Origin: Deefgea salmonis
GTDB taxonomy: Bacteria > Pseudomonadota > Gammaproteobacteria > Burkholderiales > Chitinibacteraceae
Assembly: GCF_020531905.1 (NCBI RefSeq)
Contig: NZ_JAJAWG010000001.1
Location: forward strand, 248,001-312,000
Direction: 5' to 3'
DNA: 64,000 nt
The number at the start of each line of letters is the position of its first letter. Positions within the stretch are counted from its first letter, which is position 1. Position numbers and translations under genes: made by a program. A model generated the notes under the pieces. The model made no database searches and was not told the DNA's origin. It saw only the letters and a program-made list of their open reading frames with translations. Of the stretch, positions 1 through 64,000 are shown one piece after another.

Positions 1-552
1 CACTTGGTCGGCGATTTTGTTGTAAACGTAAGCGCCAATGCAGCGATTTTCTGCTGATTTGTCCGTGATTAAATCGACGGCGATATGTTCTTCAAGGACG
101 GTAATATTGGGGTGTGCAGCTACTTTGATGGCCAAGGTATCAATCACTGCTGCACCTGTCGCGTCGGCGGCATGAATGATTCGGCGGTGACTATGTCCGC
201 CTTCTCTGGTGAGGTGAAAGCCATGGTAGCTGATTTGGCCTTCGTCATCTTTGGTGAAGGGAACGCCCATTTCGATGAGCCAGTCGATGGCTTCTTTGGA
301 GTTTTCGATGATGAATCGAGTGGCGTCAAGATCGCACAAGCCGGCACCTGCCACTTGGGTGTCGTTGATGTGTAGCTCGCTACTATCAGAGCCATCGAGC
401 ACGGCAGCGATGCCACCTTGTGCCCAGCCGCTGCCGCCATCGCGCAAAGCACGTTTGGTGATGAGTCCCACTTTTAGTTGGTCGGCGAGTTGAAGTGCGA
501 TGGTCATCCCGCCCAGCCCGCTACCCAGAATCAATACATCAAATGTGCGCAT
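1..552 (-). CDS. nadB: L-aspartate oxidase, N-terminal 184 residues (runs off the window)
   Basis: Flavoenzyme that oxidises L-aspartate to iminoaspartate, the first step of de novo NAD synthesis, in the cytoplasm. Read from ATG at 552 on the minus strand, the product begins MRTFDVLILGSGLGG, the Rossmann FAD-binding motif. It continues with SGWAQGGIAAV and the segment REGGHSHRRIIHAADATG, both typical of NadB and absent from succinate dehydrogenase flavoproteins in this form. The frame is open to base 1, so the C-terminal part lies outside the window. It is divergent from rpoE. The nadB/rpoE neighbourhood is common in proteobacteria. Confidence 0.93.
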   Translation of the reverse strand, partial: MRTFDVLILGSGLGGMTIALQLADQLKVGLITKRALRDGGSGWAQGGIAAVLDGSDSSELHINDTQVAGAGLCDLDATRFIIENSKEAIDWLIEMGVPFTKDDEGQISYHGFHLTREGGHSHRRIIHAADATGAAVIDTLAIKVAAHPNITVLEEHIAVDLITDKSAENRCIGAYVYNKIADQV

Positions 553-706
553 GGTGATTTAATTTAGAAAAATGGATGGGCAAATATTAACAGAGCAAAC
601 GATCTCTGGTGTGGCTTACAGTCATCCTGCTTGTAATTTTCAAACCGAACCCAATATTAGAAAATTGACCTGTAATAAATGCAATTAACTGTGGGAGTTT
701 TTACCC

Positions 707-1318
707 TTGCTTAAAATCAGTGAGCGCGATTTAGATCATGAATTGGTCTTGCGGGCGCAAAATGGCGACCAGCGTGCTTTTGAACTGTTGGTTGTCAAGT
801 ATCAGCGACGCATTGTGCGACTCTTGTCGAGAATGATTCGTGATCAAAATGAAATTGAAGACGTGACCCAAGAGGCTTTTATTAAAGCCTATCGTGCCTT
901 GCCGTCTTTTCGCGGCGAAAGTGCGTTTTATACTTGGCTGTATCGCATTGCGATTAATACCGCAAAAAATTACCTATCGACCTTGGGTCGCCGGCCGATT
1001 TTGTCGGCTGAATATGAAGATGAGGACGGCGATACGGTTGATGCGGCTGCATTAGTACCAGACTTTCATACGCCAGAGACTGAACTATCCAATAAGCAGA
1101 TTGTCTCTACAGTCAATGAGGCGGTCGATGCTTTGCCTGATGAATTGCGCGAGGCGATTACTTTGCGCGAGATGGATGGGATGAGTTATGACGAAATCGC
1201 TTTGGCGATGGATTGTCCGATAGGGACTGTGCGTTCGCGTATTTTTCGAGCGCGTGAAGCAATTGCCAATCGCTTGCGTCCTTTGCTGGGCGATGTGGGT
1301 AAAGATAAGCGCTGGTAG
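707..1318 (+). CDS. rpoE: RNA polymerase sigma-E factor (AlgU/RpoE family)
   Basis: Extracytoplasmic-function sigma factor for envelope stress, 203 residues. Region 2 lies at about residues 22-90 and holds QEAFIKAYRALPSFRG and SAFYTWLYRIAINTAKNYL, nearly the same as E. coli RpoE. Region 4 lies at about 135-190 with LPDELREAITLREMDGMSY and CPIGTVRSRIFRAREAI. The start is TTG at 707, eight bases after a GGGAG ribosome-binding site (694-698); there is no in-frame ATG that would keep the conserved N-terminus. It is followed by rseA, rseB and rseC in the usual order. I looked for a sigma-E autoregulatory promoter upstream and found no convincing match. Confidence 0.96.
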   Translation: MLKISERDLDHELVLRAQNGDQRAFELLVVKYQRRIVRLLSRMIRDQNEIEDVTQEAFIKAYRALPSFRGESAFYTWLYRIAINTAKNYLSTLGRRPILSAEYEDEDGDTVDAAALVPDFHTPETELSNKQIVSTVNEAVDALPDELREAITLREMDGMSYDEIALAMDCPIGTVRSRIFRAREAIANRLRPLLGDVGKDKRW

Positions 1319-1367
1319 CCATATCGGGCGTGGCGTACAGCGGCGGTTAGAGACAGGGGTTAGTGGT

Positions 1368-1841
1368 ATGAGTGAAAAAATTTCAGCCTTAATGGATTGC
1401 GAAGTTGCACCGCAAGATGTGGTGGCCGTCGTTGATGCATTGCTCGCTTCGGCGGAGCAGCAAGCGCAGTGGCATCGTTGGCATTTGGCACGAGATGCGA
1501 TTGGGCAGCCGCATTTGGCCGTGTCGCCTGATTTTATGCAAAAATTTTCCGCCAAGTTGGCGCAAGAGCCGGTAGTGATTGCACCTCGGCGCTTGCGTGT
1601 GCCTCAATCTCGTTGGTTGCCGTTGGCTGCAGTTGCTTCTGTGGTTTTTGTCGGCTTGGTGGCCTGGCAGTATGCATTACCCACGGTGTTGCCTGCGGAT
1701 CTATTGGCACAACAAAAAACCATTGAATTAAAGTCTGCTGAGATTAGTCCTTATTTGGCGGCGCATCGGGATGGCTTTTCAAATCCTTTGGCCTCTGAGC
1801 AATTTGCGCAGGCCCATTTTGAAGTTGGAGAGCAGCATTGA
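1368..1841 (+). CDS. rseA: Anti-sigma-E factor RseA
   Basis: Inner-membrane anti-sigma factor of 157 residues that holds RpoE inactive until regulated proteolysis. The cytoplasmic N-terminal part starts MSEKISALMDCE and has the RseA pattern of a short helical sigma-binding domain with WHRWHLARDAIG. A single membrane segment lies at about residues 84-102, followed by a periplasmic tail of about 55 residues, which is shorter than in E. coli. ATG at 1368 was chosen over an upstream in-frame start at 1254 that lies inside rpoE. The stop overlaps the rseB start (TGATG), which indicates translational coupling. Confidence 0.9.
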   Translation: MSEKISALMDCEVAPQDVVAVVDALLASAEQQAQWHRWHLARDAIGQPHLAVSPDFMQKFSAKLAQEPVVIAPRRLRVPQSRWLPLAAVASVVFVGLVAWQYALPTVLPADLLAQQKTIELKSAEISPYLAAHRDGFSNPLASEQFAQAHFEVGEQH

Positions 1842-2803
1842 TGGTGGCGAAAGTGTATTGCCGAGTAATGGTTTTATTGGGGTGTTTGTGTGCCTTTAGC
1901 GCGCAAGCTATGCCTTTGGATAAGGGCGAGGCGCAGCGTGTGTTGGCGCGCTCAGCATCGGCGGCTGAGGCAGTGGTTTACGCGGGAAATTATATTTATC
2001 AATCCGGTGAGAATATTGCTAATTATAAAATCAGCCATATTGTCGAAAATGGTGTGGCAGCAGAACACCGTGAATTATTAGATGGTGAGCCGCGTGAGTA
2101 TTTGCGAATCGGGGACAAAGTTAGCATGTATCCGGCTCAGGACTATGCGGTGCAATTGGATCGTCGCTATACCTCTAAATTATTTCCAAATCACTTGCCG
2201 GATGATGTGGGTGAGTTGCTCCATTCTTATGGCGTATCGAAAGTGGGGCGTGAGCGCGTGGTTGGCCGAGAAGCGACGATTTATCAGCTTGATCCATTGG
2301 ATGCTTATCGCTATCCACAACGTTTTTGGGTCGACGATGAAAGTGGTTTGATTTTAAAATGGCTGATGATGGGGATGCGCCAAGAAATGGTGCAGTCGTT
2401 TAGTTTTACCCAAATTCAGGTGGGCGGAAAAATTGAACGTAAATTGCTAAAGCCGATTCATCCTTTGCGTAGCGTTCAAGTGAATGACGGTGCCGTGCTC
2501 GATGTTGCGGAGGATAAAAAATGGCGGATCAAGCCCATTGTGCCTGGCTTTAAGCTGGTTAAAAAGAGCACTCGAAGCTTGCCGCATAAGTCGCGAGAAG
2601 TTGTTCATTATTTGTATAGCGATGGTGCGGTGACTTTGTCGGTGTTTGTTGAGCCGATGAATGCCAATATTCCGCTGGGTTTGGCGCATCAAGGTGCGAT
2701 TCATTTGTATGCGCGCCAAGTCGATCAGTATTTATTGAGTTGCTTGGGTGAGGTGCCTGCCGCAACGGTGGAGCGTTTTGCCAAAGCGTATACGTTACGT
2801 TGA
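1841..2803 (+). CDS. rseB: Periplasmic sigma-E regulatory protein RseB (MucB)
   Basis: Periplasmic partner that binds the outer domain of RseA and shields it from cleavage; it is thought to sense lipid or LPS intermediates. 320 residues with a signal peptide ending near residue 23 (FSAQA-MPLDKG). The body shows the two-domain MucB/RseB architecture: a large N-terminal domain (about 25-215) with YAGNYIYQSGE and PQRFWVDDESGLILK, and a small C-terminal domain (about 230-318) with TLSVFVEPM. The ATG at 1841 overlaps the rseA stop. Length is close to the family norm (about 318). Confidence 0.92.
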   Translation: MVAKVYCRVMVLLGCLCAFSAQAMPLDKGEAQRVLARSASAAEAVVYAGNYIYQSGENIANYKISHIVENGVAAEHRELLDGEPREYLRIGDKVSMYPAQDYAVQLDRRYTSKLFPNHLPDDVGELLHSYGVSKVGRERVVGREATIYQLDPLDAYRYPQRFWVDDESGLILKWLMMGMRQEMVQSFSFTQIQVGGKIERKLLKPIHPLRSVQVNDGAVLDVAEDKKWRIKPIVPGFKLVKKSTRSLPHKSREVVHYLYSDGAVTLSVFVEPMNANIPLGLAHQGAIHLYARQVDQYLLSCLGEVPAATVERFAKAYTLR

Positions 2804-2829
2804 TTTGAGAATAAGGTTGAAATCTCCGC

Positions 2830-3297
2830 ATGATCATCACTGAAGCACAAGTTGAGCGCTGTGAAGGTGGGCAGGCATGGGTCAAAATTCGCCCCCGCAG
2901 TCCTTGTGGCAACTGTGATCCAAAATATGGCTGCAAATCGGTAGCAATTACGCGTTTGTTTGGTCAGGGGCAAGAGAGTTACCCTGTGCAAAATCAATTG
3001 GGCGCAAAGGCCAGTGACTGGGTGAGGGTGGCGGTGGATGATGGTGTGCTGCTGCAAAGTGCGCTTTGGGGCTATGGTTTGCCATTAATGCTGTTGCTAT
3101 TGAGCGCCGCATTGGCTGTGGTGATCGCGCCGGCGGCTTGGTCAGAGCTCGCCTCTTTGTTGGGAGCTGTACTGGGTTTTATCCTGGCTTTTGGCGTGTT
3201 GCGTTGGCGCAATGCCAAAATGCATGCATTTCAACCGCGAGTGATCGAGATTCTGTCTGCCACATCGGGCTCGACGATGTGTGCGGGACGTCAGTGA
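2830..3297 (+). CDS. rseC: SoxR-reducing / sigma-E regulator RseC
   Basis: Inner-membrane protein of 155 residues; in E. coli RseC modulates sigma-E mildly and takes part in reduction of SoxR. A cysteine-rich N-terminal region (Cys11, Cys26, Cys29, Cys35, in SPCGNCDPKYGC) precedes two membrane segments at about residues 76-98 and 102-122, followed by a short cytoplasmic tail. Fourth gene of the rpoE operon, 26 bases after rseB. The tail after residue 135 is not conserved in any way I recognise. Confidence 0.88.
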   Translation: MIITEAQVERCEGGQAWVKIRPRSPCGNCDPKYGCKSVAITRLFGQGQESYPVQNQLGAKASDWVRVAVDDGVLLQSALWGYGLPLMLLLLSAALAVVIAPAAWSELASLLGAVLGFILAFGVLRWRNAKMHAFQPRVIEILSATSGSTMCAGRQ

Positions 3298-3361
3298 CCG
3301 TCGTTTTTCATTGTTTATTGTTTATTATTTGAATTTGGCGCAGTGGCGCGCGTAAGGGTTT

Positions 3362-3601
3362 ATGAAATTAAAATTATATGGCCGCGCTTATTGCGGTCTG
3401 TGTACGCAGATGCAGGCGCAATTGTTGGCGCAAGCTGCGGGACGATTTGAATTGGAATGGGTCGATATCGATGATGTGGATGAATTGGAGGAAAAATACG
3501 GTGAGTGGGTGCCAGTATTGCTCGATTCGGAGGGCGTTGAAATCTGCCATTACCACCTTGATCAACAGGCTTTGGATGCCAGCCTGGCAAAAATCAGTTA
3601 A
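3362..3601 (+). CDS. Glutaredoxin-like protein (DUF836 family)
   Basis: A 79-residue thioredoxin-fold protein. The N-terminus, with the CGLC active-site pair Cys11/Cys14, and the DIDDVDELEEKYGEWVPVLL region match the small DUF836 glutaredoxin-like family often found between the sigma-E operon and lepA. A role in thiol reduction is inferred from the motif; the physiological partner is unknown. It lies 64 bases after rseC, and the cysteine-rich RseC makes a redox link plausible but unproven. It is followed immediately by a strong terminator (3625-3646), so it is the last gene of this transcription unit. Confidence 0.8.
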   Translation: MKLKLYGRAYCGLCTQMQAQLLAQAAGRFELEWVDIDDVDELEEKYGEWVPVLLDSEGVEICHYHLDQQALDASLAKIS

Positions 3602-3624
3602 AATAAGCGGTTATCGCTAGTATG

Positions 3625-3646
3625 GGCACGCGCAGCGTGCCTTTTT
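3625..3646 (+). terminator. Intrinsic terminator after the rpoE-rseABC-glutaredoxin unit
   Basis: Perfect 7 bp stem (GGCACGC / GCGTGCC, loop GCA) followed directly by five T. It sits inside the apparent upstream extension of the lepA reading frame, which argues that lepA starts downstream at 3688. Confidence 0.88.
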
Positions 3647-3687
3647 CTATTCGCAAATTGTGTAACAGCTTAGTGGCTGCGGGACTC

Positions 3688-5481
3688 ATGGATCACATTC
3701 GTAATTTCTCTATTATCGCGCACATCGATCACGGTAAAAGTACCTTGGCCGATCGTTTTATTCAATTTTGTGGTGGCTTGGAAATGCGTGAGATGAGCGC
3801 CCAAGTGCTTGATTCCATGGATATTGAAAAAGAGCGTGGCATTACCATTAAAGCGCAAACTGCCTCTTTGAATTACAAGGCACGTGACGGCAAAATATAC
3901 AATCTCAATTTGATTGATACCCCGGGTCACGTTGACTTTAGCTATGAAGTGAGTCGCTCTTTGGCCGCCTGTGAAGGTGCTCTGCTCGTGGTCGACGCTT
4001 CTCAAGGCGTTGAGGCACAAACCGTAGCGAACTGCTATACCGCGCTTGAACTCGGTGTGGAAGTACGTACGGTGCTCAATAAAATTGACTTGCCTGCCGC
4101 CGATCCAGATCGAGTAGCGCAAGAAGTCGAAGATATTATTGGCATTGAGGCGGTGAACGCAGTTCATGCTTCGGCCAAGTCAGGTATTGGTATCGAAGAC
4201 ATTCTGGAAGAGGTCGTCAACAAGATACCCTGCCCGAAAGGCGATCCTGATGGTCCATTAAAAGCGCTGATTATTGACTCATGGTTTGATAATTATGTTG
4301 GCGTGATCATGCTGGTTCGCGTGATTGATGGCGAAATTCGTCCGAAAGACAAAATTTTATTTATGTCGACTAAAGCGCAGCACTTGTGTGAACAAGTTGG
4401 CGTATTTACACCTAAATCAGTGCAGCGTAATGCACTTCGCGCCGGTGAAGTTGGTTTTATCATCGCTGGGATTAAAGAAATTGCCAGTGCCAAAGTGGGT
4501 GACACCATCACCACCGTTAAAAATCCAGCGACGGTCGCTTTGCCCGGGTTTAAGGATGTCAAATCACAAGTTTTTGCCGGACTTTATCCAGTAGAAAGCC
4601 ATGATTATGAAAAACTGCGCGATAGCTTAGAAAAACTGCAGCTCAATGATGCCTCTTTGCATTATGAACCCGAGGTTTCACAAGCTTTGGGCTTTGGTTT
4701 TCGTTGTGGTTTCTTGGGTCTCTTGCATTTAGAAATTGTGCAAGAACGCTTAGAGCGTGAATTTGATATGGATTTGATTACGACTGCGCCGAGCGTGGTC
4801 TTTGAGTTGGTACTCAAAGGCGGCGAAGTGGTACAAATCGAAAATCCATCCAAACTGCCTGATCCATCAAAATTTGATGAAGTGCGTGAGCCGATTATTA
4901 CCGCAACGATTTTAGTGCCACAAGATTACGTGGGTCCGGTAATGACTTTGTGTAATCAAAAGCGCGGCATGCAAATCAATATGCAGTATATGGGCCGGCA
5001 AGTGATGTTGACCTATGAAATGCCAATGGCCGAAGTGGTGATGGATTTCTTTGATAAATTGAAATCGGTCAGTCGTGGCTATGCCTCGCTGGATTATGAT
5101 TTTAAAGAATTCCGCGTTGGAGATTTAGTGAAGTTGGATGTGCTGGTCAATAGCGAGCGCGTCGATGCACTCAGTTTGATTGTTCACCGCAGCACGAGCC
5201 AATATCGCGGTCGTGAATTGGTTTCCAAAATGCGCGAACTGATTCCACGACAAATGTTTGATATCGCAATTCAAGCCGCAATTGGTAGTCATATTATTGC
5301 CCGTGAAACGGTTAAAGCGGTACGAAAAGACGTATTGGCAAAATGCTATGGTGGCGATGTGTCACGAAAACGCAAATTGCTAGATAAACAAAAAGCCGGT
5401 AAAAAACGCATGAAGCAAGTGGGGAACGTTGAAATTCCGCAAGAAGCGTTCTTAGCGATTTTACAAGTTAGCGACAAATAA
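3688..5481 (+). CDS. lepA: Elongation factor 4 (back-translocating GTPase LepA)
   Basis: Ribosome-associated GTPase of 597 residues, the standard family length. G1 motif AHIDHGKST at 11-19, G3 DTPGH at 77-81, G4 NKID at 131-134; the LepA C-terminal domain ends with the characteristic basic stretch [21 protein letters not shown] longer frame opens at 3622, but those 22 extra codons read through a perfect terminator hairpin and have no counterpart in the family, so ATG 3688 ([14 protein letters not shown]) is the start. It is followed 30 bases later by lepB, as in E. coli. Its promoter must lie in the short space 3647-3687 or upstream read-through is used. Confidence 0.97.
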
Positions 5482-5511
5482 ACCATCCACTTCGTGTAAA
5501 AGGAACAGTCA

Positions 5512-6471
5512 ATGAATTGGCTCGTAATTGGTATTCTTTCTTTAGTGTTAGGCCCTGTGTTGATTTTGGCAGGGGCCAAGCACGAACGAAAAAATAATGA
5601 ACCACCTCAGCTGGTGCAATACGGCTATTTATTGGCTGTTGTTGGCTTGTTCATTTTGCTAGTGCAATTTTTTAGTATTAGTGCCGCTATGTTGATTTTT
5701 GTTGTGCTGACCGGAGTGGTCTGGGCAATGGATAAATTGGTTTGGGGCAAAACCCGTGGCGATCAACAAGTTGCAGATTGGGTGGAATATGCGCGTGGAT
5801 TTTTCCCAGTTATTTTGGCAGTGTTTGTATTGCGCTCATTTATTGTTGAACCGTTTCAAATTCCATCGTCTTCAATGCGTCCGGGTTTGGTTGTTGGAGA
5901 TTTTATTTTAGTGAATAAATTTGCTTACGGACTGCGACTGCCTATTTTGAATAAAGTGGTCGTGCCTGTCGGTGAACCTCAACACGGGGATGTGATGGTT
6001 TTTGACTATCCAAATAATCCAAAAATTCAATACATTAAGCGTGTTATTGGTTTGCCGGGCGATGTTGTTGAGTATCAAGGAAAGAAATTAACGGTTAATG
6101 GGCAAGTCGTAAAAACGACGGCTGATGGTGAGCATCAATACGTTGAAAATGGCGTTTATTTAGTCAATAACCAACAATTTATTGAGCAACAAGGCGGCAA
6201 GCAATATAAAACATTAAATATGGCTGAGGTGCCAGCGCTCAATTTACGTGAAGTGGGTGACTTCCCATTTAGAGAAAATTGTAGCTATGATGAGTCAGGA
6301 TTTAAGTGCACCGTGCCTGAGGGGCAATACTTTACAATGGGCGATAATCGAGATCACAGCGCCGACAGTCGTTACTGGGGTTTTGTTCCGAGTGATCACA
6401 TTGTAGGTAAAGCTTTTTTTGTTTGGATGAATTTTAAACATTTTGATCGTATTGGTACTGCTATTAAATAG
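5512..6471 (+). CDS. lepB: Signal peptidase I
   Basis: Inner-membrane serine protease that removes signal peptides from exported proteins, 319 residues. Two N-terminal membrane regions lie at about 3-21 and 38-72. The catalytic Ser is Ser121 in IPSSSMRPG and the general base Lys176 in YIKRVIGLPGD. The box GDNRDHSADSRYWGFVP near the C-terminus is the family signature. The N-terminal part is longer than the E. coli arrangement before the first conserved box, with an extra hydrophobic stretch. First of a lepB-DUF4845-rnc-era-recO-pdxJ series. Confidence 0.96.
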   Translation: MNWLVIGILSLVLGPVLILAGAKHERKNNEPPQLVQYGYLLAVVGLFILLVQFFSISAAMLIFVVLTGVVWAMDKLVWGKTRGDQQVADWVEYARGFFPVILAVFVLRSFIVEPFQIPSSSMRPGLVVGDFILVNKFAYGLRLPILNKVVVPVGEPQHGDVMVFDYPNNPKIQYIKRVIGLPGDVVEYQGKKLTVNGQVVKTTADGEHQYVENGVYLVNNQQFIEQQGGKQYKTLNMAEVPALNLREVGDFPFRENCSYDESGFKCTVPEGQYFTMGDNRDHSADSRYWGFVPSDHIVGKAFFVWMNFKHFDRIGTAIK

Positions 6472-6481
6472 GGGTGTGGCA

Positions 6482-6847
6482 ATGAAAAAGCAATCAGGGC
6501 TGTCTTTTTTTGGTTTTATTATTGTCGCGATGGCGGTAGCCATGGCATTGATTGTTGGCTTTAAAGTGGTGCCAACGTATACCCAATTTTTCTCGATACA
6601 AAATACGGTCCAAAAATTAGCAAAAAATAGTGCCGGACAAAGTCCAGATGCGATTCGTGAGTCTTTTGATAAAGATGCCGCAATCGGTTATATCTCTGAT
6701 GTGACCGGTAAAGATTTGTCGATTACCCAAGTGGGTGGTGTAACGACAATCGCAGCTAATTATGAAAAGGTTGTACCCTTAGTCGCTAATGTGAGTCTTT
6801 TGTTTGATTTTCAAATTGAGCAGTCTTCCGGCACGAGTGTTCAATAA
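6482..6847 (+). CDS. DUF4845 membrane-anchored protein
   Basis: 121 residues. The N-terminus (KKQSGLSFFGFIIVAMAVA) is a single membrane anchor resembling a pilin-like leader, followed by VVPTYTQFFSIQNTV and a small soluble domain. This is the DUF4845 family that sits between lepB and rnc in beta- and gammaproteobacteria. Function is unknown; the position next to signal peptidase I suggests an envelope role. The ATG at 6482 was chosen over an upstream start at 6443 that overlaps the lepB C-terminus; RBS is AGGGG just upstream. Confidence 0.85.
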   Translation: MKKQSGLSFFGFIIVAMAVAMALIVGFKVVPTYTQFFSIQNTVQKLAKNSAGQSPDAIRESFDKDAAIGYISDVTGKDLSITQVGGVTTIAANYEKVVPLVANVSLLFDFQIEQSSGTSVQ

Positions 6848-6864
6848 TTTGAGGGATATTTAAT

Positions 6865-7575
6865 TTGTCAGTCGTCTTACCCGCCGAGCGTTTACAAAAA
6901 ACGCTCGGTTATGTTTTTTCTGAACCTAAACTACTTAAGCAAGCATTGACGCATCGTAGTTTCTCATCGAAACACAATGAGCGGCTTGAGTTTGTTGGTG
7001 ATGGTATTTTGAACTCTATTGTGGCTCGCAGCCTGTATTTTGCATTCCCACAATTGAGTGAGGGCGATTTGTCGCGATTACGTGCGCATTTTGTTCGGCA
7101 AGAATCGCTGGCGGTCATTGCCAGTGAGTTGCAATTGGGTGATTACCTTTCTCTTGGTGAAGGTGAACTCAAAAGTGGCGGGCATCGTCGGCCAAGTATT
7201 CTAGCCGATGCCCTTGAGGCGATCTTGGGCGCGATTTGGCTCGATGGCGGATTTCAGGCGGTAGAAGCCGTGTTGAATCAGTTGTTTGCTGCGCGTATTG
7301 CTGCAGTCAATCCTGAAGAAGCAATGAAAGATCCAAAAACTTCATTGCAAGAGTGGTTGCAAGCTCGCAAAGTGGAATTGCCTAGCTATGTGATTGAGCG
7401 GCAACAGGGTGATTCGCCTGACCAGATTTTTGAAGTCAGTTGCACCATTGCTGAATTAAAAGTCAGCGCAAAAGCAGAGGGGACGAGCCGGCGAGCCGCA
7501 GAGCAGCTTGCTGCTGGCGAAGTACTTCATCAATTGCGTGAGCAATTTCCAGGCAAAAAGGTTGTACGAAAATGA
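6865..7575 (+). CDS. rnc: Ribonuclease III
   Basis: Double-strand-specific endoribonuclease that processes rRNA precursors and structured mRNAs, 236 residues. The catalytic signature [12 protein letters not shown] is at about 38-49, with the second acidic cluster in [19 protein letters not shown]-terminal dsRNA-binding domain covers about 155-225 and ends [17 protein letters not shown] start at 6865, which keeps the usual N-terminus; no ATG is available. The last codon and stop overlap the era start (ATGA), the same coupling as in E. coli. Confidence 0.96.
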
Positions 7576-8504
7576 ATATTTTAAAGCATGAAGAGAGTAC
7601 CGCAGTGGATGGTTTTCGTTGTGGTTTTGTTGCCATTGTGGGGCAGCCTAACGTCGGCAAGTCGACGCTAATGAACCATTTGATTGGTCAGAAATTAAGT
7701 ATTACTTCACGTAAAGCACAAACGACACGCCACCGAATCACGGGAATTTTAACCTCTGAAACCGCGCAGTTTGTCTTTGTAGATACGCCTGGATTTCAAA
7801 AACGGTTTAGAAATGCGCTCAATCAAGCGATGAATCGCAGTGTGACGACGACGCTCGCTGATGTTGATGCGATTTTGTTTGTAGTTGAAGCTGGGCGATT
7901 TGGACCGGCAGATCAAGCTGTGCTTGAGTTATTGCCGAAAGATCGCCCAGTCATTTTGGTGATTAATAAAGTCGATATGTTGCCGAATAAGTCGGCGTTA
8001 TTCCCGTTTATTGAAGAGGTCGCTCAGAGCTTTAATTTTGCCGCGATTGTGCCGGTTTCAGCGCAAAAAGGCTTGAAATTAGATGTCTTAGTATCGGCGA
8101 TCGAACCACTGTTGCCAGAATCTGTGCCGATGTTTGGTGAAGATCAGATTACTGACCGAAACGAGCGATTTTTAGCTTCGGAAATTATTCGTGAGAAAAT
8201 TTTCCGTATGATGGGCGAAGAGTTACCTTATGTGATGGCGGTAGAAATCGAAAAATTCGAAGAAGAAACGCTGGCTGATGGCCGTGAACTGCGTCGAATT
8301 TATGCGGCAATTTTGGTGGATAGAGAAAATCAAAAACCAATTTTAATTGGTAAAAATGGCGCTAAATTAAAGAAAATCGCCACCGATGCCCGTATTGATA
8401 TGGAAAAATTGTTTGATGCCAAAGTGCATTTGGAAGTTTGGGTTAAAGTAAAAAGTGGTTGGGCTGATGACACTCGCTTGGTACGTCAATTTGGCTACGA
8501 ATAA
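7572..8504 (+). CDS. era: GTPase Era
   Basis: Essential GTPase that binds the 3' end of 16S rRNA and helps 30S assembly, 310 residues. G1 GQPNVGKST at 24-32, G3 DTPGF at 71-75, G4 NKVD at 132-135; the C-terminal KH domain has [15 protein letters not shown]. Coupled to rnc by a 4-base overlap and followed 3 bases later by recO. Confidence 0.97.
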
Positions 8505-8507
8505 AGC

Positions 8508-9239
8508 ATGACGCGATCGTCAAGCAAGCTGCGGGTTAATTTGCAGCCTGCTGTTGTGCTTCACCAGTATGCGTACCGTGAAACGAGCCGCTTACTGGAT
8601 GTGTTTACTCGCGATCATGGTCGTTTAACGCTCTATGCACGTGGCGTACAACGACCGGGGTCGCAAATTCGCAGTGTTTTGCTTGGTTTTCAACCGCTGT
8701 TATTGTCGTGGTTTGGTGGCGGGGAGTTAAAAACACTGCATGCCGCGCAATGGCAGCCGGGTTTGCCCCAGTTGAGTGGCTTGCCACTATTGTGCGGTTT
8801 TTATATGAACGAGCTATTGCAGCGTTTATGTCCTAAAGAAGAGGCCAATCCCGCCTTATTTACCGCCTATTTTTCTGCGATTCAAGCTTTAGCTCAACTC
8901 GGTAGCGATCGCCTTACTGTTGAACCCATTTTACGTTTGTTTGAACGGCAATTACTTGATAATTTGGGATATGGTATTGATTGGCAGCATATCGCTCGAT
9001 CGGATCAACCACTCAATTTGCGTGAGTGTTATGAGTTTCATTATGGCGTTGGTTTAGTGCCAAGCCAAAGTGACATAGCTTGTCCCGCTTCGCTTGTTTT
9101 GGCATTCGCTGCGGGGGATTTTTCTGACCCGCACGTTTTACCATGGGCAAAAATGTGGATGCGTCAATCGATTGCTGCAGTACTGGGTGATTCCGTATTG
9201 CACACACGACAATTGCTGATTGATTTGCAGAAGTTATAA
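8508..9239 (+). CDS. recO: DNA repair protein RecO
   Basis: RecFOR-pathway mediator that helps load RecA on SSB-coated gaps, 243 residues. The N-terminal OB-fold includes [22 protein letters not shown] and ARGVQRPGS, then the helical domain with [18 protein letters not shown]. Length matches the family. The zinc cysteines seen in some RecO are not present as a cluster, as in most proteobacterial homologues. Placed between era and pdxJ, the same order as in E. coli. Confidence 0.93.
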
Positions 9240-9312
9240 TGGGGTATGCTTTACTAGCGCATACTATTGCTATGTTGCTGACTTATACCTTAATAACAGG
9301 ATTAATTTGCAC

Positions 9313-10056
9313 ATGTCTCATTCTATTTTACTCGGCGTTAATATTGACCATGTTGCAACGGTACGCAATGCACGTGGTACGCTTTATCCACAGCCTGTTT
9401 TGGCTGCACAGCTGGCCGAACAGGCGGGTGCTGATTTAATTACCTTACATTTACGTGAAGACCGCCGCCACATTCGTGATGAAGACGTGCGTCTAGTTCG
9501 TGCGGTATTGCAAACACGCATGAATTTAGAAATGGCATTAACAGAAGAAATGTTGGCGCATGCTTTAGATATTCAGCCACAAGACGTTTGCTTGGTGCCT
9601 GAGCATCGAGCTGAGGTGACCACCGAAGGTGGTCTGGATTTGATAGCCAATCCAGTGCATTGCGGCCGATACATTCAGTCTTTACAAGATGCAGGGATTC
9701 GCACTTCAATTTTTATTGATCCGGATCACGCGCAAATTAAACTGGCGCATGAGTTGGGTGCCCCTGTGGTAGAAATTCATACCGGCCGTTATGCCGATGC
9801 TAGAAATAGAGTTGAGCAGCAGCGTGAGTTAGTGCGTGTTAAAGAAGCTGCTGCTTATGCCGCTTCTTTAGGCTTGGTGGTCAATGCTGGACACGGTCTG
9901 CATTATCACAATGTCCAAGCTATTGCTGCTATTGCCGAAATTGAAGAGCTTAATATTGGCCATGCTTTAATTTCACATTCAATTTTTGTGGGTTTAAAGA
10001 CTGCAATTGTTGAAATGAAGGCGTTAATGCAAGCTGCACGTTGCGGCCAATCGTGA
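9313..10056 (+). CDS. pdxJ: Pyridoxine 5'-phosphate synthase
   Basis: Condenses 1-deoxy-xylulose 5-phosphate with the PdxA product to form pyridoxine 5'-phosphate (vitamin B6 synthesis). 247 residues, TIM barrel. Diagnostic stretches are [17 protein letters not shown] at the N-terminus, [15 protein letters not shown], and [10 protein letters not shown] near residue 200. ATG 9313 was chosen because the protein then starts [12 protein letters not shown] as in the family; an upstream in-frame start at 9220 lies within recO. Confidence 0.97.
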
Positions 10057-10127
10057 GCTTGAAAATGCCTAGCTGAATTTTTAGGTGACCTGTTTTACCT
10101 TTGTTATTCATCCTCGAGGGGATAGCC

Positions 10128-10487
10128 ATGATTAGTATTTCACACGAAGCTAAATATACGCATGCAGTGGTATTTGAACAATTTACGCTGCAAGACTATA
10201 AAGAGTTCGAAGATAATGTCTTGTATGACATTCGTTTTCATGGAGCAGCTCGACTTTTACTCGATTTGAGATTAATGGATGGCTACACCATCGATATGGC
10301 ACTTGAAGAAATTCGGTTTTCAAAGAAAAACCGACAAAACTTCGATCGAGTGGCCGTGGTGAGTGATGATCAGTGGGTGGTGTGGTCCGTGTGGTTGAAT
10401 CAAGCTATTTCTGAGTCTGAAATAAAAGTATTTGCAGATATTGCGAGTGCACAGCAGTGGCTTGAATATATTAATATTGCCGCTTAA
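10128..10487 (+). CDS. SpoIIAA-like / STAS-related small protein
   Basis: 119 residues. The pattern ARLLLDLRLMDGYTIDMALEEIRF followed by RVAVVSDDQWVVWSVW and a closing helix (IASAQQWLEYI) fits the SpoIIAA-like STAS family of small cytoplasmic proteins; the identification is by overall pattern only. ATG 10128 has a strong RBS (GAGGGG at 10116-10121). It is followed by a short inverted repeat (10489-10511) and then the 571-residue protein at 10534, and may share a transcript with it. The exact role is unknown. Confidence 0.6.
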   Translation: MISISHEAKYTHAVVFEQFTLQDYKEFEDNVLYDIRFHGAARLLLDLRLMDGYTIDMALEEIRFSKKNRQNFDRVAVVSDDQWVVWSVWLNQAISESEIKVFADIASAQQWLEYINIAA

Positions 10488-10488
10488 A

Positions 10489-10511
10489 TGTCGTATTTAA
10501 TCTGTACGACA
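10489..10511. repeat. Short inverted repeat, TGTCGTA arms
   Basis: Arms TGTCGTA (10489-10495) and TACGACA (10505-10511) around a 9-base loop, between the SpoIIAA-like gene and the next gene. No T run follows on the plus strand. The same core is seen in the palindrome at 40240-40277 between fadB and fadA. Confidence 0.5.
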
Positions 10512-10533
10512 AAACTGCAGTTTGGATATAAAT

Positions 10534-12249
10534 ATGCTTGATCGAATTAGCTCTCTTTTTTCGCGTGACAAATCACCGTTAGCTAACCAAAAAATGGCGC
10601 AGCAATGGTGTAAGCAAATCTTGCAATTAGATCCTGCGTCTCGTTGCAATAAAGTGCATGAATTGGTCACAGATTTTATTGCGGCTGCGGATAAGGTGTC
10701 GCTTGAGCGTTTGCAAGCTTTGATGTTGATCGATGAGCAAGTCCAAGAAGCATTTGATGCGGTGTGTTATCAGTACGTTTCTAATCCGCGCATGTCTAAA
10801 GAGATGGAGCAGCAGCTGTGGAAGTCGGTGGTGAGTTTTGCGACGGATATGGTGGATTCATATCAGCGATTTGTTCAGGCTGATGGCAGTGAAAGTCAAC
10901 AGCAGTCATTTGATTTGTTGATGCCGATTGTTCTGGCGCGCAGTTTGCGTTATCTCGCGATTCAAGCGAAATGGCATTATTTCCGCTTTGAAAAAGTACC
11001 GCCTAAATTGTGGCTGCAAGCCCATCAGATGTATCGCTTATCTGAAATTGGCGGCTTTGATTGTAATTCATTCTCTCTATATCCAACTAGCAAGGATGAG
11101 GTTTCATCCTGCGCTGATGAATATATTCAAATGCTCATGCTCAATACCTTGTCGAATAATAACTTATCGGTTCGCCAAATCGATATGATTGACGCTTGGC
11201 TTGAACGATGGTCTAAATTCATTCAAATCGGGCGAAAATATCAAGATACGCAACATCATTTTTGCGTTAATCTACAAGAGGCGCAAGGCCCACAAAAAAT
11301 AAATAACGATTTATTGGGTGAGCCTTATCGCTATTGGGGATTGAATGATTTAATTGGACATATTCAAGAAACGCTCGGCAAGCTTATGACGGGCTCTAGT
11401 TACGCTTCTTTGGGTTTAAATTCCGATTCGCGTGGCGCTACGGTGAGTGATTTACTCAAGCATCTGGATGTATTTTGGACCATGTGCATGCGTAATAGTC
11501 AGGTAAAACGCAGTGCCAGACAAAAAGTAACCAAATCGGCCGACGTGATTTATGGTTTGGATCGTATTTGTCGATATGTAAAATTAGATAATGATAAATT
11601 TAATCGTCAGGGGGCTGAGTCTAAAGGAACGGTAGATTATGATGAAATCATGGATATGCGTTTGTATGGATTTGTTTCGTCAAGAACGAAAGAAAAATTA
11701 GCTGCAAATCCGTATAGCTTTACGAGTAATGCCAAACAAGAAATAGATTGGCATAGTTGGGCAATTGATAATGAAAGTGCTGATGGCTTTGGCGCTACTT
11801 TGCGTTTTTCTGAAAATGAATGGATACGGCCTAGCTTATTATTGGCTTCACGAGAAAGTAACGAAGCCAATTGGCGAATCGGTATTTTGCGGCGCATTGC
11901 CCGATTGAGCGATGATGAAGTTTCGGTCGGCGTGCAAATTATTAGTGTAACACCGGTGATGGTCGGCATGAAGTCAGAGCAAAAAGACCGAGTTGAAACC
12001 ATTACCGTTGCCGATTTAAATTTTACTGCAGGACTTGAATTACCCAATGTTCGTACTGCACTGTATGTGTCTCATCAAGTGAATGGCAGTAGTGTTAATA
12101 CTTTGATTATGAATTTGGCCGATTATGGTTTAGATAAAGTGTATCAAGTGAATGCACGCGATAAAAAGTTCTCGGTAAGCCTCGGTGCAGTTTTGGAAAA
12201 AGGAGTGGATTGGGCTTGGGTTACGGTGAATGTATTGCGACAAGCATAA
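10534..12249 (+). CDS. Uncharacterised 571-residue protein, possible C-terminal PilZ-like domain
   Basis: I do not recognise the family with certainty. The N-terminal ~330 residues are helical and polar with no signal peptide or membrane segment, so it is probably cytoplasmic. The last ~170 residues (from about 420) include ESNEANWRIGILRRIARLSD and VSVGVQIISVTPV. This W-x-x-G-I-x-R-x-x-R pattern with a following GVQ strand resembles PilZ-like c-di-GMP-binding domains of betaproteobacteria, but the canonical RxxxR...DxSxxG motif is not evident. ATG 10534 is preferred to TTG 10522 (GGA box seven bases upstream of the ATG). A bidirectional terminator follows. Confidence 0.7.
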   Translation: MLDRISSLFSRDKSPLANQKMAQQWCKQILQLDPASRCNKVHELVTDFIAAADKVSLERLQALMLIDEQVQEAFDAVCYQYVSNPRMSKEMEQQLWKSVVSFATDMVDSYQRFVQADGSESQQQSFDLLMPIVLARSLRYLAIQAKWHYFRFEKVPPKLWLQAHQMYRLSEIGGFDCNSFSLYPTSKDEVSSCADEYIQMLMLNTLSNNNLSVRQIDMIDAWLERWSKFIQIGRKYQDTQHHFCVNLQEAQGPQKINNDLLGEPYRYWGLNDLIGHIQETLGKLMTGSSYASLGLNSDSRGATVSDLLKHLDVFWTMCMRNSQVKRSARQKVTKSADVIYGLDRICRYVKLDNDKFNRQGAESKGTVDYDEIMDMRLYGFVSSRTKEKLAANPYSFTSNAKQEIDWHSWAIDNESADGFGATLRFSENEWIRPSLLLASRESNEANWRIGILRRIARLSDDEVSVGVQIISVTPVMVGMKSEQKDRVETITVADLNFTAGLELPNVRTALYVSHQVNGSSVNTLIMNLADYGLDKVYQVNARDKKFSVSLGAVLEKGVDWAWVTVNVLRQA

Positions 12250-12267
12250 ATAATTAACAGCAGAATA

Positions 12268-12296
12268 AAAAATGGCGTGAATTTCACGCCATTTTT
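12268..12296. terminator. Bidirectional terminator between the 571-residue gene and mogA
   Basis: Stem AATGGCGTGA / TCACGCCATT with A tract before and T tract after, a symmetric terminator for the convergent genes at 10534 (plus) and mogA (minus). Confidence 0.9.
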
Positions 12297-12315
12297 GCAT
12301 TTAAATCGATTTGAA

Positions 12316-12897
12316 TTAACTACGAATTGCCGATTTAGGTCGAAATGATTTGACGACTTTGGGGTCGGTTTCTATATACGGTCCGTTGAGCAATTGTATG
12401 CAATAAGGGATGGCGGAAAAAATACCAGAAACCAATGACTGCCCATGCTCGTCTTTTAAGCCTTCGAGTGTTTCTTTGATCGATTTGGGTTGCCCGGGCA
12501 AATTTAATATTAAGCTGTTGCCACGAATCACTGCAGTTTGTCGCGATAAAATTGCAGTAGGAACAAACTGCAGGCTGATTTGTCGCATTTGCTCGCCAAA
12601 TCCGGGCATTTCCTTATCCATCACTGCGCGGGTTGCTTCGGGTGTGACATCGCGTTTGGCAGGGCCCGTGCCGCCCGTGGTGAGTACCAGTTGGCATTGG
12701 GCTAAATCAACCAGCTCAATTAAGGTCTGCTCGATGTGCGCTTGTTCATCGGCGATGAGTCGTGTTTCTAAAGTAAAAGGGGTGGTGAGTGCTTGCGCCA
12801 ACCACTCACCCAGTGCTGGAATGCCTTGATCTTCATAGACGCCGCGGCTTGCACGGTCAGAAATGGAAACCAATCCGATTTTGAAGTCGATGCTCAT
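12316..12897 (-). CDS. mogA: Molybdopterin adenylyltransferase
   Basis: Adenylates molybdopterin before molybdenum insertion in molybdenum-cofactor synthesis. 193 residues. Diagnostic motifs are TTGGTGPAKRDVTPEAT, MPGFGEQMRQISLQFVPTAI and LNLPGQPKSIKETLEGLKD, all close to E. coli MogA. ATG at 12897 gives the usual start (MSIDFKIGLVSISDRAS); longer frames to 13035 run into the upstream phosphatase gene. It overlaps the HAD phosphatase by 4 bases (ATGA), so the two are cotranscribed. No other moa/moe genes are in the window. Confidence 0.96.
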   Translation of the reverse strand: MSIDFKIGLVSISDRASRGVYEDQGIPALGEWLAQALTTPFTLETRLIADEQAHIEQTLIELVDLAQCQLVLTTGGTGPAKRDVTPEATRAVMDKEMPGFGEQMRQISLQFVPTAILSRQTAVIRGNSLILNLPGQPKSIKETLEGLKDEHGQSLVSGIFSAIPYCIQLLNGPYIETDPKVVKSFRPKSAIRS

Positions 12898-13559
12898 GCT
12901 TGAATACGCACAGTCAGGCCAGATGGCATGTGATCTACTTTGATGCGCGTAAAGTCGCAGGTTTGGTATTGCGCTAAACCGGTTGAGTCTGCGCCTGCCG
13001 CGTGGGTGATCGCAATCACCGTTGCGCCAGCACAATGCGCGGAACGAATCCCTGCTGCGGCATCTTCAAAGGCGATGCAATCTGTTGCTGGCAATTGCAA
13101 TAAGCTCGCGCCTTGCAAGTAAGGGTCAGGGTTGGGCTTGCCGAGTGTGACGTCTTCGGCGCCAATTAAATGCTTTGGCGTAGGCAAACCGACAAAGGCG
13201 AGCTTGGCCAGTGCAAGTTGGCGCGGTGCAGATGTCACTACGGCCCATTGTTCAGGGTTTAAAGCTTCGAGAAAAGCTTTCGCCCCCGCAATGGCAACGT
13301 TGCCCTCAAGGCTTTGCAATTCTTCGGCAATGAGTCGCGCTGTTTCAGCTTTGGCGTCTAAATGCGGTGCAACCAGCGCAATGGTTTCTTCGCCACGACG
13401 GCCATGCATTACTTTTAGAATGGCCGAAAAATCAATTTGTTGACGATCAGCCCAGTTGCGCCAGATTTTTTCAATGCAAAGCGTCGAATCAATCAAGGTG
13501 CCATCCATATCAAATAGAAAACCTTGGGCAGAAAGCGTTGGGGCTGAGTCGACTGACAT
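12894..13559 (-). CDS. HAD-superfamily sugar-phosphatase-like hydrolase
   Basis: 221 residues, HAD subfamily IA. Motif I FDMDGTL (nucleophile Asp17, acid/base Asp19), motif II Thr/Ser in VVTSAPRQ, motif III Lys in LGKPNPDPY, motif IV FEDAAAGI. Sequence pattern resembles E. coli YfbT/YniC sugar phosphatases; the substrate cannot be read from the sequence. Coupled to mogA by a 4-base overlap and 4 bases after darP. Confidence 0.85.
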   Translation of the reverse strand: MSVDSAPTLSAQGFLFDMDGTLIDSTLCIEKIWRNWADRQQIDFSAILKVMHGRRGEETIALVAPHLDAKAETARLIAEELQSLEGNVAIAGAKAFLEALNPEQWAVVTSAPRQLALAKLAFVGLPTPKHLIGAEDVTLGKPNPDPYLQGASLLQLPATDCIAFEDAAAGIRSAHCAGATVIAITHAAGADSTGLAQYQTCDFTRIKVDHMPSGLTVRIQA

Positions 13560-13563
13560 AAAT

Positions 13564-14145
13564 TTAATCCTCGTTGGGGGCTGCAGGGGCTTCTTCTGGA
13601 TCTTGGTAGCCAGTGGCTGGTTCTTTAATAAATGATTTCATTAATTGAAATAATTCTCGAAATGCTTTAGGTGGTACGTGTTTGCCCGCTTCTTGCTGTT
13701 GGCGCTCTTTTTGTGAATTACGAATCAGTTGTCGCAGGTGCTGAATATCAACTTCAGGATAATCGGCGATAAAGCCTTCAACGGCTTTTACATCGGTGAG
13801 CATTTTTTCACGTAAACGTTCAATTTGGTGTAGCCAAATATTGTGCGTGTTTGAAATGCCTTTTTGCGCATCCAGAAACGCATAAATTGGCGCTGGATCG
13901 ATATTTCGCATCAATTTGCCGATATACTGCTTCTGGCGAGCAGTGGCACCATTGGCCGTGATTTTTCGACCTTCTTTGACTGCATCCAAAATGGTTTCAG
14001 GCAGGTTCAAAGGGGCGAGTTGTTTTGGCGTATATTCCAGCAAAGTCGCGCCCAATTCTTGCAACGCGAGAGCGTCACGCTTGGCTTGCGACTTGCTGAT
14101 GATGCCAACGGGTTCATCGCTGTCGTATTGATTTAGGTTGGTCAT
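13564..14145 (-). CDS. darP: Ribosome-associated protein DarP (YjgA/DUF615)
   Basis: 193 residues, all-helical. SKSQAKRDALALQELG near the N-terminus and GATARQKQYIGKLMR are the DUF615 signatures. In E. coli DarP (YjgA) aids late 50S assembly. It is slightly longer at the C-terminus (acidic, Pro-rich tail). It diverges from pmbA, as yjgA and pmbA do in E. coli, which supports both calls. Confidence 0.92.
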   Translation of the reverse strand: MTNLNQYDSDEPVGIISKSQAKRDALALQELGATLLEYTPKQLAPLNLPETILDAVKEGRKITANGATARQKQYIGKLMRNIDPAPIYAFLDAQKGISNTHNIWLHQIERLREKMLTDVKAVEGFIADYPEVDIQHLRQLIRNSQKERQQQEAGKHVPPKAFRELFQLMKSFIKEPATGYQDPEEAPAAPNED

Positions 14146-14222
14146 GGTGTCAAGAGCTTATGCAAAAGCAGTATGATACCAAACGAAACCCTGTTACTGA
14201 TTGTTCTTCTGGGAAAACTTCT

Positions 14223-15554
14223 GTGTCTGAATTTAGTTTTAGTGAACAAAACCTGCGTGATTTAGCCGCACAAGTGCTACAAGAAGCGCAAAAACAAGGC
14301 GCAACGGCGTGCGACGTCGAGGTTTCCGAAGGCGCAGGCCAAAATGTGTCAACGCGTTTGGACGAAATCGAGACGATTGAATACAACCGAGATAAAGGTG
14401 TGAATGTTACCGTTTATCTGGGGCAGCAAAAAGCGCATGCCAGTAGTAGCGACTTTTCGAGTGCCGCCTTAGCTGAAACTGTCAACAAAGCATTAAGTAT
14501 TGCCAAATACACCGCTGCGGATGAATTTGCCGGTCAGGCTGATCCGGCGCGCTTGTGTACCCACTTTCCCGATTTGGATTTATACCATCCTTGGCCTTTG
14601 GCGGTTGAAGGCGCTATTGAGTTGGCGCGCGAGTGTGAAGCTGCGGCGCGGGGCGTGGATGCACGAATTAATAACTCCGATGGCGCCACGGTGTCGACTT
14701 CGGGTTCGCGCTGGGTGTATGCCAATTCCTTGGGTTTTATGGGCACGGGTACCAGTACGCGCTACAGTATTTCTGCGGCAGTGATTGCCGAAGATGAAAG
14801 CGGCATGCAGCGCGATTATTGGTATAGCTCGGCGCGCGCTGAGGCCGATTTAGATTCGGCCAAACGAATTGGTCAACGCGCCGGTGAGCGCACGATTCGT
14901 CGCTTGGGTGCGCGGCGGCTAAAAACTGGCGAGTATCCAGTGTTGTTTGAAGCGCCTGTGGCCAGCTCTTTGATCGGACATTGGATTGCTGCGGTGAGCG
15001 GCGCAAGTTTGTATCGAAAATCGAGCTTTTTAGTCGATAGCCTAGGCAAATCGGTGTTTTCGCCGTGCGTAACGATTACTGAAGATCCATTTTTAAAGCG
15101 CGGCTTTGCCAGTGGTGCTTTTGATGCCGAAGGCGTGGCTACCGTGGCGCGCACTGTGGTGGATGCGGGTGTGCAGCAGGGGTATTTCCTTGGGAGCTAC
15201 TCAGCGCGTAAGCTAGGGATGAATACCACCGGTAATGCCGGTGGCCCACATAATCTATTGGTAGCGCCCACCATCGATGCGGCCAGTTTATTGGGCTTGA
15301 TGGGAACGGGCTTATTGGTCACCGAATTGCTCGGTCATGGCACCAATATGGTGACTGGGGATTATTCGCGCGGCGCAGCTGGATTTTGGGTTGAAAATGG
15401 CGTGATTCAATATCCGGTCGAAGAAATCACTATTGCGGGTAATTTGCGCGAGATGTATCAGCAAATTATTGCGGTAGGCGATGATGGCTTGCGCTCGAGT
15501 AGTCGCCATGTTGGCTCGATTTTGATCGAAAAAATGACCGTGGCCGGTGAATGA
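14223..15554 (+). CDS. pmbA: Metalloprotease subunit PmbA (TldE)
   Basis: Partner of TldD in the TldD/E heterodimeric protease that matures modified peptides and antitoxins. 443 residues from GTG 14223 (E. coli 450). Motifs include SVYRKSSF-type ASLYRKSSFLVDSLG, GTGLLVTELLGHG and GDYSRGAAGFWVENG, which are strong TldE features; the HExxxH zinc site belongs to TldD and is not expected here. An in-frame ATG at 14160 would add 21 residues, but it is only 14 bases from the divergent darP start and has no RBS, while GTG 14223 follows GGGAAA; a TATGAT -10-like box lies at 14172-14177. Confidence 0.92.
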   Translation: MSEFSFSEQNLRDLAAQVLQEAQKQGATACDVEVSEGAGQNVSTRLDEIETIEYNRDKGVNVTVYLGQQKAHASSSDFSSAALAETVNKALSIAKYTAADEFAGQADPARLCTHFPDLDLYHPWPLAVEGAIELARECEAAARGVDARINNSDGATVSTSGSRWVYANSLGFMGTGTSTRYSISAAVIAEDESGMQRDYWYSSARAEADLDSAKRIGQRAGERTIRRLGARRLKTGEYPVLFEAPVASSLIGHWIAAVSGASLYRKSSFLVDSLGKSVFSPCVTITEDPFLKRGFASGAFDAEGVATVARTVVDAGVQQGYFLGSYSARKLGMNTTGNAGGPHNLLVAPTIDAASLLGLMGTGLLVTELLGHGTNMVTGDYSRGAAGFWVENGVIQYPVEEITIAGNLREMYQQIIAVGDDGLRSSSRHVGSILIEKMTVAGE

Positions 15555-16177
15555 CCTCGCAGCTTCCCACTTACTGGCAACAAGCTTGCGGGCATTTAGC
15601 GGCGCAAGATCCGGTGATGGCTAAGCTGATTGCGGCGTATCCGGCGGTGAGCCTGCAAAGCCGAGGTGATGTTTTTCATACCTTGGCCAGAGCGATTGTT
15701 GGGCAGCAAATCTCGGTTAAAGCCGCTGATACAGTCTGGGCCAGACTCACTGCGGCGTTGGGGGATGTGTCCAGCGCCGCCGTGTTGCGGCAAGATCGAG
15801 ACGCACTACGCGCCTGTGGCTTGTCCGCCAGAAAGGTCGAGTATCTGAGTGATTTGGCCGTGCATCATCAAGCTGGGCGCTTAGACCCGACTGTGTGGCT
15901 CGATTGGGAGGATGAGGCGATTATTCAAGCATTGATCGCCATTCGCGGAATAGGGCGCTGGTCGGCCGAAATGTTTTTATTGTTTTATTTATTGCGCCCT
16001 AATGTGTTGCCGCTGGCCGATATCGGTTTGATTAAAGCCATTGCACTGCATTATCACGCAGGTGAGCGTTTGCCGCGTGCGGCGCTGATTGAGCTTGCCG
16101 CCGCGTGGCAGCCGTGGTGTAGTGTGGCAACGTGGTATCTGTGGCGCAGTTTAGATCCTGTGCCGGTTGAGTATTAA
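15551..16177 (+). CDS. DNA-3-methyladenine glycosylase II-like (AlkA family)
   Basis: Base-excision repair glycosylase of 208 residues, HhH-GPD fold. The helix-hairpin-helix is IAIRGIGRWSAEM (about 130-141) and the catalytic Asp is Asp157 in LPLADIGL. An AIVGQQISVKAAD segment is typical of the family. It lacks the N-terminal TBP-like domain of E. coli AlkA, as in the short Mag/AlkA group. Overlaps pmbA by 4 bases (ATGA). Confidence 0.88.
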   Translation: MTSQLPTYWQQACGHLAAQDPVMAKLIAAYPAVSLQSRGDVFHTLARAIVGQQISVKAADTVWARLTAALGDVSSAAVLRQDRDALRACGLSARKVEYLSDLAVHHQAGRLDPTVWLDWEDEAIIQALIAIRGIGRWSAEMFLLFYLLRPNVLPLADIGLIKAIALHYHAGERLPRAALIELAAAWQPWCSVATWYLWRSLDPVPVEY

Positions 16178-16201
16178 TGCTTTTCTTTGATAAGAAACGA
16201 T

Positions 16202-16663
16202 ATGTCCCAATTAACGCAAGACCCTTTTGCTACATGGCATGAGTTGGCGCAAAAAACCCAAGAGATGTGGCTAGATTCGGCCTTTGTATTTTCACAGCGC
16301 ACACAAATGCTCGCGCAAGTGGGGATGAATCCGAGCGCGGCCGACCAAGCTGAAATCACGCAAATGGGGGTAGAAAAGCTTGAGGCAGTCGGTGAGTCGT
16401 CTTTGGCGGCATGGCAGCAGATTGGTGTGATGCAGCAGGCTTTATGGTCGAGGGCTTTGCAGCAAAATCAAGCCGCCATCGCGATGTTGACGGCCAGTAT
16501 GGCTTCACCGCAGGCGGCGTTGGCGGCGCAGCAACAGTATTCAAACCAATTATTAAACCCAGAGCCATTTACACAAGCCAGCGCCGATATGGCACATGCC
16601 ATTCTGCATCCAGTGCATAAACGCACCACTGAAAATGCAGAACGGCTCAGAGAGAACGATTAA
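16202..16663 (+). CDS. Phasin-like polyhydroxyalkanoate granule protein
   Basis: 153 residues, highly helical, rich in Ala, Gln and Met, with no signal peptide. The pattern of aromatic-spaced helices (WHELAQKTQEMWLDSAFVF) and long amphipathic Ala/Gln stretches fits short phasins that coat PHA granules. ATG 16202 with RBS AAGAAACG just upstream; an ATG-less upstream extension to 16187 is ignored. No phaC or phaZ is in the window, so the call rests on composition. Confidence 0.5.
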   Translation: MSQLTQDPFATWHELAQKTQEMWLDSAFVFSQRTQMLAQVGMNPSAADQAEITQMGVEKLEAVGESSLAAWQQIGVMQQALWSRALQQNQAAIAMLTASMASPQAALAAQQQYSNQLLNPEPFTQASADMAHAILHPVHKRTTENAERLREND

Positions 16664-17611
16664 TTACAAGGTTTTGAGCTTGCCATGAAACTGTGACAAG
16701 CTTGAATAGCCTTTCTTTTCCATGATTTCGCTAAGCTCAGCTTTCACTCGGGCAAAAATACCAGGGCCTTCTTCGTATAGCGCCGTGCCCATTTGCACTA
16801 AAGTCGCACCCGCCAAAATGTGCATAAAAGCTTCTTGACCAGATTTCACACCACCACAACCGATAATGGCTTTTTCTGGGCAGCGGCGATAAAACGCATT
16901 CACATTGGCCAGTGCCGTCGGCAGCACATAGTCGCCACCCAAGCCACCAAAGCCATCTTTGGGTTTGATGATGACCGATTCACTGTCAATATCAATCGCC
17001 AGCGCATTCCCAATTGAATTAATACAAGTCACAAAAGCAACGGTTGGGTAGCGATTTAAAATCGCGGCCGCTTCGTCAAAATGCGCGATGTCAAAATACG
17101 GTGGCAATTTAACACCTAAAGAGCGCTGTCCGTAGCCAGAGGTCACTTCGGCCAATAAAGTATCCATGGCATCAAAATCATAACCCAGCTGTGCTTTACC
17201 CGGTACATTCGGGCACGATAAATTGATTTCTAAAATCGCCGGTGTCACCGCGTCTTTTAGGCCGTCGATCATCGCTAAATTGTCATCGAGCGTGAGACCG
17301 GAAATCGAAATAAATAAAGGCTTGCTCTCATAATCATGGCGCTCGGTATAGCGCAAATAATAAGCAAAGCCTTCGTTGGGTAGACCCATCGAATTAATAC
17401 TGCCCCACGGCTTATCCCCGTTGAGAACGCGGTAACGCGGCTCGGGATTGCCATCGCGCGGCTGTAAGGTGCAGCTTTTGGTCACCATGGCACCCGCTTC
17501 GGATTCTTGCAATGCTTCGAGTTGTGAACCCACGCTGCACCAAACCCCTGAGGCATTCATCAAAGGGTTGTTCAAGGGTAAATCTAAAAATGTTGTAGCT
17601 AAATTGGGCAT
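16664..17611 (-). CDS. pyrD: Dihydroorotate dehydrogenase, class 1A (fumarate type)
   Basis: Flavoenzyme oxidising dihydroorotate to orotate in pyrimidine synthesis. 315 residues, soluble, with NASGVWC at the N-terminus and the active-site Cys133 in EINLSCPNVPGK. A Cys base (rather than Ser) and the absence of an N-terminal membrane helix place it in class 1; the length and motifs fit class 1A (Lactococcus PyrDA type), which uses fumarate. Most proteobacteria have the membrane-associated class 2 enzyme, so this may be a second or acquired copy. Its stop abuts the convergent phasin gene. Confidence 0.9.
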   Translation of the reverse strand: MPNLATTFLDLPLNNPLMNASGVWCSVGSQLEALQESEAGAMVTKSCTLQPRDGNPEPRYRVLNGDKPWGSINSMGLPNEGFAYYLRYTERHDYESKPLFISISGLTLDDNLAMIDGLKDAVTPAILEINLSCPNVPGKAQLGYDFDAMDTLLAEVTSGYGQRSLGVKLPPYFDIAHFDEAAAILNRYPTVAFVTCINSIGNALAIDIDSESVIIKPKDGFGGLGGDYVLPTALANVNAFYRRCPEKAIIGCGGVKSGQEAFMHILAGATLVQMGTALYEEGPGIFARVKAELSEIMEKKGYSSLSQFHGKLKTL

Positions 17612-17695
17612 GAGAATGGCTCCCTAAAGACGATTAAATTCATCTTAGCGGCTAGAACGCAAGGGGAATGTGAGCCTAATCAACAAAAGCTTGTT

Positions 17696-18130
17696 TTAAG
17701 ATTTTGATGTAATTTGTTGGCTTAGCGTTGACATCATTTGCCGCCATGCCGTTGTCACCTCGGCACCGAGCTCTGATTCAATGCGTAACAGTAGTTCGCG
17801 TTGCGGGCTGGTGAGCTCATGTTCTAATTGCTGGCCAAGTGGGGTCAAATATAGGTTTTTTACGCGTTTGTCATGGTCGCCACTTTGACTGGTAATCAAT
17901 TGCGCCGTTTGTAAGGCTTTGAGTGGGCCGTGCAAGGCTTGTTTGCTTACACCTAATTTGCTTAGTAATTGATGAATGGCTACGCCAGGATGTCTGGCGA
18001 CAAAATACAACACTCGGTGATGAACGCGTCCCCATTGCCGTTCGGCAAGCAATGCGTCCGCTTGCGCGGTAAAGGCACGGTAGCCATAAAACAAGAGTTC
18101 AATATCGGCTTCAATTTTTTGGTCAATCAT
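17696..18130 (-). CDS. MarR-family transcriptional regulator
   Basis: 144 residues. Winged-helix DNA-binding domain at about 40-105: VLYFVARHPGVAIHQLLSKL, then LGVSKQALHGPLKALQTAQL and the wing with SGDHDKRVKNLYLTPLG. Divergent from the aminotransferase at 18184; the spacer carries two inverted repeats (18122-18182), which suggests that it controls both genes. The ligand is unknown. Confidence 0.88.
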   Translation of the reverse strand: MIDQKIEADIELLFYGYRAFTAQADALLAERQWGRVHHRVLYFVARHPGVAIHQLLSKLGVSKQALHGPLKALQTAQLITSQSGDHDKRVKNLYLTPLGQQLEHELTSPQRELLLRIESELGAEVTTAWRQMMSTLSQQITSKS

Positions 18131-18182
18131 ATTGACTTAATTTTCCTTGATGGGCATGATTTAGGTCTACTTAATTGACCTA
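18122..18182. promoter_or_regulatory. Divergent control region with two candidate MarR operators
   Basis: Two inverted repeats: GTCAA-N5-TTGAC at 18122-18136, overlapping the marR start codon, and TAGGTC-N9-GACCTA at 18162-18182, overlapping the region just before the aminotransferase start. Both share GTCAA/TTGAC-like half sites. Assignment to the adjacent MarR protein is inference. Confidence 0.55.
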
Positions 18183-18183
18183 T

Positions 18184-19341
18184 ATGGCGTATCTTATGCT
18201 AGCTAGAAGAATTGAACGTTTAACTTCGTCATTGGTTCGCGATATTTTAGCGGTCGCGCAACAGCCTGGGGTGATTTCATTTGCCGGTGGCTTGCCGGCC
18301 AGCGAAGCCTTGTTGTCGCTGGATTTAGCCGCATTGCCTGCCGATGTGGTCAAGAGTGCCTTGCAATATGGCCCGAGTGAAGGCGAGCCGCAGTTGCGTG
18401 AGTTGATCGCTCAGCGAATGCAAGCTATCGGTTTGGATTGCCGCGCCGAGCAAGTTTTGATTCTAAATGGCTCGCAACAAGGGATTGATCTTGTTAGCAA
18501 ATTAATGATCGACGAAGGCACGCTGGTCTTGGTCGAAGAGCCAGCGTATTTGGCCGCTTTACAGTCCTTCCGTTTATTGGGGGCGGACTTACGCACTTTG
18601 CCGATTGCCGATGGCGTTGATTTGGCAGCGTTGGCCGAGCGCTTGCCAGAAGTGACCATGGCGTATTTAACGCCGACGTTTCAAAATCCGTCGGGCTATT
18701 GCTATAGCCAAACGGAACGGAAAGCGGTAGCGGAGCTGCTCGATACCCATGGTACGTGTTTGTTTGAGGACGACCCCTATCGCGAGCTAGCGTACGATAC
18801 CCCTGCACCCGCGCCCTTGGTGAGTCATTTAACATCGGCGCCTTGGGTGTATCAAGGCTCGTTCAGCAAAACCTTAGCGCCGGGCTTACGCTTGGGCTAT
18901 TTGATTGCACATCCAGATTTAATGCCGCATTTAGTGCGCTTAAAGCAAGCGGCTGATTTGCATAGCAATCGTTTAAGTCAATTGATTGTGACGCAGATAT
19001 TGGCGAATGATCAGCTCGATCCGCATTTAGCCGCCGTATTGCCGCTGTATCGACAACGCCGTGATGCGATGGCCAAGGCGTTGGCAACGCATTTAAGCCC
19101 TTATGCCACGTGGTCCTTACCGAGTGGCGGTTTGTTTTTTTGGGTGAAACTCAACACAGTCGATGACACTTTAGCGCTGATGCGCGCCGCTTTAGCGCAA
19201 AAATTGGCGATTATGCCGGGCGTGGCATTTATGGCGTCAAATCAAGATGATGGGGCGATTCGCCTCAATTTTAGTCATGCCAATCCCGAGCAAATTGACG
19301 CCGGAATTGCGCGCTTAGCGCAGATCTTGCGGGATTTTTGA
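18184..19341 (+). CDS. PLP-dependent aminotransferase, class I fold (2-aminoadipate aminotransferase-like)
   Basis: 385 residues. PLP-binding Lys in QGSFSKTLAPGLRLGY, substrate and cofactor segments in TPTFQNPSGYCYS and EDDPYRELAYD, and ISFAGGLPASEA at the N-terminus. This is the LysN/ARO8-like subgroup often linked to MocR regulators, but no GntR domain is fused here. Amino-acid specificity cannot be read. Start at ATG 18184 (a second ATG at 18196 is also possible; a TTG at 18175 overlaps the operator). Confidence 0.87.
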   Translation: MAYLMLARRIERLTSSLVRDILAVAQQPGVISFAGGLPASEALLSLDLAALPADVVKSALQYGPSEGEPQLRELIAQRMQAIGLDCRAEQVLILNGSQQGIDLVSKLMIDEGTLVLVEEPAYLAALQSFRLLGADLRTLPIADGVDLAALAERLPEVTMAYLTPTFQNPSGYCYSQTERKAVAELLDTHGTCLFEDDPYRELAYDTPAPAPLVSHLTSAPWVYQGSFSKTLAPGLRLGYLIAHPDLMPHLVRLKQAADLHSNRLSQLIVTQILANDQLDPHLAAVLPLYRQRRDAMAKALATHLSPYATWSLPSGGLFFWVKLNTVDDTLALMRAALAQKLAIMPGVAFMASNQDDGAIRLNFSHANPEQIDAGIARLAQILRDF

Positions 19342-19466
19342 GCCGAGATTGGACTTGGCACGGATAGCGGACTTGGGTTGACGGTCAGCCATTTCAGACC
19401 GATTGGTGAGTCAAAAAGTTTGATCTAGTGCCGCACCGCGCCTGCGCTGAGACGGTACAATAGCCA

Positions 19467-19597
19467 CAGACTCGGGGTGCCGTGAGGGTCTGTTGATGTT
19501 TGGTTTGCTAACAGGGAAATCCAACGTCAGCAGGTCGAGACCGGCTGAGAGAAACCCGTTGTACCTGATCCAGATCATACTGGCGTAGGGATGTCTG
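19467..19597 (+). promoter_or_regulatory. TPP (thiamine pyrophosphate) riboswitch with an enlarged P3 arm
   Basis: All core elements are present: P1 strands CAGAC/GTCTG (19467-19471, 19593-19597), CTCGGGGTGCC (19471-19481), GGCTGAGA (19543-19550), ACCCGTT, ACCTGATC and ACTGGCGTAGGGA. Ligand binding hides the thiM start and/or ends transcription, shutting the thi salvage operon when thiamine is plentiful. The P3 arm is replaced by about 60 bases (19482-19542) that fold as a long hairpin and resemble dispersed hairpins elsewhere in the window (see findings). A TACAAT -10-like box at 19456-19461 lies six bases upstream. Confidence 0.96.
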
Positions 19598-19638
19598 CTG
19601 CGACTTGGCGACTTCCTGCGCTTTACAAGGAAATCGCG

Positions 19639-20475
19639 ATGTCTCAAGTTGATCTTACAATTGCTGAACTGCCATTTCATTTAGTTGCCGATGAGCTAGA
19701 ACGCTTACGCGCTAATACCCCCCTAGTGCATGTGCTGACCAACGAGGTTGTACAATGCTTTACTGCCAATACCCTACTTGCCATTGGCGCTTCGCCAGCG
19801 ATGATTGTGGCCGAAGCAGAGGTCGCTGATTTTGCGGCGATTGCCGATGCGCTGCTGATCAATATCGGCACCGTTTACCCAGCCCGACTCCAAGCGATGA
19901 ACTTAGCGATTGATGCCGCTAACGCCGCAGCCACGCCGTGGGTGCTCGATCCGGTGGCGGTTGGCGTATTGCAATACCGCCGCGATGCAGCGCTTGCGAT
20001 GTTGGCTAAAAAACCAGCGGCAATTCGCGGCAATGGCTCAGAGATTTTGGCTTTGGCCGCCGCATTGGCTTTAAATGCTGAGGCGACGACGGGCGGGAAA
20101 GGCGTTGATAGCACGATGAGCTCAATGTCAGCACTCAGCGCCGCGCAGCAATTGGCGCGCGCCACTGGCGCGATTGTTGCCGTGACGGGTGCGACCGATT
20201 ACATCACCGATGGCGAGCAAACATGGGCGGTGCCGTGGGGCCACCCAATGATGACGCGCGTGGTGGGAACGGGTTGTGCGTTGTCGGCCGTGGTGGCGGC
20301 CTTTTTGGCCGACGCGCCCAATCGACTCAATGCCGTGGCCGCAGCCTGCGCGGTGATGGCGATTGCTGGCGAGCGAGCGGTAGAGTGCTCTGATGGTCCG
20401 GGGACATTTGTTGCGCCATTTTTAGACGCTTTACACGTAATTCATCCAGTGCAATTACGGAGCTATAGCCAATGA
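19639..20475 (+). CDS. thiM: Hydroxyethylthiazole kinase
   Basis: Phosphorylates the salvaged thiazole moiety 4-methyl-5-(2-hydroxyethyl)thiazole. 278 residues, ribokinase-like fold. Motifs include LVHVLTNEVVQCFTANTLLA, WVLDPVAVG, the RGNGSEI segment and the catalytic anion hole GTGCALSAVVAAFL. ATG 19639 follows an AAGG RBS; the longer frame from 19591 begins inside the riboswitch. Overlaps thiE by 4 bases. Confidence 0.96.
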   Translation: MSQVDLTIAELPFHLVADELERLRANTPLVHVLTNEVVQCFTANTLLAIGASPAMIVAEAEVADFAAIADALLINIGTVYPARLQAMNLAIDAANAAATPWVLDPVAVGVLQYRRDAALAMLAKKPAAIRGNGSEILALAAALALNAEATTGGKGVDSTMSSMSALSAAQQLARATGAIVAVTGATDYITDGEQTWAVPWGHPMMTRVVGTGCALSAVVAAFLADAPNRLNAVAAACAVMAIAGERAVECSDGPGTFVAPFLDALHVIHPVQLRSYSQ

Positions 20476-21143
20476 CGACGACAGCGAATCCCATCGATTT
20501 AAGTTTGTATTTAGTGCTCGACCCGGATTTGTGTGGTGGATTGGACGAAATGGTCAGCACAGCGAAAATCGCCGCGCAAAACGGCGCCACCGTAGTGCAA
20601 TTGCGCGCGCCGCAATGGAAAAAACGCCAGTGGTTGTTGGCCGCTCAGGATTTAAAAGCCGCGCTGGCCCCCTACAATGTGCCACTGATTATTAACGATC
20701 AGCTCGATATTGCGCTGGCGATGGATGCCGATGGGGTGCATGTTGGCCAACAAGATCTGCCCGCTAGTGAAGTACGGCGATTATTGGGGCCAAATAAAAT
20801 CGTTGGTTTATCAACCAATGGCTTGGCGCAATTTCATGAGGCCGAAGCGATGTATCAGGCTGGCATCATTGATTATGTTGGGGTTGGGCCGGTATACCCT
20901 ACAGGAACGAAAAAAGATGCGTCGCCGGTGATCGCGGTGGACGAAATCGCCGCCATGCTGCAAAACCGCATTTTACCAGCGGTCGCCATTGGCGGCATTC
21001 AGGCAGGGAAAGTGGCCCACTTGATGGCGCAGGGCTTTGATGGCGTTGCCGTGGTCTCGGCGATTTGCGGCCAAGCCGATGTCGCTGGCGCAACGCAAGG
21101 CCTCTTGGCTGAAATTCATGCCGCAAAGGGAGGCACGAAATGA
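20472..21143 (+). CDS. thiE: Thiamine-phosphate synthase
   Basis: Joins HMP-pyrophosphate with thiazole phosphate to give thiamine phosphate. 223 residues, TIM barrel. VVQLRAPQ, LIINDQLDIAL, DGVHVGQQDLP, GVGPVYPTGTKKDA and VAIGGI are the standard ThiE boxes. It is coupled by 4-base overlaps to thiM before and thiD after, so the three are one salvage operon. Confidence 0.97.
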   Translation: MTTTANPIDLSLYLVLDPDLCGGLDEMVSTAKIAAQNGATVVQLRAPQWKKRQWLLAAQDLKAALAPYNVPLIINDQLDIALAMDADGVHVGQQDLPASEVRRLLGPNKIVGLSTNGLAQFHEAEAMYQAGIIDYVGVGPVYPTGTKKDASPVIAVDEIAAMLQNRILPAVAIGGIQAGKVAHLMAQGFDGVAVVSAICGQADVAGATQGLLAEIHAAKGGTK

Positions 21144-21937
21144 CCATTCATACTTTAACCATTGCCGGCTCAGACTCTGGCGGCGGCGCAGGGATACAGG
21201 CCGATTTAAAGACTTTTTCCGCGCTCGGCACTTACGGCATGAGCGTGATTACCGCGCTCACCGCCCAAAACACCCAAGGCGTGCACGGCGTACAGGTGGT
21301 CTCCCCGGAGTTTATCGCCGCGCAATGCGATGCGGTGTTCAGCGATATTCGCGTTGATGCCGTCAAAATGGGCATGCTCGCCAATGCGGCGACGATTGCC
21401 GTGGTGGCCGAACGCTTGGCGCATTACCAACCACCCATTATGGTGCTCGATACGGTGATGATTGCAAAAGGCGGTCATGCGCTGCTTGATCCTGCAGCAG
21501 TAAATGCGCTGCGCGAGCAATTGTTGCCGATGGCCAGCATTATTACGCCGAATTTACCCGAAGCGGCGGCATTGCTCGGCTGTGCTGAAGCGCAATCAGA
21601 AGCGCAAATGCGATCACAAGGCCACGCATTAATCGCGGCTGGTGCGCAAGCGGTGTTGATGAAGGGCGGGCACTTAGGCGGTGAATCTTGCCCCGATTGG
21701 TTGATTACCCCCAATGATGAAGTCTGCTTCCCCGCAGCGCGCATTGCCACACGGCATACCCATGGTACCGGCTGCACCTTGTCAGCGGCGCTTACCGCGC
21801 TGCGCCCGCAATGTGCTGATTGGCCGGAAACAGTTGCTAAAGCCAAGTCATGGTTGTTGCTGGCGATTGCACAAGCCGAACGCCTCGAAGTCGGCCACGG
21901 CATTGGTCCGGTGCATCATTTTCATCAGTGGTGGTAA
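21140..21937 (+). CDS. thiD: Hydroxymethylpyrimidine/phosphomethylpyrimidine kinase
   Basis: Phosphorylates HMP and HMP-P for thiamine synthesis. 265 residues. Starts with TIAGSDSGGGAGIQADLKTF, contains TAQNTQGV and VLDTVMIAKGG, and has the catalytic THGTGCTLSAAL followed by VGHGIGPVHHFHQWW at the end, matching E. coli ThiD. The segment at 21727-21756 (encoding FPAARIATR) is 27/30 identical to a stretch at 23118-23147 inside a downstream repeat. Confidence 0.97.
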   Translation: MTIHTLTIAGSDSGGGAGIQADLKTFSALGTYGMSVITALTAQNTQGVHGVQVVSPEFIAAQCDAVFSDIRVDAVKMGMLANAATIAVVAERLAHYQPPIMVLDTVMIAKGGHALLDPAAVNALREQLLPMASIITPNLPEAAALLGCAEAQSEAQMRSQGHALIAAGAQAVLMKGGHLGGESCPDWLITPNDEVCFPAARIATRHTHGTGCTLSAALTALRPQCADWPETVAKAKSWLLLAIAQAERLEVGHGIGPVHHFHQWW

Positions 21938-22393
21938 AACGGCGCGTTTATTGATCGGCATCCGCGCTTGGATGCGAACTTGAGCGCCTGCGCATGATTA
22001 AAACCGCTGCTGATTGGTCGCTGCCGGCTGGTTGCGAAAGCATTGTTGGTCTGCAGTCCCTGCTGCGGTCAACAGAGATTTCGCCGGCCAGCCCTCGGTG
22101 GTGGATGCCGTTTGGATGTGGCTATGAAAAAGAATGGGCCTAAAGCAGGCCCAGTATGTTGATGTAAGTCGTCGATCTAAGTTGGCCAGAAAACCTTACT
22201 AGTTGTCGCGACAAAGTCCATCACCATGCCATCCAATTAAATTTAAACCATGACAATCTTTCATTAAAATAACAAATTCTTTCCATAAAAATACAAATAA
22301 CAAACACAAGCATAAGTTAAAGTATGTGTGCAGCATTTTCCCTAGTAGAATTTACTTGCCGAAAGGCATTCAAAACAAAACATAGGGATAATA
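21938..22393. other. Intergenic region after thiD: repeat copy 1 plus an AT-rich leader
   Basis: Holds copy 1 of the repeat (21990-22193). From 22200 to 22393 it is AT-rich, with runs of A and T typical of a promoter region, and ends in a GGGATAA ribosome-binding stretch before the PEP-CTERM gene. I see no gene here; an open frame of about 49 codons from 21993 belongs to the repeat. Confidence 0.6.
21990..22193 (+). repeat. Diverged intergenic repeat, copy 1
   Basis: About 205 bp that aligns end to end with 23148-23351. Shared anchors include GCGCATGATWAAAACCGCTG at the start, GTCTGCAGTCCCTG in the middle and GATCTAAGTTGGCCAGAAAA at the end. Contains an internal hairpin (TGGGCCT / AGGCCCA, about 22134-22152) that has decayed in copy 2. 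Both copies read in the same direction. Confidence 0.85.
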
Positions 22394-22990
22394 ATGAAAC
22401 TCAAGCACTTAGCATTTGCAATCACTGCAGCATTAGCCGTATCAAGCGCACAAGCAGCCATCGTTGATATTGATTTTACGAGTTATGCCAATGGCACTGC
22501 ATTTAGCACGCAGATTCCATATGTAACGTTTAGCTTACAAGGTACAGGTTCAACGGCTGGCTCTCCCGTGATTAACAGCTTATCTTGGCCAGGAAAAGGT
22601 TTAAGCAACAGCGCCTCTGGCGAATACCCTACGGCATCAATTTTGGATATCAAATTTGATGGCTTAGCGAATAACGTCAATTTTAAATTTAACAACTATG
22701 GTTCGTCTTCTTCAGGTCGAGGCCATACGTTTTACACCGCATTCAATCAATTAGGCGCAGCAATTGAAACTGGATTTGTGGGTGCCGGTGGTAGCTTTTC
22801 GCTCGCCTCGACTGGCATTGCTGGACTTCAATTCAACAATGGCACAACCGGCTCTAATAGCTGGTTATTTGCCGTGAATACATTGCAAGCCAATGTCGCC
22901 CCAGTCCCAGAGCCAGAAACTTACGCTTTGATGGGGATGGGTTTGTTGGGTTTGATGGCGGCGCGGCGTCGTAAAGCTAAACAAGCTTAA
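22394..22990 (+). CDS. PEP-CTERM sorting-domain protein
   Basis: Exported protein of 198 residues. Signal peptide ends at about residue 21 (SSAQA-AIVDID). The C-terminus has the motif PVPEPETYALMGMGLLGLM followed by ARRRKAKQA: a VPEP box, a membrane helix and a basic tail, the PEP-CTERM signal recognised by exosortase. The middle is rich in Gly, Ser, Asn and Thr, typical of extracellular matrix or surface proteins. No exosortase is in the window. It lies between the two repeat copies and is followed by its own terminator. Confidence 0.88.
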   Translation: MKLKHLAFAITAALAVSSAQAAIVDIDFTSYANGTAFSTQIPYVTFSLQGTGSTAGSPVINSLSWPGKGLSNSASGEYPTASILDIKFDGLANNVNFKFNNYGSSSSGRGHTFYTAFNQLGAAIETGFVGAGGSFSLASTGIAGLQFNNGTTGSNSWLFAVNTLQANVAPVPEPETYALMGMGLLGLMAARRRKAKQA

Positions 22991-23012
22991 TTTGATTGAT
23001 TTAAGCAGCATG

Positions 23013-23039
23013 AAAATGGCACCTTGGGTGCCATTTTTT
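23013..23039 (+). terminator. Intrinsic terminator of the PEP-CTERM gene
   Basis: Stem AATGGCACC / GGTGCCATT with a 3-base loop followed by a T run (23034-23039), 22 bases after the stop. Confidence 0.92.
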
Positions 23040-23117
23040 ATGATTTAAGCCAACTCAAAAAATCACTACAACTGAAACCTCGGCCAACACGGTGGCGCTA
23101 GCGCCCAGATCCATGAG

Positions 23118-23351
23118 CTTCCCTGCGGCGCGCATTGCTACACGGCAGCGCATGATAAAAACCGCTGCCGATTGGACGGTGTCGCTTCGCTGCGAAAGCA
23201 CTGTCAGTCTGCAGTCCCTGTTGCTACCAACAGGGACCTCGCGGGTAAGCCTATTCTGGCGAATGGCATTTTGATACAGGTATGGAAAAGAATTGGGCTC
23301 AAGCAGACCTAGTTTGTCGATTTTAGTCAGCGATCTAAGTTGGCCAGAAAA
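23118..23351 (+). repeat. Diverged intergenic repeat, copy 2, preceded by a thiD-like segment
   Basis: 23148-23351 aligns with copy 1 (21990-22193). Immediately before it, 23118-23147 matches codons within thiD (21727-21756) at 27 of 30 positions. In copy 2 the thiD-like piece is fused directly to the repeat, whereas near copy 1 the two are about 230 bases apart. The distal end overlaps the last codons of the minus-strand gene at 23335. Confidence 0.82.
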
Positions 23352-23670
23352 TAAATGCCGCACACAGTGCGATGCAGCAAAAACCCACAAAATAGCCGAG
23401 CGCATGGTTAAAGATGAAAAATTTTCGCCATGTATTGCTCTCTATACGTTTCCAGCCGCCATGTTTGGCCGCATACCTAACCCCATGCATAAAGCCCCCC
23501 ATAGCTTCTTGATCGTGCATATACAGCTCAAGTCGAGGCGGTAGGGCGTCGCCGTAGTTTTCTTTCAAATAGGTATACAGCGCATGGCTGCACAGCAGGT
23601 AAAGAAAACCACCGCCCAGTGTGCCAACGACTAGAAACGGCAAGCTGTAATTAAGGAAAAACTCACGCAT
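23335..23670 (-). CDS. Small membrane protein of unknown function
   Basis: 111 residues. Two membrane helices: one near the N-terminus (NYSLPFLVVGTLGGGFLYLL) and one near the C-terminus (ALGYFVGFCCIALCAAFIFW), with a polar, basic loop between. No family recognised. ATG 23670 has a GGAG ribosome-binding site seven bases upstream on the minus strand; an upstream start at 23694 is less likely. Its last few codons and stop lie inside repeat copy 2. Confidence 0.65.
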   Translation of the reverse strand: MREFFLNYSLPFLVVGTLGGGFLYLLCSHALYTYLKENYGDALPPRLELYMHDQEAMGGFMHGVRYAAKHGGWKRIESNTWRKFFIFNHALGYFVGFCCIALCAAFIFWPT

Positions 23671-23715
23671 TCTGGGTCTCCGAATAGGACTCATTGATCT
23701 GATTGGTCGAAACGC

Positions 23716-25257
23716 TTAACGAATATTACCTTGGCTAGCGATTGAGTCATTCATGTTCAGTAGGGTGGCTTTATTGCCCTTGAATTTGATTTTGAAACTC
23801 AATCCCCATGTTTCATCTAAATCTATCGACTCTACTTGTAACGTCTGCTTGTCCAGCCATTGCGCACGTGTGGCACGCATTGATTCTGTACTGGATTTTT
23901 GCAATGGATCATCAACGTGGGGTCGTGGTTCGCTGTGCCAAGCGGCTCCTAGACGGGCTTGAACTTTGAAGGGCGACTCACTCCATTTGCGTGGTGACAT
24001 GCGGATTGCAACGACATCCTGATTAAATTCAAACTGCAGTTGGCTGAGATAGTGACTTGGGTTATTGATATCGATTTTGCGGTTATGGATGATTTTTTCT
24101 AGTGGCGAACGCAGCTTTGACGTCGGCGTTGGGGTGGCGAGCTGCGTGATTTTTTCTTGTAATGCAGCTAAAGCGATTGGGTTTTCAGCGCGCTGATCTT
24201 TAAGTTTCAAATAGTATTCGCGCAGTGCACTAAATCCAAAGCTGAAATTGTTGCCATTGTTGCGAGAAGTCATGACCATCGTGATATCGTCTTGTGGAAA
24301 AACGGCAATAATTTGCCCGCCATAACCTTGGGCGCTATACCATTCGCGATTTTGTCCTACCCACCATTGCGCGCCATAGTAATGAGAGCCTGAAGTGATA
24401 TTTAACATTGGCGCTGTGGCGTATTGCACCCAGCTAGCGGGCAAGATTTGCGCCCCTTGCCAAACGCCATTTTGCCGATACAGTTCACCGAGTTTCAGCA
24501 TATCGAGCGGCATGATATAAAGCCCGCGCCCACCACCAAGATGGCCTTGTTGGTCACTATTGATCCAGCGCGTATTGCTAATGCCGAGTGGTTTAAACAA
24601 ACGTTGTTCTGCGTAATCGGCCAATGAACTACCGAGCGCAGCTTCACCCAAAACGCCGAGCAAATCTGATCCACCGCTGTTGTAGTTAAAATTATTGACC
24701 TGATCAGGCTCAAGAGAGCGATTGAGTACAAACTTCACGATATCGATATCGGGTTGTCGTTTTAGCTCACCAAAATCACCAAAATTATCACTACGCCACT
24801 CTTGCCACAACAATCCTGACTTCATACCCAGCAATTGCTCAACAGTAATCAGTTTGGCATTTGGCAAGTCGGCGTATTGCGGCAAGATATCGGCGACGGT
24901 GTCGGTTAGTTTGAGCTTGCCGTCGTTAATCAACATGCCAATCAAGGTCGCCATAAAGCTTTTGGTGACTGAATTCACTTGATGCGGGATGTCGGCATGA
25001 AAGGGCGCAACATAGGCTTCGAGCACCACCTTGCCATGGCGCGCGATAATGATGCTTTCCATATCAAAGCCGGGTGTTTGCAAGTAGTTGAGCATTTTGG
25101 TGAGCTGGGCTGAGTCGAGTCCGACCGATTCTGGCGTCGCCGTTTTAAATTGCGCTAAAGTAGGTTCTAGCACTTGTGGAGTGAGTAAGTCGCTGCTTGC
25201 GGCTTGACTCAAGCCAAGGCTCAGCGCGATGGCGATGCTAATCATACGATATTGCAT
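23716..25257 (-). CDS. Exported class C beta-lactamase-like serine hydrolase
   Basis: 513 residues with a signal peptide (about 1-20). The beta-lactamase/transpeptidase fold covers about 40-375: nucleophile in SVTK (96-99), the Tyr motif YNS (192-194), and a GYGGQ motif in place of KTG. These features fit the serine hydrolase/esterase group called beta-lactamase (AmpC) family rather than true resistance enzymes. A C-terminal extension of about 120 residues (390-513) forms a separate beta-rich domain I cannot name. Transcribed with or just after the AraC gene. Confidence 0.85.
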   Translation of the reverse strand: MQYRMISIAIALSLGLSQAASSDLLTPQVLEPTLAQFKTATPESVGLDSAQLTKMLNYLQTPGFDMESIIIARHGKVVLEAYVAPFHADIPHQVNSVTKSFMATLIGMLINDGKLKLTDTVADILPQYADLPNAKLITVEQLLGMKSGLLWQEWRSDNFGDFGELKRQPDIDIVKFVLNRSLEPDQVNNFNYNSGGSDLLGVLGEAALGSSLADYAEQRLFKPLGISNTRWINSDQQGHLGGGRGLYIMPLDMLKLGELYRQNGVWQGAQILPASWVQYATAPMLNITSGSHYYGAQWWVGQNREWYSAQGYGGQIIAVFPQDDITMVMTSRNNGNNFSFGFSALREYYLKLKDQRAENPIALAALQEKITQLATPTPTSKLRSPLEKIIHNRKIDINNPSHYLSQLQFEFNQDVVAIRMSPRKWSESPFKVQARLGAAWHSEPRPHVDDPLQKSSTESMRATRAQWLDKQTLQVESIDLDETWGLSFKIKFKGNKATLLNMNDSIASQGNIR

Positions 25258-25320
25258 AATTATCCTTGGGTATTGGCTTGAGCCAGTTATTGATTAAGGT
25301 TTACAGTTAAATACGTCGTG

Positions 25321-26325
25321 TTATTTCGCTTGCCGTTGCTTTACGGGGATACAGAGCTGATAAGTAAATTTTGTCGTTGCAAGCAGTGTCTCTTGTGGGT
25401 CTTTAATTGGCCCAAGCGTATGGCCGGGGCGTTTTTCGTCCAATTCCCATTTGCTGCGTGGCAAGTGGTAGCCAAACACGTACTCGGCCAGAATCATCGA
25501 ATCGGCGACGGTGCCGCAAAAGTCGACGACTAGATAGTGCCCCGCTGCAATGTCGGCGACGAGGATGTTGCGTTCCGCTTTAAAGTTGGCATCAACCAGC
25601 AAGCCGACGGCGTATTCGCAGCGCCGATGGTCGGTGACGTTGGGGTTGTCCATCATCCGTGAAACCAAGCGGCTGTTCGCATTCGTTAAGCCGTGTGCTT
25701 GCCCCCATTGCGCTACGCGTTGCCAAAGCGTAAACATTTGTTCGAGCGCAACGCCATTTTGCCAAAAATACACCCAACGATAACTCGGCATTTTTTCGAA
25801 TTTAAGCGCTGAAATTTGCCTTGGCAATTCGCCGTTTCTGGCCGCTTCCAGTGCGACTTGAAGCTGTGTATCGGGTATTGATTCTATGGGTTTATCTGTA
25901 TGGGATACTTTGCAATTCTTGCTATCTTGCAAGATATTTTCATTATTCTTGTGAGATTGCTGACGCCAGTTATAGCTTAAACCGTCTAAAGTCCATTGCT
26001 CGCCTTTACGCCAGTCGCTGGCGGTCATGCCAAAGTGCGTGCGAAATGCGCGGGAAAACAAGGCTTGCGACTTAAAGCCACAATCAAGTGCAATTTGCTG
26101 CATGGGAAAGGGGGGATTAATCAGCAGCAAATTGGCGGCGCGCTCAATGCGGATCCGGCGTAGATAGTTGTTGGGGGTCTCTTGCTGAATCGCGGTAAAA
26201 ACACGGTGAAAATGATAGGGTGAAAAATGCGCGGCTTGGGCTAAATCAGCGAGGACGATGTGTTGATCGAAGTGGCTGTGAATGTATTGCAGGGCTAAAT
26301 GAATGCGCTTAACGTAGTCGTCCAT
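25321..26325 (-). CDS. AraC-family regulator with C-terminal GyrI-like domain
   Basis: 334 residues. The N-terminal AraC DNA-binding domain (about 5-105) contains LADLAQAAHFSPYHFHRVF and ALDCGFKSQALFSRAFRTHFG. A linker of about 60 residues leads to a GyrI-like effector-binding domain (about 165-325) with YRWVYFWQNGV and a closing LCIPV. This Rob-like layout suggests binding of a small hydrophobic ligand. The adjacent serine hydrolase is the likely target (inference from position). Confidence 0.88.
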   Translation of the reverse strand: MDDYVKRIHLALQYIHSHFDQHIVLADLAQAAHFSPYHFHRVFTAIQQETPNNYLRRIRIERAANLLLINPPFPMQQIALDCGFKSQALFSRAFRTHFGMTASDWRKGEQWTLDGLSYNWRQQSHKNNENILQDSKNCKVSHTDKPIESIPDTQLQVALEAARNGELPRQISALKFEKMPSYRWVYFWQNGVALEQMFTLWQRVAQWGQAHGLTNANSRLVSRMMDNPNVTDHRRCEYAVGLLVDANFKAERNILVADIAAGHYLVVDFCGTVADSMILAEYVFGYHLPRSKWELDEKRPGHTLGPIKDPQETLLATTKFTYQLCIPVKQRQAK

Positions 26326-26361
26326 ATTTGGCGATGGCGGTTTTTATTTGGGGTGAACAAT

Positions 26362-26392
26362 AAAAAAGGGAAGCAGATGCTTCCCTTTTTTT
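26362..26392 (-). terminator. Intrinsic terminator of the LivK-type gene
   Basis: Stem AAGGGAAGCA / TGCTTCCCTT flanked by A and T runs, so it can act in both directions; the useful one is minus-strand, after the gene ending at 26405. Confidence 0.9.
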
Positions 26393-26404
26393 AAGTAAGG
26401 CTAA

Positions 26405-27649
26405 TTATTTAGCAGGTGCTGGCGCCGATGCCGTGGCGGATGCCGCTGCTGCTGGAGCACCGCCGCCGACGACTTCAACGATTTCCCACTTGCCATTTTT
26501 AACCACATAAACCCCGATGGCACCATTTTTAACGTCGCCTTTTTCGTCAAAAGTGATAGTGCTCGTCAAACCTGGGTATTCCATGGTTTTTAAAACTGGC
26601 AAGTATTTCGCTGGGTTGGCAGAGCCGGCTTTTTGCATAGCAGCGACCATCATTTTGGTGGCGTCATAGCAATATGGCGCGTAAAGCTGAACTTCTACGC
26701 CAAATTTATTTTTGAATTTTTCTTTAAATTCTTTACCGCCTGGCATGTCTTCCAAAGATTTGCCTGGGCTAGAGGCGTAAGTGCCTTCGGCATCGGTACC
26801 GGCCAATTTGATAAATTCGCCAGTTTGGGTGCCGTCAGCACTCATTACGGTGGCTGGGATGCCGAGTTTTTTGCTTTGTTTTTTCAACGGTGCGGCTTGT
26901 GCGTCCATGCCACCGTAGAAAATCAAATCAGGTTTCGCGCCTTTGATATTGGTCAGAATGGCGTTGAAGTCTGTTTCTTGGTTAGTGGTGAATTCACGTT
27001 TCACGATTTCAGCGCCAGCGGCTTTAGCCGCTTTTTCAAATTCGTCGGCTAAGCCTTGGCCGTAGGCGGTGCGATCGTCAATGATGGCGATTTTTTTGGC
27101 TTTGAGTTTTTTAACCGCAAAGTCACCGAGTACCACGCCTTGCTGTGCATCATTGGCCATTACGCGAAATGCGGTTGGGAAGCCTTGTGCGGTGTAAGCA
27201 ACGGCTGTGGATGATGGCGAGATTTGTACAATGCCAGCATCGTTATAAATTTTTGACGCTGGAATGGTCGTGCCTGAGTTCAAGTGACCGATCACGCCGC
27301 TGACTTTTTGGTCAACAAAGCGTTGCGCGACGGTGGTGGCGGTTTTTGGGTCGGCTTGGTCATCTTCGGATACCAATTCGAGCTTCATTTTTTTGCCAGC
27401 AATGTCCACGCCGCCAGCGGCGTTGATTTCGTCGATGGCCATTTGCACGCCATGTTCGTTGTCTTTACCCAAGTGGGCGATATTGCCGGTCATTGGCGAG
27501 GCTTGGCCAATTTTGATGATGTCGGTCACCACTTCAACCGTAACAGGTGCAGATGCTGGGGCGCTGGCCGTGTCGGCCGGTTGTTGTTTGCCGCAGGCAG
27601 TAATCGACAAAATGGCGGCAGCGATGAGGCTGAGGCGAGCGATGGTCAT
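26405..27649 (-). CDS. Branched-chain amino-acid ABC transporter substrate-binding lipoprotein (LivK-like)
   Basis: 414 residues. Lipoprotein signal peptide with lipobox ending ITAC. The mature protein is a type I periplasmic binding fold: IKIGQASPMTGNIAHLGKD, AIDEINAAGGVDIAGKKM, VIGHLNSGTTIPAS and IIDDRTAYGQGLADEF are the usual LivJ/K segments. The C-terminus is a low-complexity Ala/Pro/Ser tail. ATG 27649 has a GGAG box upstream; an upstream in-frame ATG at 27718 would place 23 residues before the signal peptide. No LivHMGF permease genes are nearby, so it is an orphan here. Confidence 0.93.
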   Translation of the reverse strand: MTIARLSLIAAAILSITACGKQQPADTASAPASAPVTVEVVTDIIKIGQASPMTGNIAHLGKDNEHGVQMAIDEINAAGGVDIAGKKMKLELVSEDDQADPKTATTVAQRFVDQKVSGVIGHLNSGTTIPASKIYNDAGIVQISPSSTAVAYTAQGFPTAFRVMANDAQQGVVLGDFAVKKLKAKKIAIIDDRTAYGQGLADEFEKAAKAAGAEIVKREFTTNQETDFNAILTNIKGAKPDLIFYGGMDAQAAPLKKQSKKLGIPATVMSADGTQTGEFIKLAGTDAEGTYASSPGKSLEDMPGGKEFKEKFKNKFGVEVQLYAPYCYDATKMMVAAMQKAGSANPAKYLPVLKTMEYPGLTSTITFDEKGDVKNGAIGVYVVKNGKWEIVEVVGGGAPAAAASATASAPAPAK

Positions 27650-28036
27650 CGTGAATCTCCGAGATTGGGCGTTGTTATTAATTACGGTTGTTTGGGTACT
27701 ATTGCCATTTAAAGGCAATCAATCTTGCTTTCGCAATCAGCGACTAGAAATCAGTGTTTTCCTGTATCTAGACCGCAACAGTTCTTACTAAAAATCAACA
27801 TGACAGTTTGTTTGGTGTGGCTTGGGTCGGGCCGATGGCTGCGCCATTGACCGCAATCGGCCAGATGTACGGCGGTGCGTGGCTTTGGCGGTGGCTCGTC
27901 GGTGTCGATTTAAAATCGCAACTGCTTGCTGTTTTTGCCAATAGGCGCGCTGATTTTTTAAAATGACTGTTTGAAAGTATGTTGCATTTTTGCTACGAAC
28001 GCGGCAGAAAGGGCGTTGTTCTGCGGCGGTGGGTGC
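27650..28036. other. Intergenic region between livK-like and radC
   Basis: No gene recognised. It contains an inverted repeat ATTGCC-N7-GGCAAT at 27701-27719, about 50 bases upstream of the LivK-like gene, which may be an operator. A 43-codon open frame (about 27836-27965, plus strand) has an aromatic-rich product and no ribosome-binding site, and I do not call it. Confidence 0.5.
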
Positions 28037-28711
28037 TTATAAATGGCCGAGCTCGGCCAAGGACACCACGCGGTGGGCGGCGACGATAAAGTGATCGAGT
28101 AGTTTGATATCCAGCAGCGCTAAAGCATGTTGCAATTGGCTGGTGAGTAAAATATCAGCAGGTGAGGGTTCGGCGTGGCCTGAAGGGTGATTGTGCGCGA
28201 CGATCAGCGCAGCGGCATTGAGTTCTAACGCCCGCCGCGCCAGCTCTCTGGGGTAAACGCGGGTTTCGCTGAGCGTGCCTTTAAATAAAGTCTCGGCGGC
28301 AATCAGCTTGTGGCTGTTGTCTAAAAATAAGCCATGAAATTCTTCATGATTGAGGCCACGCAGTCGCAGCTTTAAAAAATCCCGCACCGCACTGGGGCTG
28401 CTCAGCGTATCGCGCGCTTTGAGCTCTTCGCACAGCGCGCGGCGGCTCATTTCGAGTACCGCTTGCAATTGAGCATATTTGGCGTCGCCAATGCCGTTAA
28501 TGTGCGCAAAATCATCGAGCTTGGCTTGAAATAAAGCTTGTAATGAGCCGAAATGCTGCAGCAAATCACGCGCTAAATCGACGGCGCTTTTGCCGGCAAT
28601 CCCGACGCGTAAAAAAATCGCCAGTAATTCAGCGTCATTGAGTGCCACTGCGCCATGGCGGAGTAATTTTTCCCGTGGACGAGAATCTGCGGGCCAATCG
28701 GTGATAGACAT
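28037..28711 (-). CDS. radC: RadC family JAB-domain protein
   Basis: 224 residues, standard length. N-terminal helix-hairpin-helix (about 40-85, with [13 protein letters not shown]) and C-terminal JAB1/MPN metalloprotease-like domain with the signature [14 protein letters not shown]. Despite the name, a role in DNA repair is not established for the family. Divergent from coaBC, the arrangement seen in many proteobacteria. Confidence 0.95.
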
Positions 28712-28761
28712 CGGCGTTTCTTGGTAAACTTCGGATATTCGCTATAGCAGAGGCTTACATT

Positions 28762-29955
28762 GTGAGTCATAAAAAAATTGTATTGGGCATTACCGGCGGC
28801 GTTGCCGCGTATAAATCGGCTGAATTAACCCGGCTGTTGGTGAAGGCGGGATATCAAGTCCACGTGGTGATGACCGAGGCGGCAACGCATTTTGTTGGCG
28901 CAGTGACGTTTCAAGCATTGTCAGGCCATCCGGTGTTTGTGGATCAGTGGGATGCGAGGATGCCCAATAATATGGCGCACATTGATTTAACCCGTGGCGC
29001 GGCGGCGGTGTTGATTGCGCCGGCATCGGCCGATATGTTGGCCAAAATCGCGCAAGGGCATTGTGATGATTTATTGTCGACCTTGGTTGCTGCGCGGACT
29101 TGCCCCTTGCTCGTTGCGCCAGCAATGAATAAGCAAATGTGGGAAAACGCCCCCAATCAGCGCAATGTGGCGCAATTGCGTGCCGATGGCGTGGCGATTT
29201 TGGGCCCAGGCGCCGGTGAGCAAGCGTGCGGCGAGGTCGGTGATGGCCGGATGCTGGAAGCGGCGCAAATTTTTGAATTACTCGAAGCCAGTCTGCAGCC
29301 GAAACGTTTACTCGGAAAACGGGTGCTCCTCACCGCAGGGCCAACTTTTGAGCGCATTGACGCGGTGCGCGGCATTACCAATAGCAGCTCAGGCAAAATG
29401 GGCTACGCGATTGCGCGTGCAGCGTATGAGGCGGGTGCTGAAGTGGTGCTGGTGTCGGGTGAAACGGCGTTGCCAACACCGATCGGTACGCGGCGCATTA
29501 ATGTGTTGAGCGCGCAGCAAATGCTCACTGCGGTTGAGGCTGAGGTGGCTGCGGCGGATATCTTTATTGCCGTTGCCGCTGTGGCCGATTATTACGTGCT
29601 CAATCCGTCGGAGCAAAAAATTAAAAAAGACGCGCATATTTTAACGCTAGAGCTCGCGCCCAATCCGGACATCTTGGCCAATATGACCGCCAAAGCCAAT
29701 CCGCCATTTTGCGTCGGTTTTGCCGCTGAATCAGAAAATCTATTGGAATACGCCGAAGCCAAACGTAAACGTAAAAAACTGCCGTTATTGGCGGCCAATT
29801 TAGTGCAGACGGCGATGGGGCAAGATGATAATGAAATTGTGCTGCTGGATGACAGCGGTGAAACGCGGTTAGCGCGCGCCCCTAAAATCGATATTGCGCG
29901 CAAACTGATTGCGCATATCGCCCGTTTGTACGACGCAGCGCAATTAGAAAAATAA
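28762..29955 (+). CDS. coaBC: Bifunctional phosphopantothenoylcysteine decarboxylase / phosphopantothenate-cysteine ligase
   Basis: Two consecutive steps of coenzyme A synthesis in one 397-residue flavoprotein. CoaC half (about 1-190): GITGGVAAYKSAEL, PAMNKQMW and ACGEVGDGRM. CoaB half (about 190-397): TAGPTFERIDAVRGITN, NSSSGKMG, AAVADYY and KIKKDAH. GTG start at 28762. Followed by dut as in E. coli (dfp-dut). Confidence 0.97.
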   Translation: MSHKKIVLGITGGVAAYKSAELTRLLVKAGYQVHVVMTEAATHFVGAVTFQALSGHPVFVDQWDARMPNNMAHIDLTRGAAAVLIAPASADMLAKIAQGHCDDLLSTLVAARTCPLLVAPAMNKQMWENAPNQRNVAQLRADGVAILGPGAGEQACGEVGDGRMLEAAQIFELLEASLQPKRLLGKRVLLTAGPTFERIDAVRGITNSSSGKMGYAIARAAYEAGAEVVLVSGETALPTPIGTRRINVLSAQQMLTAVEAEVAAADIFIAVAAVADYYVLNPSEQKIKKDAHILTLELAPNPDILANMTAKANPPFCVGFAAESENLLEYAEAKRKRKKLPLLAANLVQTAMGQDDNEIVLLDDSGETRLARAPKIDIARKLIAHIARLYDAAQLEK

Positions 29956-30022
29956 AACCGGGTTTTACCGGCTTAAAATTGACTCAGTTGGGAGCTTGTC
30001 ACCGATTTGGCTCAATCGACTC

Positions 30023-30063
30023 AGGGTTTGCTGGCTTTGCTCAGGCAGATGCCAACAGACCCT
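30023..30063. repeat. Imperfect hairpin upstream of dut, related to hairpins at 19487 and 51742
   Basis: Arms AGGGTTTGCTGGC (30023-30035) and GCCAACAGACCCT (30051-30063), 11 of 13 paired plus G-U pairs. Read on the minus strand the right arm is AGGGTCTGTTGGC, sharing AGGGTCTGTTG with the TPP riboswitch P3 arm. It lies 37 bases upstream of dut. Confidence 0.6.
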
Positions 30064-30100
30064 AGGTCATTATTTAATTTAAATGTTTTTAGGAAATACT

Positions 30101-30550
30101 ATGACCACGATCGATGTAAAAATTTTAGACGAACGCTTAAAAGATAATTTGCCGGCCTATGCCACAGCAGGTGCCGCAGGATTGGATTTGCGCGCTTGTT
30201 TGACTGCGCCGATCGAATTAGCTCCCGGCGCAACCACCTTGGTGCCGACGGGCATGGCTTTGCATTTGGATGATGCCGGTTTAGCGGCGATGATTTTGCC
30301 GCGCTCAGGCTTGGGGCATAAGCATGGCATCGTGTTGGGTAATTTGGTGGGTCTGATTGACTCTGATTACCAAGGGCAAATTTTTGTGTCGGTTTGGAAT
30401 CGAGGCAATACCACATTTACGATCCAACCTTTAGAGCGCATCGCGCAATTGGTCATCGTGCCCGTGGTGCAAGTGGGCTTTAATATCGTCGATGAATTTG
30501 CTGTCAGTGATCGCGGCGAAGGCGGCTTTGGTAGTACCGGCAAGCATTAA
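30101..30550 (+). CDS. dut: Deoxyuridine 5'-triphosphate nucleotidohydrolase
   Basis: Trimeric dUTPase, 149 residues, that keeps uracil out of DNA and supplies dUMP for thymidylate. All five motifs are visible: [39 protein letters not shown] and the C-terminal [13 protein letters not shown] 30101 with AGGA upstream; a second in-frame ATG at 30083 has no RBS. Likely transcribed with coaBC. Confidence 0.97.
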
Positions 30551-30635
30551 GCACCGCTGAACTTAAGGGTGGCTATGGTTGGGTATGTCGCTATAGCGTA
30601 TATTTAAAATGGCTTTGAAGCCAATACCCATTTTA

Positions 30636-30668
30636 AAAATCGCACCGTGGTTTCGGTGCGATTTTTTT
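30636..30668. terminator. Bidirectional terminator between dut and the HAD gene
   Basis: Stem ATCGCACCG / CGGTGCGAT with a 6-base loop, A run before and eight T after. Confidence 0.93.
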
Positions 30669-30672
30669 TGCT

Positions 30673-31356
30673 TTATCGCTGGGCTTGGCTTTGTTCGAGT
30701 ATTTGCTTGGCGGTCAGTAGTGAATCCACCATTTCAATGCCCAGTGCTTGGGTTTGCGCGCTGGCTGGGAGTAGATCGGGCACCATGATTACACGGCATC
30801 CGGCGGCGTGGCCGGCTTGTGCGCCAAAATTAGAATCTTCAAACACCACGCAATTGGCAACTGGTACGCCCAGTTGGGCGATCACTTTGAGGTAAATGTC
30901 AGGGGCGGGTTTGGGGTGGGTGATTTCATCGCCGCAAACGGCAAATTGAAAGTAAGGCCATAAACCGCTAATGGAGAGGTGATGATTCGCCATGGCGCGT
31001 TTCGTTGAGGTGGCAACCGCGCAGACAATAGCGTGTTGTTTTAAAAAATCGAGTAATTCGATCACGCCGGGCCGCAAATTGATCGTTTCATGACTGCGGG
31101 CAAGGTAGATTTCATGCGTTGCCGCGCGCAATTGAGCGACTGGAAAATGCGGCCCGAGTGCAGCGTGCAAATACGCTTCGGTTTTCGATGAATGCATGCC
31201 AATCATGCCCAGCGGGATCTCGGCGGCAATGGAGTGGCCTAATTGTTCGGCAGCATCATGCCAGCAGCTTAAGGCCATCCGCTCACTGTCAATCAATAAA
31301 CCGTCCATATCAAAGATGGCCGCCGCAATTTTATTGGGGTTGGTGTTTATTTTCAT
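30673..31356 (-). CDS. HAD-superfamily phosphatase (beta-phosphoglucomutase/YniC-like)
   Basis: 227 residues, HAD subfamily IA. Motif I IFDMDGLLIDSE, motif II in AVATSTKRAM, motif III HPKPAPDIYLK, motif IV FEDSNFG. The DMDGLL(I/F)DSE form is common in beta-phosphoglucomutase-like and 2-deoxyglucose-6-phosphatase-like enzymes. Substrate unknown. Confidence 0.86.
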   Translation of the reverse strand: MKINTNPNKIAAAIFDMDGLLIDSERMALSCWHDAAEQLGHSIAAEIPLGMIGMHSSKTEAYLHAALGPHFPVAQLRAATHEIYLARSHETINLRPGVIELLDFLKQHAIVCAVATSTKRAMANHHLSISGLWPYFQFAVCGDEITHPKPAPDIYLKVIAQLGVPVANCVVFEDSNFGAQAGHAAGCRVIMVPDLLPASAQTQALGIEMVDSLLTAKQILEQSQAQR

Positions 31357-31413
31357 TGCCTTATTTTCGATTTATTTCAACAATACGCCAGTTTACTCGC
31401 CTTGAATTGATTT

Positions 31414-31812
31414 ATGACTCTGAAAATGACCGTTTCCGCCCAATCGATTTGCCCTTGTGGCTTACCTGCAACCTATGGCCGTTGCTGTGGCCGCTATCAT
31501 GCTGGCCTTGCTGCGCCAACGCCAGAAAGCTTGATGCGTTCGCGCTATAGCGCCTATGTGCTTGAATTGGCAGATTATTTAAATGCCACGTGGCATGCTT
31601 CAACCCGTCCGGATGATTTGGGTCTGGCTGAAGATGCGGCGGTAAAGTGGCAAAGTTTAAAAGTGAGTTTTGCTGCTGAGCAAGGCGATGAGGGCGAAGT
31701 GAGCTTTGTCGCTCGCTACAAAGTCGGCACGGTGGCGTACCGCTTGAGCGAGCACAGCCGTTTTGTTCGCGAAGATGGGCGCTGGTTTTACCTTGATGGT
31801 GAAGTGATTTAA
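31414..31812 (+). CDS. YchJ-family protein (UPF0225)
   Basis: 132 residues. Cysteine-rich N-terminal motif CPCGLPATYGRCCGRYHAG (a SEC-C-like zinc knuckle), then the RSRYSAYVLELADYLNATWH segment and a beta-rich NTF2-like remainder ending FYLDG. Fits YchJ. Function unknown. Stop overlaps the next start (TAATG), so it is coupled to the LRR kinase gene. A second in-frame ATG lies four codons downstream (31426). Confidence 0.85.
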   Translation: MTLKMTVSAQSICPCGLPATYGRCCGRYHAGLAAPTPESLMRSRYSAYVLELADYLNATWHASTRPDDLGLAEDAAVKWQSLKVSFAAEQGDEGEVSFVARYKVGTVAYRLSEHSRFVREDGRWFYLDGEVI

Positions 31813-33140
31813 TGTTCGCGGGATTGAATACCTTGGCGCAATTAAAGGCCGGTGCTTTGCAAGGCTGTACCCGCTTAGATCTTAGCTGTGGTTTGACGGA
31901 GTTTCCGCGCGAGATTTTTGCTCTGGCCGATAGTCTTAAAATCCTCAATCTATCGGGTAATCAGCTCTCGAGCTTGCCGGATGATTTGCCACGGCTGCGG
32001 CATTTAGCAGTGATTTTTTGTTCTGAAAATTGCTTTACTGAGCTCCCTGCGGTATTGGGGCAATGCCCGTCGCTGACAATGATTGGCTTTAAATCCAATC
32101 AAATTGCACATGTCGCCGCCGAAGCATTTCCGCCGCATTTGCGCTGGTTGACTCTAACGGACAATCAAATTACTGAACTGCCTAGCTCGATTGGGCGCTG
32201 TCAGCAACTTGAAAAATTAATGTTGGCAGGCAATCGCTTGTCCGCACTGCCCGCTGCGCTGGCGCAATGCCAGCAATTGGCATTGATTCGGCTGGCGGCC
32301 AATCAACTGACGGCGTTTCCCGAATGCCTATTGCAGTTACCGCGCTTGGCGTGGTTGGCGATTGGGGGTAATCCATTCAATGCCGCGTTCGAACTGAACG
32401 AGATCGCTGATGTGGTGAGCGTGAATGCGGCCGACGTGACGCTAGGGCGGCAGCTCGGCGCAGGGGCGTCGGGCACCATCTATCAAGCGCAATGGCATCT
32501 CGCAGAGCCGCGTGCAGTCGCCGTTAAGATTTTTAAAGGTGCAGTCACCAGCGACGGTTGGCCGCACACTGAAATGGCAGTGTGCCGCGCTGCCGGTGAA
32601 CACCCGCATTTGATTGGGGCTTTGGCGCAATTGAACGGGCATGCAGCGGGACTGAGCTTGATCATGCCTTTGATTTCAGCCGAGTTGAGTGTGTTGGCCG
32701 CGCCACCGAGTTTAAGTACGTGCATTGCCGATGTGTATGCCAGCGATTTACGCCTGACTTGGCGCGCAGCTTTGTTGTTAGCGCATGGCATTGCCGATGC
32801 GGCGCGGCATTTACACCAGCGTGGCATTTTGCACGGTGATTTATATGCGCATAATATTTTGTATCACCCCGATGGCCGAACTTATTTGGGCGACTTTGGC
32901 GCGGCATCGTTTTATCCGCCAGATGCAGCGTGGGCAGCGGCGCTAGAGCAGATTGAAATCCGTGCTTTTGGCCATTTATTGGCTGAACTATTGGCGCGAA
33001 TCGATTGGCCAGATGACCATGACGATGTGCGGCTTGACTTGCTGCACTGGCAAAAAAGATGTGTTGATTCTGCGAGTGCGACGCAGACGACATTTGCTGA
33101 TTTGCAGCAAGGAGTGTGGCGAATTTTGCAAAACAACTAG
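31812..33140 (+). CDS. Leucine-rich-repeat protein kinase
   Basis: 442 residues in two domains. Leucine-rich repeats cover about 15-190 with units such as LKILNLSGNQLSSLP and LEKLMLAGNRLSALP. A protein kinase fold covers about 213-435: P-loop GAGASG (216-221), Lys239 in AVKIF, candidate helix-C Glu254, catalytic loop HGDLYAHN (Asp343, Asn348) and DFG (361-363). The usual HRD is HGD, so the Arg that contacts a phosphorylated activation loop is missing. No membrane segment. Known in scattered proteobacteria and cyanobacteria; target unknown. Coupled to ychJ. Confidence 0.9.
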   Translation: MFAGLNTLAQLKAGALQGCTRLDLSCGLTEFPREIFALADSLKILNLSGNQLSSLPDDLPRLRHLAVIFCSENCFTELPAVLGQCPSLTMIGFKSNQIAHVAAEAFPPHLRWLTLTDNQITELPSSIGRCQQLEKLMLAGNRLSALPAALAQCQQLALIRLAANQLTAFPECLLQLPRLAWLAIGGNPFNAAFELNEIADVVSVNAADVTLGRQLGAGASGTIYQAQWHLAEPRAVAVKIFKGAVTSDGWPHTEMAVCRAAGEHPHLIGALAQLNGHAAGLSLIMPLISAELSVLAAPPSLSTCIADVYASDLRLTWRAALLLAHGIADAARHLHQRGILHGDLYAHNILYHPDGRTYLGDFGAASFYPPDAAWAAALEQIEIRAFGHLLAELLARIDWPDDHDDVRLDLLHWQKRCVDSASATQTTFADLQQGVWRILQNN

Positions 33141-33196
33141 GTATCTTCCCTAGATTGCTGTGACAGGCTTGACAGATGTAGTGGCTCGATTTAATT

Positions 33197-33214
33197 TTCA
33201 AACAGTTGTTTGAA
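33197..33214. promoter_or_regulatory. PsrA-type operator upstream of the TetR gene
   Basis: Perfect palindrome TTCAAAC-AGTT-GTTTGAA. It fits the published PsrA consensus (C/G)AAAC-N2-4-GTTT(G/C), and it precedes a TetR gene followed by fadE. Autoregulation and fatty-acid control are inferred. Confidence 0.75.
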
Positions 33215-33249
33215 GTTGATGCAAGTCAAGTTATTACATGGGGTCTGGC

Positions 33250-33894
33250 ATGGAAACGGGGAAGGCACTAGAAACATCATTACGCATCTTAAATGCTGCA
33301 GAAATCTTGTTTGTTGAGCATGGTTTTTCTGGCACGTCGATGCGGCAAATCACTGGCACGGCACAGGTCAATATTGCTGCAGTGAATTATTATTTCGGCT
33401 CTAAAGAAGGCTTGTTTCAAGCCGTTTTTGAACGCCGAGCCGAGCCTTTTGCTCGCCTTTCTCTCGACAAAATCAATCAACTCACCAGCAGTAAAAATAA
33501 CTTTACCGCCACCGAAGTTGCCGAAGCCTTTGTGTCGGCGGCGATGGAAATGGGCAGTAATCCAGCGCATGGCGGGCTGATTTTCGTCAAGCTGCTGGCG
33601 CGTAGTTATGTTGAACCCAATCCAGTCTTAAAAGAAAAATTGCCACAACGCTATGGCGAGCTAACGCGTCGTTATCTTGATGCGTTGGGGCAGGCTTTGC
33701 CGCATTTATCTAGTCAAGAAGTGAGTTGGCGTTTTCACTTTATGACCAGCGCCATGTTCAACGCATTCGCTGGCAATAATGTGATGCGCTTATTTATGTC
33801 CCAGTCTTTGGTCAATGCCCGTGATCCGCAGTTAGTTGCACAGATGTTATTGCCTTTTATTGCTGCAGGCTTAAATAGCCCTGCAGCCGTTTAG
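33250..33894 (+). CDS. TetR-family regulator, PsrA-like (fatty-acid responsive)
   Basis: 214 residues. N-terminal HTH at about 10-55 with GFSGTSMRQITGTAQVNIAAV and NYYFGSKEGLFQAVFERR, as in PsrA/FadR-like TetR proteins. The C-terminal ligand domain is helical. ATG 33250 preferred over 33238 because GGGG precedes it by six bases. The upstream palindrome (33197-33214) matches the PsrA site and the next genes are fadE, fadL, fadB-like and fadA, so repression of beta-oxidation relieved by acyl ligands is likely. Confidence 0.85.
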   Translation: METGKALETSLRILNAAEILFVEHGFSGTSMRQITGTAQVNIAAVNYYFGSKEGLFQAVFERRAEPFARLSLDKINQLTSSKNNFTATEVAEAFVSAAMEMGSNPAHGGLIFVKLLARSYVEPNPVLKEKLPQRYGELTRRYLDALGQALPHLSSQEVSWRFHFMTSAMFNAFAGNNVMRLFMSQSLVNARDPQLVAQMLLPFIAAGLNSPAAV

Positions 33895-33913
33895 TCGCCA
33901 CTTGGAGTTAATC

Positions 33914-36370
33914 ATGTCAATTGTTATCTGCATTTTTGCAGTTGTGGCTTTACTCGGGGTACTTGCTTATTCCCGCGCGCCACTATGGTGGAGTTCTTTG
34001 CTGATTTTGATTGGGGCAGGCTATGCTTTTTATCAGCAAAATTTAAACCCGATCGTGCTGGGTATCTTGATCGCGCTGTTGATTATCGTGAACTTCAAGC
34101 CAATACGTCGCGCTTTAATTACTGGGCCATTGTTTGGTATTTTCCGCAAAATCACTCCGCCGATGTCACAGACCGAGCAAGAAGCGGTTGATGCCGGTAC
34201 GGTCTGGTGGGATCGCGATTTGTTCTCGGGTAAGCCTGATTTTGACAAATTGCATCAGTATGCCAAACCGACATTAACGGCTGAAGAAGAGGCGTTTTTA
34301 AACGGCCCAACTGAAACCTTGTGCGCGATGCTCAATGATTGGGAAATCACGCAAAAAGACAAAGATTTGTCGCCAGAAGCTTGGGATTTCATTAAGAAAA
34401 ACGGCTTTTTGGGCATGATCATTAAAAAGAAATTCGGCGGTAAAGAATTTAGTAATTATGCGCATGCTCGCGTGGTGACTAAAATCGCGACCCGTTCCGG
34501 TTCGGCCGCAGTAACGGTGATGGTGCCTAATTCACTCGGCCCGGGTGAGTTGCTGCAGCATTATGGAACTGAAGCCCAAAAGAATTATTACTTGCCACGC
34601 TTGGCCGTCGGTGAAGAGATTCCCTGCTTTGCCTTGACTAGCCCAGAAGCCGGCTCTGACGCTGGTGGCATTCCTGACTTTGGTATCGTGACTCGCGGCA
34701 GCTACACCGATCCGCGCACTGGCGTCGCTCATGACAACGTGCTTGGTATTCGCTTGACATGGGAAAAACGCTATATCACCTTGGGGCCAGTTGCGACCAT
34801 CTTGGGTTTGGCGTTCAAGCTTTACGATCCTGATCATTTATTGGGCAGCAAAGAAGACATAGGCATTACTTGCGCTTTGATTCCAACCGAGCACAAAGGC
34901 GTTGAAATCGGTCGTCGCCATTATCCAGGTACTAGCGCGTTCCAAAATGGCCCGAACTGGGGTAAGGACGTGTTTATCCCGATGGATTGGGTGATCGGTG
35001 GCCAAGATTACGTTGGTAAAGGCTGGAAGATGTTGGTTGAGTGTTTGTCAGTCGGCCGCTGCATTTCATTGCCAGCGATGTCGGTTGCCACTGGTATGTT
35101 GTCGTCGTATACCACTGGCGCTTACGCTCGTATTCGTAGCCAGTTTGGCTTGTCAATTGGTCGCTTTGAAGGGGTGGATGAAGCACTGGGCCGTATTGGT
35201 GGCTTTACCTATCAGATGGATGCCGCGCAACGTTTGGCGTTGACGGGGCTCGATTCGGGCGAAAAACCATCGGTGATTTCCGGAATCTTGAAATACCACA
35301 ATACTGAAAAAATGCGCAAAACGCTGAATGACGCGATGGATGTGCATGCGGGTAAAGCGGTATGTATTGGGCCACGTAACTATCTGGCTCTGGGTTATCA
35401 CGCTATACCGGTTGCCATTACGGTTGAAGGCGCCAATATTCTGACGCGCAGCATGATTATCTTTGGTCAAGGTGCAATCCGTAGCCATCCGTTTGTACTG
35501 CGTGAACTCAAAGCGGCAATGAATAAGGATTTACCTGCTTTTGATGACGCCGTAATCAGCCACATTGGTTTTGCAATATCTAATTTGGTGCGTAGCTGCT
35601 GGCTGGGTTTAACTGGTGCGCGTTTTGTCAGCGTGCCGGTGTCAGGTCCAACTGCTCAGCATTATCGCGACATCGTTCGTTTCTCATCGGCATTTGCTTT
35701 CTTGGCCGATATGGGGATGGCAACGTTGGGTGGTAGCCTCAAATTTAAAGAGAAACTATCGGCGCGTTTGGGCGATATGTTGTCAAATTTATACATCGCC
35801 ACTGCCGCATTGAAGAAATTTAACGATGATGGCCAGCCAGTAGAAGATCGTCCTTTGGTACGTTGGGCGGTGGAAACTGCGCTCTACGATTGTCAGGAAG
35901 CAATGAATGGCTTCTTGGCGAATCACCCGAATCGGGCCTTGTCATGGTGCGTGCGTAAGTTAGTGTTCCCTTGCGGCATGACCATGCGCCAGCCTGCAGA
36001 CACGGTTGGTACTGACATTGCCCGTAGCTTGATGGAGCCTTCTGCATCGCGTGATCGCTTGGTGCAATTTATGTATCGCTCTAGCGACGAAACCGATTCG
36101 ATTGGCGTTTTGGAGCATGCATTGAAAGCGGTGATTGCGACCGAAGCCGTCGAGAACAAATTGCGCCGTGCTCAGCGCGAAGGGAAGTTAAAAGCAATTG
36201 TGGCTCAGGCTCGCTTACAAGAGGCCTTGAATCAAGGATTGATTACTGCAGAAGAACACGCTGCCGTGGTGCGTGCTCGTCGTCTCAAGCGGGAAGTGAT
36301 TATGGTGGATGATTTTGATGCACAGTTAATGCATGCAGATTCTGAGGCCATTCACCGAGTGATTGTGTAA
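33914..36370 (+). CDS. fadE: Acyl-CoA dehydrogenase FadE
   Basis: First oxidation step of fatty-acid beta-oxidation, 818 residues, the long FadE type. Two N-terminal membrane helices (about 1-55) precede the acyl-CoA dehydrogenase core: FGGKEFSNYAHARVVTKIATRSG, ALTSPEAGSDAGG, and the C-terminal FadE-specific extension (about 560-818). ATG 33914 follows GGAG; an upstream TTG at 33902 is not needed. It lies 20 bases after the TetR gene. Confidence 0.95.
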   Translation: MSIVICIFAVVALLGVLAYSRAPLWWSSLLILIGAGYAFYQQNLNPIVLGILIALLIIVNFKPIRRALITGPLFGIFRKITPPMSQTEQEAVDAGTVWWDRDLFSGKPDFDKLHQYAKPTLTAEEEAFLNGPTETLCAMLNDWEITQKDKDLSPEAWDFIKKNGFLGMIIKKKFGGKEFSNYAHARVVTKIATRSGSAAVTVMVPNSLGPGELLQHYGTEAQKNYYLPRLAVGEEIPCFALTSPEAGSDAGGIPDFGIVTRGSYTDPRTGVAHDNVLGIRLTWEKRYITLGPVATILGLAFKLYDPDHLLGSKEDIGITCALIPTEHKGVEIGRRHYPGTSAFQNGPNWGKDVFIPMDWVIGGQDYVGKGWKMLVECLSVGRCISLPAMSVATGMLSSYTTGAYARIRSQFGLSIGRFEGVDEALGRIGGFTYQMDAAQRLALTGLDSGEKPSVISGILKYHNTEKMRKTLNDAMDVHAGKAVCIGPRNYLALGYHAIPVAITVEGANILTRSMIIFGQGAIRSHPFVLRELKAAMNKDLPAFDDAVISHIGFAISNLVRSCWLGLTGARFVSVPVSGPTAQHYRDIVRFSSAFAFLADMGMATLGGSLKFKEKLSARLGDMLSNLYIATAALKKFNDDGQPVEDRPLVRWAVETALYDCQEAMNGFLANHPNRALSWCVRKLVFPCGMTMRQPADTVGTDIARSLMEPSASRDRLVQFMYRSSDETDSIGVLEHALKAVIATEAVENKLRRAQREGKLKAIVAQARLQEALNQGLITAEEHAAVVRARRLKREVIMVDDFDAQLMHADSEAIHRVIV

Positions 36371-36435
36371 TATAAGAGTAAGCTAATAAAAGCTTACATT
36401 GTATGTGGTGCAATAAAACCCTTGGAGATATAAAA

Positions 36436-37758
36436 ATGAAGATGCTTGTGCGTTCAATAAAAGTGATCGGTGCAACTAGTTTGTTTCTCAGCTCTGCCTC
36501 AGTTTTGGCTTCGGGCTACCACTTCGGTACCCAAAGTGCGAGTAATCAGGGGGTGGCCAATTCTGGCGCCGCCGAAGTCATGGACGCTTCAACCATTTTC
36601 TACAATCCAGCCGGTATGAGCCGTCTTGAGGGCACGCAAGTGACGGGTGTGCTCAATGTGGTGATTCCTAAGGGTGAGTACACCAATACCAAAACTACAA
36701 CCATCACCGGCAAACCGGTAACGGGTGGCAATGGCGGTAGTTTTGGTCAAACCACCGCAGTGCCGCATCTGTATGCCACCTACCAAGTCAATGACAAGGT
36801 CAATGTCGGGGTTGGGGTGTTTGTACCGTTTGGCTCGCACACTGATTACGAAGCCGGCTGGGTAGGTCGCTATCAAGCTTTAGAGAGCAAAATTGAAACG
36901 ATCAATGTCAATCCATCGATCTCGTACAAAGTGAACGACACGGTCGCTCTGGGTGCTGGTGTCAGTGTGCAGTATATTAATGGTCAAATTAGCAAGGCTT
37001 TAGATTTAGGTACGGCAACGAGAAACCCAGCGTTTTTTGGTAATTCGGCGTTTGATGGCAAGTCTGAAGTGAAAGGCAATGACATTGGCTACGGCTTTAA
37101 CTTGGGTGCTTTGTTTAATATCAGTCAAGACACTCGAGTGGGCATGGCGTATCGCTCAAAAATCAAACATACCTTGGATGGCGATTTAACCTTCACCGTA
37201 CCGAGCGCGCTGCAATCGACGGTGGGTAAATCAGCAGCGTTACAAAATCGCGACGCGACGTTAGCGGTAGAAACGCCAGAATCATTCTCGATCAATGGCT
37301 TTCACCAATTTAACCCTGAGTGGGCGATGACGGCTGATTACACCTGGACTGGGCATTCTCGCTTTGACGAAATCCGCATCAAATCACCGGGTAATGCCGA
37401 TTCGGTCACGGTAACGCGCTGGCGCGATACCAGCCGTTATTCAGTCGGGGGGATTTATACGCCGAATCAAACTTGGACTTTCCGTGCCGGTTTAGCGTAT
37501 GACCAATCACCTGAAGCCAATGATGCCGAGCGCATTGCCAGTATTCCCGATAGCGACCGAATTTGGTATGCCTTGGGTGCTCGTTACAATATTGACAAAA
37601 ATAACGCGATTGACCTTGCGGCAATTTATGTTCATCTAAAAAGCTCAACCATCAATCGTAAAGCTTTAGATCCAAGTGAAGCCTCGGGTGGCTCAATGAA
37701 CGGCAATTACAGCGTTAATTCAGTGACCTTGGGTATGCAATATAACTATCGTTTCTAA
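36436..37758 (+). CDS. fadL: Outer-membrane long-chain fatty-acid transporter (FadL family)
   Basis: 440 residues. Signal peptide ends near SSASVLASG, then the FadL N-terminal plug motif GYHFGTQSASNQGVANSGAA and FYNPAGMSRLEGTQ, both typical. The remainder is a 14-strand barrel pattern ending in YNYRF with terminal Phe. ATG 36436 with GGAG at 36424-36427; a second ATG at 36442. Placed between fadE and fadB-like genes, fitting import of the substrate. Confidence 0.93.
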   Translation: MKMLVRSIKVIGATSLFLSSASVLASGYHFGTQSASNQGVANSGAAEVMDASTIFYNPAGMSRLEGTQVTGVLNVVIPKGEYTNTKTTTITGKPVTGGNGGSFGQTTAVPHLYATYQVNDKVNVGVGVFVPFGSHTDYEAGWVGRYQALESKIETINVNPSISYKVNDTVALGAGVSVQYINGQISKALDLGTATRNPAFFGNSAFDGKSEVKGNDIGYGFNLGALFNISQDTRVGMAYRSKIKHTLDGDLTFTVPSALQSTVGKSAALQNRDATLAVETPESFSINGFHQFNPEWAMTADYTWTGHSRFDEIRIKSPGNADSVTVTRWRDTSRYSVGGIYTPNQTWTFRAGLAYDQSPEANDAERIASIPDSDRIWYALGARYNIDKNNAIDLAAIYVHLKSSTINRKALDPSEASGGSMNGNYSVNSVTLGMQYNYRF

Positions 37759-37764
37759 GTCAGA

Positions 37765-37794
37765 TTGCGCCCAAAGCGTGAGTTTTGGGCGCAA
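37765..37794. terminator. Hairpin after fadL, possible terminator
   Basis: 11 bp stem TTGCGCCCAAA / TTTGGGCGCAA with an 8-base loop, directly after the fadL stop. There is no T run, so it may act as an mRNA 3' stabiliser rather than an intrinsic terminator. Confidence 0.5.
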
Positions 37795-37845
37795 GAAGAA
37801 AATCTAACCGAATAGCTGCAGGGCTGGCCTGCGAAGAGAGTGATT

Positions 37846-40236
37846 ATGAGTGTAAGTTTGACAATGCCAATTCGCAAAGTGGCAGTTTTAGGGGCAGGCG
37901 TGATGGGCGCGCAAATTGCAGCGCATCTCTCCAATGCTGGTATTGATACCGTCTTGTTTGATTTGCCAGCAGCTACTGGCAATCCCAATGCGATATCACT
38001 CAAAGCTTTAGATAATCTTAAAAAATTAAAACCAGCGCCATTGATGTCTGCCAGCCGGATTGATGGCATTGTGCCAGCCAATTACGGCAGCGATTTGGCT
38101 TTATTGGCCGATTGCGACTTGGTGATTGAAGCCATTGCTGAGCGTTTGGATTGGAAGGCCGATTTATACGCCAAAATCGCACCGCATTTGGCCGCGCATG
38201 CGATTTTAGCCAGTAATACCTCAGGTTTATCGATTGAAGCTTTGGCGGCGAATGTACCTGCTGCGCTGCAATCGCGTTTTTGCGGCATTCATTTCTTTAA
38301 TCCGCCACGCTATATGTATCTGGTTGAACTCATTGCCACGAAAGGCTGCCAGCCCGATACCCTAGATGCACTCGAAACATTCCTCACGCTGCGCTTAGGT
38401 AAAGGCGTGGTTCGCGCCAAAGATAGCCCGAATTTTATCGCCAACCGAATTGGTGTGTTCTCGATGCTAGCAACGATTGAGCACGCTAAAAACTTCGGCA
38501 TTCGTTTTGACGTGGTCGATGATTTAACCGGGCCACGCTTGGGTCGGCCAAAATCAGCGACATTCCGCACCGCCGACGTGGTGGGCTTAGATACCTTTGC
38601 TCACGTGGTTAAAACCATGACCGATACATTGCAAGCCGATCCATGGCATGCCTTGTTCAAATCACCCGAATGGCTAGAGCAACTGATCGCAGCTGGCGCT
38701 TTAGGGCAAAAAACCCGTCAAGGTATTTTTAAGAAGGTCGGTAAAGACGTGTTGATGCTGGATCCGAGCACGGGTCAATACATCGCGGGTGGTCAAAAAG
38801 CGTCCGATGAAGTGAAGGCGTTGCTGAAAAATACTGATTTTGCCGCCAAAGTGGCGTCACTGCGCGCGTCTAACTTGCCAGAAGCACAATTTTTGTGGGC
38901 TTGCCTGCGGGACGTTTGGCATTACATCGCTGTGCAACTGGAACACATTGCCGACAATGCCCGCGATGTTGATTTTGCTATTCGTTGGGGCTTTGGCTGG
39001 GAACAAGGTCCGTTCGAAATGTGGCAAGCTGCAGGTTGGCAAACCATTGCTGCCGCGATTAATGAAGACATCGCTGCGGGCAAAACCTTGTCGAGCACGC
39101 CATTGCCAGCTTGGGTGATGGCGCGCGATGGCGTACATACACCAGCAGGTTCACTCAATGCGGTAACGCAAGAGTTGGTTGGTCGTTCAACCTTGCCGGT
39201 GTACGAGCGTCAATTGTATCCACCGACCGTGTTGGGCGAAGCTGAACCTAATTTTGGCGACACCATTTACGAAAACGACAGTGTGCGGATGTGGATGCCA
39301 CCGAGCAATCTAACCACGGCTGGCGTGCCAGTATTGAGCTTTAAAACCAAGGCGCATTGCGTGGGTGCCAATGTATTGGCCGGTATCCAAGAGTCCATCA
39401 AGATTGCCGAGCAATACCACCCCGGTTTGGTGATTTGGCACGCTACAGCACCGTTTTCAGTCGGCGCAGATTTGATGAGTATGGGCCCAGCGTTTATGAG
39501 TGGCGATTTTGCTGCACTCGAACGGATGGTGTTTGAATTTCAAAAAACCTCGCAAGCGATTAAATACGCCAAAGTGCCGGTAGTGGGCGCTGCGCAAGGT
39601 TACGCTTTTGGTGGCGGTTGTGAATTCTTAATGCATTGCGCTCGTGTTGTCGCGCATGTTGAAACCTATATTGGCTTGGTTGAAGTTGGTGTCGGTCTGT
39701 TGCCAGCCGGTGGTGGTTGTAAAGAGTTTGCACTGCGCGCTTCGCGTTTAGCCCGTAACGGCAATATTTTGGAAGTGCTCAAAGATTATTACCTCGCAAT
39801 GGCCATGGCCAAAGTCGGTACCAGTGCTGAAGAAGGCCAGCAAATTGGCTACCTAAAAGAATCTGACGTGATTGTGATGAATGCCAACGAGTTGCTGTTT
39901 GTGGCGCAAGCGCAAGTCACTGCGATGGCGGCCACCGGCTACCGTCCGCCAGTACGTCCGAAAGCCTTCGCGGTTGCCGGTCGCTCAGGCGCAGCAACCA
40001 TTCGTGCGCAATTGGTCAATATGCTTGAAGGCGGCTTTATTAGTAAGTATGACTTCCATATTGGCGTACAAATTGCCGAAATCGTCTGCGGTGGCGACGT
40101 CGATGCCGGCACTTTGGTCGACGAAGATTGGATCTTGAAATTAGAGCGTGAACGCTTTATGGGCTTGCTGCAAAAAGGCAAAACCCAAGAACGAATCATG
40201 CACATGATTGAATTTAATAAACCACTGAGAAATTGA
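37846..40236 (+). CDS. 3-hydroxyacyl-CoA dehydrogenase / enoyl-CoA hydratase (FadN/FadB-like)
   Basis: Bifunctional beta-oxidation enzyme, 796 residues. The dehydrogenase half comes first: NAD motif VLGAGVMGAQIAAHL (about 14-28), catalytic His in GIHFFNPPRYM. The hydratase/isomerase fold follows in the C-terminal half with GAAQGYAFGGGCEFLMHCA and VGLLPAGGGCKE. This dehydrogenase-first order is the FadN type, opposite to E. coli FadB. ATG 37846; GTG 37840 is also possible. Paired with fadA. Confidence 0.93.
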   Translation: MSVSLTMPIRKVAVLGAGVMGAQIAAHLSNAGIDTVLFDLPAATGNPNAISLKALDNLKKLKPAPLMSASRIDGIVPANYGSDLALLADCDLVIEAIAERLDWKADLYAKIAPHLAAHAILASNTSGLSIEALAANVPAALQSRFCGIHFFNPPRYMYLVELIATKGCQPDTLDALETFLTLRLGKGVVRAKDSPNFIANRIGVFSMLATIEHAKNFGIRFDVVDDLTGPRLGRPKSATFRTADVVGLDTFAHVVKTMTDTLQADPWHALFKSPEWLEQLIAAGALGQKTRQGIFKKVGKDVLMLDPSTGQYIAGGQKASDEVKALLKNTDFAAKVASLRASNLPEAQFLWACLRDVWHYIAVQLEHIADNARDVDFAIRWGFGWEQGPFEMWQAAGWQTIAAAINEDIAAGKTLSSTPLPAWVMARDGVHTPAGSLNAVTQELVGRSTLPVYERQLYPPTVLGEAEPNFGDTIYENDSVRMWMPPSNLTTAGVPVLSFKTKAHCVGANVLAGIQESIKIAEQYHPGLVIWHATAPFSVGADLMSMGPAFMSGDFAALERMVFEFQKTSQAIKYAKVPVVGAAQGYAFGGGCEFLMHCARVVAHVETYIGLVEVGVGLLPAGGGCKEFALRASRLARNGNILEVLKDYYLAMAMAKVGTSAEEGQQIGYLKESDVIVMNANELLFVAQAQVTAMAATGYRPPVRPKAFAVAGRSGAATIRAQLVNMLEGGFISKYDFHIGVQIAEIVCGGDVDAGTLVDEDWILKLERERFMGLLQKGKTQERIMHMIEFNKPLRN

Positions 40237-40239
40237 TCG

Positions 40240-40320
40240 TTGTCGTACCGTGCACAGCGCATGTGCCGGTACGACAAGGCGATCGCCGTTCGTGAACGGT
40301 TCACGACTGGCCGTTGGCCA
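40240..40320. repeat. Run of four palindromes between fadB-like and fadA
   Basis: In order: hairpin TTGTCGTACCG / CGGTACGACAA-type (40240-40277) with an inner GCAC/GTGC stem; perfect GGCGATCGCC (40278-40287); CGTGAAC-G-GTTCACG (about 40291-40305); TGGCC-GTT-GGCCA (40308-40320). They are nearly end to end and cover 81 bases just after the stop of the fadB-like gene. Confidence 0.85.
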
Positions 40321-40417
40321 ACTGATCGCAAATTAAAAAACCAAACTTGAATCCACGGTCAAAAGAGCGGTTATGCCGGTGGTGGATGCAGGTTTTGCCA
40401 AATTTTAGGAATTCAAA

Positions 40418-41620
40418 ATGAGCAAACAGATTCAAGAAGCTTATATTGTTGCCGCAGTGCGCACGCCAGTGGGCAAAGCGCCGCGCGGCATGCTTAAGGG
40501 CGTTCGCCCGGATGATTTATTGGCGCATGTATTGAAAGCGGCGATGGCGCAAGTACCGTCGCTCGATCCGGCTTTGGTGTCCGATGTGGTGGCCGGTTGC
40601 GCCATGCCAGAAGGCGAGCAAGGGATGAATGTGGCGCGGATTGGTGCGCTACTGGCTGGTCTGCCGAATACCGTGGGCGGCATTACGATTAATCGTTTTT
40701 GCTCGTCGGGTATTAATGCCGTGGCGTTGGCGGCCGACAAAATTCGTTTGGGCGAAGCCGATGTGATGATTGCGGCGGGTACGGAATCGATGTCGATGGT
40801 GCCAATGGGTGGCAATAAATTATCTTTGGGCGCGAGTATTTTTGACACCGATGAAAACGTCGCCATTGCGTATGGCATGGGTTTGACTGCGGAAAAAGTG
40901 GCGCAGCAATGGCAGGTGAGTCGTGAAGATCAAGACGCTTTTGCCGTTGAATCGCACCGCCGTGCTTTGGCGGCGATTGCTGAGGGTAAATTTAGCGCCG
41001 AAATCGCACCGATTGAGGTGACGTATCGCATTCCGAATTTGGCGACCGGTGAAGTGGAATTGATCAACAAAACCTTGCTCAATGACGAAGGCCCGCGCGC
41101 TGACACTAGCTTGGAAGGTCTGGCTAAACTGAAAACCGTCTTTGCCGCCAAAGGCAGTGTGACTGCCGGTAATAGCTCGCAAATGTCCGACGGTGCTGCG
41201 GCGTTGATTTTGGTGTCAGAAAAAATCCTCAAAGAATTTAATCTCACGCCATTGGCTAAGTACGTTTCGTTTGCGGTGAAAGGCGTGCCACCCGCGATTA
41301 TGGGGATTGGTCCGAAAGAGGCGATTCCTGCCGCTTTAAAACAAGCCGGTTTGAATTTGTCTGATTTGGCTTGGATTGAACTCAATGAAGCATTTGCCGC
41401 GCAAGCGCTGGCCGTGAGCCGTGATTTGAGTTTGGATATGTCGATTGTCAATCCACATGGTGGTGCTATTGCTTTGGGCCATCCTTTGGGCGCAACGGGT
41501 GCGATTCGTGCCGCAACGGCGATTCATGGTTTGCGCGGTCAAGGCAAATCAGGCTATGCCATGGTGACGATGTGTATCGGCACTGGTATGGGTGCTGCTG
41601 GTATTTTGCAAGTTTTATAA
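40418..41620 (+). CDS. fadA: Acetyl-CoA C-acyltransferase (3-ketoacyl-CoA thiolase)
   Basis: Final thiolytic step of beta-oxidation, 400 residues. Nucleophilic Cys95 in NRFCSSGINAV, His in NPHGGAIALGHPLGATGA, second Cys in MCIGTGMGAAG. AEDVMIAAGTESMSM-type segment is present as ADVMIAAGTESMSMVPMG. Lies 181 bases after the fadB-like gene with the palindrome run between; ends in a strong terminator. Confidence 0.95.
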   Translation: MSKQIQEAYIVAAVRTPVGKAPRGMLKGVRPDDLLAHVLKAAMAQVPSLDPALVSDVVAGCAMPEGEQGMNVARIGALLAGLPNTVGGITINRFCSSGINAVALAADKIRLGEADVMIAAGTESMSMVPMGGNKLSLGASIFDTDENVAIAYGMGLTAEKVAQQWQVSREDQDAFAVESHRRALAAIAEGKFSAEIAPIEVTYRIPNLATGEVELINKTLLNDEGPRADTSLEGLAKLKTVFAAKGSVTAGNSSQMSDGAAALILVSEKILKEFNLTPLAKYVSFAVKGVPPAIMGIGPKEAIPAALKQAGLNLSDLAWIELNEAFAAQALAVSRDLSLDMSIVNPHGGAIALGHPLGATGAIRAATAIHGLRGQGKSGYAMVTMCIGTGMGAAGILQVL

Positions 41621-41648
41621 GCGTTTCATTTTGAAATTCAATGCATCT

Positions 41649-41681
41649 AAAGCCCGCTGAGTTGAAAGCGGGCTTTTTTTT
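41649..41681 (+). terminator. Intrinsic terminator of the fad cluster
   Basis: Stem AAAGCCCGCT / AGCGGGCTTT with an 8-base loop and an eight-T run. It sits immediately upstream of the next gene's ribosome-binding site (GGAG). Confidence 0.92.
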
Positions 41682-41691
41682 GGAGAACGTT

Positions 41692-42258
41692 ATGAAAAAA
41701 CAAATCTCAGTAATGGCTTTGGCGGTGTGCTTAGCTCATCCGGCGTATGCACTGGAAATGGCGGGCGTGAACTTGCCAGAGAAAGTCAGTGTGGCCGAAA
41801 CGCCCTTGGTGTTAAACGGCGCGGGGATCCGCAAAAAAATGGTTTTTGACGTGTATGTGGCCGCTTTATATACCGCAGCCAAAAGCAATGACGCCAATGC
41901 CATTATTAATGCGGCTACGCCAAGACGGATTCAGTTGGATATGTTGCGTAATGTGGAGTCAGCGGCTTTATACAATGCTTTGCTCGAAGGCTTGCAAGAC
42001 AACCTCAGTGCGGCTCAATTGAAAGCGCTCGCGCCCAAGGTCGCTGAGCTAGAGAAAATCTTTACCGAAATCAAGGTCGCCAATAAGGGCGACGTGATTG
42101 TGTTGGATTTTTTGCCGGGCAAAGGTGTCAAGGTATTGGTGCGTGGGCAGGTGGCGGGGATGGTTGCGGGTGATGCGATTGCCAGCGCGATGCTGTCGAT
42201 CTGGTTGGGTAAATCACCGGTCAGTGAGAGTTTAAAGGCCGCCTTATTAAAAGCATAA
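41692..42258 (+). CDS. Exported chalcone-isomerase-like protein
   Basis: 188 residues with a signal peptide (cleavage near residue 19, AYA-LEM). The mature part has GVNLPEKVSV, LVLNGAGIRKKMVFDVYVAALY and a closing SIWLGKSPVSESLKAALL, the pattern of the bacterial chalcone isomerase-like family, an exported lineage of unknown substrate. ATG 41692 was chosen because GGAG lies at 41682-41685; a frame from 41641 reads through the terminator. Confidence 0.85.
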   Translation: MKKQISVMALAVCLAHPAYALEMAGVNLPEKVSVAETPLVLNGAGIRKKMVFDVYVAALYTAAKSNDANAIINAATPRRIQLDMLRNVESAALYNALLEGLQDNLSAAQLKALAPKVAELEKIFTEIKVANKGDVIVLDFLPGKGVKVLVRGQVAGMVAGDAIASAMLSIWLGKSPVSESLKAALLKA

Positions 42259-42360
42259 AAAGCTGGCTGTGTTGTTGAGCCGCGTTGTATTGCTTTGCTG
42301 AACAAAAGAGGGCAATCGGCGGCGTTTGTGATCACAACGGAACCAGTATTGAGTACGCAG

Positions 42361-42389
42361 CCCCGACCGGATTTAGGTTGGGGTTTTTT
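42361..42389 (+). terminator. Intrinsic terminator after the chalcone-isomerase-like gene
   Basis: Stem CCCCGACC / GGTTGGGG with a 7-base loop and a six-T run, about 100 bases downstream of the stop. Confidence 0.85.
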
Positions 42390-42582
42390 CTTCAGGCTTA
42401 CTTTGTTTTTAGTTGTTTGTAATATTTTTTCAAAGATAAATGTAGTAATGCTACATTTTAGTTGTTGCTATTTGTTTGTTTGTTACAGGCTAAGTTATTG
42501 ATAATTATGGAGTATGATCTTATTTTTGTACTTGTAGTTGTTTTAATTGTTCGATAAGTACGTAATTAAAGTACAAAAACAC

Positions 42583-42611
42583 TTGCATGGTCTGGGTAGT
42601 TTTGTTAAAGT
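42583..42611 (+). promoter_or_regulatory. Sigma-70-like promoter of the micropeptide gene
   Basis: -35 TTGCAT (42583-42588), 17-base spacer, -10 TAAAGT (42606-42611). A direct repeat AAGTACGTA lies 27 bases before the -35 and overlaps the -10, a 52-base spacing close to five helical turns, which suggests a looping or paired operator. Predicted start near 42618, giving a leader of about 58 bases. Confidence 0.5.
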
Positions 42612-42675
42612 ACGTACATCGAAAGAAACACAGCAAGGCCGGTTGGTGCAACCGGATAACTTAAGGAGAAACACC

Positions 42676-42765
42676 ATGCGTGGCTTACTCAAAATGATCA
42701 AAAACTTTGAATTTCAGCAACAATTGCTGGTTAAGTCTTACGGCTGGAAATTGACTCAGCGCTAA
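42676..42765 (+). CDS. 29-residue basic micropeptide
   Basis: Reading starts at ATG 42676 after a near-perfect Shine-Dalgarno (AAGGAG, 42663-42668) and ends at TAA 42763. The product begins MRGLLKMIKNFEFQQ and ends YGWKLTQR; it is cationic and amphipathic, with no signal peptide. It has its own predicted promoter, a structured leader and a terminator-like hairpin downstream, so it behaves as an independent unit. No family recognised. Possible roles include a small membrane-active peptide, toxin-like peptide or regulator; none is shown by the sequence. Confidence 0.68.
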   Translation: MRGLLKMIKNFEFQQQLLVKSYGWKLTQR

Positions 42766-42827
42766 GCACCGATTTCATGTAGTAACCGTAGTACCCGCAG
42801 CGAAAGTTGCGTTATCGACTCCATCCT

Positions 42828-42882
42828 CCTGTGCCCGGCTTTGACTTGTGTTTTATTACACAGGACAAGTCGGGATTTTTTT
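42828..42882 (+). terminator. Terminator-like hairpin after the micropeptide, before tamA
   Basis: Stem GACTTGT / ACAAGTC extended by CCC/GGG across a bulge, then seven T (42876-42882). An alternative pairing CCTGTG / CACAGG is also possible, so the structure could switch. Confidence 0.75.
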
Positions 42883-42897
42883 GTTTATCGCACGATA

Positions 42898-44715
42898 ATG
42901 CAGCTAACTTGCTTGAGTTTGGGTAAAGTAGCATTTTGCGTGAATCATGGTTTTGTCTTGTTCAATTCATCTCCCCTCTATGCGCTTGGCGCTGGTTTAA
43001 TGGCTTTTTCTTCCTTACTGATTGCCGCAGAAGCGCCGTTTACTTATCGTGTGGTGCTCAATGCGGATGCTCGTGTCGCCAGTCTGCTGGAGCAATATCT
43101 AGAGATCTTCAAGCTAAAAGACAGTCCACGTAATTCGTCCGAGCAATTGAGCCGCTCTTTGGAATTCTTACCCAAGTCGGTCGCCGATCTGCTGGCCACT
43201 GAAGGTTATTTCAACACCAAAACGGTGTCAGAAATGAAAGTGGAGCAGGGTAGAACCGTGGTTTATATCACGGTCGATTTGGGCAAGCCGGTGATTATTC
43301 ATGATGCAAAACTCAACGTCACCGGTGAAGTGCTGGAGAATTTACCGCGTTTAGACATGCTAAAGTCACGCTTTGAAACCCGTAGCGATGAATTAATCGG
43401 TGAGAAATTTACGCAAAATGAGTGGGACGATTTAAAAAAACGCACGTTAGCGTCGTTTATGGCCCGCGACTATCCGGCATCGGTGATGAGCTTGAGTGAG
43501 GCCATCATTGATCCGGAATTAAAAACGGCGCAATTGAATATCTCGATGGACAGTGGACCAGCGTATGTTTATGGCCCAGTACAGATTCACGGCCTGAGCC
43601 GTTACCCCGAAAAACTGGTTCGTGATTTAGTCGATTTGCAAGCAGGCGCGCCGTATCGACGTAATCAGCTGCTCAATTTGCAAACTGAACTGCAAAATTT
43701 ACCGCATTTTGCCTCGGCGCTGGTGGATGTCTCGCTGCCGTCGAGCCCGCCGTATATCGCACCTGTGCAGATTGACGTGCAAGAGTCGCCACTGAATAAA
43801 GTCATCACTAATTTGGGGTACAGCACCAATACGGGCGCGCAAGCTGGGGTGGATTATCGCTATTTAAATCTGTTTGATCGGGGCTGGATTTTTAATTCCA
43901 AGCTGGAAATCAAACAAAAAGAGCAGCTGTTTGATATTGCCGTGGCCATTCCCAAAATGCCCAGTGGCTGGGAGCATAACGGTTATATCAATTATGCCAG
44001 CTCCGACATTGAAGGCTTGCAGTCCGATAATTATCGAATTGGCGTATCGCGTAATTGGATTGAGCGTAAGCAAGAGCATTATATTTCATTGCAATATTTG
44101 GCGGAGCATCGACAAATTAGCAATGGCAGTAGCGATCGTCCGCATTCATTGACCTTAAATTACAAGTCAATTATTCGAGATTTAGATAGCTTAAAAGATC
44201 CACGCAATGGTTATTTATTGCACACCGAAATCGGTGGGGCTTCTGAGCGGGTTATGAGTGACGTGAGCTTTGTGCGCGCTTATGGCAACGCCATTCACTA
44301 CAACAAGATTGGCCAAGAAGGCATTTTGGCTTTACGTTTGGAGCTGGGGCAAACGTTTACCCGTAGTGCGGTTGGCGTACCGACCGAGTGGCTGTTTCGC
44401 GCTGGCGGCATGGGCTCAGTGCGCGGTTATGATTATCAATCTTTAGGGGTGGATATTGATGGCGCGGTTGCCCCAGGGCGTGTTTTGGCGACGTCGTCGA
44501 TTGAATATCAACATTTGGTTTACAAAGATTGGCGCGCGGCTATTTTTTATGATTATGGTGGCGCCGGCGCCGATTGGGGCACTTTGAATCCAGTCCGTGG
44601 CACGGGAATTGGTGCGCGCTGGCTCAGTCCAGTTGGCCAAATCGGCGCGGATATTGCCTATGGTATCGATAAATCTCAACTTCGCTTTCAATTTGCGATG
44701 GGTCTTGCGTTTTGA
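42898..44715 (+). CDS. tamA: Outer-membrane translocation module subunit TamA
   Basis: BamA-type outer-membrane protein that works with TamB in envelope biogenesis. About 605 residues. Signal-like hydrophobic segment ends at IAAEA-PFTYRV; three POTRA-like repeats follow (about 70-270), then a 16-strand barrel with RAGGMGSVRGYDYQSLG, the diagnostic loop-6 motif, and the last strand ending GLAF. The start is uncertain: ATG 42898 is the first after the terminator; GTG 42940 is an alternative. A TTG-initiated frame from 42841 lies within the hairpin. The stop overlaps tamB. Confidence 0.92.
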   Translation: MQLTCLSLGKVAFCVNHGFVLFNSSPLYALGAGLMAFSSLLIAAEAPFTYRVVLNADARVASLLEQYLEIFKLKDSPRNSSEQLSRSLEFLPKSVADLLATEGYFNTKTVSEMKVEQGRTVVYITVDLGKPVIIHDAKLNVTGEVLENLPRLDMLKSRFETRSDELIGEKFTQNEWDDLKKRTLASFMARDYPASVMSLSEAIIDPELKTAQLNISMDSGPAYVYGPVQIHGLSRYPEKLVRDLVDLQAGAPYRRNQLLNLQTELQNLPHFASALVDVSLPSSPPYIAPVQIDVQESPLNKVITNLGYSTNTGAQAGVDYRYLNLFDRGWIFNSKLEIKQKEQLFDIAVAIPKMPSGWEHNGYINYASSDIEGLQSDNYRIGVSRNWIERKQEHYISLQYLAEHRQISNGSSDRPHSLTLNYKSIIRDLDSLKDPRNGYLLHTEIGGASERVMSDVSFVRAYGNAIHYNKIGQEGILALRLELGQTFTRSAVGVPTEWLFRAGGMGSVRGYDYQSLGVDIDGAVAPGRVLATSSIEYQHLVYKDWRAAIFYDYGGAGADWGTLNPVRGTGIGARWLSPVGQIGADIAYGIDKSQLRFQFAMGLAF

Positions 44716-47700
44716 ATCCCGATTTAATCCCTGAAGAAGTGCCGACGGCGGCGCCGGTGGCTGCAGCTAAACCGGTCAAAAGTGTATTTCGGCGTGTGGT
44801 TCGCGGCGTTTTTTGGAGCGTGCTGGGCAGTATGACGCTGCTGGTCGCACTATGCGCTGGGCTGCTGTTTGCGCTGGATTCCGATTATGGTCGAGCGCGT
44901 TTGGTAGAGATGATCAATCGCAGCGGCATGGTGTCAATCCAGTCTTTGCAAGGCTCATTTTGGTCGCGATTGGAAGTGAATCATTTAAAGGTGGACACTA
45001 CCAGCGCGTTAATTCAGCTGGATCATGGGGTATTGGACTGGAGCCCTTATTCATTATTGCTTAGAAAGCTATACATCAATGAATTACGCCTAGGTACTTT
45101 GCAGGTAGAAACCAAACCATCCCCACCAATGGCCAAGCCCAGCCCGGTGCCAGAAAGCTTTACTTTACCGCTCAGTTTACAAATCCTTGAACTGCAGATT
45201 GCCCAGTTGCAAATCAGCGGCGCGCCAACATTGCGCCAAATTCAAGCGGGATTTGACAGCAATGGCAAAGAGCATCGCATTACGATCAGCCAATTGCATG
45301 CCCCGCAAGGCACGCTGAGCGCGGCGCTGAATGTATCAGGCAAGTCGCCATTTCGTACTGCGGGTTCTTTTGTTTTAGCCGGACAGCTTGAAGCGCAAGA
45401 GCTGACCGCCGTTGGACAAGTGCTGGGTGATTTGCGTGCGTTGGCGGTGAAGGCGGATTTAAAGTCGGCGGCAGTGCGCGCGAATGTCGACGTTAAACTC
45501 GATGTGTTTGCGGCGCATGCGTATCAAATTTTGCAGCATGGCCAAATTGAGCTAAAGCAATTTAATCCGGCCGCGTGGAGTTCGGCCGCCCCTCAAGCCA
45601 AAATCGACGCAGATTTACACGTTGAATCGAGCGGGGGCGGCGTGGCGATGAATTTGCAGTTCAAAAACCATCAGCTCGGCACTTTAGATCTGCACGGTTT
45701 GCCGTTGGCGTCATTGACGGCGCAATTGCAGTTGACGGGCAATGATTTGCAGGTCAAGCAGTTGGCGATGGCATTTGGCGGGCAAGGGCGATTGAGCGCC
45801 ACAGGCGGTATTCTCAATGAAGTGCTCGATCTGAATCTGGCATTGCAAGACATCGATCCGGCGCAATTTTGGTCACCGCAAGCGGCCAGCAAAATGAGTG
45901 GGCAAATTCACGTCCAAGGCCCGTGGCGCGCGCCTAATGTGCAAGGCGAAATCAAAGATCAGCGCTTAAAAACCGCGCTCAAGCTCGATTTAGGCTGGAT
46001 AAAGCCAGCTGAGCAGCGGCGAATTGCCGTGCGCCAATTGGATTTGCAGCGTGGTAGCAGTCAATTGGCCGCCAAAGGGGAGTTAAATTTACAAGCACCG
46101 TTTGATTTTGCTTTAACGGCGCAATTGCAGCAATTTAATCCGGCCGAATATATTGCGGCATCGCCAGCCGGGCGAATTAATAGCCAAATTAAAGCCAGTG
46201 GCCAGATTGAGCCAACGCTGCGTCTGGATGTTGACTATCAGCTGTTAAATAGCCTTTACAATCAGCAGGCTTTGTCCGGATCGGGTCAGCTCAAACTGGA
46301 TAACGATCGTTTGAAAATCCCGCAACTGTGGTTGGCCTTAGGCAAAAATCGCCTCGATTTGAATGGTGTACTCGGAAAGAATAACGACCAGCTCAATTAT
46401 CAAATTGATTTTCCTGAACTACAGGTGTTAGGTAAGGGTTTCTCTGGCGTGGTGACTGGTAAAGGTCAGCTCTCCGGTTCAATGCAGCAAGCCAATGTGC
46501 AAGGCACACTGAATGTGAAGCAGCTCAATACGCCGTGGGCGCTGGAAGTCGGCAGTGCTGATTTGTTCGCCAATGTGCAGTCCGACTTAAAAGGGCCGAT
46601 TGAGCTGCGTTTGGCCATCAATCAGTTGGCGATGCCAGGACTACAAATTGCCAACGCCAATGTGTTAATCAACGGGCGTCAAGACCAGCACACGGTAACG
46701 CTGACGGCCAAAGGCAACAAAGATCAGCATGAGCTGGCTTTGGATGTGTTACTCAAAGGTGGCTTGAATGCCAGTCGAGTCTGGCAAGGACAAATTGAGC
46801 GTTTGAACGGGATGGCTTGGCTGCCTTTTCAGTTGCAAAACGCCGCGTCTTTATCGCTGGCGAGCGATCAATTGCGTTTATCTGGCGCAAATTTGCAAGT
46901 AGGGCGCAGTGTGATTGATATTGGCCGCTTTGATTGGCGCAATGGTGCGATCAATACCCAAGGCCAGATTAAGCAGCTGCAGGTGAGCGATTTGCTAAAT
47001 TTACTCGACAATACGGCAATACAAAGCGATTTGATTTTGGCGGGGCAATGGGATTTAACACAGTCGGCACCTGCGGCGCCGGTGAATGGCCGCTTTGAGC
47101 TAGCTCGTCAGCAAGGAGATGTAGTTTGGCGAGGTCATGATGGCCTGCGGCCCTTTTTGTTAGATGCTTTGGCGCTCAAAGGGGCGATCAATCAAAATCA
47201 ATTGAATGTGAATGGCCAGTTAAGCAGTCCTCGTTATGGCAAGGTGGGATTGACCGCCAGCGGCTTGCTTGACGCGGCGCAGTGGCAGGTTTCTGAGTTG
47301 CAAGCGATGAAAGTCGCGTTGGTCGGCGATTTGCCAGATTTGAAAGTCTTTTCGCCGTTTGTGGGGGATGGCGTGGTGTTGGGTGGTCGGGCGCATTTGG
47401 ATGTAACTCGCGTCGCGTTGGGGGATAAAGTGAGCTTGGCGGGGCAAATTAAAGGCACGGGTTTGCTGTATAAAGATGCCGGTTTGGGGGTACATTTACG
47501 CGAGGGCGTGGTGGATATCGGTTTGGATGGCCAGCAAATTACGCTAAAAACCATGAAGTTTAACGGCAGTGGCAGTGGGCTGATTGAAGGCTCGGGCCGG
47601 GTGGATTTAAAAGACAGTGCGCAACCTGATATCACCATTCAATTGGCGGCCAAGAAATTCACTTTAATTAGCAAGGCCGATATGCTGTTGGTGATTTCAG

Positions 47701-48578
47701 GACAAGGTACCTTGGCGATGCACGACGGCGCTTTGGCTGTCAACGGGCAGTTTGTTGCTGATGAAGGCGACATTCAGTTTGTTTCTAATGATGTGCCGCA
47801 TTTGTCGTCGGACGTGGTGGTCTTGGGCGCTACGCCGAAAAAAGTCCAAAAAGCGATGTCGGCCAGTGTTGAAATTGGCGTTGATTTGGGTAAGAACTTT
47901 CGCTTTCGCGGTTATGGGCTCGACGCTGAGTTGATTGGGCAACTGCGTCTTAAAGCCAGCGGCAATCAAGCCTTGAGCGCGCATGGTACGGTGAGTGTTG
48001 AAGAAGGTGAATATAAGGCATACGGACAAAAACTTGAGATTGAGCGCGGGGTGTTGTCATTTATTGGGCCGCTGGATAATCCAGGCTTAGATATTTTGGC
48101 GGTGCGAACCAATCTCGCGGTTGAAGCTGGGGTGAAAGTGCAAGGTTCAGCGTATTCGCCACGGGTGACTTTGTATTCTGACCCAAATGTGCCGGACTCG
48201 GAAAAACTCTCGTGGCTGCTCTTTGGTCATGGCTCTGAAAACATGGAAAAAGCCGATGGGGCTTTGATTTTGCAAGTTTTAAATGCCATGGCCAGTAATA
48301 ACAATGGTCAAGGCTTAACCGATCAATTGTTTGGTGCCGTGGGGATTGATGAAGTGGGTTACAACACGGTGCGCGAAAAAGACGGCAGTACTACACAAGT
48401 GGTTTCGGTGAGTAAGCAATTGGCCAAAAATTTACGCGTGTCGCTGGATAAAAGCTTTAATGGCTTGCGTGATGCGGTACGGTTTACTTGGCAGTTATCC
48501 AGAAATTGGGCCGTGGTCTCACGCATCGGGGTGGATGAGAGCTCGCTCAATGTCGATTACACATGGCAGTTTGATTGA
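44712..48578 (+). CDS. tamB: Translocation and assembly module inner-membrane subunit TamB
   Basis: AsmA-like bridge protein of 1288 residues between inner and outer membranes, implicated in phospholipid transport and assembly with TamA. One N-terminal membrane helix (about 38-58), a very long repetitive beta-rich body, and the conserved C-terminal DUF490/TamB domain with LSWLLFGHG, LTDQLFGAVGIDEVGY and VSKQLAKNLRVSLDKSF. TTG start at 44712 overlapping the tamA stop (TTGA). Slightly longer than E. coli TamB. Confidence 0.94.
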   Translation: MNPDLIPEEVPTAAPVAAAKPVKSVFRRVVRGVFWSVLGSMTLLVALCAGLLFALDSDYGRARLVEMINRSGMVSIQSLQGSFWSRLEVNHLKVDTTSALIQLDHGVLDWSPYSLLLRKLYINELRLGTLQVETKPSPPMAKPSPVPESFTLPLSLQILELQIAQLQISGAPTLRQIQAGFDSNGKEHRITISQLHAPQGTLSAALNVSGKSPFRTAGSFVLAGQLEAQELTAVGQVLGDLRALAVKADLKSAAVRANVDVKLDVFAAHAYQILQHGQIELKQFNPAAWSSAAPQAKIDADLHVESSGGGVAMNLQFKNHQLGTLDLHGLPLASLTAQLQLTGNDLQVKQLAMAFGGQGRLSATGGILNEVLDLNLALQDIDPAQFWSPQAASKMSGQIHVQGPWRAPNVQGEIKDQRLKTALKLDLGWIKPAEQRRIAVRQLDLQRGSSQLAAKGELNLQAPFDFALTAQLQQFNPAEYIAASPAGRINSQIKASGQIEPTLRLDVDYQLLNSLYNQQALSGSGQLKLDNDRLKIPQLWLALGKNRLDLNGVLGKNNDQLNYQIDFPELQVLGKGFSGVVTGKGQLSGSMQQANVQGTLNVKQLNTPWALEVGSADLFANVQSDLKGPIELRLAINQLAMPGLQIANANVLINGRQDQHTVTLTAKGNKDQHELALDVLLKGGLNASRVWQGQIERLNGMAWLPFQLQNAASLSLASDQLRLSGANLQVGRSVIDIGRFDWRNGAINTQGQIKQLQVSDLLNLLDNTAIQSDLILAGQWDLTQSAPAAPVNGRFELARQQGDVVWRGHDGLRPFLLDALALKGAINQNQLNVNGQLSSPRYGKVGLTASGLLDAAQWQVSELQAMKVALVGDLPDLKVFSPFVGDGVVLGGRAHLDVTRVALGDKVSLAGQIKGTGLLYKDAGLGVHLREGVVDIGLDGQQITLKTMKFNGSGSGLIEGSGRVDLKDSAQPDITIQLAAKKFTLISKADMLLVISGQGTLAMHDGALAVNGQFVADEGDIQFVSNDVPHLSSDVVVLGATPKKVQKAMSASVEIGVDLGKNFRFRGYGLDAELIGQLRLKASGNQALSAHGTVSVEEGEYKAYGQKLEIERGVLSFIGPLDNPGLDILAVRTNLAVEAGVKVQGSAYSPRVTLYSDPNVPDSEKLSWLLFGHGSENMEKADGALILQVLNAMASNNNGQGLTDQLFGAVGIDEVGYNTVREKDGSTTQVVSVSKQLAKNLRVSLDKSFNGLRDAVRFTWQLSRNWAVVSRIGVDESSLNVDYTWQFD

Positions 48579-48610
48579 GTGATTAACAGGATGTTGCATG
48601 ACTTAAAATA

Positions 48611-48634
48611 GGCACGGCTTTTTGCCGTGCCTTT
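48611..48634. terminator. Terminator between tamB and the asparaginase gene
   Basis: Stem GGCACGGC / GCCGTGCC with a five-T loop; short T run on the plus strand (three) and a stretch TATTTTA on the minus strand, so it can serve both convergent genes. Confidence 0.8.
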
Positions 48635-48638
48635 GGTA

Positions 48639-49703
48639 TTAGTAGGTGTAGAACATGCGTTGAATTTCTTGACTGTCTTTGGTTTTGGTGAGCGCCAGCA
48701 TTAACAAAATACGCGCTTTTTGCGGTGAGAGTGTATCGGCGACGGTAAAATCGGTTTTATCGTCATCATTTTCACCATTGCGAATCGTCGGGCCATTGCT
48801 AATGCGGGATGAACGATTGATGTGGATGCCTTTTTGGCGTAGCTCAGTGAGTCGCGCTCGAACGGGGGCGGCTAAGCTGCCATTGCCGGTGCCGGCGTAA
48901 ACAATCCCCACATCCCCCGCAGCGGCAAAGGCATCAATCGCCAAAGTATTGGCGTTGGCGGAACCATAAGCGATATTCACCGCTGGCAGACTATCAAGTT
49001 TTGAAACATCAAACTCGGTATTGCTCGTGTGTTTACGGGTGCTGGTACGGTAAAAATTAGGTTTGCCAGACACGATATAACCCAAGCTGCCCAGTTCAGG
49101 CGAGCGGAAGGTATTGGTGGTCATCGTATTGGTTTTCACGACGTCGCGTGCGCCTTGGATTTCATCATTGAGCGCAACCAATACCCCTTGGCCGATGGCT
49201 TCTTTGCTGCCAGCGAGTGCCACGGCATTGTATAGATTGATCGGGCCATCAGCGCTGATGGCCGTTGCTGGGCGCATGGCACCGACGATCACCACCGGTT
49301 TATTGCTTTTAACCACCAGATTTAAAAAGTATGCCGTTTCTTCAATGGTGTCGGTGCCGTGGGTAATCACCACACCATCAACGTCTTTGCGTTTGAGGGT
49401 TTCATTGACCTTTTTGGCTAGTTTTAACCAATGATCATTGGTCATGCTTTCGCTGGCAATTTGAAACACCTGCTCGCCACTTACATCGGCCACTTTGCTC
49501 AGTTCAGGCACCGCAGCAATCAACGCGTCAACGCCAATCTTGGCTGCGGTATAGCCCACTGTGGTGGTGCTGGTATTGCCCGTACCGGCAATGGTGCCGC
49601 CCGTAGCCAGAATCACGACTTTGGGTTTTTCGGCAGCGATGGCCGTCGCGGCGATTAAGCCGCTGAGCGCGAGCAAGGTTGTGGCTTTTATTGCAATATT
49701 CAT
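48639..49703 (-). CDS. ansB: Periplasmic L-asparaginase II
   Basis: Hydrolyses asparagine to aspartate and ammonia in the periplasm. 354 residues; signal peptide ends at AIAAE (about 24). Catalytic Thr37 in LATGGTIAGTG and the second active-site segment VITHGTDTIEETAYFL. The MFYTY end matches type II. ATG 49703 has GGAG upstream; an upstream start at 49772 would put 23 polar residues in front of the signal peptide. Confidence 0.95.
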   Translation of the reverse strand: MNIAIKATTLLALSGLIAATAIAAEKPKVVILATGGTIAGTGNTSTTTVGYTAAKIGVDALIAAVPELSKVADVSGEQVFQIASESMTNDHWLKLAKKVNETLKRKDVDGVVITHGTDTIEETAYFLNLVVKSNKPVVIVGAMRPATAISADGPINLYNAVALAGSKEAIGQGVLVALNDEIQGARDVVKTNTMTTNTFRSPELGSLGYIVSGKPNFYRTSTRKHTSNTEFDVSKLDSLPAVNIAYGSANANTLAIDAFAAAGDVGIVYAGTGNGSLAAPVRARLTELRQKGIHINRSSRISNGPTIRNGENDDDKTDFTVADTLSPQKARILLMLALTKTKDSQEIQRMFYTY

Positions 49704-49856
49704 GGGTTTCTCCGGTGGTGTTGACTGCGCCGTTTTTGTGTGTGGCTGAGATTGGCGTTGAGTGCAGATCATCTCGGATAAACCGCTGGTTACGGTATTG
49801 TGACAAATGCTGATGGGGTAAGCACTAGTGGCGAAACAGATTAGCGAAATCGCTTA

Positions 49857-50543
49857 TTAAGGGGTGCGAGCCACCACCCAAGCGAACACTTCACTGGCAC
49901 CGGCAGTTTTGAGGGCTTTGGCGGCGGCATGCATGCTGGCTCCGCTGGTCATCACATCGTCAATTAGCGCGATACGAAGACCATGCATCGGGGTGTGGCA
50001 AACAAAGGCGTTGCGCATATTGCGCCAGCGCGCGTTGGCGCTTAAGCGTGCTTGATGTTCGGTGTTTTTATTGCGGCATAAATGCCCGATATCGAGTGGC
50101 AGTTGTAAGCGTTTGGCAATGGGTCTGGCGATTTCAAGCGCTTGGTTAAATCCGCGTTCTTTGAGTCGTTCCGGATGCAAAGGGAGTGGGATAATCAGGT
50201 CTGGGCGCTGGGTATGGACAAGTGCAGTGGCCAGAGCGTCACCCAGTGGCGGCAGTAACGACCAACGTCCGGCAAACTTGGCCGCCTGAATCAAGCTGGC
50301 AATTGGATCGGCGTATAAAAAGGCGGCGATGGTGGCATCAAATTCGGGCGGTGTTTTGCTGCATGCGCCGCAAAGCAGCCCTTGGGTGGATTGCCGCGCG
50401 CAGCACGGGCAACTTTGTGCTGGTTGTGGGCGGACTAAGGAGGCAAAACAAGCTAGGCATACCGCGTCTTGACTACTTGCTGCGCACAGTAGGCACTGCG
50501 TTGGGCTGATGTAGTTCAAAAAATGTTCGAATAAATTTGACAA
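49857..50543 (-). CDS. comF: ComF-family phosphoribosyltransferase-like protein
   Basis: 228 residues. An N-terminal four-CxxC zinc ribbon (CLLC, CLAC, CPCC, CGAC) precedes a type I phosphoribosyltransferase fold with LIDDVMTSGASM. In competent bacteria ComF helps DNA uptake; in others it is GntX-like. TTG at 50543 is preceded by GAGG seven bases upstream. A longer frame to 50666 overlaps the divergent bioB start and is unlikely. The comF-bioB divergent pair is seen in many proteobacteria. Confidence 0.88.
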   Translation of the reverse strand: MSNLFEHFLNYISPTQCLLCAASSQDAVCLACFASLVRPQPAQSCPCCARQSTQGLLCGACSKTPPEFDATIAAFLYADPIASLIQAAKFAGRWSLLPPLGDALATALVHTQRPDLIIPLPLHPERLKERGFNQALEIARPIAKRLQLPLDIGHLCRNKNTEHQARLSANARWRNMRNAFVCHTPMHGLRIALIDDVMTSGASMHAAAKALKTAGASEVFAWVVARTP

Positions 50544-50641
50544 CTCAGCGCCTCGTTTGGACAATGCAATTGATGTCGTTGGCCGACGGTGGCTTTTAGC
50601 CGTGGCACTATCAGTATTAAAATTATTTGGATAAATAGCGA

Positions 50642-51637
50642 ATGAATTGTTCCAGCTCAGCAACACAAACCATCGAATTTAAGCGCGCCACACCGCATCC
50701 GGAGCAAGCGTTATGGTCAGAGGACGCCGTCGCTCAATTGTTTGCGTTGCCGTTTAATGATTTGCTGTTTCAAGCACAAACGGTACACCGACAAAATTTT
50801 GACGCTAATCGGGTGCAGTTATCGACGTTGTTGTCGGTTAAAACCGGCGGTTGCTCAGAAGATTGTGGCTATTGCTCACAATCGGCGCGCCACGATACCG
50901 GATTAGAAACCGAAAAACTGATGGACGCCGATGAAGTGATCGCCAAAGCGGCGATTGCCAAAGAAAATGGTTCGTCGCGGTTTTGCATGGGCGCAGCATG
51001 GCGTGGCCCGAAAAACAAAGATTTGGCTGAAGTTAAAAAAATGATCGCCGGCGTGAAAGCGCTCGGTTTAGAAACCTGTGCCACGTTTGGCATGCTTAAA
51101 GACGGTCAAGCAGAGCAGTTACGCGAGGCGGGTTTGGATTATTACAATCACAATCTGGATACCTCAGAAGCCAAATATGGCGAAATCGTCACCACCCACA
51201 GCTATGCCGATCGTTTAGATACCTTGGGTAAAGCGCGTCAAGCCGGTTTGAATGTGTGCTCAGGCGGGATTGTTGGCTTGGGCGAAACGCGATTGGATCG
51301 TGCCGGTTTGGTGGCGCAATTGGCTAATCTTGATCCGCAGCCCGATTCAGTGCCAATCAATAATCTGGTGCAAATTGATGGCACGCCACTTGATGGCTCA
51401 GAACCAGTGGATTGGACTGAGTTTGTTCGTACCATTGCCGTAGCGCGCATTACGATGCCTAAGGCGTATGTGCGTTTGTCGGCCGGTCGTCAGCAAATGC
51501 CAGAAGCCATGCAAGCACTGTGCTTTTTGGCCGGTGCGAATTCGATTTTTTACGGCGATAAACTGTTAACCACCGGTAATCCCGATGTCGAAGGCGATCG
51601 AACCTTGTTCCGTAAACTAAATCTGCAGCCGCTGTAA
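50642..51637 (+). CDS. bioB: Biotin synthase
   Basis: Radical SAM enzyme that inserts sulfur into dethiobiotin. 331 residues. The [4Fe-4S] triad is Cys71, Cys75, Cys78 in [11 protein letters not shown]; also [20 protein letters not shown] and SAGRQQM, all family hallmarks. Other bio genes are not in the window. Followed by two large hairpins (51680-51804). Confidence 0.97.
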
Positions 51638-51679
51638 GTGGCCTCTAGGTTGCGGCGCTGAGTTGCGCCGCAAAAAAAT

Positions 51680-51740
51680 AAAGGGTATTGCTTGGTAGTC
51701 ATGATCATTCATGCACTACAAAGCAATACCCTTATTACTT
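51680..51740. repeat. Large hairpin downstream of bioB
   Basis: Arms AAGGGTATTGCTTGGTAGT (51681-51699) and ACTACAAAGCAATACCCTT (51715-51733), 18 of 19 paired, with a nested CATGA/TCATG in the loop. No T run follows, so it is not a simple terminator. Just upstream, 51653-51673 forms another GC stem (TTGCGGCGC / GCGCCGCAA) followed by A residues. Confidence 0.8.
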
Positions 51741-51741
51741 A

Positions 51742-51804
51742 GGTCTGTTGACGTTTGGTTCTCCGCCGCGCAAACGCGGCTGGCAAACCAAACGTCTACA
51801 GACT
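51742..51804. repeat. Large hairpin with GTCTGTTGACGTTTGG arm
   Basis: Arms 51742-51760 and 51786-51804 pair at 17 of 19 positions, with an inner perfect stem GCCGCG / CGCGGC around AAA-type loop (51764-51780). The left arm is 18/19 identical to the TPP riboswitch P3 segment at 19487-19505. Confidence 0.85.
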
Positions 51805-51843
51805 CTAGCGCCACCGTGATTGCGGCGAGATCGACTCTAGTGT

Positions 51844-52149
51844 TTAACCGCGCACCTTTTTGACCACTTGCATCAATTGCGCCGCAGCTTCGTCACCTTG
51901 ACCGCTTTTCAGCGCTTGGGCGATGCAGTCTTGGGTTTGTTGTTCAAGCAAAATCAGACCTAAAGCATCCAGTGCCGAGCGGGCTGCTGCCACTTGGTTG
52001 AGGATGTCGCCGCTGTATTTTTCTTCTTCGACCATGCGGGTGATGCCCGAAACTTGGCCGACGATGCGGTTAAGTCGCTTGATCAGTAAGTCGCGATTAG
52101 GGCGCGGCAACTGGGTTTTGTCTTGCGTCTTTTTAATGCTTGATGTCAT
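51844..52149 (-). CDS. CsoR/FrmR-family metal-sensing repressor, copper-ligand-poor
   Basis: 101 residues, all-helical. RDLLIKRLNRIVGQVSGITRMVEEE is the CsoR/RcnR/FrmR signature and LGLILLEQQTQDCIA the second half. Aligned by pattern with M. tuberculosis CsoR, the ligands Cys36 and His61 are Ser and Gln here; only the Cys65 equivalent (in QDC) remains, and it is the only Cys in the protein. Despite this it lies in a copA-copZ operon with a CsoR-type operator. ATG 52149 overlaps copZ; the frame above it (to 52242) lies inside copZ. Confidence 0.87.
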   Translation of the reverse strand: MTSSIKKTQDKTQLPRPNRDLLIKRLNRIVGQVSGITRMVEEEKYSGDILNQVAAARSALDALGLILLEQQTQDCIAQALKSGQGDEAAAQLMQVVKKVRG

Positions 52150-52342
52150 ATCCGGCTTCCTCGATGGCTGATTCCAGTGCGGCGCGACTGGTTTGTTGGG
52201 CGTCGAACACAATATGTGCCGCGCCTGGGTTGAGTGTGACATTGGCCGACTGCACCCCTGTCACGGCTTGCAGAACACGCGTTACGCCAGCAGTGCAGCC
52301 GCCGCACGTCATGCCGTCAATTTGAATATCAATGATTTCCAT
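52133..52342 (-). CDS. copZ: Copper chaperone (heavy-metal-associated domain)
   Basis: 69 residues, a single HMA domain with the metal-binding motif GMTCGGC and the closing EEAGYDI. It delivers Cu(I) to the neighbouring P-type ATPase. Ten bases after copA and overlapping the CsoR-like gene by 17 bases, so it is part of one transcription unit. Confidence 0.93.
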   Translation of the reverse strand: MEIIDIQIDGMTCGGCTAGVTRVLQAVTGVQSANVTLNPGAAHIVFDAQQTSRAALESAIEEAGYDIKH

Positions 52343-52351
52343 CGCAACTCC

Positions 52352-54703
52352 TTAGCTTTTCCAGCGTTTTAATAACAATGCATTACTGACCACCGAAATC
52401 GACGACATCGCCATTGCGGCACCGGCAACGATGGGGTTGAGTAGCCCTAAGGCGGCAACAGGAATACCTAAGGCATTGTAAATAAAGGCAAAAAATAAAT
52501 TTTGTCTGATTTTTCGGATCGTGGCTTTCGATAAGCTAATGGCCGCCGCAATATGCGCAATGTCGTTATGCATCAGGGTGATATCAGCGGTTTCAATCGC
52601 CACGCTAGCACCGCTTTGCATCGCAAAACTCACATTCGCTGCTGCTAAAGCAGGTGCATCATTAATACCATCACCCGCCATGGCCACATGCCGGCCTTGG
52701 GCTTGCAACTGTGTGATCAGTGCCGCTTTGTCTTTGGGGCTCATCTGTGCTTGAAACGTTGTGATGCCGAGCTCGTTGGCAATCGCTGCCGCCGTGGCCG
52801 GGTTGTCACCCGTTAACATAATAATGTTGATGCCGGCAAGTTGTAAGGATTTGACGGCGGCTTTTGCATCAGCGCGTGGCGTGTCTTTTAGGCCGATAAA
52901 GCCTTGCAATTGATCATTTTTAGCCAGTGCGATCACGGTTTGTCCGGCTTGCGTCATGGCCTCAAGTTGCGTTTTTTGCGCGTTATTGAGTGGCGTGACC
53001 CAGTCTGGGCGACCGACTTTAACTTGATCGTTGTTGATCTGCGCCGACATGCCAAGGCCGACTTCGGTGTGAATCTCGCTGGCGGTCAGTAAAGGCAGTT
53101 GCCGAGTTTGCGCTTCGCTGATAAGGGCGTGCGCCAAAGGATGTTGCGAATGGGCTTCAATGCTGGCCGCTTGTAAAATCAAATCCGATTCAGTGCCATT
53201 GAATAAATGGATTTGACTGACCTTGGGCTTGCCTTCGGTGAGTGTGCCGGTTTTGTCGACGATCAAGGTGTCGATCTGGCTAGCCAACTCCAAGGCACTG
53301 GCATTGCGAAACAATAAGCCATTTTTGGCGCCCAGCCCGACGCCGACCATAATCGCGGTTGGGGTTGCTAAACCCAGCGCGCACGGGCAGGCAATGACTA
53401 ATACCGCAATGGCGTGAATTAAGGCCGTACTGGAGTCGTGTAATACCAGCCAAGTGGCAACAAAAGTGAGCAGGGCAATACCCAGTACCACCGGCACAAA
53501 AATAGCGGCGATTTGATCGGCCAAACGTTGAATCGGCGCTTTACTGCCTTGGGCTTGGCGCACCATACGAATAATGGCGGCCAACTGGGTTTCAGCCCCA
53601 ATGCTGTTGGCCTGAATCGTAATGCTGCCTTGGCTGCTGCGCGTACCCGCAAACACTGTGTCACCAATGGTTTTGCTGGCAGGGATGGATTCTCCGGTCA
53701 GCATGGCTTCATCAACCGCAATGCTGCCACTCAGAATCACGCCATCGACGGCAATGCTTTCACCATCGCGCACCATTAAGGTGTCGCCACGTTGAATGCT
53801 CGATATCGGTAGTTCTTGCCATTGCCCGTCGCGCTCAACTTTGGCGGTTTGCGGCTGCAGCGCCAGCAGTTCGCTAATGGCGCTGGCGGTTTTGTGTTTG
53901 GCGCGGCTTTCCAGCCATTTCCCCAGCATCACTAAAGTAATAATTGCCGCGCTGGCTTCAAAATACAGATCATGTCGCCCGGCATACCAAGCCCAGCAGC
54001 TATACAGCCACGCCATCGACGTGCCGAGCGCGACCAACACATCCATATTGGCGGCACCACCGCGCAGCGCAAAATAAGCGCCGCGATAAAACCGCAGCCC
54101 AGGAATAAATTGCACCATGCTGGCGAGCACAAATTGCACCGCAAAAGGCAAGATGCCGTGCTGGCCAAACAGCATGCCGCCCATTTCAATTAAAAAGGGC
54201 AGGGTGCAGACGATGGCAATGATAAACAGCCAAGGTGTTTCGGTCGGAGTTGCGGTATTGATGGATGTGCTTGGGCTGGAAAACCCCGCTTTTTCAATCG
54301 CCGCTTTGACCATAGTTAAATCAATCAGGCCACGTGGGGCGCTGATTTGGGCGGTTTCATTGGCAAAATTAACTTGGGCGCTTAAATTGGGCAGTCGATT
54401 GAGAACTTTCTCTAGCCGCAGCGCGCAAGCGCTACACGTCATTCCTTCGATGGGGAGTTCAACTTGCTGGCGCGGCACTTGGTAGCCAGCGTGTTCAATC
54501 GCTTGAATAATGGGGGCGATTTGAATGCTGGGATTGCTGCTATTAATTTGCGCCGTTTCGCTGGCAAAGTTGACGCTCGCTTGAAGTCCTTCTAAGCGAT
54601 TGAGTACCTTTTCAATCCGCTGAGCGCAGGCAGAGCAAGTCATGCCCTCGATGGGTATATCGATGGAAGTGTTGCTGGCTATTGGGTTCAGGGCTTGACT
54701 CAT
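52352..54703 (-). CDS. copA: Copper-exporting P1B-type ATPase
   Basis: Inner-membrane Cu(I) exporter, 783 residues from ATG 54703 (792 from ATG 54730). Two N-terminal HMA domains each carry GMTCSAC (motifs about residues 20-26 and 87-93). Membrane Cu site ACPCALGLATP, phosphorylation motif DKTGTLTEG, SQHPLAHAL and GDGINDAPALA are all present. ATG 54703 is preferred because a promoter (TTGCGG - 17 - TACTAT) predicts transcription starting at or next to it; ATG 54730 overlaps the operator. Confidence 0.95.
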   Translation of the reverse strand: MSQALNPIASNTSIDIPIEGMTCSACAQRIEKVLNRLEGLQASVNFASETAQINSSNPSIQIAPIIQAIEHAGYQVPRQQVELPIEGMTCSACALRLEKVLNRLPNLSAQVNFANETAQISAPRGLIDLTMVKAAIEKAGFSSPSTSINTATPTETPWLFIIAIVCTLPFLIEMGGMLFGQHGILPFAVQFVLASMVQFIPGLRFYRGAYFALRGGAANMDVLVALGTSMAWLYSCWAWYAGRHDLYFEASAAIITLVMLGKWLESRAKHKTASAISELLALQPQTAKVERDGQWQELPISSIQRGDTLMVRDGESIAVDGVILSGSIAVDEAMLTGESIPASKTIGDTVFAGTRSSQGSITIQANSIGAETQLAAIIRMVRQAQGSKAPIQRLADQIAAIFVPVVLGIALLTFVATWLVLHDSSTALIHAIAVLVIACPCALGLATPTAIMVGVGLGAKNGLLFRNASALELASQIDTLIVDKTGTLTEGKPKVSQIHLFNGTESDLILQAASIEAHSQHPLAHALISEAQTRQLPLLTASEIHTEVGLGMSAQINNDQVKVGRPDWVTPLNNAQKTQLEAMTQAGQTVIALAKNDQLQGFIGLKDTPRADAKAAVKSLQLAGINIIMLTGDNPATAAAIANELGITTFQAQMSPKDKAALITQLQAQGRHVAMAGDGINDAPALAAANVSFAMQSGASVAIETADITLMHNDIAHIAAAISLSKATIRKIRQNLFFAFIYNALGIPVAALGLLNPIVAGAAMAMSSISVVSNALLLKRWKS

Positions 54704-54745
54704 GGGGGTATAGTAGGCTGGATATGACATACCCGCAAGGGGTAT
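54704..54745 (-). promoter_or_regulatory. copA promoter with CsoR-type operator
   Basis: On the minus strand: inverted repeat ATACCC-GCAAG-GGGTAT read on plus (54729-54745), the TACCC...GGGTA form of CsoR operators. It covers the -35 box TTGCGG (54738-54733); the -10 box TACTAT is at 54715-54710, spacer 17. A further G-tract half site (GGGGGTAT, 54704-54711 on plus) lies just upstream of ATG 54703. Transcription would begin near 54703, so copA mRNA may be leaderless. Confidence 0.7.
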
Positions 54746-54964
54746 ATCGCCACCGCTCAGCCCTTAACTGGCAAGGATAGTCAGCTTGGTGTGACTTGGA
54801 TTTTGGCGAGAAAACGGCTGCCAATGCGCGACTTTATTCGGTTTTTAGCCCATTGCATTCAACTCGGTTTCACTTGCGCTCACCGCACTGGCCTGCCCAT
54901 GTTTAAGTAAAAACTGCAGCGCAGTTGCGACACCTTGATTCAATCGTGTGCGCTCGTTTTGGGC

Positions 54965-55291
54965 TTATTGCACGAGTGATTCAGCGTCGCCGCCGCCTTT
55001 TTTCATAACCTTGCCTGCTTGCGCCCGTTGCCGGCGGACTTCTTTCGGGTCGGCAATCAGTGGGCGATAGATTTCAACACGATCTTTATGCCGCAGCACG
55101 GTGTCGAGCTTGACGGCTTTAGCAAAAATGCCGATTTTTTGTTGGCTTAAATCGATTTCGGGAAACTCAAGCAATAAACCTGATTGTTCGATGGCCTGCT
55201 GTGCGGTGCAGCCAACGGGTACTTTAATGCTGAGTAGTTTTTGTTTTTTTGCCGTGGCATAAACCACTTCAACGGTGATGAGTTCACTCAT
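54965..55291 (-). CDS. rnfH: RnfH-family protein (RatB/UPF0125)
   Basis: 108 residues, ubiquitin-like fold. EVVYATAKKQKLLSIKVPVG and IGIFAKAVKLDTVLRHKDRVEIYRPL are the family hallmark. ATG 55291 chosen as it starts MSELITVEVVYA as usual. It lies 118 bases downstream of ratA, the classic ratA-ratB pair. After the TAA stop the same frame stays open for 39 more codons (see findings). Confidence 0.92.
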   Translation of the reverse strand: MSELITVEVVYATAKKQKLLSIKVPVGCTAQQAIEQSGLLLEFPEIDLSQQKIGIFAKAVKLDTVLRHKDRVEIYRPLIADPKEVRRQRAQAGKVMKKGGGDAESLVQ

Positions 55292-55409
55292 GGCTGTCTT
55301 TGTGTTGTGTTCTAAATACAGGTTAAGGCGATTGCCCTGCACGTTAGTGTCTAATGGGTATTGCGCTCGGGCTTAGGCTGTGAGCGCTTTAGCAGCAAAT
55401 ACCTCTGGA

Positions 55410-55838
55410 TTAACCATATTTTCGATCGGCCTCTTTAACAAAAGCATCAACAAAGGTTGAGGTGATTTTGCCAAAAACTGGGCCGATGATGGCGTCCAAA
55501 GCCCGATTGGAAAACTCATAATCGAGAGAAAATTCGATTTTGCAGGCGTCTTCCATCAGCGGCGTAAAGCGCCAAACACCGGTGAGCGCCTTAAATGGTC
55601 CGTCGACAAAATGCATCACGATTTGGTTTTCGGTTTTGGTGTCACGGGTGCGAAAAAACGTACTGACTTTTAAAAATTCGATTTTGATGGTGACATCTAA
55701 GATTTCGGCTGAGCGTTCGTGCACTTCCACGCCGCCGCACCACGGCAAAAATCGTGGGTAATCTTCCACACGATCGACTAAATCGAACATTTCTTGGGCG
55801 GAATGGGAGACAAGAACTGATTTGCGTAAACACTGCAT
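55410..55838 (-). CDS. ratA: RatA-family START/COQ10-like protein
   Basis: 142 residues. Starts MQCLRKSVLVSHSAQEMF and continues VEDYPRFLPWCGGVEVHERS, then a START/SRPBCC fold ending FVDAFVKEADRKYG. E. coli RatA was described as a ribosome anti-association toxin, but the family is also related to coenzyme-Q-binding COQ10; a toxin role is not evident here. Divergent from dnaB. Confidence 0.92.
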   Translation of the reverse strand: MQCLRKSVLVSHSAQEMFDLVDRVEDYPRFLPWCGGVEVHERSAEILDVTIKIEFLKVSTFFRTRDTKTENQIVMHFVDGPFKALTGVWRFTPLMEDACKIEFSLDYEFSNRALDAIIGPVFGKITSTFVDAFVKEADRKYG

Positions 55839-55886
55839 GGCTTTGAAGGGGTAAAATAGCGAACTAATCTACCCTGTGATTGAGAA

Positions 55887-57335
55887 ATGACTGATTATCC
55901 TGACCAAGTGAACGAGATGCAAGCGAGCTATCGCGCTAATTCGCATGCTGATGATGAAACTGCGGTATATCGGATTCCGCCACACTCGGTTGAAGCGGAG
56001 CAATCGGTGCTCGGTGGTTTGATGCTCGACAATCAGGCGTTTGATAAAATCGCCGATATTATTGGCGATCAAGATTTCTACCGCGAAGACCATCGCCGCA
56101 TCTATCAAGCCATTATTAAATTGGTTGAGCACAATCGCCCAGCCGATGTGATTACGGTGAAAGAGTCGCTCGATACCACCAATGATTTGACGTATGTCGG
56201 TGGACTCGCCTATCTAGGCTCCTTGGTACAAAATACCCCCTCGGCCGCCAATATTCGTCGTTACGCCGAAATCGTGCGCGAAAAGTCAGTGATGCGCCAG
56301 TTGGCCAGCGTCGCGACCGAAATCGCCGATGCGACGTTTTTCCCCAATGGGCGGGACGCCAAGCAATTGCTGGACGAGGCCGAGTCGCGTGTGTTTATGA
56401 TTGCCGAGCAATCACAAAAAGGCAGTCAAGGCTTTTTTGCGATGCCACCGATTTTGAAAGAAATCGTCGAGCGCATCGATTACTTATATCAACAAGACAA
56501 TCCATCTGAAATCACCGGCACGGCGACCGGCTTTATCGATCTGGATAAAATGACCTCCGGCCTGCAAGGTGGTGATTTGATTATTGTTGCCGGTCGTCCG
56601 TCGATGGGTAAAACCGCGTTTTCGATCAATATTGCGGAAAACGTCGCCATTGATAGTAAATTGCCAGTGGCGATTTTCTCGATGGAAATGGGCGCGGCGC
56701 AATTGGGGATGCGGATGGTCGGCTCGGTCGGCAAGATCGACATGCATAAGCTCAAAACCGGTAAGTTTGAAGACGACGATTGGCTGCGTCTTACGCATGC
56801 CGTTGGTAAACTCTCTGAAGCGCCAATTTTTATTGAAGAAACCGGCGCGCTAACAGCGCTGGATATTCGCACCAAATCACGGCGCTTAGCGCGGCAATGC
56901 GGCGGCCAGCTAGGGCTGATTGTGATTGACTATTTGCAATTGATGGCAGGGCGTTCGGGGGCAAAAGATCAAAACCGTGCGACCGAGCTCGGCGAGATTT
57001 CACGGTCGCTCAAAGGTCTGGCGCGCGAGCTTAAATGTCCGATTATTGCGCTGTCGCAGTTAAGCCGTTCGGTGGAGCAACGGACTGACAAACGCCCAAT
57101 GATGTCCGATTTGCGTGAATCGGGCGCGATTGAGCAAGATGCTGACTTGATTATGTTTTTGTATCGCGACGAATATTACAACCCAGATAGTCAATTTAAA
57201 GGCATTGCGGAATGCATTTTGGGTAAACACCGCAATGGCCCAACTGGCAAAATTCCACTGGTATTCCAAGGGATGCATTCACGCTTTGATAATGCGCTGA
57301 TGCGGCCGGATGGTTGGTCGAGCGATTTGGAATAA
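55887..57335 (+). CDS. dnaB: Replicative DNA helicase DnaB
   Basis: Hexameric 5'-3' helicase, 482 residues. N-terminal primase-interacting domain starts around PPHSVEAEQSVLGGLM; RecA-like C-terminal domain has Walker A GRPSMGKTAF (about 236-245), Walker B in LIVIDYLQLM, and LSQLSRSVEQR and DLRESGAIEQDADLIMFLYR motifs. Length matches the family. ATG 55887. Confidence 0.97.
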   Translation: MTDYPDQVNEMQASYRANSHADDETAVYRIPPHSVEAEQSVLGGLMLDNQAFDKIADIIGDQDFYREDHRRIYQAIIKLVEHNRPADVITVKESLDTTNDLTYVGGLAYLGSLVQNTPSAANIRRYAEIVREKSVMRQLASVATEIADATFFPNGRDAKQLLDEAESRVFMIAEQSQKGSQGFFAMPPILKEIVERIDYLYQQDNPSEITGTATGFIDLDKMTSGLQGGDLIIVAGRPSMGKTAFSINIAENVAIDSKLPVAIFSMEMGAAQLGMRMVGSVGKIDMHKLKTGKFEDDDWLRLTHAVGKLSEAPIFIEETGALTALDIRTKSRRLARQCGGQLGLIVIDYLQLMAGRSGAKDQNRATELGEISRSLKGLARELKCPIIALSQLSRSVEQRTDKRPMMSDLRESGAIEQDADLIMFLYRDEYYNPDSQFKGIAECILGKHRNGPTGKIPLVFQGMHSRFDNALMRPDGWSSDLE

Positions 57336-57460
57336 CAATTTGGAATAACTGTTTGCTGCGACACGGGTTTGATGCCGCTATGGCAGATTTGTTGCATATC
57401 GCAGTGTTTGGTACTGCCGTTTTGCTGTGATGTATGTGTTTTACTGAGTTTGGGGAGCGG

Positions 57461-57823
57461 GTGTTGATTACTCATTTTAATGTGCCGGTACTGCCGACGT
57501 TTGATCAGCCAAGGGCGGATCGCTTGTTAACGGGCAATCCGCAGCGCACCACTTGGTCGCACTACACCAGTGCCGACCGTCAATTGTCCTGTGGTATTTG
57601 GGCGTGTGATGTCGGCTCGTGGCGAATTGCTTTTGCGGCAGACAAAGAAGAGTTTTTTTGCGTGATTGAAGGCGAAGTATGTTTGTGGGATCAGAACGAT
57701 CAGGGTGTGGTTGTTAAAGCGGGCGAGGCTGCGGTGATTCCGGCGGGGTTTGTCGGGCGTTTTGAGGTAATCCATCCTGTGCGTAAATATTTTGTTGTTT
57801 TAGACCGTTCGGTTGTTGTTTAG
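57461..57823 (+). CDS. Cupin-domain protein (DUF861-like)
   Basis: 120 residues. Single cupin barrel: [52 protein letters not shown]. The pattern resembles EutQ/ureidoglycine-type cupins of DUF861. GGGGAG at 57452-57457 favours a start at GTG 57461 or TTG 57464; an in-frame ATG at 57434 has no RBS. Ligand unknown. ftsK begins 5 bases after the stop. Confidence 0.78.
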
Positions 57824-57828
57824 AAAAA

Positions 57829-60579
57829 ATGAAAAAAATTAAAAATTTGTTTACCCGTTTAAATAATCAACTTGATGGTGATATGGATGATGCAGCGCGG
57901 CAAGCGGCGATAGCGCGGGCGCGCGCTGAGCCCGAGCAGGACGAGGCTGACAGGCCGGGCATGGATCGATTGTTTGAATTGCCGCTGTCGCCGGTGGTGA
58001 ATGTCGCCAGCAAAGGCATCGCAGGGCTGCGCAGTGCCGTCAGCAAAATCAAAGGTTTGGCGCATCGAGAGGCGGATGAATCCGAGGTTCACTCATTGGC
58101 GGAACGCACAGAGCCAGCGCTTGATCCTTTATTGAGTTCAGTTCATGTAGCGCCTACGCGGCTGAATCGGGCGGAGCCGGTTGCCGCGTCACGCGCAGTG
58201 GCCGAGTCGCGTTACACGTCATCCCCCGAGCACGTTGCTGCCACTGGGGCTCGATCACCGGCGCCGCAATCGGCCGTTGCCCCGACACTTCAGTCGACGA
58301 CGAAGTCTGTGCCCATCGCGGCGCTTCAATCTACGGCATCACCCGTGGCTCAAGCGATGGCTTCGCAGCCTGCTCAACTCTCGCCAATGCCACGCCGGAA
58401 AGAGTTGCCGACCATCGGTTTGGAACAAATTCAGCATAACTTAGCGTTAAGTCAGCGCAAATTAGCGGCTGAAGGGGCGAAGATGCCCAGCAAAACAGCG
58501 CCTGAAGTACTGCCGATTATTGATGTCGCTGAAATCCGTAGCCGCTTGCAAGAAATCCATGCCAAACCTGAACCGGCGGCACCCGCTCGACGTCAGAGTA
58601 TCAGCCGCGTGGCTAAGTTAGATAAAGACGGCGGCGGCCAGTCAAGTTTAGCGCCAACCAAGAGTAAGCCTCCGTTAGCACCGCCGACCTTGTTACGAAG
58701 AGCTGAGGGTATTGAGGCGCAGCCTTTGTCTAATAAGCCCAAGGTTGATATACCCTCGGCATCTATATCTACATCCGCAGCGAAAAGCAGCATTCGTGTC
58801 GAGACAAGCGCGCTAGCGTTAACGCCTGAGCCGGTACTCGATGCGTCGTTACTTGCCGCCCCGATTTTGCCGCCGGTGGATCACCGCTTTAGCCGCGCGC
58901 AAGTACCTGTGCCTAGCGACGCGCCTGAATTGCCACCGGCAGCGCCGGTATTGATTGCGGCTACGCCCGCTGTGACTGCGCCGCCCAATCCAGTGGTCGT
59001 GCCGCCGGTGGTGCGGCCCACGCACTTTTTGCGCCCCGATGAGTTTGGTGCCGCCCAAGTTGCGCCTAAGCCCAATGCCGCGTGGGGCGCGTGCGAAAAT
59101 GGGTTGTGCTTGCCGCTGGATTTGTTGCGCCCGCCGTTGGTCAGTGCCCAAACCGTAACGCAAGACGATTTGCTTGAACGCAGCATTTTGATTGAAGAAA
59201 AACTCACCGAATTTAAAGTCAAAGTCAGCGTGCTTGATGCGTATGCGGGCCCGGTGATTACCCGTTTTGAGGTCGAGCCCGCGATGGGCGTGCGCGGCGC
59301 GCAAGTGGTCAATTTGGCCAAAGATTTGGCGCGCTCATTGGGCGTAGCCGCCGTGCGGGTGGTCGAGACGATTCCGGGTAAAACCTGTATGGGTTTGGAA
59401 TTGCCGAACCCAACCCGGCAAATGATTCGCTTGTCCGAGATTTTGTCGGCGCCCGAGTACCATCAGCAAGTGTCGCCGATTACCATTGCGCTGGGTAAAG
59501 ACATTGCCGGTTTACCCGTTGCGACCGATCTGGCCAAAACGCCGCATATGCTGGTGGCGGGAACCACCGGCTCGGGTAAATCGGTCGGTGTGAATGCGAT
59601 GATTTTGTCGATTTTATTTAAAGCCACGCCCGATGAAGTGCGCTTTATTATGATCGACCCCAAAATGCTGGAATTGTCGATTTATGAAGGCATTCCGCAT
59701 TTGCTGGCACCGGTGGTGACCGATATGAAACTGGCCGCCAATGCACTCAATTGGTGTGTGGGCGAGATGGAAAAACGTTACCGGCTGTTGAGTGCACTCG
59801 GCGTGCGTAATTTGGCGGGCTTTAATCAGAAAGTCGCAGATGCCGCCGCCAAGGGTCGCAAACTGACCAATCCATTTTCATTAACGCCGGACGATCCCGA
59901 GCCGCTGGAACATCTACCTTTGATTGTGGTGGTGGTGGATGAATTTGCCGACTTGATGATGGTGGCAGGTAAGAAAATCGAAGAATTAATCGCCCGTTTG
60001 GCGCAAAAAGCCCGCGCAGCGGGGATTCATTTGATTTTGGCGACGCAACGCCCATCGGTCGATGTGATTACCGGCTTAATTAAAGCCAATATTCCAACGC
60101 GCTTGGCGTTTCAGGTGTCGAGCAAAATCGACAGTCGAACCATTCTCGATCAAATGGGCGCAGAAGCCTTGCTGGGGCAGGGCGACATGTTGTTCTTGCC
60201 GCCCGGTAGCGGCTATCCAACGCGGATTCATGGCGCTTTTGTCGATGATGCCGAAGTGCATTGTGTCGTTGAATACTTAAAGCAACTTGGCGAACCCAAT
60301 TATGTTGAAGGCGTATTGCATCCAGTAGCCGGAGAAGACAATGGCGTGAGTGGCTGGTCTAGCGGCGCAGAGGGCGAAGAGGCCGATCCTTTATACGACG
60401 AGGCGGTTGCCTTGGTGCTAAAAAGTCGCCGTGCTTCGATTTCTGGCGTGCAACGACAAATGCGAATTGGCTACAACCGTGCCGCACGCTTAATCGAGCA
60501 AATGGAAGCGGCGGGTTTGGTGAGTGCCATGGAGACCAGCGGCAACCGGACGGTTTTAGCGCCACCTTTGGCGGAGTAG
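57829..60579 (+). CDS. ftsK: DNA translocase FtsK, soluble form without N-terminal membrane domain
   Basis: 916 residues. No membrane segments in the first 400 residues: instead a long Ala/Pro/Ser-rich linker. The motor domain has Walker [13 protein letters not shown] (about 577-588), [29 protein letters not shown] and [21 protein letters not shown]-terminal gamma winged-helix (about 850-905) contains [24 protein letters not shown], the KOPS reader. This resembles SftA or the shorter betaproteobacterial FtsK paralogue. The full FtsK with four membrane helices may be elsewhere. Confidence 0.93.
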
Positions 60580-60646
60580 CTGATTCACTCCGACCTTTTA
60601 AACTAGATCGTGTTTTGTGTTGCTGTTTTACATTGAGGGGAAAATC

Positions 60647-60964
60647 ATGAGATTTGAAGATTCAATTCGCGTCTGTTTTAGTAAGTACGCAGACTTTAAA
60701 GGGCGTGCGGTCCGTTCTGAATATTGGTGGTGGCTGTTGTTTACGGTCTTGGCGGGCGCGGTGCTGAGCATGGCGGGTGAAACCATTTCCGGGATTTTTT
60801 CCTTGCTGACACTGCTGCCAACTTTGGCCGTCGGTGCTCGCCGATTGCATGACATTAATCGCAGTGGCTGGTGGCAATTGATTTGGTTCTTGCCGATTAT
60901 TGGCTGGATTTTATTGCTGTATTGGTTTGCCAGTGAAGGGGTTGAGCCGAATCGTTTTGATTGA
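60647..60964 (+). CDS. DUF805 inner-membrane protein
   Basis: 105 residues. KYADFKGRAVRSEYWWWLLF and ARRLHDINRSGWWQLIWFLP are the DUF805 signatures, with about three membrane helices. ATG 60647 follows GAGGGG (60635-60640). Function unknown. Ends in a strong inverted repeat that also serves the convergent gene. Confidence 0.9.
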   Translation: MRFEDSIRVCFSKYADFKGRAVRSEYWWWLLFTVLAGAVLSMAGETISGIFSLLTLLPTLAVGARRLHDINRSGWWQLIWFLPIIGWILLLYWFASEGVEPNRFD

Positions 60965-60989
60965 TTCAAACTCGACACCGGTTGGTATG

Positions 60990-61022
60990 ACAATTGGGCC
61001 AGCAATATGCTGGCCCAATTGT
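60990..61022. terminator. Perfect 15 bp hairpin between two convergent genes
   Basis: Arms ACAATTGGGCCAGCA and its exact complement around ATA. It ends one base before the stop codon of the imelysin-like gene on the minus strand. T run is short, so efficiency is uncertain. Confidence 0.75.
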
Positions 61023-61988
61023 TTAGTTGCGACGCAGTGCTGTGGCCACGTCGCTGCGTAAGGTGTTATTCAATAATTGAGCGGCAACCCTAATTTGCTT
61101 GGCGTTGCGCTCGCTGGCATGCCGAGTCAATTGTTGGCCCGCTTGCTGCAATATGCTGAGCTGCTTTTGTGTTTTTAACCATTGGCTTTGATGTTGGCGC
61201 GACAATAAATAATCATCGAGGCCGATGCCATTTGCGCCGGTGATGAGTGCGCTAAGTCCGGCAATATTGGCGTTCACTTCTTGGGCGATATGTGAGTTGG
61301 CGCTATTGGGTAGTTTGAAGCTTGCCAAGCGCTGACTGCCAGCTTCAAGCGCGTTCAAATATTCGTTCATCAATTGCCCAGGGTAAGAGATATCGTAAGC
61401 CGCACCCCGAATCAAACCCTGCCATTCGTACTGTAATATAGTGACTTGTCTCGATATGGTTTTTGCTTGCCAGTTGGTGTAAGCGCACATTGAATCTTGT
61501 TGTAGCAAAGTCAGCGGTGTATCGCTAAATAGGACGCTCGCAATGACCGGCAGTCCTAAGTTGCCGTCGGGGAGCTGCGAGCCATAATAATGCGCTTCAC
61601 CGTCAGTCATCGGGTGGCTGGGCATGGTTTGGCTTTGCCGGGCGAGCTCGGTGGTGCTTTGGGCGGGTATTTCAAATAGCCGCATCGTCGGCGGTTGTTT
61701 GCTAGGCCCCAGAGGGGCAATGCTAATTTGCTGCCAAGCGCTGAAGGTGTTGAGGTAGGCTTGTTGTGCTCGTTGTAAATTAGTGTCGCTGACCTGTTGG
61801 CACAGCGCAGTCATCGCTTGGTTTAACTCACCGCTCGCAGTTTGTAGCTGCGCAATGTGTGGTGTGATGACATTTTGCATGATTGACAGCGTCAATTCGG
61901 GTGCCGTCACCCTCGTTGTTGTCGGCGTATTTGCCGCCAGCGCGCTACCCAGCCATGTACAAATCAAGAGCAAAGCGTATTTTTTCAT
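61023..61988 (-). CDS. Imelysin-like periplasmic protein (M75 family), divergent
   Basis: 321 residues with a signal peptide (about 1-18, SALA). The body is helical with FSAWQQISIAPLGPSKQPPTMRLFEIPAQ and LGLPVIASVLFSDTPL, which align by pattern with imelysin/IrpA-type proteins linked to iron uptake. The usual GLPALEYLLF segment here is GLPVIASVLF and the conserved Glu is missing; the GxHxxE motif is not visible. ATG 61988 has AGGAGG seven bases upstream. Confidence 0.72.
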   Translation of the reverse strand: MKKYALLLICTWLGSALAANTPTTTRVTAPELTLSIMQNVITPHIAQLQTASGELNQAMTALCQQVSDTNLQRAQQAYLNTFSAWQQISIAPLGPSKQPPTMRLFEIPAQSTTELARQSQTMPSHPMTDGEAHYYGSQLPDGNLGLPVIASVLFSDTPLTLLQQDSMCAYTNWQAKTISRQVTILQYEWQGLIRGAAYDISYPGQLMNEYLNALEAGSQRLASFKLPNSANSHIAQEVNANIAGLSALITGANGIGLDDYLLSRQHQSQWLKTQKQLSILQQAGQQLTRHASERNAKQIRVAAQLLNNTLRSDVATALRRN

Positions 61989-62170
61989 GGTCAACCTCCT
62001 TTTTATGGCGCATTGATATCACAAGGCGGCTCTTATTGTCAGTCAGTTTGATGTGTTGCTGAACTTTAATCGGTGGCGCGCTTTGGCAATGTTGCTTTTT
62101 TTACTGACGAAACGGTGATGGCTTGTATAATCTGCGACTTGTTTAATGAATTGATTGATGGATGCAAAGC

Positions 62171-62542
62171 ATGAGCTTTTATTTTCGCCCAGATGATGTG
62201 CCTGAGTTGCAAGGTCTAACGCGCTGGGATCAGCGGGTGTTACTGCGCGGCACGTTTATTAAAGAGCGTGCGATGTCGACCATCGTTTTGTTGATGGCGG
62301 TGTTAGGTAGTGTGCAATTTGTGATTAATCCATTGCTTGAGCAATACGCGCCCACGATTCGTGCCGATAATCTGTTTTATGCAGCGATTTTAGTCGGCTG
62401 GCTGTTGCTACTGATGTGGGCACGTGATGCCATCATGATGAATGTGTTGCGTCCTAAGTTGGCGCTTAAGCGTGCCGAAATGAAGGCGGCCGAGATTGCG
62501 CAATTAGAAGCGGCAAGGGCTAGCGAGCAAGCCGAGGCTTAA
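62171..62542 (+). CDS. Small membrane protein of unknown function
   Basis: 123 residues. Two membrane helices (about 38-55, MSTIVLLMAVLGSVQFVI, and 70-87) and a charged Ala/Glu-rich tail likely to form a helix. Starts MSFYFRPDDVPELQ. ATG 62162 three codons earlier is also possible. No family recognised; it is probably independent of proS. Confidence 0.7.
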   Translation: MSFYFRPDDVPELQGLTRWDQRVLLRGTFIKERAMSTIVLLMAVLGSVQFVINPLLEQYAPTIRADNLFYAAILVGWLLLLMWARDAIMMNVLRPKLALKRAEMKAAEIAQLEAARASEQAEA

Positions 62543-62635
62543 CGGGGATTTGCGGCGAGGATGCCGCGCTATGGATTGGGATCGCGGACCTTCGCGGCCA
62601 ATTTTATTTGATTTATTTTTCGGAATTATTTTCTT

Positions 62636-64000
62636 ATGCGTACTTCGCAACTGTTTATTTCTACCAAAAAAGAAGCGCCCGCTGAAGCCGAATTGCTTTC
62701 GCACAAATTGATGTTGCGCGCGGGTTTAATTAAGCGTTTGGGCTCGGGGTTATATACGTGGATGCCGCTGGGTTTGCGCGTATTGCGTAAGGTTGAAGCG
62801 GTGGTTCGTTCAGAAATGAATGCCGCTGGCGCACAAGAGCTGTTGATGCCTGCGGTGCAGCCAAAAGAGCTGTGGGAAGAAACCGGTCGTTGGGACGTGT
62901 TTGGTCCACAAATGCTCAAGATCACCGATCGCCACGAGCGCCAATTTTGTTTTGGCCCAACGCACGAAGAAGTGATTACCGACATCGCCCGCAGCGAGTT
63001 GCGCTCGTACAAGCAATTACCGGCTAATTTTTATCAAGTGCAAACCAAGTTCCGTGATGAGATCCGCCCACGTTTTGGCGTGATGCGGGCGCGTGAATTT
63101 ATGATGAAAGATGCGTATTCATTCCATGCGTCTTTTGAATCGTTGCAACAAACGTATGACGTGATGTACGGCGCTTACTCTAAGGTGTTTACCCGTTTGG
63201 GCCTGCAGTTCCGTGCGGTTGCGGCGGATACCGGTGCCATTGGTGGCTCGGGCTCGCACGAGTTTCATGTGCTGGCCGATGCCGGCGAAGATTTGCTAGC
63301 GTACTGCCCAACGTCCGATTATGCGGCGAACGTTGAGTTGGCTGAAGCCATTATGCCCGATTCGCCGAGTGCATTACGCGCCGCCGCGACGCAGGCGATG
63401 ACGGATGTGGATACACCAAAGCAAACTGCGTGTGCCGATGTGGCCGCCTTGCTCGGTGTTGGCGTAGAGCGCACCGTAAAAGCCATCGCGCTGGTGACCG
63501 TTGCCGGTGAATTTGTATTGGCACTGCTGCGTGGTGACCACAATCTGAATGAAGTGAAAATCGCCAAGCTCGAAGGTATGGCAGATTTCCGATTTGCTTC
63601 TGATGATGAAATCCGCGCTGCGCTATTGTGCCCACCGGGGTTTATCGGCCCAGTTGGTATCAATGCCGATATCCGCGTGATCGCCGATTTGACGGTTGCA
63701 GCAATGAGCGACTTTATTTGCGGCGCAAACAAGCCAAAATTTCACTTGTCCGGCGTGAACTTTGGCCGTGATTTGCCAGAACCGCACATCGTGGCTGATA
63801 TTCGCAATGTGGTGAATGGCGACGTGTGTCCAGATGGCAAGGGCGGCGTGCTGGAATTGTGCCGTGGTATTGAAGTGGGGCATATTTTCCAATTGCGCAC
63901 GAAGTATTCAGAAGCCATGAATTGCGTGTTTGTGACCGAACAAAATACCCAGCAAGCGATGGAAATGGGTTGCTATGGTATCGGCGTATCGCGCATTGTT
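62636..64000 (+). CDS. proS: Prolyl-tRNA synthetase (partial at right edge)
   Basis: First 455 residues of bacterial-type ProRS. Class II core motifs: motif 1 region [19 protein letters not shown], motif 2 [21 protein letters not shown]. The editing domain (INS) is present, about 225-410, with KAIALV and GDHNLNEVK. It continues to [13 protein letters not shown] at the window end. ATG 62636. The catalytic motif 3 and anticodon domain lie outside. Confidence 0.96.

Follow-up and report, generated by a model that had tools for sequence, protein, structure and literature searches.

A putative MITE-derived arm in the P3 stem of the thiM TPP riboswitch of four Deefgea species

Introduction

Riboswitches differ widely in the length of their peripheral stems, though to our knowledge the origin of the extra sequence that these contain is rarely known. 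Intervening sequences in rRNA are cut out of the RNA. One such sequence, in helix 45 of the Coxiella 23S rRNA, is described as a selfish element within the helix of a structured RNA, and in this respect it resembles the case presented here, from which it differs in being 428 nt long and in residing in rRNA (PMC4990558). The nearest precedent that we found is a BOX element, a small dispersed repeat that is co-transcribed in the riboswitch leader upstream of pneumococcal trp, where the switch, as the authors of that study inferred from RNA-seq, apparently works; the BOX repeat, however, lies between two T-box riboswitches, whereas the Deefgea repeat lies inside the stem of a single aptamer (PMC3049150). 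A review of MITEs that cites the BOX case treats the formation of riboswitches by such elements as conceivable, and it describes the Correia elements, MITEs of Neisseria, as short sequences in many copies with terminal inverted repeats, at which the transcripts that bear them are cut by RNase III (PMC10969869). By that description, the Correia elements are similar to the element considered below.

In the TPP riboswitch, P3 is a known variable stem, for which an average of about 150 nt and a maximum of 172 nt are given in fungi (PMC11683625). What sets the present locus apart from other TPP riboswitches of the class RF00059 is that the source of its P3 extension can be named, namely a dispersed element of which this genome contains many copies; the same holds for the clade concerned, for the loop in which the element plausibly landed and for the ordinary P3 of the sister species. 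The locus lies in a 64,000-nucleotide stretch of the Deefgea salmonis genome (contig NZ_JAJAWG010000001.1, positions 248,001 to 312,000), hereafter the window. Very probably, a short copy of a MITE-like element inserted once into the P3 loop of the thiM riboswitch and was tolerated there as a peripheral arm, the switch itself being retained. The riboswitch class is a known one, and the novelty, which is well supported, is the MITE-like hairpin inserted in its stem and the placement of this event on one branch. The open-licence literature, searched mostly at listing level, yielded no previous description of a riboswitch stem that contains a MITE, and among the listed papers that mention Deefgea none concerned repeats by its title.

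Results and Discussion

The thiM riboswitch and its P3 arm

The leader of thiM is assigned to RF00059 because its score exceeds the gathering score and because a thiamin gene lies downstream, preceded by what is plausibly the expression platform (Table 1); the two ORFs after thiM we take, from their protein sequences, to be thiE and thiD. In the predicted fold, the original P3 stem is formed by GCCG at 19479-19482 and CGGC at 19542-19545, and the insert that it encloses is bounded by GGTGCCGT on its 5' side and by ACCGGCTGAGA on its 3' side. An earlier note on this DNA had described the P3 as overlong and folded into a hairpin, and so it is: 57 nt of the P3 stretch are unmodelled in the RF00059 alignment, and the arm pairs with itself in the predicted fold.

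Table 1. Positions in the window of the thiM riboswitch, its P3 arm and the related hairpins.
Feature	Position	Strand	Basis
TPP riboswitch aptamer (RF00059), thiM leader	19463-19608	+	Rfam, 61.7 bits against a gathering score of 54.3; MFE fold
Original P3, 5' side (GGTGCCGT)	19476-19483	+	Read from the sequence and the fold
P3 insert, putative MITE-derived short hairpin	19484-19539 (~56 nt)	+	Alignment, covariance model
Original P3, 3' side, and GGCTGAGA core motif	19540-19551	+	Sequence
Hairpin pairing the SD region (19608-19617 with 19628-19637), likely expression platform	19608-19637	+	Predicted fold
thiM, downstream gene	19639-20475	+	Name from the earlier note and read from the sequence
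Third copy, a degenerate short hairpin 5' of a dut-like gene	30022-30064	-	Weak match (20.1 bits; E 0.01, searched over the window)
Second copy, a short hairpin 3' of bioB (so named in the earlier note)	51740-51807	+	62.3 bits, but part of the 12-hairpin model

Seven Deefgea genomes, one per species, were compared. The P3 arm is present in four of them, which are referred to as carriers: G000, the window's own genome of 3.26 Mb, and G002, G004 and G005. The remaining three, D. chitinilytica (G001), D. rivuli (G003) and G006, have short, ordinary P3s, and the comparison revealed no species in which the same P3 occurs independently of the repeat.

In two of the carriers, G004 and G005, an extra element-like hairpin is located immediately 5' of the thiM leader (L036:1689-1761 on the minus strand, 25.8 bits, and L075:483-555 on the minus strand, 17.6 bits).

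Conservation and folding of the riboswitch core

An insert of this size could have damaged or altered the switch, such that thiM in these species would no longer be normally regulated by TPP. At their thiM loci the carriers indeed score only 61.5-64.9 bits against RF00059, compared with 68.5-70.7 bits for the non-carriers, and the minimum free energy (MFE) fold of the G004 leader is non-canonical. However, a lower score is to be expected from the insertion itself, and the leaders of two non-carriers, G001 and G006, also have non-canonical MFE folds. Moreover, the four carrier species are identical in 94-96 of 97 nt outside P3, while inside it only 40-55 of 60-63 nt agree, and the conservation of the core alongside a diverged P3 suggests that the core is still under selection. 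A damaged switch is therefore unlikely.

Since other folds are predicted for the leaders of G004, G001 and G006, folding provides only a partial test. The MFE folds of the G000, G002 and G005 leaders show the standard aptamer, with the arm extending P3 and with the SD-region hairpin, and when the flanks of the G005 insert are joined, the same fold is predicted minus the arm. The claim of the earlier note that the ligand-binding core was left undisturbed agrees with the near identity of the core and with the folds predicted for these three of the carrier leaders. Under the proposed insertion, P1, P2, P4, P5, the binding loops and the RBS-hiding hairpin would have retained their pairing, and with this pairing kept, TPP binding and translational repression of thiM most likely persist.

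The changes that the arm has undergone were also compared with those in 36 other copies of the element. In the arm, all seven distinct single-sided transitions retain pairing and five transversions break pairs, and one pair is altered on both sides in G005. In the other copies, 14 transitions keep pairing and 10 break it, changes on both sides keep pairing in six cases and break it in one, and 27 transversions break it. For the transitions, the difference between the arm and the other copies corresponds to a one-sided Fisher p of 0.044, in which each riboswitch change was counted once and the control changes were counted per copy, one locus contributing two overlapping control rows. The riboswitch arms were set in an ungapped register for these counts; in the alignment, a single gap falls within the right arm for both G000 and G002. 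As the copies are related, the two sets were counted differently and only four riboswitch sequences contribute, pairing-preserving drift in the arm is suggestive only.

It is conceivable, if rather unlikely, that the captured hairpin now contributes to the working of the riboswitch and is kept paired by selection, so that the end of a transposon would serve as an exapted domain of a metabolite sensor. Such an arm could perhaps allow the aptamer to fold faster, support the contact between P3 and L5 that is formed in the TPP riboswitch, or provide a site of RNase cleavage. The locus was put forward in the earlier note as a case of repeat-driven riboswitch evolution, which is fair as a description of its history.

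The arm as a copy of a dispersed element

Both sides of the insert resemble the ends of a dispersed element. The left arm (19485-19512) is identical in 26 of 28 nt to the left end of the long form, with the match continuing beyond the palindrome for about 6 nt, into the GCCAAC of the element (GCTAAC in the riboswitch), and the right arm (19515-19533) agrees with the element's right end in 17 of 20 columns, one column being a gap. The identity of 18 of 19 nt between the left arm and the bioB copy (51742-51760), with which the resemblance had first been noticed, was reproduced. When the P3 insert was locally aligned with the 23-nt terminal repeat of the element, none of 2000 shuffles reached the observed score in any of the four carriers, and the thiM P3s of the three non-carriers matched the repeat at background level.

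A covariance model was built from 12 short hairpins, with the riboswitch copies excluded and the bioB copy included. Over its own whole genome, this model found the thiM arm with 39.2 bits (E 9.8e-6), and the G002 arm was found in the corresponding genome search with 32 bits (E 6.0e-4). In these genome-wide searches, 150 of about 2,100-2,600 candidates were scored per genome, and the arms of G004 and G005 are absent among the matches listed. Applied to 14 TPP loci, the model detected the arm in all four carriers (39.2, 32, 28.3 and 22.8 bits), and the rest of the set, three thiM and seven thiC loci, gave no match with an E of 1 or less. A similar separation was obtained with 46 P3 sequences of the family, these being the fetched TPP loci that were caught by an aptamer pattern, with L076, L077 and L110 left out: the weaker of the two arms scores 22-30 in the four carriers and at most 12 in the other 42, and the stronger arm scores 32-40 in the carriers and up to 20 in the others. 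The long P3s of other genera (L102, L132, L133 and L134) gave no two-arm match to the element.

Alternatively, P3 might have been lengthened by ordinary indels and have converged by chance on a hairpin that looks like the repeat. Long P3s free of the repeat do exist, as shown by the P3 of the thiC TPP riboswitch, which measures 70-82 nt in all seven Deefgea species (L032:1501-1629, L039-L044) and is single-copy in the window's own genome, and P3 length is reported to vary widely across the TPP class (PMC11683625). Yet chance would have to account for a match that no shuffle attained in any carrier and that involves both arms, for the near identity of the left arm to the long element where the 42 other P3s remain at background on the weaker arm, and for the significant detection of the arm by a model that contained no riboswitch copy. 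This makes convergence very improbable, and judging from these alignments and model searches, the P3 arm is best regarded as a short form of the MITE-like element.

A MITE-like element

The 17-mer GGTCTGTTGNYGTTTGG has 19 zero-mismatch sites genome-wide, the thiM and bioB copies among them. A near-identical pattern, allowing at most one mismatch, has 27+20 sites in the window's own genome, against 0+0 for the reversed control; with up to three mismatches, the whole genome contains 87+92 sites against 40+52 in the control. Within the window, GGTCTGTTGRYRTTTGG with up to three mismatches gives six matches where 1.04 are expected, a number that none of 100 shuffles reached; the bioB copy accounts for two of these matches, one in each arm.

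Facing pairs of end sites are common, at a spacing of 246-262 bp. Among 20 distinct paired copies, obtained from 22 aligned rows in which two elements were present twice, 16 have 263-279 bp between the end 17-mers and the other four are shorter. The full form comprises about 264 bp and has the ends TAGGGTCTGTTGACGTTTGGTTT ... AAACCAAACGTCAACAGACCCTA, the second being the reverse complement of the first. In the short forms, which measure about 54-76 bp, both ends are preserved and the middle is missing. At one site, a 279-bp copy in G000 corresponds to a 63-bp copy in G004 with matching flanks (L002 G000:C3 and L066 G004:C1), and CCGCGC occurs at both borders of the stretch that is missing from the shorter copy. 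The presence of a long and a short copy at one site implies that this short hairpin arose from the long element by deletion, or that the change ran the other way.

The earlier note had grouped the thiM, bioB and dut hairpins into one family. Searches with the covariance model and with sequence patterns found many further copies in the genome, and the relationship of the thiM and bioB hairpins stands; the third hairpin is a weak match, and the unit of repetition turned out to be an element with a long form rather than the hairpin. It is short, has near-identical terminal inverted repeats, occurs in many dispersed copies and is present or absent at given sites among relatives, and by these features it is better termed a MITE-like element than a hairpin family.

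At one mismatch or less, the ends of the element are present in 16 of the 43 genomes of the family, although some of these are single sites and probably due to chance, and in a draw of 300 genomes from the order they are present in six, including two of Deefgea. That the P3 hairpin was itself the source, from which the dispersed elements spread outward, would explain the homology of arm and repeats but is barely credible, since the element also occurs in the three Deefgea species without the arm and in other genera, and since its full form is of about 264 bp and has ends much nearer the consensus. A genome from another family of the order (G259, L155) has its own version of the end, AGGGTCTGTTGACGTTTCG, and contains one facing pair at a spacing of about 249 bp.

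The termini of the element usually read TA...TA, with one end sometimes deviating. A search for a DDE_3 transposase found none in the seven Deefgea genomes, and two widely spaced pairs of ends in G002 enclose ORFs that, by eye, are unlike transposases. An Rfam scan of 60 loci, most of them element copies with their surroundings, detected no structured RNA overlapping a copy besides the TPP arm; three tRNAs are close to element copies, none overlapping.

The other two copies in the window

The copy downstream of bioB is missing in all three sister species compared (G002, G004 and G005), in which the flanks are directly joined. These empty sites read GC where a TA target would be expected, and duplication of a TA target is therefore unproven. 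In this, and in that no parent transposase was found (DDE_3, seven genomes), the Deefgea element may differ from the Correia elements. The copy beside the presumed dut-like gene, so named from its protein sequence, is present in the four carriers, although part of its right arm is gone in G004, and nothing corresponding to it occurs in the three non-carriers. With the bioB copy absent from the three sister species compared and the thiM and dut copies common to four genomes, the copies in the window seem to span recent to older insertions.

Directly before the bioB copy, at 51682-51735, lies another strong hairpin (AAGGGTATTGCTTGGTAG...CTACAAAGCAATACCCTT), which is conserved in three sister species and parts of which match elsewhere in Deefgea genomes.

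Phylogenetic placement and proposed origin of the arm

In thiM trees with Chitinibacter and Iodobacter as outgroups, made without the Jeongeupia locus L108, the carriers form one clade, with support of 100/99 for DNA and 93/97 for protein. A tree of the thiM neighbourhood, midpoint-rooted and without an outgroup, gives the same split of the carriers at 100/100. The thiC tree joins G000 with G005 (93/98) and G002 with G004 (98/97) in an open fork with G003 and G006, leaving the four carriers ungrouped, and it neither supports nor excludes a carrier clade. Together with the two-arm match in the four carriers and the short P3s at background level in the three non-carriers, the single clade bears out the proposal that a repeat element was absorbed into P3.

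Of the carriers, G005 and G004 alone have an intact TA at each end of the insert. When the flanks of the G005 insert are joined, they read GCCG-TTAGAC-CGGC, a P3 of 4 bp with a 6-nt loop that is much like the Iodobacter P3 GCCGTAAGTGAATACGGC. Since all four members of the carrier clade have the insert and none retains an empty P3 site, we infer this pre-insertion sequence.

Thus reconstructed, the event would have begun with a short, internally deleted copy of the element, which inserted once, presumably by transposition, into the apical loop of the thiM P3 in the common ancestor of the four species; the order in which the short and long forms arrived is likewise presumed. The two ends being self-complementary, the insert would fold on itself and so lengthen the old 4-bp P3 by about 14-17 bp. 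This suggests a rule, namely that an inverted-repeat element landing in the loop of a hairpin merely lengthens the hairpin, and structured RNAs could thereby absorb such elements while retaining their core.

In two Chitinibacter records, L106 and L107, no TPP aptamer was detected 5' of thiM by the aptamer pattern. The six genomes of group g4, which are probably Chitinibacter, have one TPP match each, located before thiC.

The long P3 of the thiC riboswitch was considered as a second captured hairpin and rejected, as a two-arm match to the element is absent in all seven Deefgea species and as this P3 is not repeated in the window's own genome. Six of the seven Deefgea thiC riboswitches lie below the Rfam cut-off. 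The right side of the thiC P3, taken alone, resembles the element in G004 and G002, where 8 and 22 of 2000 shuffles, respectively, reach the observed score.
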